A DNA stretch of 64,000 nt from Comamonadaceae bacterium (GTDB taxonomy: Bacteria; Pseudomonadota; Gammaproteobacteria; Burkholderiales; Burkholderiaceae_C), in the NCBI GenBank assembly GCA_947452785.1, contig CANGDZ010000011.1, positions 1 to 64,000 on the forward strand, read 5' to 3'. The notes below the pieces were generated by a model. The model searched no databases. It had not been told where the DNA came from and saw only the letters and a list, made by a program, of their open reading frames with translations. The stretch's first letter is position 1, and every line of letters starts with the position of its first letter. Below are positions 1-64,000 of this stretch, one piece after another. The position numbers and the translations under genes were made by a program.

Positions 1-137
1 CCCACCATGTAAAAGGAAGCATGTGCAAAATTAAGCACACCCATCATGCTGAAAATCAAAGTCAATCCGGAACTGAGCATGAAGAGCAACAGCCCGTAAC
101 TAAGGCCATTGAGCATGGAGATGATGAAAAACTCCAT
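1..137 (-). CDS. LivH-type branched-chain amino acid ABC permease (N-terminal fragment)
   Basis: Only the first 45 codons are inside the window; the rest lies beyond base 1. The start ATG is at 137-135. The peptide begins MEFFIISMLNGLSYGLLLF and continues with a hydrophobic stretch containing SGLTLIFSMMGVLNFAHA, the typical first membrane segment of LivH/BraD permeases (the GLTLIF and LNFAHG-like motif). It would form part of the inner-membrane channel of a HAAT-type importer. It follows the binding-protein gene ending at 278, with a hairpin between them, so the two probably serve one transporter. Family assignment is firm despite the short length; the substrate is unknown. Confidence 0.85.
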   Translation of the reverse strand, partial: MEFFIISMLNGLSYGLLLFMLSSGLTLIFSMMGVLNFAHASFYMV

Positions 138-224
138 AAAAACTTTCTAGGCCCAACTACGGCCTAACTGCGTTACATCAAGCAAAGCCCTCATGATTGA
201 AGGACTTGCCCACTCAAAAGAAGA

Positions 225-252
225 GGCCCGAAACACCCAAGTGAATCGGGCC
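225..252 (-). terminator. Hairpin between binding-protein and permease genes
   Basis: A 7-bp stem (GGCCCGA / TCGGGCC) with a 14-base loop. On the minus strand it is followed by CTCTTCTTTT. It lies just after the stop of the binding-protein gene and before the permease gene. It could be a partial terminator or an mRNA-stabilising hairpin that keeps binding-protein mRNA in excess over permease mRNA. Confidence 0.5.
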
Positions 253-277
253 CCCACGAACAAAGCCAATGGCTTTA

Positions 278-1510
278 TCAGCCTGGACGTTTCATCTGGC
301 AGCTGGTTGGCGTGCTCGAAACATAGGATGGGAATTCCTTGACAGGCGCCAGTGTCATGGTGGTGTTTTCTGGGCTGTAAGGATACTTCTTGTCAGCCTT
401 TTGCCAAACCGTCATGTACAGAGGCTGCTGCAATTGGTGATCGGCTTTGCGGATTTCGACTTCACCATTGAAGTTGTTGTATTTCAAACCTTCCAAAGCC
501 GCTGCCACTTTCACAGGGTCCGTGGACTTGGCCTTGGCCATGGCTTCACTCAATGCACCGTAAATCGAGATCACGGAGCCTGTGTAAAAGTCGTCGTTGT
601 ATTTGGTCTTGAACTCGGCCATCCATTTGGTCATTTCGCCGCCCATGTTGTAGTGGGCGTAGGCGATTTGAAAGACCCGACCTGCACCGGTCGTGCCCAA
701 CGCGGTTGGAGTCCCTGTGACACCGGTGTAATAGGTGTAGAACTTGCCGTTGTAACCACCTTCGTTGGCCGCTTTGACCAGCAAAGCCAAGTCAGAGCCC
801 CAGTTGCCTGTAATGACCGTGTCTGCGCCTGAAGCCTTGATTTTGGCAATGTAGGGTGCAAAGTCGCGCACTTGGGCCAAGGGATGCAAATCTTCGCCGA
901 CGATCTGCACATCAGGGCGCTTGCGAGCCAAGTTTTCTTTGGCGAACTTGGCGACCTGTTGGCCATGCGAATAGTTCTGGTTGAACAGGTAGACCTTCTT
1001 GATGTCCTTGTCTTCCTTCATAAAGGTCGTCATGGCTTCGATCTTCATCGACGTGTCGGCATCAAAACGGAAATGCCAGTAGCTGCATTTGCTGTTGGTG
1101 AAGTCAGGATCCACAGCCGAGTGGTTCAAGAAGATCACTTCTTTGCCAGGATTGCGCTCGTTGTGTTTGTTCACCGCTTCAATCAAGGCGCCCGCCACCG
1201 AAGAACCATTGCCTTGGGTGATGTAACGCACGCCTTGGTCCATGGCGGTCTTCAAAGCGTTCAAGCTTTCAGCGGGGCTCAGTTTGTTGTCCAGGCCAAT
1301 GACTTCAAATTTGACGCCAGCTGGATTTTTTTGACTGAATTTTTCAGCAAAAAACTGGAAGCTCTTGAGTTGGTTGCTGCCCACAGGCGCCATCAAACCC
1401 GACAAGGGATCGATCCAAGCAATTTTGACCGTCTCACCTTTTTGGGCGAAGGCACCAGCGGCGCACAAGGCCAAACCAGCGAAAGCAACAGCACGAAAAG
1501 CAAATTTCAT
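278..1510 (-). CDS. LIV-type ABC transporter periplasmic substrate-binding protein
   Basis: A 410-residue periplasmic binding protein of the Leu/Ile/Val-binding (Peripla_BP_6) type. The start ATG at 1510 is chosen because it begins a signal peptide (MKFAFRAVAFAGLALCAAGA, cleavage after AFA) and has GGAG eight bases upstream; the frame stays open further upstream without such support. The mature part starts with VKIAWIDPLSGLMAPVG, the usual first strand and ligand loop of this family, and later has the ITGNWGSDLALLVKAA region. It delivers substrate to the LivH-type permease encoded next. Neighbouring genes include an acyl-CoA ligase, so the ligand may be a carboxylate (fatty, aromatic or thio acid) rather than an amino acid; that is inference. 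Confidence 0.9.
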   Translation of the reverse strand: MKFAFRAVAFAGLALCAAGAFAQKGETVKIAWIDPLSGLMAPVGSNQLKSFQFFAEKFSQKNPAGVKFEVIGLDNKLSPAESLNALKTAMDQGVRYITQGNGSSVAGALIEAVNKHNERNPGKEVIFLNHSAVDPDFTNSKCSYWHFRFDADTSMKIEAMTTFMKEDKDIKKVYLFNQNYSHGQQVAKFAKENLARKRPDVQIVGEDLHPLAQVRDFAPYIAKIKASGADTVITGNWGSDLALLVKAANEGGYNGKFYTYYTGVTGTPTALGTTGAGRVFQIAYAHYNMGGEMTKWMAEFKTKYNDDFYTGSVISIYGALSEAMAKAKSTDPVKVAAALEGLKYNNFNGEVEIRKADHQLQQPLYMTVWQKADKKYPYSPENTTMTLAPVKEFPSYVSSTPTSCQMKRPG

Positions 1511-1604
1511 TGGGTAACTCCAAGGACAACAGAATGGCCTCAGCGTAACGTGTTTGTTTAAGGCCACTGCTCGGGGTTTGCCCCTAGAACTATCACCCTT
1601 GCGA

Positions 1605-1630
1605 CTGCATTTGAGTCAGGTCAAACGCAG
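1605..1630. promoter_or_regulatory. Inverted repeat containing an FNR/ANR-like box
   Basis: Two 10-base arms, CTGCATTTGA and TCAAACGCAG, with one mismatch, are separated by six bases. The core TTGAG-TCAG-GTCAA (1611-1624) resembles the FNR/ANR consensus TTGAT-N4-ATCAA at eight of ten positions. It lies about 95 bases upstream of the binding-protein start (1510), so it could be an operator for that gene. The dyad could also be an RNA hairpin at the end of the ligase transcript, but no U-run follows it. Confidence 0.35.
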
Positions 1631-1656
1631 CGCAAAAAAACACACTGCGCTGTACA

Positions 1657-3285
1657 TCAAAGTCCTGGCAAGGTGTAACCACTGAGTTGTTCACGTAACT
1701 TGGTTTTGAGCATTTTCCCGGTGGCCCCCAATGGAATCGATTCGACAAAAACCGCGTCATCTGGAATTTGCCACTTGGCTGTTTTGCCCTCAAAGAAAGC
1801 AATCAACTCATCTCGGCTGACTTCAGCCCCTGGCTTTTTCACGACGCACACAATCGGCCGTTCATCCCACTTAGGGTGTCGCACACCAATACAGGCCGCC
1901 ATGGCCACCGCGGGGTGCGACATGGCAATGTTTTCAATCTCGATGGAGCTGATCCATTCGCCACCGGACTTGATCACGTCTTTGCTGCGGTCGGTGATTT
2001 GCATAAAGCCGTCTTCATCAATCGTGGCCACATCGCCGGTGGGGAACCAACCATCGACCAAAGGCGCAGGCCCTTCTTGTTTGAAATACTCGCGCACCAC
2101 CCAAGGCCCCTTGACCAAGAGGTCACCGTAGGCTTTGCCATCATGGGGCAGCTCTTGGCCTGCATCATTGACAATTTTCATATCGATGCCGTAAATCGCC
2201 CGACCCTGCTTTAAGCGGATTTTCATTTGCGCATCGGCCGGCAAACTCAGGTGCTTGTTTTTCAAAGTGCACAAGGTGCCCAAAGGACTCATCTCGGTCA
2301 TGCCCCAAGCGTGCAACACGTCCACGTTGTAGTCGTTGCGGAAGGACTCGATCATGGCGGGTGGGCAAGCGGAGCCACCGATCACAGTGCGGGTCAATTT
2401 GGAAAACTTCAAACTGTTGGGCTTCATGTGGCCCAAGAGCATTTGCCACACGGTGGGCACACCGGCCGCAAAAGTCACGCCCTCTGCCTCGATCAATTCG
2501 TACACCGATTTACCGTCCAGCGCTGGGCCGGGGAACACCAGTTTGGCGCCTGTCATGGCGGCGCTGTACGGAATGCCCCAAGCGTTGACGTGGAACATGG
2601 GCACGACAGGCAAGATCGAATCGCGTGCCGAAATGCACATCACATCGGGCAGCGCGGCGGCAAAGGCATGGAGGATGGTCGACCGGTGGCTGTACAGCGC
2701 GGCCTTGGGGTTGCCCGTGGTGCCGCTGGTGTAACACATGCTGGAGGCCAGGTTCTCGTCCAGTTGCGGCCAGGTGTAGTGATCGGACTCGCCGGCAATC
2801 CACGCTTCGTAACTTTTCAAATTGGGAATGCCAGTGTCCACAGGTAATTTATCAGCGTCGCACAGCGCAATCCAATGCTTGATGGTGGTGCATTTGGCGT
2901 GAACAGCTTGCACGATGGGCAAGAACGTCATGTCAAAACACATGACTTCATCTTCGGCGTGGTTGGCAATCCAGGCAATTTGATCGGGGTGCAAACGGGG
3001 GTTCACTGTGTGCAACACGCGGCCAGAACCACTAACGCCGAAATACAGCTCCAGGTGGCGGTAACCGTTCCAGGCCAGGGTGGCGACGCGGTCGCTTTGA
3101 CGCAGCTTCATCGCGTCCAGTGCGTTGGCCACACGGTGCGAGCGCAGCGCCACATCGGCCCAGGTGTAACGATGGATATCGCCTTCCACCCGGCGTGAGA
3201 CCACTTCGCCATCGCCATGGTGGCGCGCGGCAAAATCGATCAAGGAAGAAATTTGCAAGGACTGCTGTTGCATCAAACCGAACAT
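1657..3285 (-). CDS. Acyl-CoA ligase of the long-chain / methylmercaptopropionate (DmdB-like) type
   Basis: A 542-residue ATP-dependent acyl-CoA synthetase of the AMP-binding (ANL) superfamily. It activates a carboxylic acid through an acyl-adenylate to the CoA thioester. The start ATG at 3285 has AGGAG nine bases upstream. Visible motifs are the P-loop-like YTSGTTGNPKAALYSHRS at about residue 185, the adenylate-binding HAWGMTEMSPLG, the GWFPTGDVATID motif, the hinge DRSKDVIKSGGEWISS and the C-terminal catalytic lysine region PLGATGKMLKTKLRE. The N-terminal MFGLMQQQSLQISSLIDFAA is typical of the DmdB-like subgroup. True substrates may be medium-chain fatty acids or 3-methylthiopropionate. It precedes the LIV-type binding-protein gene on the same strand, which suggests uptake followed by activation. 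Confidence 0.88.
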   Translation of the reverse strand: MFGLMQQQSLQISSLIDFAARHHGDGEVVSRRVEGDIHRYTWADVALRSHRVANALDAMKLRQSDRVATLAWNGYRHLELYFGVSGSGRVLHTVNPRLHPDQIAWIANHAEDEVMCFDMTFLPIVQAVHAKCTTIKHWIALCDADKLPVDTGIPNLKSYEAWIAGESDHYTWPQLDENLASSMCYTSGTTGNPKAALYSHRSTILHAFAAALPDVMCISARDSILPVVPMFHVNAWGIPYSAAMTGAKLVFPGPALDGKSVYELIEAEGVTFAAGVPTVWQMLLGHMKPNSLKFSKLTRTVIGGSACPPAMIESFRNDYNVDVLHAWGMTEMSPLGTLCTLKNKHLSLPADAQMKIRLKQGRAIYGIDMKIVNDAGQELPHDGKAYGDLLVKGPWVVREYFKQEGPAPLVDGWFPTGDVATIDEDGFMQITDRSKDVIKSGGEWISSIEIENIAMSHPAVAMAACIGVRHPKWDERPIVCVVKKPGAEVSRDELIAFFEGKTAKWQIPDDAVFVESIPLGATGKMLKTKLREQLSGYTLPGL

Positions 3286-3426
3286 GGAAGGGGTCTCCTG
3301 GTAATCAGAACGAAAAGGGGTTGTCAGCGTTTGTAACACGACTTCTCGCCTCCTCCCGCCTTTCCATGCTGGTACCTATAGCCGTGAATATTTTGGGGCC
3401 TTGCCACCCCATGGACAATAAGGCAC

Positions 3427-4962
3427 ATGTCCACTTTGAACCAGCCCCCCATCGAAACGCTTGTTTGGAGAAATCGTTTCGCCAATTTGGGCGAGGCTTT
3501 TTTTACCCGTTTGTCCCCTTCGTCCTTACCCGCGCCCTATTGGATCAGTCACAACCCGCTCTTGCTATCTGAACTCGGTTGGCCCACCCAAGGTCTGAGC
3601 TCACCAGACGCCTTGCTGGCATTCACTGGTTGCGCCATTCCTGAGGGTGCTGCGCCTTTGGCCAGTGTTTACAGCGGTCACCAATTTGGCCAATGGGCGG
3701 GTCAGCTGGGCGACGGACGGGCTTTGTCCCTGGGCGATGTGGACTCGCTCCAAGGTCCACAAGAAATCCAACTCAAAGGCGCAGGGCCAACCCCCTATTC
3801 GCGCCGGGGAGATGGCCGGGCGGTTTTGCGCTCCAGCATCCGGGAGTATTTGTGCAGCGAGGCCATGCATGGACTGGGCATCGCATCGACCCGCGCCCTG
3901 TGTTTGACCGGATCGCCCCAACCTGTGCGCCGTGAAGAAATCGAAACCGCCGCTGTTTTGACCCGCGTGGCCCCTAGTTTTGTGCGCTTTGGCCACTTTG
4001 AACACTTTGCGGCCAACAACCAGCTCGAGGACTTGAAAACCCTGGCCGATCACGTGATCAGTCATCATTTACCAGAGTGCCTCACACGCGCCGCTGAGGG
4101 TCAGCACCAAGGCAATGTCTACGCTGCCCTGCTGCAAGTGGTCACCGAGCGAACCGCGCTGATGTTGGCCCAGTGGCAGGCGGTCGGCTTTTGTCATGGC
4201 GTGATGAATACCGACAACATGAGCATCCTGGGATTGACCTTGGATTACGGGCCTTTCCAGTTTTTGGACGGCTTCAACCCCAGTCACATTTGCAACCACT
4301 CGGACAACCAAGGCCGTTACGCCTATCAACGCCAACCCCAAGTCGCCTATTGGAATTTGTTTTGCTTGGGCCAAGCCTTGTCTCCCTTGATTAACGACCA
4401 AGAGCTGACCTTGGCCGCGTTGGAGTCCTATAAAAATGCTTTCCCTCAAGCCTTAGACCGCGCCATGGCGCTCAAATTGGGCTTGCACAATGATTCAGCG
4501 GCCCTCGGCGAGCCTGGCCCTGCGCGCGAATTGGCCGACAGCTTGCTGGCTTTGATGGCCCAAGAACAAGTGGACTACAGCGTTTTTTGGCGACGATTGA
4601 GTCAGGCGGTGGCGACCCCCCTTGAAGCGACAGACGCATCGGTGGCGGCCTGGACCTCGGTGCGCGATTTGTTTTTAGACCGCCCGTCGTGGGATCAGTG
4701 GCATGGACGCTACACCGCGCAATTGGCCCTGCGAGATCAAGTTGAGGCTGGGCGCAGCATGCTGGCCCACAACCCTAAATATGTTTTGCGCAACCATTTG
4801 GCCGAAGTCGCCATTCGGCATGCAAAATTGGGCGACTTCAGCGAGGTGGAAACCCTGTTGACCTTGTTACAGTCGCCCTTTGACGAACACCCCGAGCGCG
4901 AGGCTTATGCCCAATTACCTCCTGCTTGGGCCTCCTCCATTGAAATCAGTTGCTCCTCATGA
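3427..4962 (+). CDS. selO: Protein adenylyltransferase SelO (YdiU/UPF0061 family)
   Basis: A 511-residue pseudokinase-fold enzyme that transfers AMP from ATP to Ser, Thr or Tyr of target proteins and has been tied to redox control. Motifs seen are [20 protein letters not shown] near the N-terminus, [20 protein letters not shown], the [13 protein letters not shown] loop and the metal-binding [14 protein letters not shown]. The chain ends in SCSS; this terminal cysteine lines up with the selenocysteine position of eukaryotic SelO and is the ordinary bacterial form. The start ATG has AAGG only three bases upstream, a short spacing. Its stop overlaps the msrB start (ATGA, 4959-4962), so the two are translationally coupled. 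That fits a shared role in oxidative stress. Confidence 0.95.
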
Positions 4963-5399
4963 CCCCTTCTCTGCCCGCTTCCTTGCCCCAAACCGAAGCC
5001 GAATGGCGCGCGCACCTGAGTGCCAAAGGCGCCGAGCCTTTAGCCTATGAAGTCACGCGTCGCGCCGCGACCGAGCGGCCCTTCACTGGTCAATTTGAGC
5101 GTCATTGGCAACCCGGTCATTACCGCTGCATCTGCTGCGACGCTGAACTGTTCAGTTCCGAGACCAAATTTGACGCAGGCTGCGGCTGGCCGAGTTTTTA
5201 CCAAGCCGCACGCGAAGGCGCCGTCTTGGATCGTGTAGACCGCAGCCTCGGCATGACCCGGGTGGAATCGGTCTGCGCCCAATGTGGCGCCCATTTAGGT
5301 CATGTGTTTGAAGACGGCCCGCAGCCCACCGGGCTGCGCTACTGCATGAACTCTGCTTCCCTGGCTTTTCAAGCCAACCCTGACGCACCTGCCGTTTAA
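4959..5399 (+). CDS. msrB: Peptide-methionine (R)-S-oxide reductase MsrB
   Basis: A 146-residue methionine-R-sulfoxide reductase that repairs oxidised methionine in proteins. Zinc ligands are visible as C57/C60 (in [10 protein letters not shown]) and C106/C109 ([13 protein letters not shown]). The catalytic cysteine is C129 in RYCMNSASL, and the substrate-binding GCGWPSF motif is present. The ATG at 4959 is preferred because it forms an ATGA overlap with selO and matches the family N-terminus. Three bases separate its stop from the yciB start. It lacks a signal peptide, so it is cytoplasmic. The length is normal for the family. Confidence 0.96.
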
Positions 5400-5402
5400 A
5401 CC

Positions 5403-5942
5403 ATGAAATTTTTACTGGACCTGTTCCCCATTGCGCTGTTCTTCGGCGCCTACAAACTGGTCGACATCTACACCGCCACCGCGGTCTTGATGGTCGCCAC
5501 GGTGGTGCAAAGCGCGGTAATGTACGCCATGGAGCGCAAGCTGGCCACCATGCAAAAAATCACCTTGGTACTGGTGCTCGGGTTTGGCGCGCTTACGCTG
5601 GGCTTGCATGACGAGCGCTTTATCAAGTGGAAACCCACCCTACTGTATGCGGGCCTGGCCATCGCTTTGTGTGTCGGTCACTTCTTGTTGAAAAAGAACT
5701 TTCTGAAACTCTTGCTGGGCAGTCAATTAACTCTGCCACACACGGTATGGCATCGCCTGAACCTGTCATGGATGCTGTACTGCGTCTTTATGGCCAGCCT
5801 GAATGGCTATGTCGCGACTTACTTCTCCACAGAGGCCTGGGTCAACTTTAAGCTCTGGGGTTACGCCTTTCCCTTGGTGTTCATCGTGGCGCAAGGCGTC
5901 TACATTGCCAAGCATTTGCCTAAGGAAGAAGAGCCCGTATGA
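5403..5942 (+). CDS. yciB: Inner-membrane septation protein YciB (intracellular septation protein A)
   Basis: A 179-residue integral membrane protein of the YciB/IspA family, which influences cell envelope synthesis and septation. It starts [19 protein letters not shown] and has about five hydrophobic segments. The family signature is visible in [14 protein letters not shown], in the [19 protein letters not shown] block and in the segment [18 protein letters not shown]. The short charged tail KEEEPV is cytoplasmic. It starts three bases after msrB and overlaps bolA by ATGA (5939-5942), so it belongs to the selO operon. The exact biochemical function of the family is not settled. Confidence 0.95.
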
Positions 5943-6208
5943 CAACCCCGCTTTCGGTGGCCGAACAAATCCATGACCGTTTGATGCACACGCTGCAAGC
6001 GACTGCGCTGCAAGTGATTGACGAGAGCCATTTGCACGCGGGTCACGCGGGTGCCAGCGCCAGCGGCATCGGCTCGCATTTCCGAGTCAAAATAGCTTCA
6101 CCTTTGTTTATATCCGTCTCTCGCGTACAGCGCCATCGGCTTGTGTATGATTCGCTGCAAGATTTCATCGACCAAGGCTTACACGCCTTGGCCATTGAGG
6201 TGCTTTAA
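5939..6208 (+). CDS. bolA: BolA family protein
   Basis: An 89-residue BolA-like protein. BolA proteins work with monothiol glutaredoxins in iron-sulfur handling and affect cell morphology and stress response. The family core is clear: [11 protein letters not shown] followed by [17 protein letters not shown], and HALAIEVL at the end. The conserved histidine in the VQRHRLVY segment and the His-rich loop [10 protein letters not shown] are present. The start codon overlaps the yciB stop (ATGA), so translation is coupled. yciB, bolA and a PpiC-type isomerase in this order are common in Burkholderiales. Confidence 0.94.
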
Positions 6209-6258
6209 CCTGCACTCACATCGATACTGTTTTTGAATTTTTTCTTTCGAGGTTCCCC

Positions 6259-7032
6259 ATGAAAAAAACCCTGTTGAGCGTGGCCTTGCTGGCCGCCGTG
6301 AGCTTGCCTGTCCTGGCGCAAAACATTGCTGTGGTCAACGGCAAGCCAGTGCCCACGTCCCGCGTTGAAGCACTGAAACAGCAAGTCGAGCGATCAGGCC
6401 GCCCGGTTACCCCTGAAATGATGGGCCAGATCAAAGAAGAGTTGATCGCCCGCGAAGTGTTCATTCAAGAAGCCCGTAAGCGCGGCTTGGACGCTTCTGA
6501 AGACTACAAAAACCAACTTGAATTGGCTCGCCAGTCGATCTTGATTCGCGAATTGTTTGCCGACTTTCAAAAGAAGAACCCGGTCACCGACGCCGAAGTC
6601 AAGGCTGAATACGACAAATTTGTCGCAGCCAATGGCGGCAAAGAATACCGCGCCCGCCACATCTTGGTGGAAAAAGAAGACGAAGCCTTGGCCCTGATCG
6701 CTCAGATCAAAAAAGGGGGCAGCTTTGAAGATTTGGCCAAGAAGGCCTCTAAAGATCCAGGGTCTGGCGCCAACGGTGGCGATTTGGACTGGGCTAACGC
6801 CGGCAGCTATGTGCCCGAATTTTCTGCGGCGATGATCAAGCTGGACAAAGGTCAGATGACCGAGAATCCAGTCAAAACACAATTTGGCTTCCACATCATT
6901 CGTGTTGACGATGTGCGCGACACCAAGCTGCCTTCATTGGATGAAGTCAAACCTCAAGTCTCGCAACAGTTGCAACAGCAAAAAATTGCCAAGTATCAAG
7001 AGTCGTTGCGCGCCAAGGCCAAGATTCAGTGA
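6259..7032 (+). CDS. Periplasmic peptidyl-prolyl isomerase, PpiC/parvulin type
   Basis: A 257-residue secreted foldase. The signal peptide MKKTLLSVALLAAVSLPVLA ends at the AQN junction. An N-terminal SurA-like helical region (about residues 22-125) precedes a parvulin domain starting at YRARHILVEKEDEA and including FEDLAKKASKDPGSG, GGDLDWANAGSYVPEF and TQFGFHIIRVDD. It probably helps fold outer-membrane proteins, like PpiD or SurA relatives. AGGTTCCCC lies just before the ATG, giving a usable ribosome site. It is the last gene of the selO operon, 50 bases after bolA and followed by a strong terminator. Confidence 0.93.
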   Translation: MKKTLLSVALLAAVSLPVLAQNIAVVNGKPVPTSRVEALKQQVERSGRPVTPEMMGQIKEELIAREVFIQEARKRGLDASEDYKNQLELARQSILIRELFADFQKKNPVTDAEVKAEYDKFVAANGGKEYRARHILVEKEDEALALIAQIKKGGSFEDLAKKASKDPGSGANGGDLDWANAGSYVPEFSAAMIKLDKGQMTENPVKTQFGFHIIRVDDVRDTKLPSLDEVKPQVSQQLQQQKIAKYQESLRAKAKIQ

Positions 7033-7053
7033 TGGGTTAGAGCCCTCAAAATC

Positions 7054-7079
7054 AACGCGGCTTGGGCCGCGTTTTTTTT
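7054..7079 (+). terminator. Rho-independent terminator of the selO-ppiC operon
   Basis: A perfect 8-bp stem, AACGCGGC / GCCGCGTT, with a four-base TTGG loop, is followed by an eight-T run. It sits 21 bases after the isomerase stop codon. It is the clearest intrinsic terminator in the window. Confidence 0.93.
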
Positions 7080-7126
7080 GGCCAGTCAGATTCAAACCGC
7101 TTGCCCAGAAAGCGCCAAGGGGGGGG

Positions 7127-7555
7127 TCAGTCGACCCAGACCCAATCACTCAATCGATAGGGTCCATTGAGTGGGTGCCAAACCGTGGCTTGCGCGGTGC
7201 GCGGCGTGCCGTTGTGCAGCACCTGGAGCTTGAGCTTGAAATTCACCCCTGCCACCACCTGGCGCTGCGCCTCAACCACTTCCTTGTAAAGCGTTCGGCT
7301 GTGCTGCGCCACGGCATAGGCCTGCACCGCAAAACGAGCAGCCTCTTGCACATCATCGGCATTGGATTCCTCTTGTGACCAGCCACCGACGGCCGGGGTC
7401 GAATCCGCGGCGGGTGTGCTCAACGCAGGCACGGGTGTCTCAGGCGCAGGGCCCGAGGTCTTGTCACTGGGCATACAAGCCGTCAGGCTCCAAAGCAAAC
7501 TCGAGACCAGTCCTAAAGCAAGGGTCGAGTCGATGGGGTGCGTTTGAGCAGGCAT
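7127..7555 (-). CDS. Putative lipoprotein with a cystatin-like domain
   Basis: A 142-residue protein with a lipoprotein-type signal (hydrophobic segment to LTAC, lipidated C27), then a Pro/Thr/Ser-rich linker (about 30-56) and a small domain. The domain follows the cystatin pattern in order: VGGW at 56-59 (N-terminal Gly pair), an AARFAV helix motif at 72-77 (compare LARFAV of phytocystatins), QVVAG at 99-103 (the QxVxG inhibitory loop) and VWHPL at 125-129 (the second hairpin tryptophan). Cystatins inhibit papain-like cysteine proteases; that this protein does so is inference. AGGA lies seven bases before the ATG. It begins four bases after the purL stop, so it is probably co-transcribed with purL. 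Confidence 0.75.
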   Translation of the reverse strand: MPAQTHPIDSTLALGLVSSLLWSLTACMPSDKTSGPAPETPVPALSTPAADSTPAVGGWSQEESNADDVQEAARFAVQAYAVAQHSRTLYKEVVEAQRQVVAGVNFKLKLQVLHNGTPRTAQATVWHPLNGPYRLSDWVWVD

Positions 7556-7559
7556 GGTT

Positions 7560-10500
7560 TCATCCTACCCACTTGCGCGCATTTTGCCAAACGCGCAGCC
7601 ATGGGCTGGTGGCGCTGATGTCACCACTGGTCCAACTCATCTGTACGTTGCGAAAAACGCGCTCAGGGTGGGGCATCATGGCAGTGAAGCGCCCGTCGGC
7701 CGTCGTCACTGCCGTCAAGCCACCCGAGCTGCCATTGGGGTTGAAGGGGTACTGTTCAGTGGCCGCTCCCCAGTTGTCGACAAAACGCATGGCGGCCAGG
7801 GCCTGCGCCGAATTGCCGCGGTGTTTGAAGTTGGCATAGCCCTCACCATGTGCGACCGCAATCGGCAAGCGGCTGCCCGCCATGCCTTGCAAGAACAGGC
7901 TGGGGGACTCGAGCACCTCGACCATCGACAGGCGCGCTTCAAAGCGCTCGCTCTGGTTGGTGGTGAAGCGTGGCCAAGCCTCAGCACCCGGAATGATGTC
8001 GGCCAGTTCGGCAAACATCTGGCAGCCGTTGCACACGCCCAGGCCGAAGGTGTCGGTGCGGCCAAAAAAGCCCTTGAATTGATCGGCCAACACCGGATTG
8101 AAAGTGATGCTGCGCGCCCAGCCCATGCCGGCGCCCAGGGTGTCGCCGTAGCTGAAACCGCCGCAGGCCACCAAGCCTTTGAAATCGGCCAAATGGGCGC
8201 GGCCTGATTGCAGATCGGTCATGTGCACATCGTGCGATTCAAAACCCGCTTTGTGAAAGGCATAGGCCATTTCCACATGCGAATTCACACCCTGCTCACG
8301 CAGGATCGCCACCTTGGGCTTAGACAGGTTGAGGAAAGGTGCCGCCACATTGTCCGCCGGCTCAAAGCTCAGATAGACCTGCATACCGGGGTCGGTCGCC
8401 AGACCTGCTGCGGCATGCTCGGCATCGGCGCAAGCGGTGTTGTCACGTTCTCGGGCAATTTTCCAGCTGACGCTGTCCCATACTTGGTGCAGGTCTACGA
8501 GCGGCGCACTGAACACTTCTTTGGCATCTCGCCAAACGCTCAAGGCCCCCTGACCGTGGCCCATGTTGGAGCTGCTCGGACGGGTCTTGCCGATCACATG
8601 GCTGTGCTTGGACAAGCCTTGTTCGCGCAAGACCTGCAACACCGCCTTGCGGTCGCTGCTGCGCACCTGCACCACCACGCCCAACTCTTCGTTGAACAGG
8701 GCTTTGAGGGTTTGTTCATCGCGGCGCGCACTGACCTGACCGGCCCAGTTTTTAGCATCGCCATGGTCCGCGCGGCTGTCGGAGATGCCATCGCCCTCGA
8801 TGACCAACATGTCCACATTGAGGGCCACGCCCACATGACCGGCAAAGGCCATCTCCGCCACTGCGGCCAGCAAGCCGCCGTCACTGCGATCGTGATACGC
8901 CAGCAGCAAGCCTTGTGCGCGCAACAGGTTAATGGCCTTGACCAAATTCACCAGGTCTTGCGGCGCATCCAAGTCGGGCACAAGATCCCCAAATTGATTC
9001 AACACCTGGCCCAAAATGCTGCCGCCCATGCGGTTTTGGCCATGGCCCAAATCGATCAACAGCAAACTGCTGTCCTCAATGTCGGCGTTCAATTGCGGTG
9101 TCAAAGTACCGCGCACATCGGGGAGGCTGGCAAAGGCCGTGATGATCAAGCTGACTGGCGATGTCACTTTGTGGGTTTTAACCTCAGCACCCGAAGCGCC
9201 CAGGGTCTCGGTCCACTGCGTGCGCATCGACAGACTGTCTTTGCCCACGGGGATAGAAATGTCGAGGGCCGGACACAGTTCCATGCCCACAGCCTTGACG
9301 GTCTCATACAGGGCGGCGTCTTCGCCCGGCTCACCGCAAGCGGCCATCCAGTTGGCGGACATCTTCACCCGCGGCAGCTCAATGGGTGCGGCTAGCAAAT
9401 TGGTGATGGCTTCGGCCACAGCCATGCGGCCAGACGCTGCGGCGTTGAGCGAGGCCAACGGCGTGCGCTCGCCCATGCTCATGGCTTCACCAGCGAAGCC
9501 TTGGTAATCGGCCAGGGTCACGGCCACATCGGCCACAGGCACTTGCCAAGGGCCAACCATCTGGTCGCGGTGCGTCATGCCGCCCACGGCGCGGTCGCCG
9601 ATGGTGATCAGAAAGCGCTTGGACGCCACCGTGGGGTGGCTCAGCACGTCGATCACGGCTTGCTGCAAAGAGACACCCGTCAAGTCCATGGCAGGCGACT
9701 GGCGCGTGAGGGTTGTCACATCGCGGTGCATTTTGGGCGGCTTGCCCAGCAGCACGTCCATCGGCATGTTGACCGGCGATTCTTGGCCTTTATCTTCGAG
9801 CACCAACTGGCGCTCTTCGGTGGCCACCCCGATCACTGCAAACGGGCAGCGCTCCCGTTCGCAGAAAGCCTTGAACTGTTGCAGCGATTCCGGTGCGATT
9901 GCCATCACGTAGCGTTCCTGGCTTTCGTTGGACCAAATTTCTTTCGGCGACAAACCAGACTCTTCGAGCTGCACGGCGCGTAAATCAAAGCGCGCGCCCC
10001 GTCCGGCGTCGTTGGTCAACTCGGGAAAAGCGTTGGACAAACCGCCTGCACCCACATCGTGGATCGCCAGGATCGGATTGCCGCTACCGAAGGGGCCTCC
10101 AGCCGCCCCTTGCGCCCAGCAATGGTTGATCACCTCCTGCGCCCGGCGCTCCATCTCGGGGTTGCCGCGCTGCACCGAGTCAAAGTCCAGATTGGCCGCA
10201 TTGGTACCGGTGGCCATGGAACTGGCCGCGCTACCGCCCATGCCGATGCGCATGCCGGGGCCACCTAATTGAATAAGCAAACTGCCCGCAGGGAATTCGA
10301 TTTTTTTCGTCTGCCCCGCATCGATCTGGCCCAGACCGCCCGCGATCATGATTGGCTTGTGGTAACCGCGCACCACGCCATCCACGGTCTGCTCGTATTC
10401 GCGAAAATAACCCAGCAAGTTGGGCCGGCCAAACTCGTTGTTGAACGCTGCGCCACCCAGCGGGCCCTCGGTCATGATTTGCAGTGGGCTGGCAATGTGT

Positions 10501-11588
10501 TCAGGCTTACCGCCGGCTTGGTCGCTTAAACCGCCCCAGAGTTTGGAGACGGTAAAGCCCGACAAACCCGCCTTGGGCTTGGAGCCGCGCCCCGTCGCGC
10601 CCTCGTCGCGGATCTCACCGCCTGCGCCGGTGGAGGCACCCGGGAAAGGTGAAATGGCGGTCGGGTGGTTGTGCGTTTCCACCTTCATCAGCACATGGTG
10701 CAGCGCTTGTTCGGGTTGGTAAGCCGCGCCTTGCGCTGAAGTTCTGGCCACAAAACGCTCAATGGGGTGGCCTTCCATCACCGACGCATTGTCTGAATAC
10801 GCCACCACCGTGTGCTGCGGACTGAGCTGCTCGGTGTTGCGGATCATGCCAAACAGGCTCTTGATCTGGGCCACGCCGTCGATGGTGAACTCGGCGTTGA
10901 AAATTTTGTGGCGACAATGTTCGCTGTTGGCCTGCGCGAACATCATCAACTCCACATCTGTGGGGTTGCGCTTGAGATCCGTGAAGGCATTGACCAGATA
11001 CTCGATCTCGTCATCAGCCAGGGCCAAGCCCCATTCTTTGTTGGCCGCCTCCAAAGCGGCACGGCCACCAATTTGCACATCCACATGCGCCATCGGCGCC
11101 GCTTCCAGCGTTGTGAACAAAGCAGCCGCTTCGCTGCGGCTGGCCATGGCCGATTCGGTCATGCGGTCGTGCAACACCGCAGCCACCTGACCCCATTGCG
11201 CGTGACTGAGTTGGACGGTACCCAGCAGGCCCGATTTCATCGTCAGTCGGTACTCGGTCAGACGCTCGACACGGCGAAGTTCAAAACCGCAGTTGTGCGC
11301 AATGTCGGTGGCCTTGGACGCCCAAGGAGAAACGGTTCCGATGCGCGGGCTGACCACGATCAATGGGCCGTCGCTCTTGCCGGTATAGGGTTCGCCATAG
11401 GTCAATAAAGCACCGAGGTTTTGCTTGTGGGCCTCGTCCAAGGCTGGGGTGCTGGCGACCAGGTGGACAAAACGGGCGCAAATGCCTTGTATTTGCGGTG
11501 AAATCTCAAGCAAGCGAGGCAAAATTTGAGCAATGCGAAAGTCGCTGAGGGCGTTCCCGCCTTCGAAAGTCGTGATGTGCAGGGACAC
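7560..11588 (-). CDS. purL: Phosphoribosylformylglycinamidine synthase (large single-chain PurL)
   Basis: A 1342-residue FGAM synthase, the fourth step of de novo purine synthesis (FGAR, ATP and glutamine to FGAM). It is the long proteobacterial form with N-terminal domain, two ATP-grasp-like AIR synthase halves and a C-terminal class I glutaminase. Motifs are [49 protein letters not shown] and the glutaminase nucleophile in [11 protein letters not shown], with a late HPERVFRN. I place the start at GTG 11588, which gives the usual N-terminus [14 protein letters not shown] and has AAGG seven bases upstream; the frame is open further up, but only with a TTG at 11627. The cystatin-like lipoprotein gene follows directly. 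Confidence 0.97.
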
Positions 11589-11642
11589 GGGGTGGCCTTG
11601 TAAAGAGACAGAAAACCAAAGGTACAAATGATCGCCAGGGCC

Positions 11643-11661
11643 GCTGACTGGGGCTGACTGG
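11643..11661. repeat. Tandem 9-base repeat with 10-base period
   Basis: GCTGACTGG occurs at 11643-11651 and again at 11653-11661. The copies are one helical turn apart in the divergent purL-map intergenic region, so a regulator could bind both on the same face. It may equally be a chance duplication. Confidence 0.4.
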
Positions 11662-11671
11662 CCAAGGCACT

Positions 11672-11677
11672 ATTTTA
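11672..11677 (-). promoter_or_regulatory. Possible -10 box for purL
   Basis: The minus strand reads TAAAAT here, 84 bases upstream of the purL GTG. No convincing -35 hexamer is seen at the standard spacing, so this is a weak call. Confidence 0.3.
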
Positions 11678-11719
11678 GCCGGGGAAACCCTGAACGAAGT
11701 CCGAGTAATGGCCCAATGG

Positions 11720-11725
11720 GATAAT
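11720..11725 (+). promoter_or_regulatory. Possible -10 box for map, consistent with a leaderless transcript
   Basis: GATAAT ends eight bases before the map ATG. There is no Shine-Dalgarno sequence in the short gap (CCAGCCCC). If used, transcription would start at or next to the ATG. The -35 region is not consensus-like. Confidence 0.4.
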
Positions 11726-11733
11726 CCAGCCCC

Positions 11734-12549
11734 ATGACCATCACCATTAAAACCGCCGAAGACATAGCCGGCATGCGCGTGGCCTGCCGTTTGGCGGCAG
11801 AAGTCCTTGATTACATCGCGCCGTTCATCAAGCCGGGCGTGACCACCAATGAAATCGACAAACTGTGTCACGACTACATGGTTGATGTGCAACAGTGCAT
11901 CCCGGCCCCTCTGAACTACGCCCCGGGCGGCTACAAGCCCTACCCCAAATCGATCTGTACCTCCATCAATCACCAGATCTGTCATGGCATCCCCAATGAC
12001 AAACAACTGAAAAAAGGCGACTCGCTCAATATTGACATCACCACCATCAAAGACGGTTGGCATGGAGATACCAGCCGCATGTTCTTTGTCGGTGAAGCGT
12101 CGATTGCCGCCAAACGCTTGGCTGCACTGACCTATGACGCCATGTGGAAAGGCATCGAGCAGGTCAAACCCGGCGCGCATTTAGGCGACATTGGGCACGC
12201 GATCCAAAAATTTGCCGAAGGCCATGGTTTTTCTGTGGTGCGCGAATTTTGTGGCCACGGTATCGGTCGCGGCTTTCACGAAGAACCCCAAGTGCTGCAC
12301 TACGGCAAACCCGGCACTTTGACCGAGTTGGTGCCTGGCATGATCTTCACCATCGAGCCGATGATCAACGCAGGCAAACGGGACATCAAAGAACTTGGCG
12401 ACGGCTGGACCATCGTGACCAAAGACCATTCCTTGTCCGCCCAGTGGGAGCACACCGTGGTGGTGACAGAGACCGGTTATGAAGTACTGACCCTGTCAGC
12501 CGGTGGACCGGCGATTCCGGCCTTTATTTCCGCCTCAACGCAAGCCTGA
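11734..12549 (+). CDS. map: Type I methionine aminopeptidase
   Basis: A 271-residue cytosolic metalloprotease that removes the initiator methionine from nascent proteins. The type I signature is visible: ICHGIPNDKQLKKGD, the metal ligands D in NIDITTIKDGWHGDTSRMF, H in GHGIGRGFHEEPQVLHYG, E in FTIEPMIN and E in WEHTVVVTE. It begins with MTITIKTAEDIAGMRVACRLAAEVLDYI as for the family, written here in two overlapping parts: MTITIKTAEDIAGM and GMRVACRLAAEV. There is no Shine-Dalgarno sequence before the ATG, and a -10-like box lies eight bases upstream. glnD begins three bases after its stop, so the two probably form an operon. Confidence 0.96.
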   Translation: MTITIKTAEDIAGMRVACRLAAEVLDYIAPFIKPGVTTNEIDKLCHDYMVDVQQCIPAPLNYAPGGYKPYPKSICTSINHQICHGIPNDKQLKKGDSLNIDITTIKDGWHGDTSRMFFVGEASIAAKRLAALTYDAMWKGIEQVKPGAHLGDIGHAIQKFAEGHGFSVVREFCGHGIGRGFHEEPQVLHYGKPGTLTELVPGMIFTIEPMINAGKRDIKELGDGWTIVTKDHSLSAQWEHTVVVTETGYEVLTLSAGGPAIPAFISASTQA

Positions 12550-12552
12550 GCC

Positions 12553-15189
12553 ATGACTGCCACCGCCGAACTGCGCGCGGCCTACAAGCGCGACAAAGCC
12601 ACCCTCCTATCGTCCATTGCCAACAGCGGTGCCTCTTGGCGCGGTCTGCATGGGGCGCTGGTCAAATTGACCGGTTTGGTAGATCGGCTGCTGATCGATT
12701 TGTGGACCCAGGCGGGGATAGCGCCCTCACTGGCGCTGGTGGCGGTGGGCGGATATGGCCGTGGTGAATTGTTTCCGCACTCGGACGTGGACGTGCTGGT
12801 CTTGTTACCCGAAGACACATCGCCGGAGGGCAATGAGGCGCTGAAGTCGCAGTTGGAAAAATTCATTGGCAGTTGCTGGGACGCCGGCCTCGAGATAGGC
12901 GCCAGTGTGCGCTCGGTGAGCGAATGCATGGCCGAATCGGCCAAAGACATCACGGTGCAAACGTCCTTGCTGGAAGCACGCCGCATCACCGGGCATAAAG
13001 CGCTGTTTAGCCAGTTTGAAAATCTGTATGCGGCCGCCATGGACCCCCAGGCCTTTTTTGTGGCCAAAACCCTGGAACTACGCCAGCGCCATATCAAGTT
13101 CGAAGACACGCCCTATGCGCTCGAGCCCAACTGCAAAGAGTCGCCGGGCGGCTTGCGTGACTTGCAAATCATTTTGTGGGTGGCCCGCGCTGCGGGCTTG
13201 GGCAAGAGCTGGGACGAGTTGATGCGTAAGGGCCTGGCCACGGCGCTCGAAGCGCGGCAAATCAAACGCAATGAAGCCTTGCTCAGCCTGATCCGCGCTC
13301 GTTTGCACGTCATCGCCAAACGCCGCGAAGACCGACTGGTGTTCGATTTGCAAACGGCTGTGGCGGAGTCTTTTGGCTTTTCTGCCGAACAAACGCCCGA
13401 TGGCCGTTTGGCACAACGCGCCAGTGAAAAACTGATGCGCGAGTACTACTGGGCAGCCAAAGCGGTAACCCAATTGAACCAAATTTTGCTGCTCAACATC
13501 GAAGACCGCCTCAAAGCCCAGCGCGGCGAGAACACCACCGAACTGCGCCCCTTGAACGAAAGGTTTTTTGAAAAATCGGGGCTGATTGAAATTGCCAGCG
13601 ACGATCTGTACCAGCGTCATCCACATGCGATTTTGGAAACCTTCGAGTTGTACGAATCGAGCATAGGCATCAAAGGCCTGTCTGCCCGCACGCTGCGCGC
13701 TTTGTACAACGTGCGCCCCATCATGAATGGCAAGTTTCGCAGCGACCCGGTGAACCGCCAAACCTTCTTGCGCATCCTGCAGCAACCTCAAGGCCTGACG
13801 CATGCCATCCGGTTGATGAACCAGACCTCGGTACTGGGCCGTTATTTGTGGGTGTTTCGCCGAATTGTCGGTCAGATGCAGCATGACCTGTTCCATGCCT
13901 ACACCGTGGACCAGCACATCTTGATGGTGCTGCGCAATGTACGCCGATTCTTCATGGCCGAGCATGCCCACGAATACCCGTTTTGCTCGCAACTGGCGGC
14001 GGGCTGGGACAAGCCTTGGCTCTTGTACATTGCGGCCTTGTTTCACGATATTGCCAAAGGCCGCGGCGGCGATCACTCCAAGCTGGGCATTGCGGAGGCA
14101 CACATTTTTTGCCGCCAACATGGTGTGGCGAAAGAGGACAGCCAACTGATCGAATTTTTGGTCGGCGAACATCTGACCATGAGCCATGTCGCGCAAAAAG
14201 AGGACCTGAGCGATCCCGATGTGATCAACGCCTTTGCCCAACGCGTGGGCAACGAACGCCAGTTGACGGCCTTGTATTTGCTCACCGTGGCCGACATCCG
14301 CGGCACCAGTCCCAAAGTGTGGAATGCCTGGAAGGGCAAGTTGCTGGAAGACCTGTACCGCTACACCCTGCGCGTACTGGGGGGCCGCGCGCCTGATGCC
14401 GATGCCGAAATTGAAGCCCGCAAGCGAGAAGCCTTGGTGGAACTGGCCCTGCATGCCCAACCGCATGAAGGACACAAAGCCTTGTGGGACACCCTGGATG
14501 TGGGTTACTTCATGCGTCACGATGCCAGTGACATCGCTTGGCATGCTAGGCAACTGGGTCGCCATCTGGCTGTGGACATGAAGACCGTTGACGAGACAGC
14601 CTTACGCAGCACCATCGTGCGGGCGCGGATTTCACCCTTGGGTGAAGGTATGCAGGTGCTGGTCTATACGCCTGACCAGCCCGATTTGTTTGCGCGCATT
14701 TGCGGTTATTTTGACCAAGCGGGTTTGAGCATTCTGGATGCCAAGGTGCACACGGCGCGCAACGGCTATGCGCTCGACACGTTCCAAGTGATCACGCCCA
14801 GCATGTCTGAACATTATCGGGAATTGATCTCTATGGTCGAATCCGATTTGGCTCATACGCTGCAAGGCCAGAAGCCTTTACCGGTCCCGGTCAAAGGTCG
14901 GGTCTCTCGCCGCGTCAAGAGCTTTCCGGTCCAGCCCCGGGTCAGGCTGGAGCCTGATGACAAAGCGCAAAACTGGTTGCTCAGTATTTCGGCCAGTGAC
15001 CGCTTAGGCTTGCTCTACAGCGTTGCCAATGTATTGGCCAAACACGGCATCAACTTGCAGCTCGCCAAGATCAGCACCTTGGGAGAACGGGTGGAAGACA
15101 CCTTTTTGATCAGCGGTCCCGCACTGCAACAAAACAAGGCGCAGATCGAAATCGAAACAGAGTTGCTGCAGGTCCTGCAGCCGGACTGA
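12553..15189 (+). CDS. glnD: Bifunctional PII uridylyltransferase / uridylyl-removing enzyme GlnD
   Basis: An 878-residue nitrogen sensor that uridylylates PII under nitrogen limitation and removes UMP when glutamine is high. Domains in order: nucleotidyltransferase ([17 protein letters not shown], about 74-90), a GlnE-like linker with a PGGLRDLQ motif, an HD phosphohydrolase domain with [17 protein letters not shown] near residue 500, and two C-terminal ACT domains ([17 protein letters not shown] and [17 protein letters not shown]) that bind glutamine. Length and order are normal. It starts three bases after map. The glycosidase gene on the other strand ends one base after its stop, so the two converge tail to tail. 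Confidence 0.97.
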
Positions 15190-15190
15190 T

Positions 15191-17347
15191 TCAGAACTGC
15201 AAGACCTCAGCGACCGGGTCGTCATGTCGCGGCAACTGCCCCGGCAGCGCTTGGGCAACCGGGATGCTGCTGCCTTGGATGACAAACAAAGGCAGATGCC
15301 CCAACGCCGCGTCAATGCTGTGCACTTGCCCTGCAGCAAAGCGTTCACGCGAATAGAAACACAGCCAAGCCAGACCGTCACCCAAGAGCGGCAGGTAAAC
15401 CTGTTTGCGCGTTTGACCTTGATCGAGCACCGGTGACACCAGCAATGACTCGCCGAGCATGAACTCATCCGAATCTTGCAAGCAGCGAGCGTCATCTGGA
15501 AAATTGAAAAACGTGGGCCGGATGATGGGCCGATGAAACAACGTGGCCTGCTCAAAACACTGCCACAGGTAAGGCATCAAACGGTATCGCAAGCCAATGG
15601 CTTCGCGCACCCCATCAGTCACCTCGGGGTGCATCCAGGGCAGATTGCTGACGCCGCCCTCTTTCCATGAATTCATCACCATGCGCGGATTCAAACAACT
15701 GGCTTGCACCCAACGCAGAAACAATTCAGGATCAGGCAATGGTCCGTAAAAACCGCCTACGTCGTGGCCCACATTGAACAGACCCGACAGGCTCATTTGC
15801 AGCCCGGTGCGCAAGTTCCATTTCAGCGTGGGCCAGCTGGTGGTGTTGTCGCCCGACCAAGTTTGCGCATAGCGCTGTAAGCCCGGTGGGCCGGCACGAG
15901 TGACGGTGAATACAGGCTCAGCGCTGTGCGCTTGCTGGGCCTCAAAAGTAGCTCGCGTCATCAGCAAGGCATGCAAGGGGCGGCTGCGGTGGATCGGCAG
16001 CTGCGCGCCCTCGCTCCAAGCGTCTTCGTGTTGCAGTGCGTACTCGTTGTTGTCGTTCCAACCCGCATCGATGCCATAGTCCAAGACCTGGCGCTTGAGT
16101 TGAGACTGCCACCATGCGACGGTGGCGGGTCGGGTGAAGTCCAAGTGGGCGCCCTGCCCGTCCCAAAACGGCTCGACCACGGGGGTGTCCGTGCCGCGCT
16201 CACGCACAAATGCGCCCTCATTGACCAGACCGGCATAGGCGGGATGGTCGTCAAGCAAGCAGGGTTTGATGTTCGCCACCAAGCGCATGCCATGCGCTTG
16301 AAACTTGGCGTTGAGCGTCTTGGGGTCTGGGAATTTGTCATGGTTCCAGGTGAACACATAGCGCTGCTTGCCCCGACTCGAATAGCCCGAACCGTAATGG
16401 AACGATGAAATCGGCATGCGGTGAAGTTGGCACTCGTCAATAAAACGGTTCAACTGCTGCTGCGCATCGGACGCATCCGCTAGCCCCATTGCGGTTTGCG
16501 CATAGCCCAAACTCCAACGCGGGGGTAAATGGGTGCCGCCGATCAAGGCCACAAACTGCGCCACCACCTCGGCGGGCGACTTGCCCACCATCAAATACAC
16601 ATCCAGGTCGCCATCGTCAATGTCGACCGAGCGGAAAAAACCATGGTAGTTGTCGTGCTCACAACCCAAGTCGAAGGTACAGGCAGCCAAGGTGTCGTAA
16701 TACAAGCCATACCAAAGGCCTTCGGTGGTGCGCACCATGACAAACGGCCAGTGCTTGTACAAAGGATCGCCGGTTTTCGGGTCATAGCCCAAAGAGTCCT
16801 GACCCAAGCAACGCAAGCGCCGACCTGCCAAATTCAAAGGCCCCGTTTTGTCCCCCAAACCAAAGTAATGCTCACCCGGAATCCGAACTTGGCTGTGCCG
16901 CACCAATTGGGTTCGGCGCTCGCTCAAATAAGCACTGGTAGGCCGATCCAGAACAAAGGTTTGCCCTGTGCTGGCGTCTTGCCAATGCAATTGCGTTACG
17001 GCCTGCGGGCCTCCGTTCAAACGCACCGACAGGCGCGGACTGCTTAAAAGGGTCTCCCCGTTGGCCGCCTGCGATTGCACCACAGCGGGCCGCGCAAACC
17101 CAGCCAGGCTCTCACGTGGACGTCCTGTCCAAGGCACATCGCAGCCAGGGAAGGGGGCGATAGCCCAGGTGTGCGGTTCGCGAAAACCGTCTTTAGGCAC
17201 CAAGGAGATGCGCGCCATGGTGTCCGTCAAAAAAGACACCTGCAACGCGCCACCGCCGCTGACCTGCGCAATGGCATCCGCAGTGGAGCGGTCAGGGTGA
17301 TGAATGGCGTCGTTGACTCGCCAGCCAGAAATATGCAACGGGGTCAT
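15191..17347 (-). CDS. GH31 family alpha-glycosidase (cytoplasmic)
   Basis: A 718-residue glycoside hydrolase of family 31. The nucleophile is D432 in GIDAGWNDNNEYAL, a variant of the usual W-x-D-M-N-E, and the likely acid/base is D500 in TWSGDNTTSWPTLKWNL. Other family blocks are PPRWSLGYAQTAMG, FHYGSGYSSRGKQRYVF and the C-terminal DEFMLGESLLVSPVLDQG. The start ATG at 17347 has GAGGAG seven bases upstream and overlaps the stop of the ATPase gene (ATGA, 17344-17347). No signal peptide is present, so it acts on imported substrate. It is the last gene of a carbohydrate ABC importer operon. Family members hydrolyse alpha-glucosides, alpha-xylosides or sulfoquinovosides; I cannot tell which. Confidence 0.92.
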   Translation of the reverse strand: MTPLHISGWRVNDAIHHPDRSTADAIAQVSGGGALQVSFLTDTMARISLVPKDGFREPHTWAIAPFPGCDVPWTGRPRESLAGFARPAVVQSQAANGETLLSSPRLSVRLNGGPQAVTQLHWQDASTGQTFVLDRPTSAYLSERRTQLVRHSQVRIPGEHYFGLGDKTGPLNLAGRRLRCLGQDSLGYDPKTGDPLYKHWPFVMVRTTEGLWYGLYYDTLAACTFDLGCEHDNYHGFFRSVDIDDGDLDVYLMVGKSPAEVVAQFVALIGGTHLPPRWSLGYAQTAMGLADASDAQQQLNRFIDECQLHRMPISSFHYGSGYSSRGKQRYVFTWNHDKFPDPKTLNAKFQAHGMRLVANIKPCLLDDHPAYAGLVNEGAFVRERGTDTPVVEPFWDGQGAHLDFTRPATVAWWQSQLKRQVLDYGIDAGWNDNNEYALQHEDAWSEGAQLPIHRSRPLHALLMTRATFEAQQAHSAEPVFTVTRAGPPGLQRYAQTWSGDNTTSWPTLKWNLRTGLQMSLSGLFNVGHDVGGFYGPLPDPELFLRWVQASCLNPRMVMNSWKEGGVSNLPWMHPEVTDGVREAIGLRYRLMPYLWQCFEQATLFHRPIIRPTFFNFPDDARCLQDSDEFMLGESLLVSPVLDQGQTRKQVYLPLLGDGLAWLCFYSRERFAAGQVHSIDAALGHLPLFVIQGSSIPVAQALPGQLPRHDDPVAEVLQF

Positions 17348-18384
17348 GCGAGGGCTCCTCCTGAACGCTGGCCTTGGGCATCGAAAGCGTGCGCATGACC
17401 GGGCTTGACCTGCAGCGACAGACACTCACCCACTTGCACCGCTCGTGTTCCTTCCAGCAACACTTCGATCCGGGTTTGACAAGGTAAAGAGCCTTGCACG
17501 AGTTGTTGACTGCCCAAATACTCCACCGATTGAATCGTCATCGCCAACCCTGCTTCTGCATTGGTGATGCGCCAGTGCTCAGGACGGATCCCCAAGGTCT
17601 GGGTGCCTTCGGGCCACGCCGAGGCTTGAGCTGAAGCGCTGGGCCATGACGAGACCGGAATGAAATTCATGCGCGGGCTGCCGATGAAGCCGGCGACAAA
17701 GGTGTTGGCGGGCTGGGTGTAGAGCATTTGCGGCGTACCCACCTGCTCAATGCGGCCCGCACGCAAAACGACAATTTTGTCGGCCATGCTCATGGCTTCA
17801 ACTTGGTCATGGGTCACATAAATCATGGTCGAACCCAAGCGGCGGTGCAACTCACGCAACTCGGCGCGCATCGAGACGCGCAGTTCGGCATCTAAGTTGG
17901 ACAGTGGTTCGTCAAACAAAAAGAGTTGGGGGTCACGCACGATGGCACGGCCAATGGCCACCCGTTGGCGTTGTCCACCTGACAACTGTGTAGGACGGCG
18001 ATCAAGCAAGGCATCGAGCTTTAATATGGCGGCGGCTTCGCGCACCTTGCGCTCGATCTCGGACTTCGACTCGCCGATGTTTTCCAACCCAAAAGCCATG
18101 TTGGCGTACACGCTCATATGCGGGTACAGCGCATACGACTGAAACACCATGGCACAACCACGGTCGGCTGCGCCGACATCGTTCACCAGTTGGTCATTGA
18201 TCCATACTTCGCCGGCAGTGGGTGAATCCAGCCCAGCGATCATACGCAGCAAGGTAGATTTGCCACAGCCCGAAGGCCCCACCAGCACCACAAATTCACC
18301 GGGGTTGACATCAAGGTCGAGGCCGTGAATGACCATGGTCTGGTCAAACGATTTTTCGATAGCACGCAGTTTCAGGATAGACAC
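17344..18384 (-). CDS. Carbohydrate ABC importer ATPase (MalK/UgpC type)
   Basis: A 346-residue ATPase that energises the sugar importer encoded upstream. Walker A is GPSGCGKSTLLRM, the signature is LSGGQRQRVAIGRA, Walker B is LFLFDEPLSNLD and the H-loop is YVTHDQVEAMSM. A C-terminal OB-like regulatory region follows (TLGIRPEHWRI, then EYLGSQQLVQGSL), typical of MalK/UgpC. I place the start at GTG 18384 (VSILKLRAIEKSF), which fits the family N-terminus; the frame is open further upstream but reads as non-family sequence. It begins 35 bases after the second permease gene and overlaps the GH31 gene by four bases. Confidence 0.95.
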   Translation of the reverse strand: MSILKLRAIEKSFDQTMVIHGLDLDVNPGEFVVLVGPSGCGKSTLLRMIAGLDSPTAGEVWINDQLVNDVGAADRGCAMVFQSYALYPHMSVYANMAFGLENIGESKSEIERKVREAAAILKLDALLDRRPTQLSGGQRQRVAIGRAIVRDPQLFLFDEPLSNLDAELRVSMRAELRELHRRLGSTMIYVTHDQVEAMSMADKIVVLRAGRIEQVGTPQMLYTQPANTFVAGFIGSPRMNFIPVSSWPSASAQASAWPEGTQTLGIRPEHWRITNAEAGLAMTIQSVEYLGSQQLVQGSLPCQTRIEVLLEGTRAVQVGECLSLQVKPGHAHAFDAQGQRSGGALA

Positions 18385-18419
18385 AGTGATCGGTTCCAAA
18401 GGATTCTCAAAGAGGGGTT

Positions 18420-19469
18420 TTACTTGACGCCAGCGCTGGCAATGCCGGTGGTGATATGGCGCTGCAAAAAGGCAAACACCAGGGTCACAGGCAGCAAGGT
18501 GATCACGGTCATGGCCAACAGGTAATTCCATTGGGTATGCAATTCCCCTTGAAAGGCATTGAGCGCCAATTGCAGGGTGAAAAACTCGTTGCGTGACAGC
18601 ACAATCAATGGCAGTAAAAAATCATTCCAACGCCACATCACCGAGAAGATGGCCAACACAGCCAAGGCCGGTGCAGACAAAGGCAAAACAATGCGCCAGT
18701 AAATACGCCATTCACTGGCGTGGTCCATGCGGGCCGCCTCCAACAATTCGTCGGGAATGGTCAGCATGTACTGGCGCAATAAGAAAACGCCTGTGGGCGT
18801 GGCCACCGCTGGCAAGATCACCCCCCACAAAGAGTTGAGCAGACCTACGCCATTGATAACCAAAAACACCGGCACCAAAATAATGGTGGGCGGGATCATC
18901 AAGGTCGAGATGATCAGCAAAAACACCGCCTTGCGCCCTTTGAACTGGTATTTGGACAATGCAAATGCCGCCATGGAGTTGAACAGCAAGGTCAGCAACG
19001 TGGCCACCACCGTGATGAACACACTGTTCCAAAGGTATCGACCGAAAGTAAATTTTTGAAACAGGTCCGAATAATTACCCCAAGCAAAAGCCAGCTCGGT
19101 GATCGGCGTGCGCTGCTGAATCGGCACTTGCATGGTGACTTCAGGTTGCGCAGGGTCGACCATGGTGGCCATGATGCCCATGCGACTGACCTGGGCCATC
19201 GGCCTAGTGGGCTGGCCCTCTTGCTGTACTAAAAACAAAGGCAAGGCTTGGGCTTGCCCTTTTACTGACACCGTTTTTTGGCTGTAGGGTAAAAAGGTGG
19301 GCGGATACAGGCCCATGGCCGCCTCGGTTTTGAAAGACGACATGGCCAGCCACAGCACCGGGCCAAACAAGGTGAAGAGCCCCACTAACAGATAGAGATA
19401 GCTCAAAACATCGGTCCAGTGCAAACGCTTGCGCCCACGGGTTTTCAGTAAAACTGCAAACAGGTTCAT
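18420..19469 (-). CDS. Carbohydrate ABC importer permease (MalG-like)
   Basis: A 349-residue inner-membrane permease of the CUT1 class. It has an N-terminal membrane segment (SYLYLLVGLFTLFGPVLWLA), a periplasmic insert of roughly 100 residues, and further membrane helices. The EAA motif that contacts the ATPase is visible as LLEAARMDHASEWRIYWRI, followed by LPLSAPALAVLAIF. It starts with an ATGA overlap with the preceding permease gene (19466-19469), so the two subunits are made together. The insert after the first helix is longer than in a minimal MalG protein, as in several CUT1 permeases. Confidence 0.94.
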   Translation of the reverse strand: MNLFAVLLKTRGRKRLHWTDVLSYLYLLVGLFTLFGPVLWLAMSSFKTEAAMGLYPPTFLPYSQKTVSVKGQAQALPLFLVQQEGQPTRPMAQVSRMGIMATMVDPAQPEVTMQVPIQQRTPITELAFAWGNYSDLFQKFTFGRYLWNSVFITVVATLLTLLFNSMAAFALSKYQFKGRKAVFLLIISTLMIPPTIILVPVFLVINGVGLLNSLWGVILPAVATPTGVFLLRQYMLTIPDELLEAARMDHASEWRIYWRIVLPLSAPALAVLAIFSVMWRWNDFLLPLIVLSRNEFFTLQLALNAFQGELHTQWNYLLAMTVITLLPVTLVFAFLQRHITTGIASAGVK

Positions 19470-20446
19470 CGTGACGCTTTCTCACCCGCTTCGCTGGCGC
19501 GTGTGAGGCGCAATTGCGCCAAGGTGAGCACCACCAAGAACCCAGCCAAAGCCAGGGAGGCGGCAGCGGCCAAACCGTACAAATGGATTTGCTCCGCAAA
19601 GCCGGTTTGGTAAATAAATTGAACAATGAAGGTGGTGGCCGTACCCGGACCGCCACCGGTCAGCACAAAGACTTCGTCAAAAATTTGCACTGCGCGAATC
19701 GCGGCCAGGACCAACACCACGATCAAATTGGGCATCAGCATCGGCAAGGTGATGCGGCTCAGGGTGCGCCAGGGGCTAGCTCGGTCCATTTGTGCAGCCT
19801 CATACAGGTCTTTGGGAATGGCTTGCAGGCCCGCCAGCAAAATCAAAGTGTAAAACCCCATGTGCGCCCAAATGGAGACGAACACCGTCCAGAAAAAAGC
19901 CCATGAGGCGTTGGTCAACCATTCCACGGCCGGCAGATCGAAAGCCGCCAAGCCCGCATTGAAAACGCCCTGACTTTGCAGCATCCATTTCCAAATCAGA
20001 GCCACCACCACCGGTGACAGCAAGACAGGATAGAAAAACACCCCGCGCCAAAACCCGCGTCCCACGATTTTGCGGTTCAGCACCAAGGCCGTGATCAAAG
20101 AAAACAGCACCATCAAACCGACCTGCAGCAAGGTGAATTTGAGGGTGTTGAATAAAGCGCGCCAAAACACGTCTTTGCGGCAAGTGGACAAGTCCAAGTA
20201 GTTGCCGCATTCGAGCAATATTTGGAAATTTTCGAGCCCGGTGAAAGGTCGCTCCAAAGGCATCAAATTCACACCGCCCGAGCTGGCGTAGAAAAAATTG
20301 ATGACTATGGGCAAAAAGGTAAATACACCAAACACCAACAAGTTGGGGCCTACAAACAGCCAAGCCAAACGATCGCGCCCTAAGCGCTGCTGTGCCCAAC
20401 GGAACAAGGGCTCCAGCAAATTAAAAACAAAAGCAAAGATACGCAC
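19466..20446 (-). CDS. Carbohydrate ABC importer permease (MalF/UgpA-like)
   Basis: A 326-residue CUT1 permease with six predicted membrane helices. The EAA loop reads LYEAAQMDRASPWRTLSRI, followed by TLPMLMPNLIVVLVLAAI, and the family FDEVFVLTGGGPGTATTF segment is present. It pairs with the MalG-like subunit encoded next, which it overlaps by four bases. The start is a GTG at 20446 without a strong ribosome site. The gene lies about 95 bases after the binding-protein gene, with a hairpin in the gap that could lower its expression relative to the binding protein. Confidence 0.94.
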   Translation of the reverse strand: MRIFAFVFNLLEPLFRWAQQRLGRDRLAWLFVGPNLLVFGVFTFLPIVINFFYASSGGVNLMPLERPFTGLENFQILLECGNYLDLSTCRKDVFWRALFNTLKFTLLQVGLMVLFSLITALVLNRKIVGRGFWRGVFFYPVLLSPVVVALIWKWMLQSQGVFNAGLAAFDLPAVEWLTNASWAFFWTVFVSIWAHMGFYTLILLAGLQAIPKDLYEAAQMDRASPWRTLSRITLPMLMPNLIVVLVLAAIRAVQIFDEVFVLTGGGPGTATTFIVQFIYQTGFAEQIHLYGLAAAASLALAGFLVVLTLAQLRLTRASEAGEKASR

Positions 20447-20465
20447 GAGGAATTCAAACTGAAAA

Positions 20466-20498
20466 GCTCAGGGCCTGAGCCCCCAAAAAAGGAGGGGG
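20466..20498 (-). terminator. Hairpin/attenuator between sugar-binding protein and permeases
   Basis: On the minus strand, a hairpin GCTCAG-GCC-CTGAGC (20466-20480) is followed by TTTTC. A second possible stem, CCCCC / GGGGG, covers 20480-20498. The position between binding-protein and permease genes suggests partial termination or transcript-end stabilisation. Confidence 0.55.
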
Positions 20499-20542
20499 TT
20501 GCACCTGCCAGTGCCAGCCCCGTGGGAATTACGCGTTCAAAC

Positions 20543-21820
20543 TCACTTTTGAGCTTGTTTGATCGCGTCTTGCATGTCGGCGTTGATCTTGGTGAGCGCT
20601 TCGTCCGTGCTCATCTCACCCACCAGTGCTTGGGTCACACGGGCCACCGTGGGCAGCATGATGGCGCGGTTGAACTTGTAACCTTGGAACTGATAAGCCA
20701 AAGGAGACAGACTGGCCACACCGTTGCTGTAGACACCTAATGCCGCTTTGGCACCGGGCTGTGCACCGGCATAGTTGATGCCTTTTTTAACCAAACCCGC
20801 ATGGGCCGGAATGTTGTTGGTGCGCGCGGTGAAATCGCCATAGATCGCTTCAGAGGCCAGGAAGTCCAAAAAGGCCCCCACCTCTTTAGGGTTCTTGCTG
20901 GTCTTTAGCGCCACCCAGGCCGCGCCTCCGGGAATGCCAGTACACGCTGCCGGGCCGCAAGGATTGGGCGCAGCCACCCAGTCAAATTTATTTGCCACAT
21001 CTTTTTGCAAGCGGTTGATTTGCCAGCTGCCTGACAACACCATCACGACATTGCCGTTGATGAATTCGCCAATCGAGTCGGCATAAGTGGAGCCGCCCGA
21101 ACCTGCCCACACCTCGCGCAGCATGGTGCCGTCTTTGTGCCAAGCCACAAACTTGTTCACAGTGGATTTGTAGCCCTCGTCGATCACCGGGTTGCCCTGG
21201 GCATCGAAAATTTTGGCGCCGTAACTGATGGCGGGTCCCGCAAATCGGTGCCCAGACCGGTCCCAAGCGAGCGCAGCTTTAGTTTGAGTGGCTTTGGCCA
21301 CCTTGCGCGAAGCCTCCACCCATTCTTCCCAGGTGGCCTTAGGGCTGGGCAGCGCAACCTTGGCTTGTTCAAACAAAGTTTTGTTGACGTAAGGACCGGT
21401 CATGGTCAGCTGCGACATGAAACCGTAGACGCCTTTGGCTGAAGGATCGGGACGTAACCAAGGCGCTGTGGCACCAAAATTGGTGTCCCAATAGCGGCGA
21501 TCTTTCACATGGGCTGAAATGTCCAAGTAGTATTTGGACAGGCCGCCCAAGTCGGTCACACGCGCAATGTCAGGGCCTTGCCCCGCCGCCAATTGCACTG
21601 GCAGTTGCTCCACAATGGTTTTGTACGGTACTGTGTCTACCACCACCTTGATGCCGGGATTCAAGGCTTCAAATTTTTTGGCCGCTTCGGCTGTGACTTC
21701 GCACTCGACGCCGTCTTGGTAGCACATGACACGAATTTCGTTGGCCATGGCGCAAGTACCGGCCAAAGTTAAAATTGTGCCCACAGCCCAAGCTGTGGAA
21801 CGGTTAGCGATCGGGTGCAT
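20543..21820 (-). CDS. Carbohydrate ABC importer substrate-binding protein (family 1 extracellular)
   Basis: A 425-residue periplasmic sugar-binding protein of the SBP_bac_1/UgpB type. The start ATG at 21820 has AGGAG five bases upstream and begins a signal peptide (MHPIANRSTAWAVGTI..., cleavage near AMA-NE). The mature start is EIRVMCYQDGVECEVTAEAA, followed by the typical FEALNPGIKVVVDTVPY and LAAGQGPDIARV segments. LSGSWQINRL and IPGGAAWVALKTSKNP are further family landmarks. It is the first gene of the importer operon ending in the GH31 enzyme. Its ligand is unknown; a mono- or oligosaccharide is the family expectation. Confidence 0.94.
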   Translation of the reverse strand: MHPIANRSTAWAVGTILTLAGTCAMANEIRVMCYQDGVECEVTAEAAKKFEALNPGIKVVVDTVPYKTIVEQLPVQLAAGQGPDIARVTDLGGLSKYYLDISAHVKDRRYWDTNFGATAPWLRPDPSAKGVYGFMSQLTMTGPYVNKTLFEQAKVALPSPKATWEEWVEASRKVAKATQTKAALAWDRSGHRFAGPAISYGAKIFDAQGNPVIDEGYKSTVNKFVAWHKDGTMLREVWAGSGGSTYADSIGEFINGNVVMVLSGSWQINRLQKDVANKFDWVAAPNPCGPAACTGIPGGAAWVALKTSKNPKEVGAFLDFLASEAIYGDFTARTNNIPAHAGLVKKGINYAGAQPGAKAALGVYSNGVASLSPLAYQFQGYKFNRAIMLPTVARVTQALVGEMSTDEALTKINADMQDAIKQAQK

Positions 21821-21845
21821 AGCATCTCCTGTAATTGACTTCTGA

Positions 21846-21851
21846 AATATA
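21846..21851 (-). promoter_or_regulatory. Possible -10 box of the sugar importer operon
   Basis: TATATT on the minus strand lies 26 bases upstream of the binding-protein ATG. The region 17 bases further upstream reads GTGAGC, sharing T, G and A with the TTGACA consensus at three positions. The divergent CE15-like gene begins at 21889, so control elements of both genes share this 68-base gap. Confidence 0.4.
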
Positions 21852-21888
21852 GTGCAAGCAGATCTTAAGCTCACTATCGTTTGTACGA

Positions 21889-22851
21889 ATGAATAAACAG
21901 TTTTCGCCATCGAATGCTATGCCCAGCGATGTCAAGGCCTACGTCGAAATGCTTTACGGTGGCATGCCCCCGCCGCCCGACATCGTAAAGACGACTTTGG
22001 TGCACACACTCGCCACAAGCACCCATCGGTTACAAATTTGGGCGATTCGCGTCGGTGATCCCAGTTGGCTGGAGTGGCATCTCACGCTGCATCTGCCTAT
22101 TTCATCTGCTGAGCACAATTTCCCCATCCTGCTCAGTTCGGATGGCTGCTGGCCCCATGTAGTCAACACGCAGGCCATTGATGCCGTACTGGAACAAGGC
22201 GTGTGCCTGGCGCATTTCGACCGTTTTCAGTTTGCCCATGATAGGCCCGATGGCCAGCGGTGTGGTGCTCTTTATGACCACTGGCCAGACAGTCACTGTG
22301 GCGCAATCTCGGCCTGGGCTTGGGGGCTGCGAACAAATGTGCAAGCGTTGATGCAAATCCCAGCGCTGAATCACCGCAAGATGGGTGTCATCGGGCACTC
22401 GCGCGGTGGTAAAGCGGCGCTCTTGGCAGGCGCAACCGATTCACATATCGCAATGACGGTGACGCACAACAGTGGCTGCGCAGGTGCAGCGTCATTTAAA
22501 ATCCGTGATGACACTGCAGAGACTTTGATGGGACTGCAAGCCACGTTCCCGCACTGGCTGGGCCTCGCTTGTCACGACGCGCAAGTGCTCGCCGACTTGC
22601 AATCCATCGACAACTGGGCTCTCTTGGAGTGTTTCACCGGCCGACACCTGTGTGTCTTACAGGCAAACGATGATTTATGGGCCAACCCCCAAGGCACCCG
22701 CTATGCCGTAGCGCGCTTAAAAGCACATTGGGAAAGCTTGGGGCTGGGCGAGCGACTGCACCATTTCACCCGCACGGGGGGACACGCCATGAGCGCGCTG
22801 GACTGGTCGCGCGCTGCGCAAAGCTTGGCGCAGATGGAGACGTCCTCATGA
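21889..22851 (+). CDS. CE15-like alpha/beta-hydrolase (glucuronoyl-esterase family fold)
   Basis: A 320-residue alpha/beta-hydrolase resembling carbohydrate esterase family 15. The nucleophile motif GHSRGGKAAL puts the serine at 171. It is followed by NSGCAGAAS (194-202), DDLWANPQG (261-269) and the histidine H299 in RTGGHAMSALDW, the same order as in CE15 enzymes. CE15 members cleave esters of glucuronic acid; here the substrate is unknown. No signal peptide is seen, unlike secreted CE15 enzymes, so it is probably cytoplasmic. It is divergent from the sugar importer/GH31 operon across 68 bases, which suggests common use. No ribosome site precedes the ATG, so the start could be further in (ATG 21919). 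Confidence 0.75.
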   Translation: MNKQFSPSNAMPSDVKAYVEMLYGGMPPPPDIVKTTLVHTLATSTHRLQIWAIRVGDPSWLEWHLTLHLPISSAEHNFPILLSSDGCWPHVVNTQAIDAVLEQGVCLAHFDRFQFAHDRPDGQRCGALYDHWPDSHCGAISAWAWGLRTNVQALMQIPALNHRKMGVIGHSRGGKAALLAGATDSHIAMTVTHNSGCAGAASFKIRDDTAETLMGLQATFPHWLGLACHDAQVLADLQSIDNWALLECFTGRHLCVLQANDDLWANPQGTRYAVARLKAHWESLGLGERLHHFTRTGGHAMSALDWSRAAQSLAQMETSS

Positions 22852-22892
22852 CTTCAGGCCATCACGGATAAGCAGTGATGGTCACCACAGTA

Positions 22893-25250
22893 TTAGCTTT
22901 TACGGCGTGGCGGCAAGCCGGTGTGCTGGGTCAGGGTTTGACCGGGGCGCGGTTGACCCATTTTTTTGATACCCGGCTTGGTCGCGACGGCTGGGGTTGC
23001 CGCATTGGGGGTGCTATTTTTGCGTCTCGCACTTTGGTAGCCGCTTTCAGCCAGTGGCTGCCAAGATGGAATCAAGTGGTGTTTGCCGTTGCCGATCAAA
23101 TCGGCGCGACCCATGGACTTCAAGGCTTCGCGTAGCAGCGGCCAGTTGTTGGCGTCGTGGTACCGCAAAAAAGCTTTGTGCAAGCGGCGGCGTTTTTCGC
23201 CTTTGACAACGTCCACCTTCTCGCTGTCACGCGTGATTTTGCGCAAAGGGTTGCGCAAGGTGTGGTACATGGCCGTGGCTGAGGCCATCGGGCTGGGGTA
23301 GAAGGTCTGCACCTGGTCAGCGCGGAAGCTGTTTTTCTTGAGCCACACGGCCAAATTCATCATGTCTTCATCGCTGGTGCCTGGATGGGCCGCAATGAAG
23401 TACGGCACCAAGAATTGTTTCTTTCCGGCCTCAGCGCTGAACTTGTCGAACATGCTTTTGAAGCGGTCGTAGGTGCCGATGCCGGGCTTCATCATTTTGT
23501 CGAGTGGACCGCTTTCGGTGTGCTCCGGCGCGATCTTCAAATAGCCGCCCACATGGTGCGTCACCAACTCTTTCACATACTCGGGCGACTGCACCGCCAA
23601 GTCATAGCGCAGTCCGGAGCCGATCAAAATTTTCTTCACGCCTGTCAAGGCCCGTGCGCGGCGGTACATCTTGATCAGCGGCGCGTGGTCGGTGGTCAGG
23701 TTTTGGCAAATACCCGGAAACACGCAGCTGGGTTTGCGGCAAGCCGCCTCAATGGCCGGTGTTTTGCAACCCAAGCGGTACATATTCGCGGTAGGGCCAC
23801 CCAGGTCGGAAATGACACCCGTGAAACCTTTGACCTTGTCGCGAATGTCTTCAATTTCTTTAATCACCGACTCTTCGCTGCGGCTTTGGATGATGCGGCC
23901 TTCGTGCTCGGTGATGGAGCAAAACGTGCAACCACCAAAACAGCCCCGCATGATGTTCACCGAGAAGCGGATCATTTCCCAGGCCGGGATTTTGGTGGTG
24001 CCATCATGGCTGCCGTTCTCGTCAGCATAGGTTGGGTGCGGGCTGCGGGCATAGGGCAGATCGAACACATGGTCCATCTCAGCCGTGGTCAAGGGAATGG
24101 GCGGTGGATTGATCCACACATCGCGCGCCGTGGTGCCTGCACCGTGCGCTTGGACCAAACAACGGGCATTGCCAGGGTTGGTCTCCAGGTGCAAGACACG
24201 GTTGGCGTGGGCATACAACACCGCATCGCTTTTGACCTGTTCATAACTGGGCAGGCGAATGACGCTCAGGTCGCGCGGCGGCACTTTGTGCATGCCTTTG
24301 CCGCGCAAGCCGTCCCGCTCCGTGGTGGGCAAAGCAGGATTGGCAAAGAACTGCAGCGCTTGCACTTTAACGCCGGGTTTTTCGTTGACGTTGTGCACAT
24401 CGGCCACGGCCTGGGCTTCGTCTTCACGGGCGCAAGTGGCGCCCTGCTCCCGCGCTTGGTCCGAGATCATCAAGTACGGGTTGACGTGCGCTTCCACATG
24501 GCCAGGGCTGTCCACCGTGGTGGAGTCAATTTCAAACCATCCTGGTGGCGTTGCGCGGCGTACAAAAGCAGTACCGCGCACGTCGGTGATGTCCTGCACC
24601 GATTCGTGTGCCGCCAAGCGATGCGCAATTTCCACAATGGCGCGTTCGGCGTTGCCGTACAGCAGCAAATCACATTTGCTGTCCACCACCACGGAGCGGC
24701 GAACTTTGTCGGACCAATAGTCGTAGTGCGCGATTCGGCGCAGCGAGCCTTCAATGCCGCCCAAGACAATTGGCACCTCGGGATAGGCTTCGCGGCAGCG
24801 CTGGCTGTAAACGAGCGCGGCGCGATCGGGCCGCTTGCCGCCCACATCGCCCGGGGTGTAGGCGTCGTCTGTGCGGATTTTGCGATCGGCCGTGTAACGG
24901 TTGATCATCGAATCCATATTGCCGGCCGTCACGCCCCAAAATAAATTGGGTTTGCCCAAGGCTTTAAACGGGTCGGCGCTTTGCCAATCGGGTTGGGCAA
25001 TGATGCCCACGCGAAATCCCTGGTTTTCCAGCATGCGACCAATCACCGACATGCCAAAGCTGGGGTGGTCCACGTAGGCATCGCCGGTGACGATGATCAC
25101 GTCGCAGCTGTCCCAACCGAGCTTGTCCATTTCTGCCCGGCACATGGGCAGCATGGGCGCCGTGCCAAAGCGGGCCGCCCAGTACTTGCGGTAACTGGTC
25201 AGCGGTTTGGCGTTGCGCGGAAAAAAGGAGACGTCGGCGAGGGCGTTCAT
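22893..25250 (-). CDS. ygiQ: YgiQ family radical SAM protein
   Basis: A 785-residue radical SAM protein of the YgiQ/UPF0313 family, whose reaction is not established. The 4Fe-4S motif is [16 protein letters not shown] (C-x3-C-x2-C) in the middle of the chain. The N-terminal region has a cobalamin-binding-like Rossmann segment ([18 protein letters not shown]). Other family blocks are [36 protein letters not shown] and [18 protein letters not shown]. The last 70 residues form a basic, low-complexity tail, also common in the family. The ATG at 25250 gives the family start [16 protein letters not shown]. It is divergent from yigZ and converges with the CE15-like gene. Confidence 0.93.
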
Positions 25251-25381
25251 GGCATCGAATCAGGGGATAACCCTGTAGTGTAGGGCTTGAGGGGTGGACT
25301 TGCGTCTGGCGCGGGTATTCCACTTTCAAAGGTGCGCCGTGCGATCGCGCTCCGCCACAAGCTCTGCGATATCCTCAGCGC

Positions 25382-25984
25382 ATGTCCTTTTCTCTTGCCG
25401 CACCCGCTCACTTTGAACTGGTCATTAAAAAAAGCCGGTTCATCGCCTGTGTCGAGCCCATGGCCGGGCGCGAACAGGCGCTGACGCGGGTGGCCCAGCT
25501 TAAAGCCACGCACCCGGATGCCGCGCACGTGTGCTGGGCCTTGCTGGCCGGTGGACAGTCCGCCGCCCACGACGATGGCGAGCCAGGCGGCACCGCCGGG
25601 CGCCCCATGCTGGAGGTGCTGCGCCATCAGGATCTGCAAGGCGTGATGGCTTCGGTGGTGCGTTATTTTGGGGGTACAAAGCTTGGCGCCGGTGGTTTAC
25701 TGCGCGCCTACACCGACGCTGTGGCGCAGGCCCTGCTCAGCGTTGAAAAAATTGAGCTCATTGCCAAAGTGCAATTGAGCTGCAGCGTGCCTTATGCGTT
25801 GGAAGGCATGGTGCGACACGAGTTGGTGTTAGTGCAAGCGCACTTGCTGCACGTGAGCCATGGCTCGGTCGTAACCTTTAGCATAGAACTGCCGCAAACG
25901 GCCGTGCCCGCTTTGGTGGCACGCTTGAACGAAGCCGGCATGGGTCGCCTGTCTTGGATTGAGCCTCATGCCATGGATAATTAA
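25382..25984 (+). CDS. yigZ: IMPACT/YigZ family protein
   Basis: A 200-residue cytosolic protein of the UPF0029/IMPACT family. The N-terminal domain carries the family block HDDGEPGGTAGRPMLEVL and VVRYFGGTKLGAGGLLRAY. The C-terminal DUF1949-like region covers the rest (KVQLSCSVPYALEGMVRHEL). Eukaryotic IMPACT regulates GCN2; the bacterial role is unclear, possibly linked to translation. There is no strong ribosome site before the ATG. The chrA-like gene follows after three bases, so they are likely co-transcribed. Confidence 0.93.
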   Translation: MSFSLAAPAHFELVIKKSRFIACVEPMAGREQALTRVAQLKATHPDAAHVCWALLAGGQSAAHDDGEPGGTAGRPMLEVLRHQDLQGVMASVVRYFGGTKLGAGGLLRAYTDAVAQALLSVEKIELIAKVQLSCSVPYALEGMVRHELVLVQAHLLHVSHGSVVTFSIELPQTAVPALVARLNEAGMGRLSWIEPHAMDN

Positions 25985-25987
25985 GAT

Positions 25988-26611
25988 ATGCCTGTAAACC
26001 CTAATGCCGACACCATCGCCCCTGAGCCCTTGTCGCAACCGCAATCCAAAACCGATTTATTCAAAACCTTTTCACACATGGCCCTGCAAGGCTTTGGCGG
26101 CGTCCTGACGGTGGTTCAGCGCGAACTGGTGGAGCGCAAACGTTGGATGACCTCAGCCCAGTTTGTTGAAGAATGGTCAGTCGCGCAAGTCATGCCCGGC
26201 CCCAATGTGGTGAACCTGTGTCTGATGATCGGTGGTCGCTATTTTGGACTTCCAGGCGCCCTGGCGGCACTGTCTGGCCTGCTGCTCTTGCCCTTGATCT
26301 TGGTGCTGACCTTAGCGATTTTGTTCGGCGGCGTCTCTGACAGCGCCTACGCGCAAGGCGCTTTGCGTGGCATGGGCGCTGTCGCTGCAGGCTTGATCAC
26401 CGCCACCGGACTGAAATTGACCAGCGCGCTGCCTCAGAACGTAATGGGCTTGAGCGCTTGCCTGGTTATTGCCGGACTCACCTTCGTGGCGGTGGGCTTG
26501 CTGCGCCTGCCGCTGGCTTGGGTGCTGTTGGGCTTGGGCCTGATCACCAGCGCCTATGCCTATGTCAAGCTGGCGCCCAAGGACACACGTGATGGGAAAG
26601 CGTCCTCATGA
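25988..26611 (+). CDS. chrA: Chromate transporter, ChrA N-terminal-half type
   Basis: A 207-residue membrane protein with one CHR domain. The family pattern is visible: ALQGFGGVLTVVQRELVER, then WMTSAQFVEEWSVAQVMPGPN, then the GGRYFGLPGALAALSG block. About five to six hydrophobic segments follow. It is the short form, half the length of classical ChrA (about 400 residues), and is paired with a second half encoded next with an ATGA overlap (26608-26611). Such pairs act as heterodimers in known cases and export chromate by proton exchange. Whether this pair moves chromate or another oxyanion cannot be judged from sequence. Confidence 0.88.
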   Translation: MPVNPNADTIAPEPLSQPQSKTDLFKTFSHMALQGFGGVLTVVQRELVERKRWMTSAQFVEEWSVAQVMPGPNVVNLCLMIGGRYFGLPGALAALSGLLLLPLILVLTLAILFGGVSDSAYAQGALRGMGAVAAGLITATGLKLTSALPQNVMGLSACLVIAGLTFVAVGLLRLPLAWVLLGLGLITSAYAYVKLAPKDTRDGKASS

Positions 26612-27204
26612 ACATTGTGATGAGCGCGCTGGATTGGTGGTCCTTGTTTCAACAGTTTTGTCTGTTGTCATTGCTGGGCGTGGGTGGCGCCATCACCACT
26701 GCCCCTGAAATGCACCGTTTTTTGGTGGACGAGCACCACTGGTTGAATGACATCCAGTTCACCACCTCCATTGCCTTGGCGCAGGCCTCACCGGGCCCGA
26801 ATGTGCTGTTTGTCGCTTTGATGGGTTGGAATCTTGGCCTGAACGCCGGTGGCGGTTTGGCCGAGGGGCCGAATGCCTGGGCCTTGGGCCTTTTCGGCAT
26901 CTTGGTGATGATGCTGGGCATCATGCTGCCCTCGTCGGTACTTACCTACGTGGCCACGCGCTGGGCGCACCGCAACCGCGACATGCGTGGGGTCAAGGCT
27001 TTCAAAGCCGGGATGGCGCCGATCGTGGTGGCCTTGTTGGTCTGTACCGGTTGGTTGCTCACCGCTGCCCACAGCCAACCCGCCAAAGACTGGGCATTGT
27101 GGGTGTTGACCGCAGTCACCGCGCTGGTGGTCTGGCGCACCCGCATTCACCTGTTGTGGTTGCTGGCTGCGGGCGCTATTTTGGGCGCGCTGGGTTTGAT
27201 CTAG
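26608..27204 (+). CDS. chrA: Chromate transporter, ChrA C-terminal-half type
   Basis: A 198-residue partner of the preceding CHR protein. The second CHR domain reads LGVGGAITTAPEMHRFL, then WLNDIQFTTSIALAQASPGPN and the MGWNLGLNAGG segment. Six hydrophobic segments can be seen, with a GLI end. The ATG overlaps the stop of the upstream half, so the subunits are made in equal amount. The GG-x-P and PGPN motifs are both intact in the two proteins, so neither is a broken copy. This is the last gene of the yigZ-chrA cluster and it converges with the lipoprotein gene ending at 27243. Confidence 0.88.
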   Translation: MNIVMSALDWWSLFQQFCLLSLLGVGGAITTAPEMHRFLVDEHHWLNDIQFTTSIALAQASPGPNVLFVALMGWNLGLNAGGGLAEGPNAWALGLFGILVMMLGIMLPSSVLTYVATRWAHRNRDMRGVKAFKAGMAPIVVALLVCTGWLLTAAHSQPAKDWALWVLTAVTALVVWRTRIHLLWLLAAGAILGALGLI

Positions 27205-27242
27205 CGCCAACCCGAGTCAGATGAATCACCTGAGGCTCATGC

Positions 27243-27590
27243 TCAGCGGGGATTCTCGAAGAAGACGATGTTCGAATAATCGCTGAACTCGAAGTAAACC
27301 TTCTTTTCTGTCGCGTCCACTTGCATGTTCAGGTTTTCATCCAACACGCCGTAACCGTAGCGGTAATTGCGCGGCTTGCCATCCTCGGTACCCAAGGCGG
27401 TACTGAGTTTGTCGACTTTCAGGAAACGGCGCACCACTTTGTCGCCCGCATAGACTTCCAAGACACCGTTGGTGCCGGTCCAGTTCTGAATGTCGCGGCT
27501 GATTTTGTTTTGTTGCTCTTGGGTACAGCCCGCCAGCAAGAAGGCCGGCAGCGCCAAAGCGGCGGCGGTGAATTTCCAGAATGTTTTCAT
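27243..27590 (-). CDS. Conserved small lipoprotein of unknown function
   Basis: A 115-residue protein with a lipoprotein signal: MKTFWKFTAAALALPAFLLAGC, written here as MKTFWKFTAAALAL then LLAGC, with the lipidated cysteine near residue 22. The mature part begins TQEQQNKISRDIQNWTG. It contains LEVYAGDKVVRRFLKVDKLS and ends in a beta-rich stretch YFEFSDYSNIVFFENPR. I do not recognise a named domain. GGAG lies six bases before the ATG at 27590; the frame stays open upstream but without a signal. It follows rlmB after 31 bases on the same strand. It is probably anchored in the outer membrane or inner membrane; the sorting residue after Cys is Thr. Confidence 0.8.
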   Translation of the reverse strand: MKTFWKFTAAALALPAFLLAGCTQEQQNKISRDIQNWTGTNGVLEVYAGDKVVRRFLKVDKLSTALGTEDGKPRNYRYGYGVLDENLNMQVDATEKKVYFEFSDYSNIVFFENPR

Positions 27591-27621
27591 TTTGAGCTCC
27601 CTTATTTGGATCAGATCTTGA

Positions 27622-28359
27622 TCACAAGATGCGCTGGCGCAGCGCTTCGTACAAACACACCCCACTGGCCACCGAGACGTTCAGGCTCTCGACCGCGCCA
27701 TGCATGGGGATACTCACCAACTCATCGCAGTTTTTACGCGTCAGCTGGCGCATGCCCGCCCCTTCGGCACCCAACACGATGGCGGTCGGGCCCTTCAAGT
27801 CCACTTGGTACAGGGTTTTGGGGGCGTCGTCGCTGGTTCCGGTGATCCAAATGCTGCGCTCTTTGAGCTCACCCAAGGTGCGAGCCAAATTGGTCACCAT
27901 GAAATACGGCATGGTTTCGGCAGCGCCACTGGCCACTTTGGCCACGGTGGCGTTGATGCCGGCGGCATGGTCTTTGGGCGCAATCACGGCATGCGCACCC
28001 GCACCATCGGCTACGCGCAAGCAAGCGCCCAGGTTATGGGGATCGGTAATGCCGTCGAGCACCAGCAGCAAAGGCGGTCCGACGACCGCGTCCAGCAAAT
28101 CGTCCAGCGAGTGGATTTGCGCCACGGGTTCAACCCTGGCCGCCACGCCTTGGTGGCCATGACTGCCGCACAGCTTGGCCAAGCGCAGGTTGTCAGCCTC
28201 AATCAGACGGGCGCCGGCTTCGTTGGCGCGCTCCAAAAACTGGCGCATGCGCGCGTCGCGCCGTGTCGCTTCGTAGTAAATCTCAATGATGGATTGCGGC
28301 GCGGTCTTTAAACGCACGCCCACGGCATGAAAGCCGAATAAAACTTTGGGTGATGACAT
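27622..28359 (-). CDS. rlmB: 23S rRNA (guanosine-2'-O)-methyltransferase RlmB (SpoU family)
   Basis: A 245-residue SPOUT methyltransferase that methylates the 2'-OH of G2251 in 23S rRNA. The N-terminal substrate-binding domain is at about 1-80 ([18 protein letters not shown]). The SpoU domain shows [44 protein letters not shown] (seen in two pieces) and the knot motifs [16 protein letters not shown] and [17 protein letters not shown]. The start ATG at 28359 is preferred because it matches the family N-terminus [13 protein letters not shown]. It lies seven bases after ybbA, on the same strand. The small lipoprotein gene follows. Confidence 0.96.
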
Positions 28360-28366
28360 ACCCTGA

Positions 28367-29080
28367 TTATCGGTCCTGCGGAGTACTGAACTGCACAACT
28401 GCTTCCGCGGGATTGATCTGCCGCCCGGCTTCGATCAGCAAACGCCGCTGGCAGCGGGCCGCCACGCGCTCATCGTGGGTGACCAACACCAAGGTGGTGC
28501 CCAGCTCCTGGTTCAGCTCGAACATCAGATTCAAGATGGTGTCACCTGTGGCGTGGTCCAGGCTGCCGGTGGGTTCGTCGGCCAGCAAAATTTGCGGTTG
28601 CATCACAAAAGCACGCGCCAACGCCACGCGCTGCTGCTCGCCGCCGCTCAGCACCTTGGGGTAATGTTTGAGCCGCTCGGCCAGGCCCACACGCGCAAGC
28701 ATGGCCTTGGCGGTGGCCACAATGCTGCTGCTCCCTGCCAGTTCCAGAGGCAGCATCACATTTTCCAGGGCCGTTAAATTGGCCATCAGCTGAAAGCTTT
28801 GGAACACAAAACCCATGTGCTGCGCCCGTACCTGGGCCCGCTCGTCTTCACTCAAGCTGAACAAATCCTGTCCCGCCACATGCACCGAGCCTTGGCTGGG
28901 CGTATCCAGCCCGGCCATCAGGGACAGCAAGGTGCTTTTACCCGAGCCCGAGGCGCCGACGATAGCCAATGTTTCCCCGGCTGACAGGGAGAAATCAATA
29001 TCACGCAAAATGGTCAAGGTACCGCTCGAATCGGTGACCGACTTGAACACATGGGCGACAGAAATAAGGGGATCCAGCAT
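28367..29080 (-). CDS. ybbA: ABC transporter ATPase, YbbA/LolD type
   Basis: A 237-residue ATPase of the MacB/LolD group. Walker A is [16 protein letters not shown], the signature is [14 protein letters not shown], Walker B is [12 protein letters not shown] and the H-loop is LVLVTHDE. In many bacteria YbbA sits next to tesA and works with the permease YbbP; no permease gene is found here, so the partner must lie elsewhere. The start ATG at 29080-29078 has AAAGG seven bases upstream. It overlaps the tesA start on the other strand within GCATGC, so the 5' ends share bases. Its product starts [15 protein letters not shown]. Confidence 0.9.
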
Positions 29081-29729
29081 GCACAAACCTTTTTGGAAGC
29101 GTCGACACTTTACCGCGATGGCGCTTTCCGTTGGGCTGACAGGCTATTGCGCGCAAGCCCTGGCCAAACAGGCCCCTGTCGTGCTGGTGGTGGGCGACTC
29201 GATCAGCGCCGAGTATGGTTTGCAACGCGGTCAGGGCTGGGTGGCATTACTCAGCGCGCAGTTGGCGTCTCAACAAAGCCAGGTTCAGGTGATCAATGCC
29301 AGCCTGAGCGGTGAAACCACGGCAGGTGGAAGATCGCGCTTGCCTGCGCTGCTGGCGCAACACCACCCTCAGGTGGTGATCATAGAACTGGGCGGTAACG
29401 ACGCCTTGCGCGGCCTGGCATTGGCGCAGACTCAAGATAATTTACTGACCATGACGAAAGCCGCCAAAGGCTCAGGCGCCAAGGTGCTGTTGCTGGGCAT
29501 GCAAATGCCGCCCAACTATGGCGCAGATTACGCGCAGCAATTTGCGGCTGTTTACGCCCAAGCCGCAAGCAAAGGGCAGGCACGGCTGTTGCCTTTTTTT
29601 CTCAAAGGCGTTGGCGACGATGCCGATCCGCTCAAATGGTTCCAAGCCGATCGCATTCACCCGAATGCCGCCGCGCAGCCCCAGTTACTCAAAAATGTAT
29701 GGCCTGAGCTGAAACCCCTTCTGCCGTAA
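29079..29729 (+). CDS. tesA: TesA: multifunctional acyl-CoA thioesterase I / lysophospholipase (GDSL)
   Basis: A 216-residue periplasmic SGNH/GDSL hydrolase. Block I is VVGDSISAEYGL, block III the ELGGNDALRGL motif and block V the DRIHPNAAAQ motif, giving Ser, Asn and the Asp/His pair. The signal peptide starts [19 protein letters not shown] and contains an RRHF pair, which could suggest Tat rather than Sec export, but the hydrophobic core and the ALA cleavage site also fit Sec. AAGGGG lies seven bases before the ATG and is inside ybbA. An in-frame ATG at 29118 is a possible shorter start. The usual ybbA/tesA divergent pair is conserved in other bacteria. Confidence 0.93.
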   Translation: MHKPFWKRRHFTAMALSVGLTGYCAQALAKQAPVVLVVGDSISAEYGLQRGQGWVALLSAQLASQQSQVQVINASLSGETTAGGRSRLPALLAQHHPQVVIIELGGNDALRGLALAQTQDNLLTMTKAAKGSGAKVLLLGMQMPPNYGADYAQQFAAVYAQAASKGQARLLPFFLKGVGDDADPLKWFQADRIHPNAAAQPQLLKNVWPELKPLLP

Positions 29730-29731
29730 AA

Positions 29732-29751
29732 AAACCGGCCTAAGCCGGTTT
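29732..29751 (-). terminator. Rho-independent terminator of the metC-DUF2189 operon
   Basis: A perfect 8-bp stem, AAACCGGC / GCCGGTTT, with a CTAA loop. On the minus strand seven Ts follow, so it fits the minus-strand operon ending at 29805. On the plus strand it lies directly after the tesA stop and may stop that transcript too, but with a weak T-run. Confidence 0.85.
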
Positions 29752-29804
29752 CTGAGGTGGACGCAAGGCAGGTGCAAAGGATATGCAGCGGCTCTTATTC
29801 TGTC

Positions 29805-30014
29805 TTAAACCGCAGGCGGCTCGCTTGCAGCAGGCGCAACCTGTTCGCCAACTTGCACGTCCGAAGAAGGCGCGCCTTCTTCGCCATCCTGCTCAAGCTC
29901 CTCGCCATTCTCGCCCAGCTTGCGCTCGGACTTGGCTTTGAGCTTGTCTTCTTTTTTACGTTTTTTAGCCAGTTCTTTCTGGCGTTTTTCGTATCCGTAG
30001 TTGGGTGTTGCCAA
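29805..30014 (-). CDS. Small lysine/glutamate-rich protein of unknown function
   Basis: A 69-residue protein rich in Lys and Glu (KRQKELAKKRKKEDKLKAK) followed by an acidic, Ala/Pro-rich tail (GEELEQDGEEGAPS). I recognise no named domain. The N-terminus MATPNYGYEKRQKELAKK recurs as a short conserved protein in Betaproteobacteria, from memory. The start is TTG at 30014, not ATG, with GAGAG seven bases upstream. It lies 13 bases after the DUF2189 gene and is closed by the terminator at 29732-29751, so it is a real operon member. A nucleic-acid- or ribosome-binding role would fit the charge pattern, but this is guesswork. Confidence 0.7.
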   Translation of the reverse strand: MATPNYGYEKRQKELAKKRKKEDKLKAKSERKLGENGEELEQDGEEGAPSSDVQVGEQVAPAASEPPAV

Positions 30015-30027
30015 AATAATTCTCTCT

Positions 30028-30876
30028 TTAGATAGGGCTCGACTGTATCAGCTTGGCTGACCCTTCTGGCCAATGCACACATTCTCGGTAGGCGTGCCAA
30101 CTGGCATGGCCCAGCCAAGGGCCGATCAGCAGCAAGCCCAAAGCGCCTGGCCACAGGGCCAAAGCGATCAACAAACAGATCAAGGAACCCCAAAACAGCA
30201 TCACCAAGGGATTGGCATAAACCACGCCCACGCTGGTGATGGCGGCCGAAATCGCATCGGTGTCCCGGTCCAAAATCATTGGGATCGAGACCACCGCCAA
30301 GGCATAGACCAGCGCAGCAAAAACGCTTCCAATCGTCAAGTAAACCAAAATAAATTCAAAATTTGCGGGATTGAAAATCGCCTCCACCACGCCCGTGGTC
30401 GACGGCATGCCGGTGTTGAAAAACACCGCAAAAACCACCAAAGAAGCCCGACCCCAGAGCAACTCCAGCACCATGAGCACCAAGATCAGCATCGCCATGC
30501 TGCGAATGTGGCTATCCCAGCAAGTCAATGAATCGCTCAACTCACAGGCCTCGCCCTGCTCTTTGCGGCGGCTCACCTCGTACAGCCCCATTGCCATGAA
30601 GGGACCGACCAACAAACAGCCCGAGACCATGGTCAGCATGTACTCGGGGGCACGCCTGAACACATAACCCAAGACCTGCGCCATCAACATGAAGCTGATG
30701 CCGTAAAAGGCAGCGATCCAAGGATGGCTGCGCATGTCCTGGAATCCTTTGCCCAGCCACGTCAGTGGGGCAAACCAAGTGAGGGGGGACATCTCAGGAC
30801 GGGTGCCGCTTTCTTGGGGTGGCTCGTATGGAGCCGCCATCACGGGCAGCGCACTTTCTGATTTTTCTTGTTCCAT
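30028..30876 (-). CDS. DUF2189 family integral membrane protein
   Basis: A 282-residue inner-membrane protein. A Pro/Glu-rich cytoplasmic N-terminus (about 1-30) precedes several hydrophobic segments. Family landmarks are WLGKGFQDMRSHPWIAAFYG near the start and the following LMAQVLGYVF helix, and LLLIGPWLGHASWHAYRE close to the C-terminus. The function of DUF2189 proteins is not known. GGGAG lies before the ATG at 30876. It follows the PLP-lyase gene after 25 bases and precedes the lysine-rich small protein gene after 13, so all three probably share a transcript. Confidence 0.88.
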   Translation of the reverse strand: MEQEKSESALPVMAAPYEPPQESGTRPEMSPLTWFAPLTWLGKGFQDMRSHPWIAAFYGISFMLMAQVLGYVFRRAPEYMLTMVSGCLLVGPFMAMGLYEVSRRKEQGEACELSDSLTCWDSHIRSMAMLILVLMVLELLWGRASLVVFAVFFNTGMPSTTGVVEAIFNPANFEFILVYLTIGSVFAALVYALAVVSIPMILDRDTDAISAAITSVGVVYANPLVMLFWGSLICLLIALALWPGALGLLLIGPWLGHASWHAYRECVHWPEGSAKLIQSSPI

Positions 30877-30901
30877 CGGTCTCCCTCTCTCTTTATTTTT
30901 T

Positions 30902-32128
30902 TCAGTCCGGTAACGCCTCCGTCAGCGCCTGTTGCAGATCCTGCTGCAGGTCTTGGGCGGCCTCCAAACCCATGGAAAACCGCACCAAGGTGCCTGGCAC
31001 CAAATGCGCCGGCCAAGCCTGGCGCATGACACCAATGTCATACGGCACGACCAGCGAGACAGGCCCACCCCAGCTGTAGCCGATTTTGAACAGCTTCAAA
31101 CTGTCACAAAACGCATCCACTTGGGCCGAGGTATAGCGCTCAGATATCATGACACTGAACAGGCCCGCAGCCCATCCGGGTCGACCCTGAGAGGCGCACA
31201 CGGCTTGCCAATGGGCATGGCCAGGCGAGCCAGGCAAGGCAGGATGTAAAACTTGAGCGCACTGCGGTTGCGCGGCGAACCAAGAGGCCAGCGCTCGTGC
31301 CGTATCATCTTGCGCCTTGTAGCGAATGCCAATGCTGGGCAGGGAGCGCAGCACGGTTTCCACATCATTGGCGCCCACACCCAGTCCCAGGCGCATGTGG
31401 CAAAGTTTGATGCGGATATGCAGGACTGGGTCACGGGTCACGATGCTGCCCATCAGCACATCACCGCCGCCGCTGGGGTATTTGGTCAGCGCATGGGCGC
31501 TGATGTCCACGCCCCATTGGCCATCGCCCAACAAATCAAAGGGCTTAAAAGCCAAACCCGCACCCCAGGTGTTGTCCAGCGCGCACAGCACGCGGCGTTC
31601 GCGGCAAATGCGCACCAGGGTCAGCAGGTCTGGAAACTCCATGCTGACCGAGCCCGGCGCTTCCAGCCAAACCAAGCGAGTGCGGGGCGTGATGCACGCG
31701 GCCAGATCGGCCGGGTTCAGGGGGTCGTAAAACTGGTGCGTGATGCCAAAGGCTTTGAGCTCACCTTCGGCCAAGGCTTTGTTGGGGCCGTAGGCGTTGT
31801 CGGGCAAGAGCACTTCATCGCCGGTTTTCAAGGTGGCCAAGGCCACGGTGGACAAGGCGGCCAAACCGCTGGGCACCAAAACACATTGCCCGCCGCCCTC
31901 TAAGGCGCACAGACGCTCTTCGAGTAAGTAAGTGGTGGGCGTGCCGTGCAGGCCGTAGGTGTAACTGGATTTGTCTTTCCACTCCCGATGGCGCATCGCG
32001 GCCACGCTCGGGAAATACACCGTGGATGCTTTAAAGACCCCGGGTTGCGGGGCTTCAAAATCAGCAGGCGGTATGTATGGGTGATGGATCAGGTGAGTGA
32101 CGACGGGGGCAGCAAAATCATTCTTCAT
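30902..32128 (-). CDS. metC: PLP-dependent cystathionine beta-lyase (Cys/Met metabolism family)
   Basis: A 408-residue enzyme of the Cys/Met PLP family. It most likely splits cystathionine to homocysteine, pyruvate and ammonia in methionine synthesis. The PLP lysine is in HALTKYPSGGGDVLMGS, with the upstream ALDNTWGAGLAF aspartate and the phosphate-binding LVPSGLAALSTVALATL. The YTYGLHGTPTTYLLEERL segment carries the conserved tyrosine and arginine region. It matches the proteobacterial MetC subgroup by these blocks, but gamma-lyase activity cannot be excluded. It starts 15 bases after the phosphoribosyltransferase gene and precedes DUF2189. Confidence 0.9.
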   Translation of the reverse strand: MKNDFAAPVVTHLIHHPYIPPADFEAPQPGVFKASTVYFPSVAAMRHREWKDKSSYTYGLHGTPTTYLLEERLCALEGGGQCVLVPSGLAALSTVALATLKTGDEVLLPDNAYGPNKALAEGELKAFGITHQFYDPLNPADLAACITPRTRLVWLEAPGSVSMEFPDLLTLVRICRERRVLCALDNTWGAGLAFKPFDLLGDGQWGVDISAHALTKYPSGGGDVLMGSIVTRDPVLHIRIKLCHMRLGLGVGANDVETVLRSLPSIGIRYKAQDDTARALASWFAAQPQCAQVLHPALPGSPGHAHWQAVCASQGRPGWAAGLFSVMISERYTSAQVDAFCDSLKLFKIGYSWGGPVSLVVPYDIGVMRQAWPAHLVPGTLVRFSMGLEAAQDLQQDLQQALTEALPD

Positions 32129-32143
32129 GCTGCCATCGTAGCG

Positions 32144-32668
32144 TCAGACCTTCCACTTCTCCAGCAATTTTTCGGGCCTAGTGGAATCGTAGCTTTCAAA
32201 GGGCTGGTGAATCCAAGGATTGGTGGGCAAAAAGTCCACCGAGTAGTCTGCTTTAAAGTCCGACACGCCCTTGGTCCAGAGCACTGCAGTACGCAGCTCA
32301 GTAATCGGAGCGTAATTGGTTTTCAGCATATTGACCACGGCCTTCAGAGTATGGCCTGTGTCGGCCAGATCATCCACCAGCAAAACGCGACCAGCGATTT
32401 CGCCCTTCGGGGTGGTGATGAAACGGGCAATGTCCAAATGACCTTGCACAGTGCCTTCATCAGCGCGGTAGGAACTGGTGGACATGATGGCCAAAGGCTT
32501 GTCAAAAATGCGCGACAAGATGTCGCCAGGGCGCATGCCGCCGCGGGCCAGGCACAAAATGGTGTCGAATTTCCAGTCTGACTGGTGAATTTTGATGGCG
32601 AGTTTTTCAACCAGGTTGTGGTATTCGTCATAGCTCACATACAGGTGCTTGCCGTCTTCTGTCAACAT
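32144..32668 (-). CDS. Purine phosphoribosyltransferase (Gpt/Hpt-like)
   Basis: A 174-residue phosphoribosyltransferase. The PRPP-binding loop is VLLVDDLADTGHTLKAVV, the pyrophosphate loop is CLARGGMRPG, and the flexible-loop region STSSYRADEG is also present. It probably salvages a purine base with PRPP; hypoxanthine, guanine or xanthine are candidates. The start ATG at 32668 has GGAGA eight bases upstream and gives the family start MLTEDGKHLYVSYDEYH; the frame is open to 32728 without such a site. It follows purA after 72 bases, in keeping with purine metabolism, and precedes the metC-like gene. Confidence 0.9.
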   Translation of the reverse strand: MLTEDGKHLYVSYDEYHNLVEKLAIKIHQSDWKFDTILCLARGGMRPGDILSRIFDKPLAIMSTSSYRADEGTVQGHLDIARFITTPKGEIAGRVLLVDDLADTGHTLKAVVNMLKTNYAPITELRTAVLWTKGVSDFKADYSVDFLPTNPWIHQPFESYDSTRPEKLLEKWKV

Positions 32669-32740
32669 GGGGTGTTCTCCAAAAAATAGATCTGTGCAGC
32701 CCTTACCGGGCGCACTATCAGGGTTCAAACGAATGGGGGC

Positions 32741-34123
<1,383 letters not shown>

Positions 34124-34132
34124 CTATCTATT

Positions 34133-35293
34133 TCAAAGAGCTTGTACCACCCACTGCCCTGCCGCTTGAACAAGCGTGCGGTCGCAATGGAATTCATCAA
34201 CTTCACTTTCGTGGCCTGGCAAGACGCAGACCACGGTTTCACCTTGCGCGCGCAAACGGGCAATGGCGGCACGCAAATCGCTTGCATCACCCCAAGGCGC
34301 GCGAATGGCCGCCTTGAGCGCCAGGGCCGGCACGGCGCTGACCCACTGTTTCAAATCGAGGCTGAAACCCACGGCAGGCCGTTCCCGGTCAATCTGATGC
34401 CCAAACACATTGCCCACGCCGTCATAGCGGCCGCCGCGCACCATCGCGTCGGAGGCGTTGGCGGCGTAAATGGCAAAGCGCAATCCGCTGTAGTAGGCGT
34501 AACCGCGAGCATCGGCCAAATCAAAACTCACTTTGACTTGCCCGATGTGACTGGCCAACCAGCGCAATTGCGCCAGCGCCTCTTGGATGGCGGGAGTGGC
34601 GGGCAGCACCTGGGCCGCTTGGTCCAGCACCGACGCATCGCCGTACAGATCGACCAAGGCCAGCAGAGCACGTTGAATCACGGGATCAAAGCCCCGTGTC
34701 AGCTGCGCCAATTCACTGCTGTTTTTGGACGCCAAGGCGCTGTGAATTTGCAACCTCACTTCGTCGCTGAGCTGCAGGCCTTCGAGCAGACTGGCGACGA
34801 TGCGGGCATCGGCCAAGTCCACCTGCAGATCCTGAACCTGGGCGATTTGCAGCTGATCCAAGGCCAGCTGCAAAATTTCCAAATCGGCTTCCAGGCCAGC
34901 ATGGCCATAAATCTCGGCGCCCAACTGCAAAGGCTCGCGCGTGGCGTGGGGGCGATCGGGTTGCGTGTGCAGCACAGGGCCGCAGTAGCAAAGACGGGTC
35001 ACACCTGCACGGTTGAGTAAATGGGCGTCGATACGGGCCACTTGCGGCGTGGTGTCGGCACGCAGCCCCATCATGCGTCCTGACAACTGGTCGACCAGTT
35101 TGAAGGTTTGCAAGTCGAGCGCCTGACCCGTGCCCGTGAGCAAGGACTCGAGGTGCTCTAACAACGGAGGCATCACCAACTCGTAGCCATAGCCACGAGC
35201 GGTGTCGAGTAACAAGCGACGGAGTTCTTCAATGTGCCGGGCCTCGGAAGGCAAGACATCGGCGATGTGATCCGGGAGAACCCAGGCAGACAT
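34133..35293 (-). CDS. hisZ: ATP phosphoribosyltransferase regulatory subunit HisZ
   Basis: A 386-residue paralogue of histidyl-tRNA synthetase that lacks aminoacylation and activates the short form of HisG at the first step of histidine synthesis. The class II motif 2-like segment [18 protein letters not shown] and the degenerate motif region [13 protein letters not shown] are seen, with a [13 protein letters not shown]-terminal block. HisG is not next to it; it must be encoded elsewhere. The hisZ-purA pair is a conserved arrangement in Betaproteobacteria. It starts [20 protein letters not shown]. The gap to the DUF2065 gene is 50 bases. Confidence 0.94.
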
Positions 35294-35343
35294 AGGATAG
35301 GTGGGGCTGTAAAAACCGTGATTTTACCTTTTGAAAAGGCGGT

Positions 35344-35529
35344 TCACGACACCCAGACCAAGAGAATCAAGCCGAGCACGGCACTACACAGCCCGAAAAA
35401 CCGAATTTGCCCATTTTCGAGCTGCAAAAGCTGCTCAAACAACTTGCGCCAACGCTCGGGACTGGCCATAGGTAAAAGGCCCTCAATGATCAACATGAGG
35501 GCCAGTGCGAGAAGGAAATGCTCAAGCAC
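35344..35529 (-). CDS. DUF2065 (YjeT-like) small membrane protein
   Basis: A 61-residue protein with two hydrophobic segments (MLEHFLLALALMLIIEGLL near the N-terminus and LCSAVLGLILLVWV near the end), joined by a short polar loop with the family motif SPERWRKLFEQLLQL. The function is unknown. It is the standard small gene between hflC and hisZ/purA in proteobacteria. Its start lies three bases after the hflC stop, so it is translated with that operon. The length is normal for the family. Confidence 0.93.
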   Translation of the reverse strand: MLEHFLLALALMLIIEGLLPMASPERWRKLFEQLLQLENGQIRFFGLCSAVLGLILLVWVS

Positions 35530-35532
35530 AAA

Positions 35533-36432
35533 TTACTTTTTGACGGTGGCCGCGGGCGTGTTGCCTCTCATGTTTTTGAAGAACTCCGAAGACCCAGGAT
35601 CGAGCACCATCACATCCGACTTTTTCGCAAAAGTGGCTTTGTAGGCGTCTAGGCTGCGGTAGAACTGCGCAAACTGAGGGTCTTTACCAAAGGCTTCAGC
35701 GTAAATGCGGGCCGCCTGTGCGTCGCCTGCGCCTTTGATTTTTTGCGCTTCACGGTAGGCGTTGGCAATGGTCACCTCGCGTTGACGATCTGCATCGGCG
35801 CGAATTTTCTCGCCTTCGGCGCCGCCGGTAGAACGCAGCTCATTAGCCACGCGTTTGCGCTCAGCCTCCATGCGGCGATACACCGATTCGGTGATCGCGT
35901 CCACATAGTCGGCGCGGGTGATGCGCACATCGACCACGTCCACACCCCAAGGCTTGTCACCGCGCACTTTTTCGAGCACTTCGCGTTTGACATCGGCCAT
36001 CAAGGCTTCTCGCTGCAAGGACAGCAATTCTTTCACTGTGCGCTTGTTGATCTCTTCTTGGAAGGCATTGCGCACCACACGGTTCAATTGATTGGCGCCC
36101 GATTTTTCATCCAAGCCGACGTTACGGATGTAGGCCATAGGATCAGTGATGCGCCAACGTACAAACCAGTCGATGACCACCCGCTGCTTCTCCGCCGTCA
36201 GCATGGGTTCGGTGTCCGGGCTGTCCAGGGTCAACAAGCGTTTATCGATATAGGTGACATTTTGCAGCGGCGGCGGCAATTTGATGTTCAAGCCAGGCTC
36301 GGTGATCACTTCTTTGATCTGCCCCAACGCATAGACCACGCCAAACTGGCGCTGATCGACCACAAAAATCATGGAACTGAACAAAGCCAGACCAATCACC
36401 AGCGACGTTATCCAAAAACCAATTCGGTTCAT
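35533..36432 (-). CDS. hflC: HflC, regulator of FtsH protease (SPFH family)
   Basis: A 299-residue inner-membrane protein with one N-terminal membrane segment (RIGFWITSLVIGLALFSSM) and a periplasmic SPFH/band-7 domain. With HflK it encloses FtsH and limits its proteolysis of membrane proteins. Typical blocks are VVDQRQFGVVYALGQIKEV, GLNIKLPPPLQNVTYIDKR and a heptad-rich coiled-coil region with AYREAQKIKGAGDAQAARIY. The start ATG at 36432 lies 14 bases after hflK. The C-terminal FFKNMRGNTPAATVKK tail is ordinary. The DUF2065 gene follows after three bases. Confidence 0.96.
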   Translation of the reverse strand: MNRIGFWITSLVIGLALFSSMIFVVDQRQFGVVYALGQIKEVITEPGLNIKLPPPLQNVTYIDKRLLTLDSPDTEPMLTAEKQRVVIDWFVRWRITDPMAYIRNVGLDEKSGANQLNRVVRNAFQEEINKRTVKELLSLQREALMADVKREVLEKVRGDKPWGVDVVDVRITRADYVDAITESVYRRMEAERKRVANELRSTGGAEGEKIRADADRQREVTIANAYREAQKIKGAGDAQAARIYAEAFGKDPQFAQFYRSLDAYKATFAKKSDVMVLDPGSSEFFKNMRGNTPAATVKK

Positions 36433-36446
36433 CTCAATCTCCCTGC

Positions 36447-37793
36447 TCAGCGCACATCACGTTCACGCGAGCGTGAACTGTCCCGGGCGCGCGCATCGGC
36501 GGGCACGGACGGCAAAATAGTCGGTTGCACTGGCGCTGGCGCACCGGTGGCTGCGGCACTGGCGTCAGCCGCGGAACTGGCCGCACTGGCTGCACTGTTG
36601 GCGCTCAGTTGCATGATTTTGTCCAGCGGCAAATACATCAGATTAGAGCCCTGCTTGCTGTCCACCACCACCTTGGTCACATTGCTGTAGATCTGCTGCA
36701 TGGCATCGGTATACATGCGGTCGCGGGTGACCTGTGGCGCTTTTTGGTACTCGGGCAAGATCGATTTGAAGCGTTGGGCATCACCCTCGGCTTGCGCCAC
36801 GATGCGCTCGCGGTAGGCGGAAGATTCTTCCTTCAAGCGCGAGGCCGCGCCCACCGCACGTGGCACCACGTCGTTGGCATAGGCCTGGGCCTCGTTTTTA
36901 CTGCGTTCACGTTCTTGGCCGGCTTTGAGCACATCGTCAAACGCGGCTTGCACTTGCTCGGGGGGGCGCACGCCGCCTTGTTGCAAGTTGATGCCGACCA
37001 CCTCGATGCCAACCTTGTAACGGTCCAAAATCACTTGCATCAAAGCCCGCACGCGCGGTGCAATTTGGTCACGCTCGTCCGACAGAGCCGAGTCCATTTT
37101 CATTTTACCCACCACTTCGCGCACCGCAGTTTCGGCCGCTTGCACCACCGCCTCAGTGGGGTTTTTGCTTTCAAACAAATAGGCACGCGCATCGTTCAAT
37201 CGATATTGCACGGCAAATTTAATTTCAACGATGTTCTCGTCTTCGGTCAGCATCGCCGATTCACGCAGGCCGGTGGCTTTGATCACGTTGTCGCGGCCAA
37301 TGTCCACCGAGCGGATTTGGGTCACAAACACCAACTCATGTCGCTGCATCGGAAAAGGCAGGCGCCAGTTGAAACCCGCGCCCACTGTGGACTTGTATTT
37401 GCCAAACTGGGTGATCACCGCTTGTTGACCTTCTTGGACGATGAAAAACCCGGTGCCAAACCAAATCAGCAAGGCCACCGCTGCAATCACTCCCAAACCG
37501 ATGCTGTTCATGAAAGGCGGCAGGCCCGAGCCGCCAGGACGGCCTACACCGTTGCCCCCTGAGGGACCACCGCCTTGGCCGCCAAACAAACCGCCCAGCT
37601 TGCGGTTCAAGTCACGCCACAGTTCATCCAAATCCGGAGGCCCCTGTGTGGCGCTCTGTCGTCCCGGACGCTCAGATGGCCGATCAACCGGGGGGGGTGT
37701 CGCCACCGGCGGTTTGTCGCTTTCATGCGGCACAGTTGGCTCGTTCGACTTGTCGTCGCCACGACCCCAACGGGGATCATTCAGATTGAACAT
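36447..37793 (-). CDS. hflK: HflK, regulator of FtsH protease (SPFH family)
   Basis: A 448-residue partner of HflC. The N-terminal cytoplasmic part is rich in Pro and Gly (GRGDDKS, then PPVDRP and LGGLFGGQGGG), followed by the membrane segment GLGVIAAVALLIWFGTGFFIV and an SPFH domain starting EGQQAVITQFGKYKS. The coiled-coil stretch has RSKNEAQAYANDVVPRA and YRERIVAQAEGDAQRF. The ATG at 37793 gives the family start MFNLNDPRWGRGDD, but no clear ribosome site precedes it; an ATG at 37850 in frame is an alternative. A C8 run (37690-37697) lies in the proline codons. The Ala-rich C-terminus (SAASSAADASAAATG) is low complexity. Confidence 0.94.
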   Translation of the reverse strand: MFNLNDPRWGRGDDKSNEPTVPHESDKPPVATPPPVDRPSERPGRQSATQGPPDLDELWRDLNRKLGGLFGGQGGGPSGGNGVGRPGGSGLPPFMNSIGLGVIAAVALLIWFGTGFFIVQEGQQAVITQFGKYKSTVGAGFNWRLPFPMQRHELVFVTQIRSVDIGRDNVIKATGLRESAMLTEDENIVEIKFAVQYRLNDARAYLFESKNPTEAVVQAAETAVREVVGKMKMDSALSDERDQIAPRVRALMQVILDRYKVGIEVVGINLQQGGVRPPEQVQAAFDDVLKAGQERERSKNEAQAYANDVVPRAVGAASRLKEESSAYRERIVAQAEGDAQRFKSILPEYQKAPQVTRDRMYTDAMQQIYSNVTKVVVDSKQGSNLMYLPLDKIMQLSANSAASAASSAADASAAATGAPAPVQPTILPSVPADARARDSSRSRERDVR

Positions 37794-37895
37794 GCCGCGC
37801 ACGCGTGGCAAAAGTTCATTCCATCGAAAGGCGCGGAGATGAAGGGTCATTCGCAAGGGTCTTTTTGAAAAGCAAAGAGGATGAATTGTGACGAA

Positions 37896-39083
37896 TCAGG
37901 ACACGTCATCTGGTAATTGTGCTGGAATTTCCAGGGTCTTGGAGTCGTCCTGATCATCCAAGGGAATTAACTTACCGGCGCGCTGCGACAAAATTTGCCG
38001 CAATAACGCCAGGCCTGCGCCCGAACGCGCACTGACGAACAATCGCTCCATGACAACACCGTCTTGTTCATACTGATCGTGCAGCGTGATGGGTTGTTTT
38101 TCTGCGTGCACGGCATCTAGTTTGTTGAAGATCAACAACTGTGGCACGTCACTGGCCCCAATTTCGACCAGCACGCGCTGGACCTCGGCCATTTGCTCTG
38201 GAAAGTCGGCATTGGAGGCGTCCACCACATGCAGCAATAAATCGGCATCGGCGGCCTCTTGCAGTGTGGCTTCAAAGGCGTCGATCAAGCCGTGCGGCAA
38301 GTCGCGAATAAAACCCACGGTATCTGACAAAGAGACCGAACGACCGGCTTCGCCCAAGTAGAGCTGGCGGGTGGTTGTATCTAAGGTGGCAAACAACTGG
38401 TCGGCGGCATAGGCTCGGGCTTTGACCAAGGCATTGAACAGCGTGGTTTTGCCCGAGTTGGTGTAACCCACCAGGGAGATGGTGAAGGCATTGCGCCGGT
38501 CACGTTGTTTACGCTGTGTTTGGCGTTGTTTTTTGACCTTTTGCAAACGCTCTTTGGTTCGTTTAATCGCGTCGCTGATCATGCGGCGGTCCAGCTCAAT
38601 CTGGGTTTCACCCGGTCCACCTCGCGTGCCAATGCCGCCGCGCTGACGTTCCAAGTGGGACCAGCGCCGCACCAAGCGGGTGCTCAGGTATTGAAGGCGA
38701 GCGAGCTCAACCTGCAATTTGCCTTCATGGCTTCGAGCCCGTTGACCAAATATTTCCAGAATTATCAAGGTCCGGTCGTTGACCGGCAAACCAATGTGAC
38801 GCTCCAAGTTCCGCTGCTGAGCAGGACTGAGCGACTGATCAAACAGAATCTCTTGAGCCCCATACTGCTCGGCCATGAATTTTATTTCATCGGCTTTGCC
38901 GCTGCCAACAAACAAAGCGGCATCGGGTGCGCGGCGTTTACAGGTCATGCGGGCCACGGGCCGCAGACCGGCCGTTTCGGCCAGCAGGCCCAGTTCTTGG
39001 AGTTCGCCATCGAAATGAGACGCACCAAAATCAACGCCGACCAACAAGGCCGGCGCTGTGTCTTTCAACGAGGTATCAGACAA
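37896..39083 (-). CDS. hflX: GTPase HflX
   Basis: A 395-residue ribosome-associated GTPase that splits stalled or stressed 70S ribosomes. The N-terminal HflX domain carries VGVDFGASHFDGELQELG and the linker GGIGTRGGPGETQIELDRR. The G domain shows G1 GYTNSGKTTLFN, G3 DTVGFIRDLPHGLID and G4 NKLDAV. The start is TTG at 39083, placed directly after the Hfq stop (TGA-TTG), so translation depends on re-initiation after hfq. The length is normal. It lies between hfq and hflK, as in E. coli, and hflK follows after 102 bases. Confidence 0.95.
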   Translation of the reverse strand: MSDTSLKDTAPALLVGVDFGASHFDGELQELGLLAETAGLRPVARMTCKRRAPDAALFVGSGKADEIKFMAEQYGAQEILFDQSLSPAQQRNLERHIGLPVNDRTLIILEIFGQRARSHEGKLQVELARLQYLSTRLVRRWSHLERQRGGIGTRGGPGETQIELDRRMISDAIKRTKERLQKVKKQRQTQRKQRDRRNAFTISLVGYTNSGKTTLFNALVKARAYAADQLFATLDTTTRQLYLGEAGRSVSLSDTVGFIRDLPHGLIDAFEATLQEAADADLLLHVVDASNADFPEQMAEVQRVLVEIGASDVPQLLIFNKLDAVHAEKQPITLHDQYEQDGVVMERLFVSARSGAGLALLRQILSQRAGKLIPLDDQDDSKTLEIPAQLPDDVS

Positions 39084-39335
39084 TCAGGTCGCCAGAGCGT
39101 CTTCGGTGGCGTCAGACGGATTCAGGTTCACAGCGCGTCCCGGCACAATGGTCGAGATGGCGTGTTTGTAGACCATTTGGGTGACTGTATTTCGCAAAAG
39201 CACCACATACTGATCAAAAGATTCAATCTGGCCTTGCAGCTTGATACCGTTGACCAGATAGATAGAGACAGGGACATGTTCTCTGCGCAAGGCATTGAGA
39301 AAGGGATCTTGCAAGAGTTGGCCTTTGTTGCTCAC
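39084..39335 (-). CDS. hfq: RNA chaperone Hfq
   Basis: An 83-residue hexameric Sm-like RNA chaperone that pairs small RNAs with mRNAs. The Sm1 motif is [21 protein letters not shown] (split as [12 protein letters not shown] and VPVSIYLVN), followed by [18 protein letters not shown] and the Sm2 motif [12 protein letters not shown]. The start is GTG at 39335, giving the family N-terminus [11 protein letters not shown] with GGAG six bases upstream; an upstream TTG at 39353 has no such support. The acidic C-terminus is short. hflX follows without a gap. Confidence 0.96.
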
Positions 39336-39403
39336 GATATGCTCCGTGTTCAAAAGAAGTTGTGAAGAGTTGACCTTACCACAGGGGCAAGCAGGTGGGA
39401 CGC

Positions 39404-39424
39404 TAAAAGGGGGGGAATGCCCCC
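39404..39424 (-). terminator. Probable terminator of der
   Basis: On the minus strand GGGGG-CATT-CCCCC is followed by CCTTTTAG, just after the der stop. The stem is five pairs and the T-run is four, so it is modest in strength. Confidence 0.55.
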
Positions 39425-39429
39425 ACCGA

Positions 39430-40767
39430 TCAAGCGTCTTTGTCGGCGAACGGATTTTGCGAGGTCTTCATTTCAATGCGCAGCGGCGTGCCGGCCAGAT
39501 TGAAGGCCTTGCGGAAACGCCCTTCCAAAAAGCGCTTGTAGGTTTCGGTCACATGCTCCAGCGAGTTGCCGTGGATGATGATCACTGGAGGGTTCATGCC
39601 GCCCTGGTGCGCATAGCGCAATTTCGGCCGGAACATACCACCGCGTTGCGGGGTTTGAAATTGCACCGCTTCGAGCAGCAAGCGGGTCAGCACGGGGGTC
39701 GACATTTTGCACATGGCAGCGCGGTGCGCCTGGGTAATCGACGCCCACACCGGGCCCAAGCCCTGGCGCTTTTTGGCCGAAATCAAGTGCAAATTAGCGA
39801 ACTTCAAAAACGGCAAACGGGTTTCAATCGAGCGGTGCACTAATTGGCGCTGGTATTCATCCACCGCATCCCATTTGTTGATGGCCACCACCACGGCGCG
39901 GCCACTTTCCAGAATAAAGCCGGCAATGTGGGCGTCCTGGTCGGTGACGCCCTGCTCTGCATCCAACAAGAGCAAGACCACATTGGCCGACTCAATGGCC
40001 TGCAAGGTTTTCACGACCGAGAACTTCTCGATCGCCTCAAACACTTTGCCCTTGCGGCGCAAACCTGCGGTGTCAATCAATTCAAATTTTTGCCCATCAC
40101 GTTCAAACGGCACGGTGATCGCGTCGCGGGTGGTGCCTGGCATGTCAAAGGCCACCAAGCGCTCTTCACCCAACCAGGTGTTGATCAGGGTGGATTTGCC
40201 CACGTTGGGGCGCCCTGCCACCGCCAGCTTGATGACACTGGTGTCGACTTCGGTTTCCTCTTCATCCTCGGGCAAATGCAAAGGCTCCAAAGCCAACTCG
40301 ACCAGATCGCGAACGCCTTGGCCATGTGCCGCAGAGATGGACAGTACATCGCCCAAGCCCAGTTCATAGAACTCACCGGACTGAATACCCTCGCGCATGC
40401 CTTCCGATTTATTGGCGACCAACAAACAAGGCTTGCCAATGCGACGCAGGTACTTGGCAATGTCATGGTCTTGCGCCGATAAGCCCGCACGGGCATCGAC
40501 CACAAAAATCACTACATCCGATTCGGCCACCGCTTGCTGCGTCTGTTTGGCCATTTCTTTGTAAATGCCCGCGCTGGCATCGGGCTCAAAACCGCCGGTA
40601 TCAATCACGATGTACTCGTGATGGCCCAATCGGCCTTGACCGTAATGCCGGTCACGTGTCAATCCAGCATAGTCAGCAACGATCGCATCCCGGCTTTTGG
40701 TCATCCGGTTAAAAAGCGTGGATTTGCCCACATTCGGGCGGCCAACAAGGGCCAAAACAGGTATCAC
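39430..40767 (-). CDS. der: GTPase Der (EngA), ribosome assembly
   Basis: A 445-residue tandem-domain GTPase needed for 50S assembly. G1 of the first domain is [15 protein letters not shown] and of the second [15 protein letters not shown], with [10 protein letters not shown] and [11 protein letters not shown] as G3, and NKSEGM and NKWDAV as G4. The KH-like C-terminal domain carries [18 protein letters not shown]. The start codon is GTG at 40767 without a strong ribosome site. It lies 18 bases after bamB, as in many proteobacteria, and ends before a hairpin ahead of hfq. Confidence 0.97.
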
Positions 40768-40785
40768 AGGTTAGTATCCGATCGT

Positions 40786-41925
40786 TCAATCAAGGCGGTA
40801 GCCAAAAAGACCACCGTTGCGCGTCGCCACCACCATCACGCCCGCAGCCGCCACAGGTGGTGCTGCGATAGCGGAGCCGTCAGTGGGCGTACGGTTTTGG
40901 GTTTGCGCATCTTTGAGGGACAGACGATGCAACAAGCCGGCTTCATCTCCCACTACAAAGGAGGCACCCCAAACCAAGGGTGCGGTCAAGCCGCGAAAAC
41001 GTAAGGCGTCGCTGGTCCAAGCCGTCTGTCCATTTGCACGGGACCACGCCAGTAATTTACTGTCCGACTCCACGCCAATGACTTTTTCATCATTGCCATC
41101 TACACCTTGGTGTCCCAACGCAGGACGGGTCCACAGCGTCATGCCCTTGGCGGCGTCCACGCAGGAGACCGCGGTTTGGTAAGAACGGGCACAGACTACA
41201 TTGGCTTGGCGGCTGACGCCGGCAACGATGTCGACCAAGCGTTCGACTTCGTTGGTGCCACGCGAAGCGCCCACCACCGACTCAAAGCGGATGCTGCCAT
41301 TATTCGGATTCATACCCACCAAACGGCCCGACATGCCGGCCACCAAGGTGTCGCCAACAGCCATCAACAAGCCGGCTTGGCGCAGCACCAAAGGGTCGCC
41401 CGCACGTTGCTGGGACCACAAGCGCTGACCTGAAGCGCCATCCAAGGCGATCACGGTGCGATCCGCGGTCAGCACAAAAACGCGGCCACCTGCCACCAAA
41501 GGTGCGGTGTAGGTCGATGCGCTCAGGCGGTAACGCCAAATGACTTGGCCCGCCTGCACGGTAATCACTTCATTGCTTTGCGTGACGACAGCGAAACGCG
41601 TGCCATCGCCGCCCACACCGGCCTGGACCGGCGCATTCAACTTCAGTCGCCAGACATCACGGCCCGTTGCGGCATCGATCAAGGCCAAGGTGCCGTCGCT
41701 GGACGCCACCGCCACTTGACCGTCTTTTACAGACAGGCTGAGTGGCGTCGTGATCACACCCACTTGATTCGCCCACACCCGCGTCAAAGGCGCAGTGGAA
41801 GCAGCGGTTAGCACGGGCAATTCGGGTGGTTTGGGTTTGTCCGGGGTACTGGAACAAGCGGCCAACAGTGACAACGAGGCTGCCGTCAGCAGCAGCCGAT
41901 TGAAAGCCTGGTTCAACTGAATCAC
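40786..41925 (-). CDS. bamB: Outer membrane assembly lipoprotein BamB
   Basis: A 379-residue lipoprotein of the BAM complex with a beta-propeller fold made of PQQ-like repeats. The lipoprotein signal runs to LLAAC (the cysteine at about residue 24). Repeats are seen as ALIDAATGRDVWRLKLNAP, the VIALDGASGQRLWSQQ segment and CVDAAKGMTLWTRP. The start is GTG at 41925, overlapping the yfgM stop by four bases (GTGA), which couples translation. It helps insert beta-barrel proteins in the outer membrane. bamD is also present in this window (51750), at a separate locus, as is usual. Confidence 0.95.
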   Translation of the reverse strand: MIQLNQAFNRLLLTAASLSLLAACSSTPDKPKPPELPVLTAASTAPLTRVWANQVGVITTPLSLSVKDGQVAVASSDGTLALIDAATGRDVWRLKLNAPVQAGVGGDGTRFAVVTQSNEVITVQAGQVIWRYRLSASTYTAPLVAGGRVFVLTADRTVIALDGASGQRLWSQQRAGDPLVLRQAGLLMAVGDTLVAGMSGRLVGMNPNNGSIRFESVVGASRGTNEVERLVDIVAGVSRQANVVCARSYQTAVSCVDAAKGMTLWTRPALGHQGVDGNDEKVIGVESDSKLLAWSRANGQTAWTSDALRFRGLTAPLVWGASFVVGDEAGLLHRLSLKDAQTQNRTPTDGSAIAAPPVAAAGVMVVATRNGGLFGYRLD

Positions 41926-42596
41926 TTGCTGGCTCCCGCGATCGCTTCAGTCGCCTTGGGATCTACGCCCAGGGCATTGAGTTTGGCCTCAACCAAACGG
42001 CGGTATTCGTTGCTTTCTTCCATGTGTTGCCAAGCATCGCGGTAGGCTGCAATGGCTTCTTGCGGCTTGCCTTGCGCGTTCAGCACATCACCGCGCAAAT
42101 CGGCGCCCAATGGCACAAAAGCCGCTGCAAACGGTTTGGACAAGCGCAGCAACGCTTCATCGTATGCACGACTTTGCAGCAACACACCGGCTAAACGCAA
42201 GCGCGCAATTTGCACGTAGGACTCATCTGAAGCGTGATCAGCCACCCAGGTCAATGCGGCTTGTGCCTGTTCGGGCTTGTCTTTTTGTTGAAAGGTTTTC
42301 GCTGCCAGCAAAGCGGCTTGCTGGGCATACAAAGTGCCGCCAAATTTGTCTTTCATATCGGCCAACGAGCGTTCCACACGCGTCAAATCACCGACAGCTA
42401 CAGCACGTTCCACTTCGTCGTACAAAGCCGACGCTTTGGCCGACTGAGTACGCTGCCAGTACCCGTAGCCGTTCCAAGCGGCAAAGCCGCCCATCACCAC
42501 AATCAGGGTCCAGGAAATCAAGTTGCCGTAGGTTTTCCAAAAGTGCTTGAGTTCGTCAAGTTGCTCTTGTTCTTCAAGGTCGAGAGGTGTTGCCAT
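41922..42596 (-). CDS. YfgM-like SecYEG ancillary protein (tetratricopeptide)
   Basis: A 224-residue protein with one N-terminal membrane segment (WTLIVVMGGFAAWNGYGYW, about 31-49) after a short acidic cytoplasmic part with LEEQEQLDELKHFWKTYGN, followed by periplasmic TPR-like repeats. It matches the YfgM family, which links the SecYEG translocon to periplasmic chaperones such as PpiD. The hisS-yfgM-bamB-der order is the standard one. The ribosome site is weak. The C-terminus KATEAIAGASK is ordinary. Confidence 0.93.
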   Translation of the reverse strand: MATPLDLEEQEQLDELKHFWKTYGNLISWTLIVVMGGFAAWNGYGYWQRTQSAKASALYDEVERAVAVGDLTRVERSLADMKDKFGGTLYAQQAALLAAKTFQQKDKPEQAQAALTWVADHASDESYVQIARLRLAGVLLQSRAYDEALLRLSKPFAAAFVPLGADLRGDVLNAQGKPQEAIAAYRDAWQHMEESNEYRRLVEAKLNALGVDPKATEAIAGASK

Positions 42597-42611
42597 GTGT
42601 TTTATTCAAAA

Positions 42612-43940
42612 TCAATGGGTCGATTGTAGGGTGTGCGCCCAGTCGGCAACCAAAGCCAGGTCTTGCAGGCGCTGCGCGCCCACGCCGTCGCGCAAGGATT
42701 TGACGGTGACCTGACCGCTGGCCATTTCATCGGCACCGAAGATCAAGCCAAATGTGGCGCCACTGGCATCGGCTTTCTTGAACTGGGACTTCATGCTGCC
42801 CATGCCTTCGCCAGAGCCGGCGTGCATTTGCACCGCCACCCCGACGGCACGCAAAGTCTCAATGACCTGCAGTGCCAAAGGCAAACTGGCCACGTCAGGA
42901 ATGATGGCGTAGACATCGGGCGCAAGTGCAGCCATGGGCTCGCTTTGCTCTTTCACTAATTCCAGCAATCGCTCTATGCCCAAGCCCCAACCCACCGCAG
43001 GGGCTGATTTTCCGCCGACCTGTTCGATCAGGTAGTCATAACGTCCGCCACCACAGACTGTGCCTTGAGAGCCTAGGCTGTCGGTGATGAACTCGAACAC
43101 GGTCAGATTGTAGTAGTCCATACCGCGCACCAACCTCGGGTTGATGGTGTAGGCCAAACCATTGGCGTCCAGCATCGCACGCAAGGCATTGAAATGCGCC
43201 ATCGACGCTTCGCCCAAGAAGTCGAGCAACTGCGGCGCCGACTCAACGACTTCCTTTAAAGCTGGATTTTTGGTGTCCAATATCCGCAGCGGATTTGTGT
43301 GTAGGCGACGTTTGGCCTCTTCGTCCAGCAGGTCGAGATGCTGCTCCAAGTGGGCAATCAAAGCCGCACGGTGCGCTAAGCGCTCGTTCGGCTGGCCCAA
43401 GCTGTTGAGTTCCAAACGGATATCGGTCAAGCCCAGTTCTTTGAACAAGGCCGAGGCCAACAAGATCAGTTCGGCATCGACCTCGGGGCCACCAAAGCCC
43501 AGCACCTCGGCACCCACTTGGTGAAACTGGCGGTAACGACCGCGCTGCGGGCGCTCGTGGCGGAACATAGGGCCCATGTAGTACAAGCGCTTGCCGCCTT
43601 CGTACAAGAGGTTGTGTTCAACCACCGCCCGCACCACCCCGGCGGTGCACTCTGGACGTAAGGTCAGGGCTTCGCCATTGAGCCGATCGTCAAAGGAGTA
43701 CATCTCCTTTTCTACAATGTCTGTCACCTCACCCAAACCACGTACAAACAAGGCTGTGGGTTCCACAATGGGGGTTCGGATATTGCGGTAAGCATAGCGC
43801 GCCATCAACTGGCGCACTTTGTCTTCAAACCACTCCCAACGGGCGGAGTCGGGCGGGAGGATGTCGTTCATCCCTTTGACGCCGACCAGTTTGGTCGGCT
43901 TGGTCAATTGGGATGAGGCAGCGGGTTTGTTCTCGGACAT
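42612..43940 (-). CDS. hisS: Histidyl-tRNA synthetase
   Basis: A 442-residue class II aminoacyl-tRNA synthetase. It charges tRNA-His with histidine. Motif 2 is [18 protein letters not shown], the histidine-A motif is [12 protein letters not shown], and motif 3 includes [10 protein letters not shown]. The [17 protein letters not shown] block is the family N-terminus after an extension of about 25 residues. The start is ATG at 43940; an in-frame TTG at 43946 is less likely. It lies six bases after ispG. The C-terminal anticodon domain carries [20 protein letters not shown]. Confidence 0.97.
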
Positions 43941-43946
43941 GTTCAA

Positions 43947-45227
43947 TCAGTCAGCTTCCACGGTGGCCTTGGCTGAGCCAAAGCGGTTTTCAATGTAGTT
44001 TTCAACCAGGGTCTGGAATTCGGTCGCGATCGACTCGCCGCGCAAGGTGAGTTTTTTCTCGCCGTCAATAAACACCGGTGCGGCAGGTGCCTCGCCCGTG
44101 CCGGGCAAACTGATGCCGATGTCGGCATGCTTGCTCTCGCCCGGGCCGTTGACGATGCAACCCATGACGGCGACCTTGAGATGTTCAACACCGGGGTAAC
44201 GGCTGCGCCACACCGGCATTTGCGCACGTAAAAAGTCGTCAATCTGTTTAGCCAATTCTTGGAAGGTGCTGCTGGTGGTGCGGCCACAACCCGGGCAGGC
44301 GGTGACGCTGGGCACAAACACGCGCAAGCCCAGGGCTTGCAATATCTCGTTGGCAATCACCACTTCTTGGGTGCGCAATTCACCGGGTTGTGGTGTCAAG
44401 GACACGCGAATGGTGTCGCCAATCCCCTCTTGCAACAAAATGGACAAAGCCGTGGTCGATGCCACCGTGCCTTTGGTGCCCATGCCGGCTTCGGTCAGGC
44501 CCAGATGCAAGGGGTAGTCGCAACGTCTGGCCAGCTCACGGTAGACCGCAATCAAGTCTTGCACGCCTGAGACTTTGCAAGACAGCAAAATCTGCGAGGC
44601 CTTCATGCCCATCTCTTGCGCCCGCTCGGCCGAGCTGATGGCCGAGGATATCAAAGCCTCGTACATCACCTGGCGAGCCGCCCAAGGCGTGGCGCGGCGA
44701 CTGTTTTCATCCATCAGTTGCACCAGCAGTTCCTGGTCCAGACTGCCCCAGTTCACGCCAATCCGCACCGGTTTGTCCCAACGCAGTGCCGCTTCAATCA
44801 TTTGCCCAAATTGGCGGTCTTTTTTGTCGCCCTTGCCCACATTGCCCGGGTTAATGCGGTATTTCGACAAAGCCTCGGCACAGGCCGGGTGATCGGTCAG
44901 CAAACGGTGACCGTTAAAGTGAAAGTCGCCAATCAACGGTACATGGATGCCCATTAGGTCGAGTTGCTCGCGGATATGCGGTACGGCCGCAGCGGCTTCC
45001 GGGGTGTTGACGGTGATGCGCACCATCTCAGAACCCGCCACAGCCAGTTCCTTGACTTGAATCGCGGTGCCAATCACGTCCACCGTGTCGGTGTTGGTCA
45101 TGGACTGCACGCGCACCGGGGCATCACCGCCCACGGTCAACACATGAGCACCCCATTTCACTTGGGCTTGCAGGCTGCGCCGCGCTTGCGGTTGAGCAGC
45201 AGGGATAGGCGTTTCAATGTTCATCAT
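43947..45227 (-). CDS. ispG: 4-hydroxy-3-methylbut-2-enyl diphosphate synthase IspG
   Basis: A 426-residue iron-sulfur enzyme of the MEP pathway, which reduces MEcPP to HMBPP for isoprenoid synthesis. The 4Fe-4S cysteines are visible in TACPGCGRT and [11 protein letters not shown]. The TIM-barrel part begins [20 protein letters not shown] and contains [12 protein letters not shown]. The chain is the shorter bacterial form without the plant-like insert. The ATG at 45227 overlaps the rodZ stop (ATGA), and a second ATG follows directly. hisS begins six bases after its stop. Confidence 0.97.
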
Positions 45228-46087
45228 TTCACCTCAAAACGGGCCACGGCTCCGCGGCTGAAAGGGGTTAAATCCAAGGGCTGGCCTCGTACCAGCACCT
45301 CGACCGCATCGGCCAGACCCACCACCACGGTCAAGGCGGGCATGCCCTTGACCGTGTGCGTTTCCCCGGCCTTGACCAATTGGCTAAAGACCAAGGCGCC
45401 GTTGCTGTCCTTGACTTCCACCCAGGCGTCATCCGATTTGCCTTTGAAAACCACTTCCAGCGCCCCGCTGGTCGACACAGAGGTTGAGGCCGCGGGCTTG
45501 AGTGAGGCGACAGCGTTACCGGGCGCCAAATCGGTGGAAGATTCAGAGGGCAGCAAGACCACCATCGGGGTAGAAGGCGCCGCTGCATCTGACACTGCGG
45601 CTTGCGGTATCACGGGATCTGACTGGGGCGCACTAGCTGGCCATTCTGGCAACCAAGCGACCAGCGCAATCAAGACCATCAACAACACCAGCCACAAAAA
45701 TTTACGGCCAAAAACCAAACGAGGGCCGAAGTAACGAAAACCCCAAGCCTCTCGCGTGGACTCCAAGCTGGGCGGCAAGGCATGAAGGCGTTGGCTCGCT
45801 TGCGGCAGCAAAGCCAGGATAGGCGCCGCGTCAATTTTCAGTTGTCGGCAGACACTGTTGGCCAAGGCCCGCACAAAGACGGGGCCCGAAAGTGGGGTGT
45901 GGTCGTCTGCTTCCAAGGCCATCAATTGACGCACCGGGACCTTCAGCGCGACCGACAACATGCCCAGGTGCATACCGGCCCGCTCCCTTGCCTGGCGCAG
46001 CAAAGCACCTGCGCTCATTGCCGCGGTTGTCGTCTGCGGCTCCAGCTCCGACTTTTCGGTCACTGGGATCTCGGTGGATTCAGTCAT
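45224..46087 (-). CDS. rodZ: RodZ-like transmembrane helix-turn-helix protein
   Basis: A 287-residue protein with an N-terminal Xre-like HTH ([18 protein letters not shown] and [12 protein letters not shown], about 30-75), a single membrane segment ([18 protein letters not shown]) and a periplasmic Ala/Ser/Pro-rich linker followed by a DUF4115 domain ([19 protein letters not shown]). RodZ organises MreB and rod shape. The start ATG at 46087 has GAGG six bases upstream and overlaps the pilF stop by eight bases. It overlaps ispG by four bases. The pilF-rodZ-ispG-hisS order is a conserved arrangement. Confidence 0.92.
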
Positions 46088-46862
46088 CGTAGGCCTCGCG
46101 CTGGAAAGCATCCCATAGGGACGATGTTGGAAACCGTTTTTGCAGTTGCACAGCATAACGTTTCAAGGACGCTTCATCGGCATTTTTTCGCGCCCACTGG
46201 ATGCCCAACCACAGGGCTTCGGGCGTCGCGGTAAAGGTGCTGTTGATGCTGGCCAAGACTTCGTTGGCACGCACCGTGTGCAATTGCTGCTGGTAACTTT
46301 GCTCCAAAGCCATTGGCGCTTCAGCACTGGGCTTTAGGGCCAAGGACTGCACCCACAAATTTTGCGCAGCATCATCATCGCCTGATTTTTGTGCGCAAAC
46401 ACCCCAAACCCAGAATGTTTTGGATTTGTCTACATACAAAGCCTGTTGTGCCGCACGATCAAAACGCTTAAAAGCTGCTGGAAACTGATTTTGCTCACAC
46501 AGAAATAAGCCGTGGTTATGCGCAAGATCTGCGTGCCGCGAAGCCCCTTGTTCGGCGAGCAAGAAACTGCGTTCGGCCAAAGCAGGCTCATTCAGCCGAG
46601 CATAAATCAACCCCTGCAAACCCAGCGCCTGGGGCTCATCGGGTTGAGTCTCCAACACTTTGCTACTTTCATTAAGGGCGACGCGGTACTGGCCATTTTG
46701 AAAATAAGCAAAAGCCAAGGCCAGCCGCGGCGACAACATGGGGGTGGAATTTGCTGCGGGACTCACCGGTACCGCACAGCCGAACAGGGCCGCGAGCGCC
46801 CAGCACCAGCCCCAAATCCAACATCGGTGCAAAGGTATAAAGGGGGCCCAGAGTGATCGCAT
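46080..46862 (-). CDS. pilF: Type IV pilus biogenesis lipoprotein PilF/PilW (TPR)
   Basis: A 260-residue tetratricopeptide lipoprotein. The signal peptide region contains CWIWGWCWALAALFGC with the lipidated cysteine about residue 28. TPR repeats include LAFAYFQNGQYRVALNE and ALGLQGLIYARLNEPALAERS, then AHNHGLFLCEQNQFPAAFKRF. It helps the PilQ secretin multimerise. The start ATG at 46862 follows AGGG and lies 15 bases after the rlmN stop. No other pilus gene lies in the window. The rlmN-pilF-rodZ order is common. Confidence 0.9.
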   Translation of the reverse strand: MRSLWAPFIPLHRCWIWGWCWALAALFGCAVPVSPAANSTPMLSPRLALAFAYFQNGQYRVALNESSKVLETQPDEPQALGLQGLIYARLNEPALAERSFLLAEQGASRHADLAHNHGLFLCEQNQFPAAFKRFDRAAQQALYVDKSKTFWVWGVCAQKSGDDDAAQNLWVQSLALKPSAEAPMALEQSYQQQLHTVRANEVLASINSTFTATPEALWLGIQWARKNADEASLKRYAVQLQKRFPTSSLWDAFQREAYDD

Positions 46863-46877
46863 CGTCAAGCCCTGCCC

Positions 46878-48011
46878 TCAGCGCGATATCTCATCGACAG
46901 GACGCAGCATGATCGTGCGCTGCTGCGCGATACGCGTTTGTACCTGGGTCCGGTCTTTCACGTCACCGGCCAATTGGCCACAAGCGGCGTCGATGTCGTC
47001 GCCACGGGTTTTGCGCACGGTTGTGACCAAGCCTGCGTCTTGCAATTGCTTGGCAAACGCCAGCACCCGCGCCTGGGGCGAACGGAGCAAGCCCGAAGCG
47101 GGAAAAGGGTTGAAGGGAATCAGATTGAATTTGCAGCGCAGGCCGTCGCGGCCATGCTGACGCACCAAGGCGATCAAAGCCTCTGCGTGCTCAGGCTGAT
47201 CGTTAACACCGTCCAGCATGCAATATTCAAAGGTGATGAAGTCGCGCGGTGCGTGCGCCAAGTAGCGGGTGCAGGTGCGCAGCAATTCGTCCAAAGGATA
47301 TTTGCGGTTCAAGGGCACCAAGTTGTCGCGCAGCGCATCGGTGGGGGCGTGCAATGAAACGGCCAAGGCCACAGGACAATCGGCCGCCAAGCGATCCATC
47401 ATCGGCACCACACCCGAGGTGGAGACCGTGACCCGTCGACGCGACAGGCCGTAGCCGTGGTCGTCCAACATGGCTTTCAAGGCGGGCAGTAAAGCACTGT
47501 AGTTTTGCAGGGGCTCGCCCATGCCCATCATCACGACATTGGAGATGACACGCGAATCCACTTTGAGGTGCCTGCGCAAAAAATGTTCGGCAAACCACAG
47601 TTGCCCCAGAATTTCTGCCGTCGTCAGATTGCGGCTAAAGCCTTGGTGGCCTGTGGAGCAAAAGCGGCAACCGACAGCGCATCCGGCTTGCGATGAAATG
47701 CACAAGGTTCCTCGATCGTCTTCGGGAATGAATACGGTTTCAACCGCATTGCCATCGCCCACATTGAACAGCCATTTGATCGTGCCATCGGCAGAGACGT
47801 GTTCAGAAAGGACCGGCAAGGCTTGGACATGGGCGTGGACTTTGAGTTTTTCTCTCAAAGACTTGGCCAAGTCGCTCATCTGGTCAAATTCGCTGGCCCC
47901 TTTTTGATGGATCCAGCGGAACAATTGGGTGGCGCGGAACCGCTTCTCACCCAAGCGCTCACAAAAAACGGCCAGCCCTTCCAGGTCGAATTCAAGAAGG
48001 TTGGCCGTCAT
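46878..48011 (-). CDS. rlmN: Dual-specificity RNA methyltransferase RlmN
   Basis: A 377-residue radical SAM enzyme that makes 2-methyladenosine at A2503 of 23S rRNA and A37 of some tRNAs. The cluster motif is [16 protein letters not shown] (C-x3-C-x2-C). The N-terminal part has [17 protein letters not shown] and the mid-domain [14 protein letters not shown] and [16 protein letters not shown]. The two conserved cysteines at the C-terminal end of the domain are expected near [12 protein letters not shown] and in AACGQL. No ribosome site is clear before the ATG. It is 32 bases after ndk with a hairpin in the gap. Confidence 0.96.
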
Positions 48012-48020
48012 GGGTCAATG

Positions 48021-48039
48021 GTCGCGAAAAAGTCGCGAC
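48021..48039 (-). other. Hairpin in the ndk-rlmN gap
   Basis: A perfect 7-bp stem, GTCGCGA / TCGCGAC, with a five-base loop. There is no T-run after it, so it is more likely an RNA processing or stability element than a full terminator. It lies immediately upstream of the rlmN start and may reduce its translation. Confidence 0.4.
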
Positions 48040-48043
48040 GTGA

Positions 48044-48469
48044 TTAACGTGCGTAAACGTTCATGCCAGCAAAGAAAAAGCCGATTTCCACAGCGGCAGT
48101 CTCAGCGGCATCCGAACCGTGCACAGCATTGGCGTCGATGCTGTCAGCAAAGTCAGCGCGAATGGTGCCAGGGGCAGCGTCTTTAGGGTTAGTGGCGCCC
48201 ATCAGGTCGCGGTTTTTCAAGATCGCGCCTTCGCCTTCCAAGGCTTGGATCATGACGGGGCCGGAAATCATGAAGTCCACCAGGTCTTTGAAGAAAGGAC
48301 GTGCGCTGTGCACAGCGTAGAACTGTTCAGCTTCGCCGCGTGACAGGTGAGCCATGCGAGCGGCAATCACTTTCAAGCCAGCAGCTTCAAAGCGAGCGTA
48401 GATTTGGCCGATCACGTTTTTAGCGACAGCGTCAGGCTTGATGATGGAGAGAGTGCGTTCGATAGCCAT
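48044..48469 (-). CDS. ndk: Nucleoside diphosphate kinase
   Basis: A 141-residue enzyme that transfers phosphate between NTPs and NDPs through a phosphohistidine. The family start [20 protein letters not shown] is seen. The active-site histidine is in [18 protein letters not shown], and the [16 protein letters not shown] and [14 protein letters not shown] segments are present. The length is typical of the hexameric or tetrameric short forms. It is the first gene of the long minus-strand block that continues through rlmN and pilF. AGGAAAAT precedes the ATG. Confidence 0.97.
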
Positions 48470-48526
48470 GAAATTTTCCTGATATAGAGTGATATTGAAA
48501 CTTTTTGCCCTGCAGCAAAGCCTCTT

Positions 48527-48532
48527 ATTCTA
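48527..48532 (-). promoter_or_regulatory. Possible -10 box for ndk
   Basis: TAGAAT on the minus strand lies 58 bases upstream of the ndk start. A TTGACT exists further upstream, but at 24 bases from this hexamer, which is too far for a standard -35. Low-confidence call. Confidence 0.3.
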
Positions 48533-48596
48533 ACCCGAGACGACCTGGCGGAAAGGAGTCAAGACCCCACAAACGCCTGGACATCCAAGGGCCATG

Positions 48597-49844
48597 TCAG
48601 CGGCTGCGACCGCCGCCACCGGCGCCGCGACGTGGACCGCCTGAGCGACCGCCTGGGGCCTTGGTCTGACGCTGGCGGCTGAAACTTTCGGCGCCAATAT
48701 AGCCTTGGGATGTTTTCAAAGGGTCTGGCTGGCTGGCGCCCTCTTGGCGTGTTTTGCGATTGCCCGCACTGGCGGCCGGTACAGCGGTGCCCGGCATGCC
48801 ACGGCCCATGGGCAGCGGACGTCGATCACGGCCTTGACCTGCACCCCGGCCCCGCGTTGCAGGGCGAGGAGCCGGTGCACGCGCCAGGGCCTCAGGGCCC
48901 CCGGCCGCTTTCATCAGGGCGCGAATATCGGCCTCTTCCAACTCCATCCAACCGCTGCGGCGCAAACCGTGCGGCAAGACCATGGCGCCATAGCGAATAC
49001 GAATCAAACGGCTAACGGCATGGCCGACGGCCTCCATCATGCGGCGCACTTCGCGGTTGCGACCTTCTGAAATGGTGACGCGGTACCAGCAGTTGGCACC
49101 TTCGCCCCCGCCGTCTTCGATCGAGCCAAAGTTGGCCGGACCATCGTCCAGCATCACGCCGTCCAGCAGCTTTTGCTTTTCTTCTTTGCTCAAAGCGCCC
49201 AATACGCGCACCGCGTACTCACGCTCCAGGCCAAAACGCGGGTGCATCAACTGGTTGGCCAACTCGCCGGAGCTGGTGAACAGCAGCAAGCCTTCGGTAT
49301 TTAGGTCCAAGCGACCGACCGACTGCCATTTGCCATGTTGCAAACGCGGCAATTTGCGAAACACCGTGGGGCGGTTTTGCGGATCGTCATGGGTGACGAT
49401 TTCACCGGCCGGCTTGTGGTAGGCGATCACACGCGGCGGTGGCGGCGCAATGCGCACATGGATCAAGCGGCCATTGACCTTCACCTGGTCGCCATATTGG
49501 ATACGCTGGCCGACGTGAGCAGGTTCGTTGTTGACCGAAATCCGGCCTTCCAAAATCAATTGCTCCATCTCCAATCGCGAGCCCATGCCAGCCTGTGCCA
49601 GCACTTTGTGCAACTTAGGGGATTCGGCTTGAGGCGCCAGTACCCGCTTGTTCAACAAGGGGGCGTCGACTTCGATGTCCGCGTCATATTGGCCAGACAC
49701 CACGTCCGCCAAGCCAATGGCGCGCAGGCCGGCAGGCCCGGACGTTGCAGCGGGCGATGCCGCAGCTGCGTGTTCCTGGTCAGGTGTTGGCGAGTTGGCA
49801 GCCGACTCATCGTCAGCGTCGTGTGGGGGGAATGTCTCAGTCAT
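48597..49844 (-). CDS. rluB: 23S rRNA pseudouridine synthase RluB-like
   Basis: A 415-residue enzyme of the RsuA/RluB family that isomerises uridine in 23S rRNA (U2605 in E. coli). An N-terminal acidic Ala-rich extension (about 1-80) is followed by an S4 domain ([20 protein letters not shown]) and the catalytic domain with [17 protein letters not shown], whose aspartate is the catalytic residue. [14 protein letters not shown] is a further family block. The C-terminus is a basic low-complexity tail ([15 protein letters not shown] and [15 protein letters not shown]). The start ATG at 49844 overlaps the scpB stop by eight bases. Confidence 0.93.
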
Positions 49845-50562
49845 GGTGCGGTGGCTCTTCTTCGGAAGTTTCGGCAGAAGGCTCTGTGACAAGACCGTCT
49901 TGGGAATAAAAGGTAGGGGAATAAGGTGCGGCAGCGTCTTGCACAGGCAGCAGCGTCAGCTCGAGTTCCGTGGACAAGACTTCTTCCAGCGATAACGCGG
50001 CCTGAACCGGTTCGTCATCCAGGGCGCTGGTCAGCAAGGAGGCCTGCGCATCGACGGATTGCAACAAGGGCAACTGATCCAGCGAGGACAACCCCAGATC
50101 GTCTAAAAACTGCTTGGTCGTGGCAAACAAACCAGGGCGACCCACGGTTTCCCGGTGACCGATCACCTCGACCCAGCCGCGATCTTCCAACTGCTTCAAA
50201 ATGAGGCTGTTGATGGTGACGCCGCGAATGTCTTCCATGTCGCCCCGTGTCACCGGTTGACGGTAGGCAATGATGGCCAGCGTTTCCAGCACCGCACGGG
50301 TGTATTTCGGCGGTTTTTCAGGGTGCAACCGGTCAAGGTATTCACGCAGATCGGGGCGGCTTTGAAAACGCCAACCTGTGGCCACCGGCACGAGCTCGAG
50401 CCCGCGGGTTGCCCAATCCAGCTGGAGCTCTTCTAAAAGTTGCTTGACCGTGTCTGCGCCTAAAGCGTCGGCAAAAAGGACCCGCAAATCTCGTACAGAG
50501 ACGGGTTGAGATGCACAAAGTAAGGCGGTTTCAAGGACACGCTTGGCTTGCGCCGTATTCAT
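49837..50562 (-). CDS. scpB: Segregation and condensation protein ScpB
   Basis: A 241-residue protein of the SMC-ScpAB condensin complex with tandem winged-helix domains. It helps compact and segregate the chromosome. Family blocks are [41 protein letters not shown] (its well-conserved core), [12 protein letters not shown] and [21 protein letters not shown]. The last 60 residues are acidic and variable. The start ATG at 50562 is supported by GGAAGA upstream. scpA, its usual partner, is not found directly upstream here, where rluD lies instead. It overlaps rluB. Confidence 0.93.
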
Positions 50563-50704
50563 GGTGTCGTTCTTCCGGGAAAAATACGCCAGTGGCGTGA
50601 CCAACGGATGTGAAGATTCAATCGTGGGCTGTGACGCGCAGGTTGAACCCTAAGCGAATCACCAAGACTGCGCAACACCGAAAGCCGAGTTTGCAGATTG
50701 GCAA

Positions 50705-51721
50705 TTAGCTTTGATTGTAACTGAGACCCCAGGCATCCGTGGCCTGTTGCATGTCTGGGGGCATGGGTGAGCGAAAATCCAAAGCTTCGCCACTCACCGG
50801 ATGGAGAAAGGCAAGGTGAAACGCGTGCAAGGCTTGGCGCGTCATGCCTGCAGCGGGCTTGCCGCCGTAGACTGCATCGGCCAGCAAGGGAAACCCCAAA
50901 TGCGCCATGTGCACCCGAATTTGGTGCGTGCGTCCGGTGTGCAAGGTGCATTGAAGCCAGCAACCTTGGGCCGATTGCGCCACCAGATCGAAAGTTGTGG
51001 AGGCGGTTTTGCCTGAATGCCGAGCCAAATCGACTGCGGCCATGCGCAAGCGGTTGGCCGGATCACGCCCCACAGGTTGATCCAAGGTGTATCCGTCCTT
51101 CAGGCTCCAGGTGCCTGCGGCCAGGGCCCAGTACTGCCGCTTGACTTCGCGTGCCGCAATAAGTTGCACCAACGCATCCATGGTTTGCCGCGTTCGGGCC
51201 ACCACCATCAAGCCACTGGTGTCTTTGTCCAGTCGGTGCACGATACCGGCTCGCGGCAGCGTGGCCGCCTGCGCATCCCTGGCCAACAAGCCGTTCAGCA
51301 AGGTGCCACTCCAGTTGCCTGGAGCCGGATGCACCACCAGACCCGCAGGTTTGTTCAGGACACACAGATGGGGGTCTTCGTAGACCACGTCGAGCGCCAT
51401 GGCCTCGGGTTTGAAGGCCTGGGACTGAGGTGTCGCCCTGAGTTCCACTGACAACTCCACACCGGCCTTGACCTTGGCCGCCGATTTGGCGGCGGGTAGC
51501 CCGGCCAGTAAAACGGCGCCTTGTTCAATCAGTTGCTGCAAATAACTGCGCGAGAACTCCGGTACACATTGCGCCAAGACGCGATCCAGTCGCTCACCAT
51601 GCAGCGCCACGGGCACGGCAAAATGACGCCACTCAGAGGTCTCGGCAGACTCACCGTCGCCCAGGATCGCATCCAAAAGGCCTTGCGTCTCATCCGCTTC
51701 GGGGGGGGTCGATATAATCAA
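50705..51721 (-). CDS. rluD: 23S rRNA pseudouridine synthase RluD
   Basis: A pseudouridine synthase of about 338 residues acting on helix 69 of 23S rRNA (U1911/1915/1917). The S4 domain is seen as ERLDRVLAQCVPEFSRSYLQQ (read as ERLDRVLAQC plus VPEFSRSYLQQ). The catalytic aspartate is in GIVHRLDKDTSGLMVVAR, with the following TGRTHQIRVHMAHLG block. The start is uncertain: TTG at 51721 is the nearest plausible one, as no ATG lies close, and an ATG at 51808 (with AGG upstream) inside the bamD coding region is an alternative. A C8 run (51701-51708) lies near the first codons. It is divergent from bamD, with overlapping control regions. Confidence 0.9.
   Translation of the reverse strand: MIISTPPEADETQGLLDAILGDGESAETSEWRHFAVPVALHGERLDRVLAQCVPEFSRSYLQQLIEQGAVLLAGLPAAKSAAKVKAGVELSVELRATPQSQAFKPEAMALDVVYEDPHLCVLNKPAGLVVHPAPGNWSGTLLNGLLARDAQAATLPRAGIVHRLDKDTSGLMVVARTRQTMDALVQLIAAREVKRQYWALAAGTWSLKDGYTLDQPVGRDPANRLRMAAVDLARHSGKTASTTFDLVAQSAQGCWLQCTLHTGRTHQIRVHMAHLGFPLLADAVYGGKPAAGMTRQALHAFHLAFLHPVSGEALDFRSPMPPDMQQATDAWGLSYNQS
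51713..51718 (+). promoter_or_regulatory. -10 box for bamD
   Basis: A consensus TATAAT ends 31 bases before the bamD ATG, with AAGG at 51739-51742 as the ribosome site. The -35 region is not consensus-like (TCATCC at 17-base spacing). The element lies at the very start of rluD on the other strand. Confidence 0.5.
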
Positions 51722-51749
51722 TTGGCTAGAGTTTCTACAAGGTTGCGAG

Positions 51750-52550
51750 ATGCGTGGTTTCAGATTATCGGTGTTCCCGCTGGGGCTGGCTTTGATGGCC
51801 ACATTCATACTGTGCGCCTGTTCCAGTACACCCATCGACAACACGGCAGGTTGGTCGAGCGAAAAGCTATTCAACGAGGCCAAGGATGAAGCCAAATCAG
51901 GCGCCTGGGACAAGGCCATTGGCATGTTCGACAAGCTCGAAGGCCGCGCAGCAGGAACAACCTTGGCCCAACAAGCCCAATTGGAAAAAGCTTTTGCGCA
52001 ATTCAAAACCGGCGACAAGATCCAAGCCCTGGCGACCTTAGAGCGGTTCCTGAAACTGCACCCCGCCAGCCCCGCCATTGACTATGCGCTGTACCTAAAG
52101 GGTCTGATCAATTTCAATGAAAACCTAGGCTTGTTTTCTTTTCTGACACGCCAGGACTTGTCTGAGCGCGATCAAAAGGCGGCCAAAGACTCTTACGAAG
52201 CTTTTCGAGAGTTGAGTTCGCGCTTTCCCGACTCGAAATACGCGGTCGATGCGCGCCAAAGGATGACCTATATCGTCAACTCCTTGGCCTCCTACGAAGT
52301 CCATGTGGCACGTTATTACTACAACCGCGGCGCTTATGTGGCGGCCATCAACCGTGCGCAATTGGCGATTTCGGATTTTCAAGGCGTGCCTGTGGTGGAA
52401 GAAGCCCTGAATATTTTGATCAGTTCGTATGAAGCCCTGGGTATGACTGAATTGCGTGACGACACCCGACGCGTACTGGAAAAAAGCTACCCCAAAATTG
52501 CCCCCACCAAGGGCCTGGCCGACGCTAAGGCTTGGTGGAGATTTTGGTAA
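51750..52550 (+). CDS. bamD: Outer membrane assembly lipoprotein BamD
   Basis: A 266-residue TPR lipoprotein, the essential partner of BamA in the BAM complex. The signal peptide ends in LCACSST with the lipidated cysteine at about residue 24. TPR pattern: LFNEAKDEAKSGAWDKAIGM, LEKAFAQFKTGDKIQALATLERFL (in two parts), and the family block PDSKYAVDARQRMTYIVNSLA. AAGG lies seven bases before the ATG. The last 26 bases overlap the 3' end of the DinG-type helicase gene on the other strand, so the two transcripts converge with an antisense overlap. The final KAWWRFW is the usual C-terminal type. Confidence 0.96.
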   Translation: MRGFRLSVFPLGLALMATFILCACSSTPIDNTAGWSSEKLFNEAKDEAKSGAWDKAIGMFDKLEGRAAGTTLAQQAQLEKAFAQFKTGDKIQALATLERFLKLHPASPAIDYALYLKGLINFNENLGLFSFLTRQDLSERDQKAAKDSYEAFRELSSRFPDSKYAVDARQRMTYIVNSLASYEVHVARYYYNRGAYVAAINRAQLAISDFQGVPVVEEALNILISSYEALGMTELRDDTRRVLEKSYPKIAPTKGLADAKAWWRFW

Positions 52551-54582
52551 GCCTCTCCAAAGCATCTTCGAATTCAGCGGGATGTTGCAAGACCCGCATG
52601 GCAGGCAAGCTGGCCAGCAGTCGTTTGCCATAGCCCATGCTGGCCAAGCGGGGGTCGCACACCACCAAAATCCCGTGATCGGTTTCACTGCGAATCAAGC
52701 GCCCTGCCCCCTGCTTCAAGGCCACGGCGGCCTCGGGCAATGAATACGCGGCAAAAGCGCTGCGCCCCTCGCGCTCAAAGCGTGCTGAACGCGCCTCCAC
52801 CAAAGGATCATTGGGTGGTGGGAAAGGCAGCTTGTCGATCACGACCAACTGCAAAGCCTCACCGGGCACATCAAAGCCCTCCCAAAAGGAGGCCGAGGCC
52901 ACCAAAATGCAACCGAGCTGACCGTCTTGTGCGCCTTGGCGAAAGCGCTCCATCAAGCGACGCTTGGGCCCCTGCCCTTGCACCAGTACCTCCACGGACC
53001 CTGACAAAGTCAGATCTTCTGACAAGGCCTGACCGATGCTGCGCATGGCGGCCAAGGTGGTGGTCAGCACCAAGGTGCGCCCACCCAGAGTCAGCGCCGC
53101 CGGTCCGACCAATTCGGCAACAAGACGGCTGTGATGGGCTTCATTCGGGCGCGGCATGTGGCGGGGCACGTACACCCCCGCCTGGTCCGCATAATTGAAA
53201 GGGCTCGAGACCTGCAACAAGCGGGCCTGCATCAAGCCGCAGGGCTCGGTGAACCACCGCATCTGCGCGTCGTCGCCCAATGTGGCCGAAGTGAAGATGA
53301 AGGCCTTGCGATACGGCAAGGGTTCGGCCGGTGCATCTTCAAAGACTTTTTCCAAATCCTGGTCATCGCCACTGGTCGGTTTCATCCCCAACATTTGTGC
53401 CTGGACGGCATCGGCAATATCCAGCGGCGACTCCACCAAGCGCAGTTGTATGCCGATTTCAAGCCAACGCACCGACTCTGTGGCACAGGGCTTCTCAAAC
53501 CGGTGCAAGGTTTGCAGCAAGGCCGCAAAGCGCTCATACAAACGGACAAAGTCAGGTGCCAGTTCGGCCACGGTTTCCAAGGCGTCCATATTGCGTTTGC
53601 AGGCGGTCTGCACGTCGCTTAAACCTTGCTGCCATGCAGACAGGTTCAGGCCCGAGGGCTCGACCTCGGTCCAACGCAAGCGCGCGCCGGCACGGAACTC
53701 AGAGGCGGTCAATCGCAAATCGCGGGCTGATTTTTCCAGCTCACCGGTCACGGCAGACCAATCCACCAAGCCCCTGGCCAACTGCAAGCCAGCACCCAAG
53801 ACATCACGTGCCAGATCGATCAACTGCCCGGTGGTGATGTTATGGCCCAGAAAATTCACGCCAATTTCATTGAGCTGATGGGCTTCGTCAAACACCGTCA
53901 CCCGCACCGTGGGCAGCAGCTCGGCCATGCCCGACTCGCGCACCGTCAAATCGGCAAAAAACAAATGGTGATTGATCACCACCACATCGGCCGCCAAAGC
54001 CTCTTTGCGCGCCAGATTCACATGACAGGCTCTGAACTTAGGGCATTGAGAGCCAAGGCAGTTATCGCGGGTCGAAGTCACCAAGGGAATCACCGGCGAG
54101 CGGTCGTCCAAGCCCGACAATTCAGACAAATCACCCGTGAAGGTGGCATGCGACCAGGTCTCAATCTTGGCCAATGCATGGGCATAGGCACGGTCAGAGG
54201 CCTCGTGCCCCTGGCGTGACTGCTCCAAGCGGTGCAAGCACAGGTAACTGCCGCGGCCCTTGAGAAGGGCCACCTTGACCGGCAAGCCCAAGGTTTGGAT
54301 CAGCTTGGGAATATCCCGGGAAAACAATTGGTCTTGCAATGCTTTGGTGGCCGTGGACACCAGGGCCCTTTGACCGCTGAGCAACACCGGCACCAAGTAC
54401 GCGTAGGTTTTACCCACGCCCGTGCCAGCCTCTACCACCAACTCGCCCCCCTGCTCAACCACTTCGGCAATGGCTAGCGCCATTTGAGTTTGCCCCTCAC
54501 GCGGTTGGAAATAGGCCGAACTCGAAGCCAAAATGCCGTCAACGGCAAAGGCATGGACCACGGCGCTCGTCAAGTCGCTCAA
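52525..54582 (-). CDS. dinG: ATP-dependent DNA helicase of the DinG/YoaA type
   Basis: A helicase of about 685 residues, superfamily 2 XPD-like. Motif I is EAGTGVGKTYAYLVP, motif II is VFDEAHQLNE, and later blocks include ILVASASFWEGFDVPGEALQ and KQGAGRLIRSETDHGIL. The iron-sulfur cysteines are visible as C in GSYLCLHRL and in DNCLGSQCPKFRAC. The start is best placed at TTG 54582: it overlaps the DUF465 stop (TTGA) and AAGGAG lies just upstream. An ATG at 54609 in frame is the alternative. It probably resolves R-loops or damaged DNA. It overlaps bamD at its 3' end. Confidence 0.92.
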   Translation of the reverse strand: MSDLTSAVVHAFAVDGILASSSAYFQPREGQTQMALAIAEVVEQGGELVVEAGTGVGKTYAYLVPVLLSGQRALVSTATKALQDQLFSRDIPKLIQTLGLPVKVALLKGRGSYLCLHRLEQSRQGHEASDRAYAHALAKIETWSHATFTGDLSELSGLDDRSPVIPLVTSTRDNCLGSQCPKFRACHVNLARKEALAADVVVINHHLFFADLTVRESGMAELLPTVRVTVFDEAHQLNEIGVNFLGHNITTGQLIDLARDVLGAGLQLARGLVDWSAVTGELEKSARDLRLTASEFRAGARLRWTEVEPSGLNLSAWQQGLSDVQTACKRNMDALETVAELAPDFVRLYERFAALLQTLHRFEKPCATESVRWLEIGIQLRLVESPLDIADAVQAQMLGMKPTSGDDQDLEKVFEDAPAEPLPYRKAFIFTSATLGDDAQMRWFTEPCGLMQARLLQVSSPFNYADQAGVYVPRHMPRPNEAHHSRLVAELVGPAALTLGGRTLVLTTTLAAMRSIGQALSEDLTLSGSVEVLVQGQGPKRRLMERFRQGAQDGQLGCILVASASFWEGFDVPGEALQLVVIDKLPFPPPNDPLVEARSARFEREGRSAFAAYSLPEAAVALKQGAGRLIRSETDHGILVVCDPRLASMGYGKRLLASLPAMRVLQHPAEFEDALERLTKISTKP

Positions 54583-54788
54583 GCGGGCTCCTTGGGTTCT
54601 AAAAGCCATTGCAAACGTGCGATGTGATCGCGCAGCACCAACTTGCGTTTTTTCAAACGGCGAATGCGCAATTCATCAATAGCCGGATGCAGGCTGAGCT
54701 GGTCGATCAAGGCATTCAGATCGGCGTGTTCAATTTGCAATTCAATGCATTGGCGCTGGGGCGAACGCAAATCAAGGTCGGTTGTCAT
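54579..54788 (-). CDS. DUF465 (YdcH-like) small protein
   Basis: A 69-residue protein with the DUF465 pattern: an N-terminal polar part, then HADLNALIDQLSLHPAIDE and the positively charged RIRRLKKRKLVLRDHIARL, an amphipathic helix. The function is unknown. Its start overlaps the stop of the secreted-protein gene by 17 bases, and its stop overlaps the DinG TTG start. This makes it part of a tightly overlapping unit. AAGAGCTAG lies just before the ATG. Confidence 0.88.
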   Translation of the reverse strand: MTTDLDLRSPQRQCIELQIEHADLNALIDQLSLHPAIDELRIRRLKKRKLVLRDHIARLQWLLEPKEPA

Positions 54789-55134
54789 CTAGCTCTTTGG
54801 ACTCAGGTTGTTTGGCATCCAGGCGTTCTTGACGTTCGATCAAGGACAAGGCTCTTTGAGCAGCGCGCAATGCCTGTTCTTGCTTGTCAATGGGGGCCAG
54901 TGCTTGGCGGCGCTGCAAGCGGGCCGATTGCAGGCAATTGTTCACCATGAAATGCTGCCAGCATTGCCGGGCGGAGCGGTCAAAGTCGGCCGTAATGGCA
55001 TTCCGTTCATTTTGCAAAGCCAGCTTTTGAGCCTCTATTTGAGGCCTGTCCATGGGCTCTGCGGCCAGACAGCTGAAGGCGCCGAGCAGACACCAGAGGC
55101 AGAGCAAAAAAACAAACCTGCCACTGGTACTCAT
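54772..55134 (-). CDS. Small secreted protein with a two-cysteine motif, unknown function
   Basis: A 120-residue protein. A signal peptide (MSTSGRFVFLLCLWCLLGAF...SCLAAEP, cleaved near LAA) precedes a helical, charged mature part. A CWQHFMVNNCLQSARLQRRQ segment holds two cysteines ten residues apart, which could form a disulfide in the periplasm. The rest (IDKQEQALRAAQRALSLIE) looks like a coiled coil. I do not recognise a named family; similar short periplasmic proteins occur in Burkholderiales, from memory. It overlaps zapE by four bases (ATGA) and DUF465 by 17. Confidence 0.75.
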   Translation of the reverse strand: MSTSGRFVFLLCLWCLLGAFSCLAAEPMDRPQIEAQKLALQNERNAITADFDRSARQCWQHFMVNNCLQSARLQRRQALAPIDKQEQALRAAQRALSLIERQERLDAKQPESKELDDNRP

Positions 55135-56228
55135 GTGATGTCCGTGTTCACGGTACGGTGCTCAAGAGCCAGGAACTCGGCCGATTGCATTTCGTGCAAG
55201 CGCGATACAGTGCGCGGAAATTCGTGCACCAAGGGCCCCGCCACGTACAACTCCTCGGGCGGCACCTGCGCCGACATGATCAACTTGACGCGTCGGTCAT
55301 ACAACACGTCGATCAACCAGGTGAAGCGCCGGGCCTCAGACGCCAAACGCGCTGGCATGCTCGGCACATTGCTCAAGAGCAGGGTGTGGAATTGGCTGGC
55401 AATTTCCAAATAGTCATTTTGTGAACGGGCGCCGCCACACAGGGCCTTGAAATCAAACCAAACCACCCCGCCAGCGCGGCGCTTGGCCTGAATCTCCCGG
55501 GCCTCGATGTGCAAGACAGGTGATTCGTCATGGCCGCTGACCAGCTGCGCAAAGGCTTGCGTCATTTCAGCATCCACCTCGGGAGTCAAGGGCGTGAGGT
55601 ACAGGCGCAGCATTTCCAAGGTGCGTTGCCGGTAGTCGGTGCCATTGTCCACATTCACCACCTCCATGCGCGCATTGAGCAAGGCAATGGCGGGCAAAAC
55701 GCGATCACGGTGCATGCCACCGGGGTAAAGACCGTCGGGCATGAAGTTGGATGTGGTGACAAAACCCACCCCATGGTCCAACAAGGCGGCCAACAAACGG
55801 TACAAAATCATCGCGTCGGTGATGTCGGCTACATGGAACTCGTCAAAACAGATCAAGCGGTAGCGCTTGGCCATGCGCTTGCCCAGGACATCCAAGGGGT
55901 TGACCGTGCCTTGCATCAAGGCGAGTTCGCGGTGCACCTCGCGCATGAATTCATGAAAGTGCAAGCGGGTTTTTTTCTCTATCGGCACCGCATTGAAAAA
56001 GCAGTCCATCAAGAAACTTTTGCCCCGGCCCACGCCGCCATACATGTAGACGCCCTTCGGGATTTCTGGACGGTTCAGCAGCTTCTTTAGCGGGTTGGAA
56101 CGTTTGGCTTTGTAGCCGGCCCATTCGTCGGCGCACCGCTGCAGTGCTTGCACAGCGCGCAACTGGGCCGGATCGCTTTGGTAGCCCCGCGCGGCGAGCT
56201 CTTGTTGGTAATTCTGGAGGACTGACAT
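55131..56228 (-). CDS. zapE: Cell division ATPase ZapE (AFG1-like)
   Basis: A 365-residue AAA+-like ATPase associated with the Z-ring and membrane-protein quality control. Walker A is YMYGGVGRGKSFLMDCFF, Walker B is LICFDEFHVADITDAM and the sensor region is VGFVTTSNFMPDGLYPGGM. ERRVKLIMSAQ-like FTWLIDVLYDRRVKLIMSA completes the domain. The start ATG at 56228 gives MSVLQNYQQELAARGYQSD. No strong ribosome site is seen. It is the first gene of the zapE-secreted-DUF465-dinG unit. The length is normal. Confidence 0.93.
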   Translation of the reverse strand: MSVLQNYQQELAARGYQSDPAQLRAVQALQRCADEWAGYKAKRSNPLKKLLNRPEIPKGVYMYGGVGRGKSFLMDCFFNAVPIEKKTRLHFHEFMREVHRELALMQGTVNPLDVLGKRMAKRYRLICFDEFHVADITDAMILYRLLAALLDHGVGFVTTSNFMPDGLYPGGMHRDRVLPAIALLNARMEVVNVDNGTDYRQRTLEMLRLYLTPLTPEVDAEMTQAFAQLVSGHDESPVLHIEAREIQAKRRAGGVVWFDFKALCGGARSQNDYLEIASQFHTLLLSNVPSMPARLASEARRFTWLIDVLYDRRVKLIMSAQVPPEELYVAGPLVHEFPRTVSRLHEMQSAEFLALEHRTVNTDIT

Positions 56229-56261
56229 ACAGCCGGTATTGTCTCTGAAATTTGAAATGAA

Positions 56262-56287
56262 AAAGCCCACTGTTATCAGCGGGCTTT
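56262..56287 (-). terminator. Terminator of the 2-oxoglutarate dehydrogenase operon
   Basis: On the minus strand AAAGCCC and GGGCTTT form a 7-bp stem around a 12-base loop, ending GGGCTTTTTC. It lies 33 bases after the lpdA stop and 34 bases before the zapE start, so it separates the two units. Confidence 0.7.
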
Positions 56288-56319
56288 CAAGGCCTCAAGA
56301 GGCTTAGGGTCTAAAGAAC

Positions 56320-57747
56320 TTAGAAATTCAAAGTGCGCTTGTCCACGGCCAAGGCCGCTTCTTTCGTGGCTTCGCTCAGGGAAGGATGTGCATGGCAAAT
56401 GCGGGCGATGTCTTCGGCCGAAGCCTTGAACTCCATCGCCACCACGGCTTCAGAAATCAACTCAGACACCTGAGGGCCGACCATGTGCACGCCCAAAATT
56501 TCGTCGGTCGTGGCATCGGCCAAGAACTTCACCATGCCGGTGGTGTCGCCCAAAGCGCGGGCCCGGCCGTTCGCCAGGAACGGGAATGTGCCTGCTTTGT
56601 AAGCCACGCCGTCGGCTTTGAGTTGCTGCTCCGTGCGGCCCACCCATGCGATTTCGGGGCTGGTGTAGATCACCCAGGGAATGGTGTTGAAGTTGACATG
56701 ACCGTGTTGACCGGCAATGCGCTCGGCCACGGCAACGCCCTCTTCTTCTGCCTTGTGCGCGAGCATGGGGCCACGCACCACATCACCCACCGCCCATACG
56801 CCGGGCAGATTGGTTTTGCAGTCAGCATCGACCACAATGGCGCCGCGCTCGTCGAGCTGCAGGCCAATGGCTTCTGGGTTCAAACCAATCGTGTTGGCCA
56901 CGCGACCAATCGAGATGATCAGCTTGTCGGCGTCTAACACCACGGCTTCGCCTTTGGCGTTGGTGTAATTGACGGTGACGCCTTTTTTGCCATTGACGAT
57001 CTCACCGACTGTCACGCCGAGTTCGATCTTTAAGCCTTGCTTGTCAAAAGCCTTCTTGGCTTCTTTGGCGATTTGCTCATCCACCGCGCCCAGAAACGTG
57101 GGCAGGCCTTCGAGGATGGTCACGTCAGCACCCAGACGGCGCCAGACAGAACCCATCTCCAGACCAATCACGCCGGAACCAATCAAGGCCAGTTTCTTGG
57201 GTACAGCACCAACCCGTAAGGCACCGTCGTTAGACAGCACGTTGACTTCATCAAACGGTGTGCCTGGCAAGGCACGCGCGTTAGAACCGGTGGCGATGAT
57301 GACTTGCTTGGCGGTAATAGATTCATCCGTCTTGCCAGCCACATTGATGGTGTAGCCGCCTTCGGCTTGGCCGGCAAAGCTGCCGCGACCGTGGAAGAAC
57401 GTGATCTTGTTCTTTTTGAACAGGTACAAGATGCCGTCGTTGTTTTGCTTCACCACGTTGTCCTTGCGGGCCAACATCTTGGTCACGTCCATCTTCACGT
57501 CTTTCGCGCTGATGCCGTGTTCTGCGAAGTGATGGTTGGCATGGTCAAAGTGCTCACTGGACTGCAGCAAGGCTTTGGACGGAATGCATCCCACGTTGGT
57601 GCAGGTGCCGCCAGGGGCTGGGCCGCCGGCTGCGTTTTTCCACTCGTCGATACACGCGACTTGGAAACCCAGTTGGGCGGCGCGAATGGCCGCGATGTAG
57701 CCGCCGGGGCCACCGCCAATGACGACGACATCAAATTGTTTGCTCAT
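56320..57747 (-). CDS. lpdA: Dihydrolipoyl dehydrogenase (E3)
   Basis: A 475-residue FAD enzyme that reoxidises dihydrolipoamide of the 2-oxoglutarate (and possibly pyruvate) dehydrogenase complex. The FAD motif is VVVIGGGPGGYIAAIRAAQ, the redox disulfide is in GGTCTNVGCIPSKAL, the NAD motif is LALIGSGVIGLEMGSVW and the catalytic His-Glu is in CHAHPSLSEATKEA. It is the third gene of sucA-odhB-lpdA, 11 bases after odhB. The start ATG at 57747 gives MSKQFDVVVIGGGPGG. The terminator follows at 56262-56287. Confidence 0.97.
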   Translation of the reverse strand: MSKQFDVVVIGGGPGGYIAAIRAAQLGFQVACIDEWKNAAGGPAPGGTCTNVGCIPSKALLQSSEHFDHANHHFAEHGISAKDVKMDVTKMLARKDNVVKQNNDGILYLFKKNKITFFHGRGSFAGQAEGGYTINVAGKTDESITAKQVIIATGSNARALPGTPFDEVNVLSNDGALRVGAVPKKLALIGSGVIGLEMGSVWRRLGADVTILEGLPTFLGAVDEQIAKEAKKAFDKQGLKIELGVTVGEIVNGKKGVTVNYTNAKGEAVVLDADKLIISIGRVANTIGLNPEAIGLQLDERGAIVVDADCKTNLPGVWAVGDVVRGPMLAHKAEEEGVAVAERIAGQHGHVNFNTIPWVIYTSPEIAWVGRTEQQLKADGVAYKAGTFPFLANGRARALGDTTGMVKFLADATTDEILGVHMVGPQVSELISEAVVAMEFKASAEDIARICHAHPSLSEATKEAALAVDKRTLNF

Positions 57748-57758
57748 GTCAATTCCAA

Positions 57759-59027
57759 TCAGATGTCGAACAAGAGGCGGGCTGGATCTTCCAGCGCTTC
57801 TTTCATGGCCACCAAGCCCAAGACAGCTTCGCGGCCGTCAATGATGCGGTGGTCATACGACATGGCAAAGTAGTTCATGGGGCGAACCACGACTTGGCCG
57901 TTTTCCACCATGGCGCGGTCTTTGGTCGCGTGCACGCCCAAAATAGCCGACTGCGGTGGGTTGATGATGGGGGTCGACATCATCGAGCCGAAAGTGCCGC
58001 CGTTGGAGATGGAGAAAGTACCGCCGGTCATTTCTTCCATGCCCAGCTTGCCGTCACGGGCTTTGACGCCGAACTCGGCAATTTTCTTCTCGATGTCGGC
58101 AAAGCTCATTTGGTCAGCGTTGCGCAAAATGGGCACCACCAAACCACGTGGCGAACCGACAGCGATACCAATGTCGAAATAACCGTGGTAAACGATGTCG
58201 TTTCCGTCCACCGAGGCGTTGAGCACGGGGAACTTCTTCAGGGCGTGCACTGCGGCCTTGACAAAGAAGCTCATGAAACCCAGCTTGCAGCCATGTTCCT
58301 TCTCAAAACGCTCTTGCATGCGCTTGCGCATGTCCATGACCGGCGCCATGTTGATTTCGTTGAAGGTGGTCAGGATGGCATTGGTCGATTGCGATTGCAG
58401 CAAACGCTCGGCCACGCGGGCGCGCAGACGTGTCATGGGCACGCGTTGCTCTGGACGATCGCCTAGGCTTGGCGCTTTGGTCGCCACTTGCGGCAATGAC
58501 TTGGTGGGCACGCCCGTGGGGATCACGGCAGCAGTCGATTGCACACCACCGGACACCCCACCTGCAATGTTTGACAGCACATCGCCCTTGGTCACGCGGC
58601 CATCTTTGCCGGTGCCAGGCACGGAGCCTGCGGCCAATTGGTTGTCGGCCATCAGTTTAGAAGCCGCAGGCATCGCCACACCGGCTTTGCTGTTGGACAC
58701 AGCGGCAGCAGCGGTGACAGGCGCGGCAGGCGCCGATGCAGTCACTGCGGCTGGGGATGCTGCAGGGGCCGAGGCACCCACTTTGCCGTCGGTGTCGATG
58801 CGTGCAATCAGTTGCTCGGCGGCCACGGTGCCGCCATCGGCCACCAAGATTTCGCACAACACACCGGAGGCCGGTGCGGGCACTTCAAGCACCACTTTGT
58901 CAGTCTCGATGTCGATCAGGATTTCGTCTGCAGTCACAGACTCGCCCACTTTTTTCTTCCATTGCAGCATGGTGGCTTCTGCCACAGATTCAGACAGCTG
59001 AGGAACTTTGACTTCTACGATTGCCAT
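57759..59027 (-). CDS. odhB: Dihydrolipoyllysine-residue succinyltransferase (E2 of 2-OGDH)
   Basis: A 422-residue E2 component. The lipoyl domain carries the lipoylated lysine in [17 protein letters not shown] at about 43. An Ala-rich linker follows. The peripheral subunit-binding domain is [21 protein letters not shown] (in two halves) with [12 protein letters not shown]. The catalytic acyltransferase domain has [38 protein letters not shown] and the His-Asp of [13 protein letters not shown]. It transfers the succinyl group to CoA. It lies 39 bases after sucA. Confidence 0.97.
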
Positions 59028-59066
59028 ATCAATTCTTTCTTGTATGTGAGTGTGGATTGCGCGGAC

Positions 59067-61934
59067 TTATTTGGTCAGCACAAAACCTTTGATCTTGCCG
59101 AAAGCGCCTTCAACCAGCGCTTTTTGCTGTTCTTGGTGCAGGTGTGAGTAACCCACGGCTGGCGACGCGGAAGCGGCACGGCCCGAGTAACCCAGCTTTT
59201 GACCCGACAACATGTTTTCGTGGATGTAGTGCTGCACAAAGAACCAAGCGCCTTGGTTTTGCGGTTCATCCTGTGTCCAGACCAATTCCGTGGCGTTGGG
59301 GTACTTTTTAAGTTCAGAAGCAAAAGCTTTGTGTGGGAACGGATAAAGCTGCTCAGCACGCAAAATGGCCACATCGTCAGCACCCAATTCTTCGCGCTTC
59401 TTCACCAGGTCGTAATACACCTTGCCAGAACAGACCACCACGCGTTTGACCTTGTCGGCCTTGAGCGCCTTGTTTTCAGGGATCACGGTTTGGAACAGAC
59501 CTTTGGTGAACTCCGACACAGGCGATGTGGCGTCTTTGTTACGCAGCAGCGACTTGGGTGTGAAGATGATCAAAGGCTTGCGCAGGTCACGCACCATTTG
59601 GCGACGTAACACGTGGAAGATCTGGCTGGCCGTGGTGGGCTGCACGATCTGCATATTGGTGTCAGCGGCCAATTGCATGAATCGCTCCAGACGCGCCGAG
59701 CTGTGCTCTGGGCCTTGGCCTTCGTAGCCGTGAGGCAACATCAAAGTCAGGCCGTTGACACGGCCCCACTTGACTTCACCTGAGGCGATGAACTGGTCGA
59801 TCACCACTTGCGCACCGTTGGCGAAATCGCCAAACTGCGCTTCCCAAATCACCATGGTGTTGGGGTCGTTAGAGGCGTAGCCGTATTCAAAACCCAGCAC
59901 CGCTTCTTCGGACAGGATGGAATCGATCACGACAAAGGGGGCTTGGTTCTCAGTCACGTTTTGCAACGCGACATAGGTACCGGTGTCCCATTTTTCACGC
60001 TTTTGGTCGTGAATCACAGCATGGCGGTGTGTGAAGGTGCCACGGCCGCAATCTTCACCTGACAAACGCACCGGGTAGCCGCTGGCCACCAGTGAAGCAA
60101 ACGCCATGTGCTCCCCCATACCCCAATCCACAGGTGTATCGCCACGGCCCATGGCGGCGCGGTCGTCGTATACCTTTTTCACCAACTGGTGAGGAGTGAC
60201 CGACTCAGGGATGGTGGTGATTTTGGTGGCCAGGCGTTTCCACTCGGCCAAGGGGATGGCGGTCTCACCCGCATCGGTCCACTTCTTGCCCATAAAGGGT
60301 GACCAGTCCACCGTGAACTTGGTTTTGAAGTTGGTCAGCACTGGGTCATCGGTGTGCTTGCCTGCTTCCAAAGCGGCGCGATACGCCTTGACCATATCGT
60401 CGCCCAAACTCTCGCCCAAGCCTTGATTGGTCAATTTATCGGCAAACAATTTGCGGGTGCCAGGGTGAGCGGCAATTTTTTTGTACATCAACGGCTGGGT
60501 CAATGCGGGGGTATCTTGCTCGTTGTGACCCAACTTGCGGAAACACACGATGTCCAAGACCACGTCCTTGCGGAAGGTCATGCGGTATTCGAGGGCCAGT
60601 TGTGTGGCCAAGACCACGGCCTCTGGATCGTCTGCGTTGACGTGCAACACAGGCGCTTCCACCATTTTCACGATGTCGGTACAAAACACGCTGGAGCGCA
60701 TGTCGCGTGGGTCCGAGGTGGTGAAACCAATTTGGTTGTTGACGATGATATGCACGGTGCCGCCAGTGGCGTAGCCACGGGTTTGCGCCAGGGCCAAGGT
60801 TTCTTGGTTCACACCTTGACCGCCAAAAGCGGCGTCGCCGTGCACCAACACGGGCAACACTTGGCTGCCAGTGGGGTCGGCGCGGCGGTCCATACGCGCG
60901 CGCACAGAGCCTTCCACCACGGGGTTGACGATTTCCAAGTGCGAAGGGTTAAAAGCCAAAGACAAGTGGACCGGGCCGCCAGGGGTGGACACGTCCGAGC
61001 TGAAACCTTGGTGGTATTTCACGTCGCCTGATGGCAATTCTTCAGGCGCGGTGTGGTCAAACTCGGCGAACAAGTCGGCTGGCAATTTGCGCATGGTGTT
61101 GACCAGCACGTTCAAACGGCCACGGTGGGCCATACCGATCACGACTTCTTGCACGCCTTTGAGGCCGGCCGAGTTGATCAACTCGTCCATCGCGGCGATA
61201 AAGCTTTCGCCGCCTTCCAGCGAGAAACGCTTTTGACCGACGTACTTGGTGTGCAAATAGCGCTCAAGTCCTTCTGCTGCGGTCAAGCGCTCCAAAATGG
61301 CTTTTTTCTTTTCGGAATTGAAGTTGGGCTTGCTGCGGATGCTCTCCAGCTTCTCCTGCCACCAGCGCTTTTCAGCTTGGTCGGTGGCATACATGTACTC
61401 GGCGCCCAGGGTGCCGCAGTAGGTTTCGCGCAAGGCGTTGAGCAATTCGCGCAAGGACATATTGTTCTTGCCGAAGAAGGTGTTGCTGGTGTCGAACACG
61501 GTTTCTTGGTCGGAATCTGTGAAACCGTAGAAAGCGGGGTCCAGGTCTGGGATCTTGGGACGCTCGGTACGCTTTAAGGGGTCGAGGTCGGCCCAGCGTT
61601 GCCCCACGTTGCGGTAGGCCGCAATAAGTTGCTGCACAGCGGTACGCTTGCGTCCCATTTCCACACTTTCACTGGCCATGACGACTTTGGTGCCGCCCGA
61701 TTTGGCGCGCTCAGCAAAGGCGTTAATGACGGGCAAGTGCGGTACATCCTTGGCGTTGGAGCCATCGACTGCGGGGACATGCTGGAGGGCGTCGAAGTAT
61801 TCGCGCCATGAATCAGGGACGCTACCGGGATTGGCCAGGTAGTTTTCGTACATCTCTTCGACATATGGGGCATTGCCGCCGAACAGGTACGTATTGCCTT
61901 GGTAGGCAGAATAGACGGAATTTGTCTCGCTCAT
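59067..61934 (-). CDS. sucA: 2-oxoglutarate dehydrogenase E1 component
   Basis: A 955-residue thiamine-diphosphate enzyme that decarboxylates 2-oxoglutarate in the TCA cycle. Family blocks are SLEGGESFIAAMDELIN, VIGMAHRGRLNVLVNTM, the HLSLAFNPSHLEIVNPV segment and LPHGYEGQGPEHSSARLER. The N-terminal LFGGNAPYVEEMYENYLANP shows the subunit-binding helix type. GGAGGT lies nine bases before the ATG at 61934. It is first in the sucA-odhB-lpdA operon. A 210-base gap separates it from prpE. Confidence 0.97.
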   Translation of the reverse strand: MSETNSVYSAYQGNTYLFGGNAPYVEEMYENYLANPGSVPDSWREYFDALQHVPAVDGSNAKDVPHLPVINAFAERAKSGGTKVVMASESVEMGRKRTAVQQLIAAYRNVGQRWADLDPLKRTERPKIPDLDPAFYGFTDSDQETVFDTSNTFFGKNNMSLRELLNALRETYCGTLGAEYMYATDQAEKRWWQEKLESIRSKPNFNSEKKKAILERLTAAEGLERYLHTKYVGQKRFSLEGGESFIAAMDELINSAGLKGVQEVVIGMAHRGRLNVLVNTMRKLPADLFAEFDHTAPEELPSGDVKYHQGFSSDVSTPGGPVHLSLAFNPSHLEIVNPVVEGSVRARMDRRADPTGSQVLPVLVHGDAAFGGQGVNQETLALAQTRGYATGGTVHIIVNNQIGFTTSDPRDMRSSVFCTDIVKMVEAPVLHVNADDPEAVVLATQLALEYRMTFRKDVVLDIVCFRKLGHNEQDTPALTQPLMYKKIAAHPGTRKLFADKLTNQGLGESLGDDMVKAYRAALEAGKHTDDPVLTNFKTKFTVDWSPFMGKKWTDAGETAIPLAEWKRLATKITTIPESVTPHQLVKKVYDDRAAMGRGDTPVDWGMGEHMAFASLVASGYPVRLSGEDCGRGTFTHRHAVIHDQKREKWDTGTYVALQNVTENQAPFVVIDSILSEEAVLGFEYGYASNDPNTMVIWEAQFGDFANGAQVVIDQFIASGEVKWGRVNGLTLMLPHGYEGQGPEHSSARLERFMQLAADTNMQIVQPTTASQIFHVLRRQMVRDLRKPLIIFTPKSLLRNKDATSPVSEFTKGLFQTVIPENKALKADKVKRVVVCSGKVYYDLVKKREELGADDVAILRAEQLYPFPHKAFASELKKYPNATELVWTQDEPQNQGAWFFVQHYIHENMLSGQKLGYSGRAASASPAVGYSHLHQEQQKALVEGAFGKIKGFVLTK

Positions 61935-61979
61935 TTTTCGCTGACCTCCGTTCCCCTTGAGGAAACATTAGTTGGTTGA

Positions 61980-61985
61980 TGTATA
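61980..61985 (-). promoter_or_regulatory. Possible -10 box for sucA
   Basis: TATACA on the minus strand lies 46 bases upstream of the sucA ATG. No clear -35 box is found at 17 bases; this is a weak call. The rest of the 61935-62110 gap shows no further gene or repeat that I can support. Confidence 0.35.
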
Positions 61986-62110
61986 CCTTCCGCGACACGG
62001 CTGGACCGGTTGGCGGATGCGACTGTGGCATGGGAAGGGCCTAAGTAACAACCATCATTGTGCCATGGGTTCACCGTGATCTAACTTACAGGTTCCGAAA
62101 AGAAACTCGC

Positions 62111-62145
62111 ATACACAAAGACCCCGAATGGGGGTCTTTGTGTAT
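62111..62145 (-). terminator. Strong 15-bp hairpin after prpE
   Basis: A perfect 15-base inverted repeat, ATACACAAAGACCCC and its complement, with a five-base GAATG loop. It ends on the prpE stop codon (62145-62147). A run with several Ts follows a few bases later on the minus strand. It probably terminates prpE and shields sucA from read-through. Confidence 0.75.
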
Positions 62146-64000
62146 CAAACCTTGATCAAGTCGACGATTTGTTGCAACGCCGCCGGGTCATCCATGGTGG
62201 TCAGGTCGCCAGGATCACGGCCTTCGGCCACGGCCTGGATGGCGCGGCGCAGCAATTTGCCGCTGCGCGTCTTCGGCAAAGAAGTGACAAACAACACCCG
62301 CGAAGGCCGCGCCACGGCGCCGAGTTGCGAGTCCACCACCTTCATCACTTCGCCCTCCAGCTTAAGACGGGCTGCCGCATCGGTCAGGCCCGAGGTGTCT
62401 TTGACGATGGCAAAAGCCATGGCCACCTGCCCCTTTAGCTGATCGGCCACACCGACCACGGCCACTTCGGCGATATTCGGATGGCTTGAAATACTCTCTT
62501 CAATCTCACGTGTGCCCAAGCGGTGACCTGCGACGTTGATCACGTCATCGGTGCGGCCCAAAATGAAGAAGTAGCCATCCTCGTCGCGCACCGCCCAATC
62601 GAAGGTGTTGTAAACCTGCTTGTTGGGCACCGTGTTCCAGTAGGTACTGACAAAGCGCTTGTCATCGCCCCAAATGGTTTGCAAGTTACCGGGAGGCAAG
62701 GGGCCGTCAATGGTCAAAACGCCTTTTTGATTCGCACCCGTCAGCTCTTCGCCGGTTTGATCGTCCACCAATTTGACGTTGTAGCCGTACACCGCTTTGC
62801 CGGGCGAGCCGAACTTGCTGGGGGCTTTTTCCACGCCGTTGCAAATGGTCAAAATCGGCCAACCGGTTTCGGTTTGCCAGTAATTGTCGATGATGGGCTT
62901 GCCGTTCAAGCCTGCTGAAATCCATTTGGCGGTGGGCTCGTCCAGCGGCTCACCCGCCAAAAACAAGGCTTTGAGGCTGGACAGGTCGTACTTACTGAGC
63001 AACGCAGGGTCTTGTTTTTTCAGCACTCTAATGGCCGTGGGTGCGCTGAACATGATGTTGACTTTGTATTTCTCCACCAAGCTCCACCAGATGCCGCCAT
63101 CAGGACGGGTCGGTAGGCCTTCGTACATGATGGTGGTCATGCCACCGATCAGTGGACCATAGATGATGTAGCTGTGGCCCACCACCCAGCCGATGTCGCT
63201 GGTGCAAAAGAAGGTGTCACCCGGCTTGCTTTGGTAAATATGGGGGATGCTCGACGCCAGGGCCACGGTGTAGCCGCCGGTATCGCGTTGCACGCCTTTG
63301 GGCTTGCCGGTGGTGCCCGATGTGTACAGGGTGTAACTGGGATGCGTGGACTCGACCCAGACGCAGGGCACGACCGTGTCCATGTGCTTGGTGCGCTCAG
63401 TGGCGTAGTCCACATCGCGCCCCGCCACCGGCGTGTAAGCCACCAACTGGCGGTCCACCATCAAAACACTGGAAGGTTTGTGGGCCGACAGGCGAATTCC
63501 CTCGTCCAACAGGGGTTTGTAGGCCACGCCCTTGCCGCCACGTGAGCCGGCGTCGGCGCTGATGATGACCCTTGGGGAAGCGTCCTCAATTCGGGTTGCC
63601 AAGGAATGCGAAGCAAAACCACCGAACACCACCGAGTGAATCGCCCCCAAACGCACGCAGGCCAACATGGCAAAAGCCGCCTCGGCGATCATGGGCATGT
63701 AGATCAGCACACGGTCACCTTTGACCACGCCCAGGTCTTGCAAAATGGCGGCCATGCGCTGGACTTCGGCGTGCAGGTCGCGGTAGGTGTAGGTTTTTTC
63801 TTGGTCGGTTTCGGTCGAAACAAAAATCAAAGCCGCCTGATCGGCGCGGTCTTGGAGGTGGCGGTCCACCGCGTTGTGGCACAGATTGGTCTCGCCGCCC
63901 ACAAACCATTTGGCAAAAGGCGGATGGCTGTAGTCACAAATCTGCTGCGGCGCTACGGACCAATCCACCAACTTGGCTTGCTCGGCCCAAAAGGCGTCAC
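62145..64000 (-). CDS. prpE: Propionyl-CoA synthetase PrpE (5' end missing)
   Basis: At least 618 residues of an acyl-CoA synthetase of the acetyl/propionyl type; the first codons lie beyond base 64000. The reading frame at the edge gives DAFWAEQAKLVDW, the family N-terminal block. Further blocks are YTSGTTGKPKGVQRDTGGY, the WWSLVEKYKVNIMFSAPTA segment, the DNYWQTETGWPI adenylate loop, LGRTDDVINVAGHRLGTREIE and the acylated lysine in PKTRSGKLLRR. The KGVQRDTGGY and IIDNYWQTETG wording favours propionate over acetate. It is separated from sucA by a strong hairpin. Confidence 0.93.
   Translation of the reverse strand, partial: DAFWAEQAKLVDWSVAPQQICDYSHPPFAKWFVGGETNLCHNAVDRHLQDRADQAALIFVSTETDQEKTYTYRDLHAEVQRMAAILQDLGVVKGDRVLIYMPMIAEAAFAMLACVRLGAIHSVVFGGFASHSLATRIEDASPRVIISADAGSRGGKGVAYKPLLDEGIRLSAHKPSSVLMVDRQLVAYTPVAGRDVDYATERTKHMDTVVPCVWVESTHPSYTLYTSGTTGKPKGVQRDTGGYTVALASSIPHIYQSKPGDTFFCTSDIGWVVGHSYIIYGPLIGGMTTIMYEGLPTRPDGGIWWSLVEKYKVNIMFSAPTAIRVLKKQDPALLSKYDLSSLKALFLAGEPLDEPTAKWISAGLNGKPIIDNYWQTETGWPILTICNGVEKAPSKFGSPGKAVYGYNVKLVDDQTGEELTGANQKGVLTIDGPLPPGNLQTIWGDDKRFVSTYWNTVPNKQVYNTFDWAVRDEDGYFFILGRTDDVINVAGHRLGTREIEESISSHPNIAEVAVVGVADQLKGQVAMAFAIVKDTSGLTDAAARLKLEGEVMKVVDSQLGAVARPSRVLFVTSLPKTRSGKLLRRAIQAVAEGRDPGDLTTMDDPAALQQIVDLIKV

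Follow-up and report, generated by a model that had tools for sequence, protein, structure and literature searches.

Beside purL on the reverse strand of the window (by which we mean the whole 64,000-nt stretch of DNA analysed, from a Comamonadaceae bacterium) lies a short gene whose product resembles the cystatins of plants. The locus raises the question of whether a bacterium encodes a genuine cystatin carried on a lipoprotein and, if it does, whose proteases the protein would inhibit. Features of the locus are listed in Table 1.

Table 1. Coordinates of the cystatin gene, its parts and its neighbours in the window
Feature	Position	Strand	Basis or remark
Gene for predicted cystatin-domain lipoprotein, 142 aa	7127..7555	(-)	ATG 4 nt past purL stop
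Predicted signal sequence, residues 1-27, lipobox LTAC, Cys27	7475..7555	(-)	Sequence; motif in 34/34 carriers
Linker, residues 28-56, Pro/Ala/Ser/Thr-rich	7388..7474	(-)	Sequence; residues 1-56 pLDDT <50
Cystatin domain, residues 57-142 (Gly57 to Asp142)	7130..7387	(-)	Pfam, family alignment, predicted structure, structural neighbours
Elements of the domain: GGW 57-59; helix 66-84 with EAARFAV; hairpin 1 QVVAG 99-103; Trp-less hairpin 2 ~129-133			
RBS-like GTAGGA (last two purL codons), purL stop TGA and 4-nt gap AACC	7556..7568	(-)	Sequence reading
purL (phosphoribosylformylglycinamidine synthase), upstream neighbour	7560..11627	(-)	Pfam FGAR-AT domains and GATase_5
Convergent PpiC-type peptidylprolyl isomerase gene, neighbour only, outside the system	6259..7032	(+)	Domain match
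Terminator-like hairpin	7054-7073	(+)	1 found vs 1.3 expected in shuffles

The arrangement suggests that the cystatin gene may be co-transcribed with purL, and the GTAGGA at the end of purL could act as its ribosome-binding site. A promoter-like match (9/12) is present at 7590-7562 (-), where one was found against 0.1 expected in shuffles.

A preliminary description of this DNA had located four cystatin landmarks in the protein, VGGW (residues 56-59), AARFAV (72-77), QVVAG (99-103) and VWHPL (125-129), and had considered their combination unlikely by chance. All four are at these positions, and profile searches agree with the judgement. The Pfam Cystatin model (PF00031) matches the protein with an E-value of 2e-10 and 41.2 bits, against a curated cut-off of 22.2, a score that rules out a chance combination of motifs; the SQAPI model (PF16845) also exceeds its cut-off (E 1.4e-8, 35.4 bits vs 31). 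All rows of our 25-row family alignment match both models at E <= 0.01; two of these rows (L004 and L006) have no start codon at their beginning, and several other starts were chosen by hand. A search of NCBIfam with the same protein returned no family. Among PDB sequences, phmmer ranked potato multicystatin at the top (E 1.4e-15), with the first tick cystatin in sixth place. Plant cystatins led again in a search with the 25-row profile, which gave, for single-domain chains and whole-sequence scores, 48.2 bits to tarocystatin, 38.5 bits to tick mialostatin and ~19 bits to stefin A.

Structure prediction, which the preliminary description had proposed as a check along with the profile search, yielded a single helix (66-84) on an antiparallel sheet (strands 88-100, 103-114, 117-128 and 134-140). 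The AlphaFold2 input consisted of three sequences and the five models disagree, with a mean pLDDT of 69.4 in the best one and 38.9 to 56.5 in the others; in the model used, the ten-residue mean pLDDT is at least 89 from residue 71 onward. The nearest structures to this predicted fold are plant cystatins: Foldseek ranked first 3ima, tarocystatin from a papain complex (E 9.8e-5, TMt 0.85), and third 4n6t, the plant-cystatin scaffold Adhiron (TMt 0.92, rmsd 1.0), while VIA-align gave Z 14.7 for each of 4lzi, 3ima and 4n6t. Next came monellin and latexin (Z about 12-13), which share the fold and do not inhibit cysteine proteases; the fold alone is thus no proof of inhibition. Residues 57-142 contain no Cys, so the domain has no disulfides. 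Taken together, the sequence matches and the predicted fold identify the product of this ORF as a genuine cystatin with its domain at residues 57-142.

Searches of 90 genomes of the window's genus found one copy of the gene in each of 34 (E below 1e-41) and nothing at E <= 0.001 in the other 56; if the count is confined to genomes of >=90% completeness and <=5% contamination, 19 of 56 are carriers. The 25-row profile matched 2 of 200 genomes in a sample of the family (1 of 141 genera), both from the window's genus. In these genome searches at most 47 candidates per genome were scored in the genus and at most 21 in the family sample. With the Pfam Cystatin model, matches were obtained in 3 of 300 genomes (2 of 134 genera) sampled from the order and in 9 of 398 genomes (3 of 212 genera) sampled from the phylum. 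Copies on phages or plasmids were considered and rejected: six pattern matches in viral contigs included none that was confirmed as a relative, and searches of plasmids and of phages gave no match.

Conservation of the motifs among carriers likewise favours the cystatin assignment, so that neither of the outcomes named as refuting it in the preliminary description, a different fold or motifs not kept in close homologues, came about. Gly at position 57 is present in 33 of the 34 carriers (G027 has Gln). The loop of hairpin 1 reads Q[VI]V[AS]G in 31/34 (QVVAG in 28/34) and is altered in the remaining three. A helix motif of the LARFAV type is a signature of phytocystatins; here it takes the form EAARFAV, in every one of the 34 carriers. 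Two C-terminal Trp residues, Trp138 and Trp140 (WxW), are invariant in 24 rows. The gene is under purifying selection: median dN/dS is 0.20 for the 209 of 406 pairs with dS <1.5 among 29 domains of equal length (5 of the 34 were dropped), and the comparison of the window's cystatin with its nearest relative (G377) gives 0.20 as well. One cystatin, that of G059 (L023:1339-1860 (-)), has ~26 extra residues inserted downstream of QVVAG, between the next two strands.

One landmark had been misassigned. The Trp of VWHPL, taken earlier for the Trp of the second hairpin, is Trp126, which sits before hairpin 2, in strand 117-128 of the model. Profile alignments without gaps place it opposite the VW Trp of plant cystatins, whose hairpin-2 Trp comes four residues later. 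The position equivalent to the latter is Asn130 in the window's cystatin and, counted by eye, Asp or Asn in 27/34 carriers. In all 34 carriers the residue after [VI]W is R, H, K or Q, and a script search for Trp in the seven residues after VW or IW found it in none of them; in genome G052 the script took an earlier VW, and the actual hairpin, RNLQNQYT, is likewise without Trp. Judging from these sequences, the hairpin-2 Trp of phytocystatins (PW type) is missing across the cystatin family of the genus.

The lipoprotein signal that the preliminary description had read at the N-terminus stood up in part. Upstream of the domain, a pattern search found a lipobox-like motif ending in Cys in 34/34 carriers, and the residue after this Cys is Asp in none of them. 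Against the signal count the lack of Lys or Arg ahead of the hydrophobic stretch in the window's protein and the absence of a start codon ahead of the motif in genome G050. The lipobox call is a matter of pattern, start codons being uncertain in some rows, and we regard the lipoprotein signal as plausible. The conserved motif also backs the earlier expectation of a protein facing the periplasm or the outside; the predicted lipoprotein would most likely reside in the outer membrane, via lipidated Cys27, and it could face the periplasm rather than the cell surface.

The preliminary description had also drawn attention to the position next to purL. The cystatin gene directly follows purL in nine carriers (G000, the window's own genome, and G377, G047, G015, G386, G043, G008, G052 and G383), but in the other 25 an SNF2-type helicase gene is directly upstream instead, so that a functional meaning of the purL adjacency is not supported, and we rejected a general functional coupling to purL. 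In the three of these genomes whose coordinates were compared (G010, G013 and G053), purL and the cystatin gene are separated by the helicase gene. Upstream neighbours were examined in 32 genomes and taken from coordinates in G383 and G386. Eukaryotic contamination as the source of the gene was rejected as well: purL or the helicase gene adjoins it in 32/32 genomes examined, and the coordinates of G383 and G386 agree.

To follow the history of the gene, a tree was built from the purL sequences of 59 genomes, in which 29 of the 34 carriers are represented, along with 30 of the 56 non-carriers. A purL match was found in 88/90 genomes; many partial ones, and all but four of a divergent group, were excluded from the tree, whose root and several forks depend on these four outgroup rows and on a quick search. 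Carriers alone make up the earliest branches of the subclade, and these are the nine with the cystatin gene directly at purL. Past them presence is patchy: at least 18 changes are needed, of which 7 are forced by well-supported branches. As 122 to 131 of 500 label shuffles fit the tree as well (mean 19.9 changes), presence of the gene is no more clustered on the purL tree than expected by chance. The 23 genomes with 76-78% identity to the window's purL over their longest match include no carrier. In 12 genomes (G359, G382, G055, G374, G028, G026, G363, G372, G370, G048, G381 and G029) the purL match is split in two within one open frame, near query residues 600-625; the coordinates suggest an in-frame insert that may reach ~57 residues.

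A U32 gene is present in 28 non-carriers; of 20 such loci examined, 19 have no cystatin trace at E <= 1e-3, while that of G374 retains a decayed C-terminal remnant (L085:3190-3267, E 2.5e-5) between the helicase and U32 genes. In three non-carrier loci (L069, L072 and L084) the stop codons of helicase and U32 genes touch or nearly so. We take this pattern to mean that the gene was gained no later than the base of the subclade and lost repeatedly afterwards; exchange within the genus by recombination at the locus is possible. Patchy and unclustered presence implies that any benefit of the cystatin is conditional.

Which proteases such a cystatin would meet can be approached through the peptidases of the same genomes. 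Papain-family (C1) peptidases occur in three of the 90 genomes, G000, G043 and G047, all of them cystatin carriers (3/34 carriers vs 0/56 non-carriers). Legumain-family (C13) matches occur in 14 genomes, 11 of them over the cut-off, and only G015 and G018 among these are carriers (2/34). With such counts neither family provides a general self target, and this candidate was rejected; since 31 of the 34 carriers show no C1 peptidase, the target is probably foreign. Ciliates that prey on bacteria express cathepsin genes strongly: among the 31 lysosomal protease genes regulated in Tetrahymena feeding on bacteria, 24 are papain-like, with increases of ~59-fold when the prey is a digestion-resistant Bacillus and ~3.5-fold when it is E. 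coli (PMC7232342). The hypothesis of the preliminary description, which supposed a freshwater bacterium with an inhibitor against proteases of grazers, is a reasonable one in this light. The available parts of that paper mention neither cystatins nor the window's genus.

The best explanation as a whole, to which we assign a probability of about 0.5, is an outer-membrane-anchored cystatin acting against foreign C1 proteases, mainly protist cathepsins. Lipidated Cys27 and a flexible linker of ~30 residues would tether the exported protein to the outer membrane; the N-terminal segment and QVVAG hairpin would plug the active-site cleft of papain-family cysteine proteases, and the Trp-less hairpin 2 would add weaker contacts. 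The enzymes blocked would be those met outside the cell and not its own, which is a less certain step, and the most plausible ones are lysosomal cathepsins in food vacuoles of bacterivorous protists. The effect would be slower digestion or protection of surface proteins. Of the parts of this explanation, inhibition of C1 proteases is predicted with some confidence; protist cathepsins as the main target of the putative inhibitor are a tentative choice, at somewhat less than even odds.

Other targets would suit an envelope protein too. The putative inhibitor might act on cysteine proteases of competing or predatory bacteria, or on free ones in particles and biofilms, instead of protist cathepsins; the predicted envelope location with its universal lipobox-like motif and the lack of a general C1 or C13 self target would fit, and C1 peptidases exist in prokaryotes too (3 of 14 control genomes). 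The directly flanking genes that were read, however, are housekeeping ones, none of which points to competition or immunity, and we rate such a target as rather unlikely. Regulation of, or a guard against, a papain-like peptidase of the cell itself is suggested by the C1 gene in the window's genome (L031:1411-2346 (-), PF00112, E 2.5e-9), whose product has the Cys, His and Asn motifs by eye, and by the fact that each of the three C1-bearing genomes carries the cystatin, so that a self target is conceivable there. Yet most carriers show no such enzyme, the one in the window's genome has no signal peptide evident by eye and would thus be in a different compartment, and in G000, G043 and G047 the two genes are on different contigs (in the window's genome the C1 gene is on G000:C57), all of which makes an own-peptidase target improbable.

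It may also be asked whether the domain inhibits cysteine proteases at all. It could have lost its inhibitory action and serve the cell envelope as a module for binding or structure: EAARFAV is better kept than the inhibitory loop, the C-terminal Trp138 and Trp140 do not vary, non-inhibitors such as monellin and latexin have the same fold, and the hairpin-2 Trp is missing. Since the Gly, QVVAG and the spacing are nevertheless largely kept under purifying selection, we consider loss of inhibition unlikely. Inhibition of aspartic proteases, in the manner of the squash inhibitor SQAPI, would agree with the PF16845 matches of the window's protein and of all alignment rows, but the protein fits the Cystatin model better and retains the QVVAG loop typical of cysteine-protease inhibitors, and SQAPI is itself a derived plant cystatin; an aspartic-protease inhibitor is accordingly a highly improbable reading. 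An anchored inhibitor of foreign C1 proteases remains our preferred explanation. The genus offers a clean system for its study, since carriers have close relatives without the gene, the locus is fixed and the inhibitor loop is conserved, and it makes possible a direct question: are cystatins a bacterial means of countering the digestive proteases of protists?

That bacteria have cystatins has been known since 2009, and the predicted lipoprotein cystatin of this genus is a new lineage. Cystatins and stefins of bacteria were reported by Kordis and Turk, who proposed that they inhibit host proteases; in the parts of that paper available, Betaproteobacteria are listed with stefins and without cystatins, and the word ‘lipoprotein’ does not occur in its main text (PMC2784779). 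A review of 2012 still called for experimental data on bacterial cystatins, according to its accessible portion (PMC3594739), and on the same subject the accessible portion of a further paper (PMC10380794) cites PMC2784779 and adds nothing. In literature coverage that leaves out most subscription papers, PMC2784779 and PMC3594739 were the only works recognised on bacterial cystatins, and no statement was found there that a lipoprotein anchor and a Trp-less hairpin 2 are a wider bacterial trait. Among the best 8 of 129 literature matches, none dealt with protease inhibitors of Limnohabitans or Rhodoferax. The bacterial cystatins of 2009, as far as the available text describes them, likewise have a cystatin domain with QVVxG (PMC2784779).

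Of the matches in the phylum sample, seven lie outside the genus, six of them in a single genus that belongs to a different family of the class. All seven have GG[WF] and QVV[AN]G, six have a lipobox by eye, and none has Trp in hairpin 2 (type FRNLQGEY). The Trp-less cystatin lipoproteins of the other genus are L062-L066 and L068. Compared with this outside group, the profile of the genus family gave a probability of 99.2 and E 2e-19 after removal of L024, a sequence present in both the 25-row and the outside-group alignments; L024 groups with the outside cystatins (48% identity to L062) and is 23% identical to the window's cystatin. A lipoprotein anchor with a Trp-less hairpin 2 may be a wider bacterial trait. 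The two groups also differ: unlike the outside group, the family of the window's genus has the plant-like EAARFAV and the C-terminal WxW, and it leans to plant cystatins in PDB, whereas the outside group scores 37-39 bits with stefin A, above single-domain plant cystatins. That envelope-anchored, Trp-less cystatins constitute one bacterial class of anti-digestion shields against protist food-vacuole cathepsins, present in the window's genus and in divergent form in the other, and gained or lost with grazing pressure, is a doubtful proposition, made slightly less probable by the fact that each group leans to a eukaryotic cystatin type of its own.

Among eukaryotic inhibitors, stefins (type 1 cystatins) are not known to have Trp in hairpin 2. 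In this they are like the cystatin of the window, whose domain is also without disulfides; the differences are the weak stefin A score, far below that of tarocystatin, and the predicted export of the bacterial protein. SQAPI is alike in that its Pfam cut-off is passed, and differs in scoring below Cystatin and in the cysteine-protease loop that the bacterial protein keeps. Phytocystatins (tarocystatin 3ima, potato multicystatin 4lzi and Adhiron 4n6t) are the best PDB matches in both sequence and structure and share the RFAV helix motif and QVVAG; compared with them, the bacterial protein is without the hairpin-2 Trp, has an RQxDG-like hairpin 2 and carries, in addition, a predicted lipoprotein anchor and a linker.
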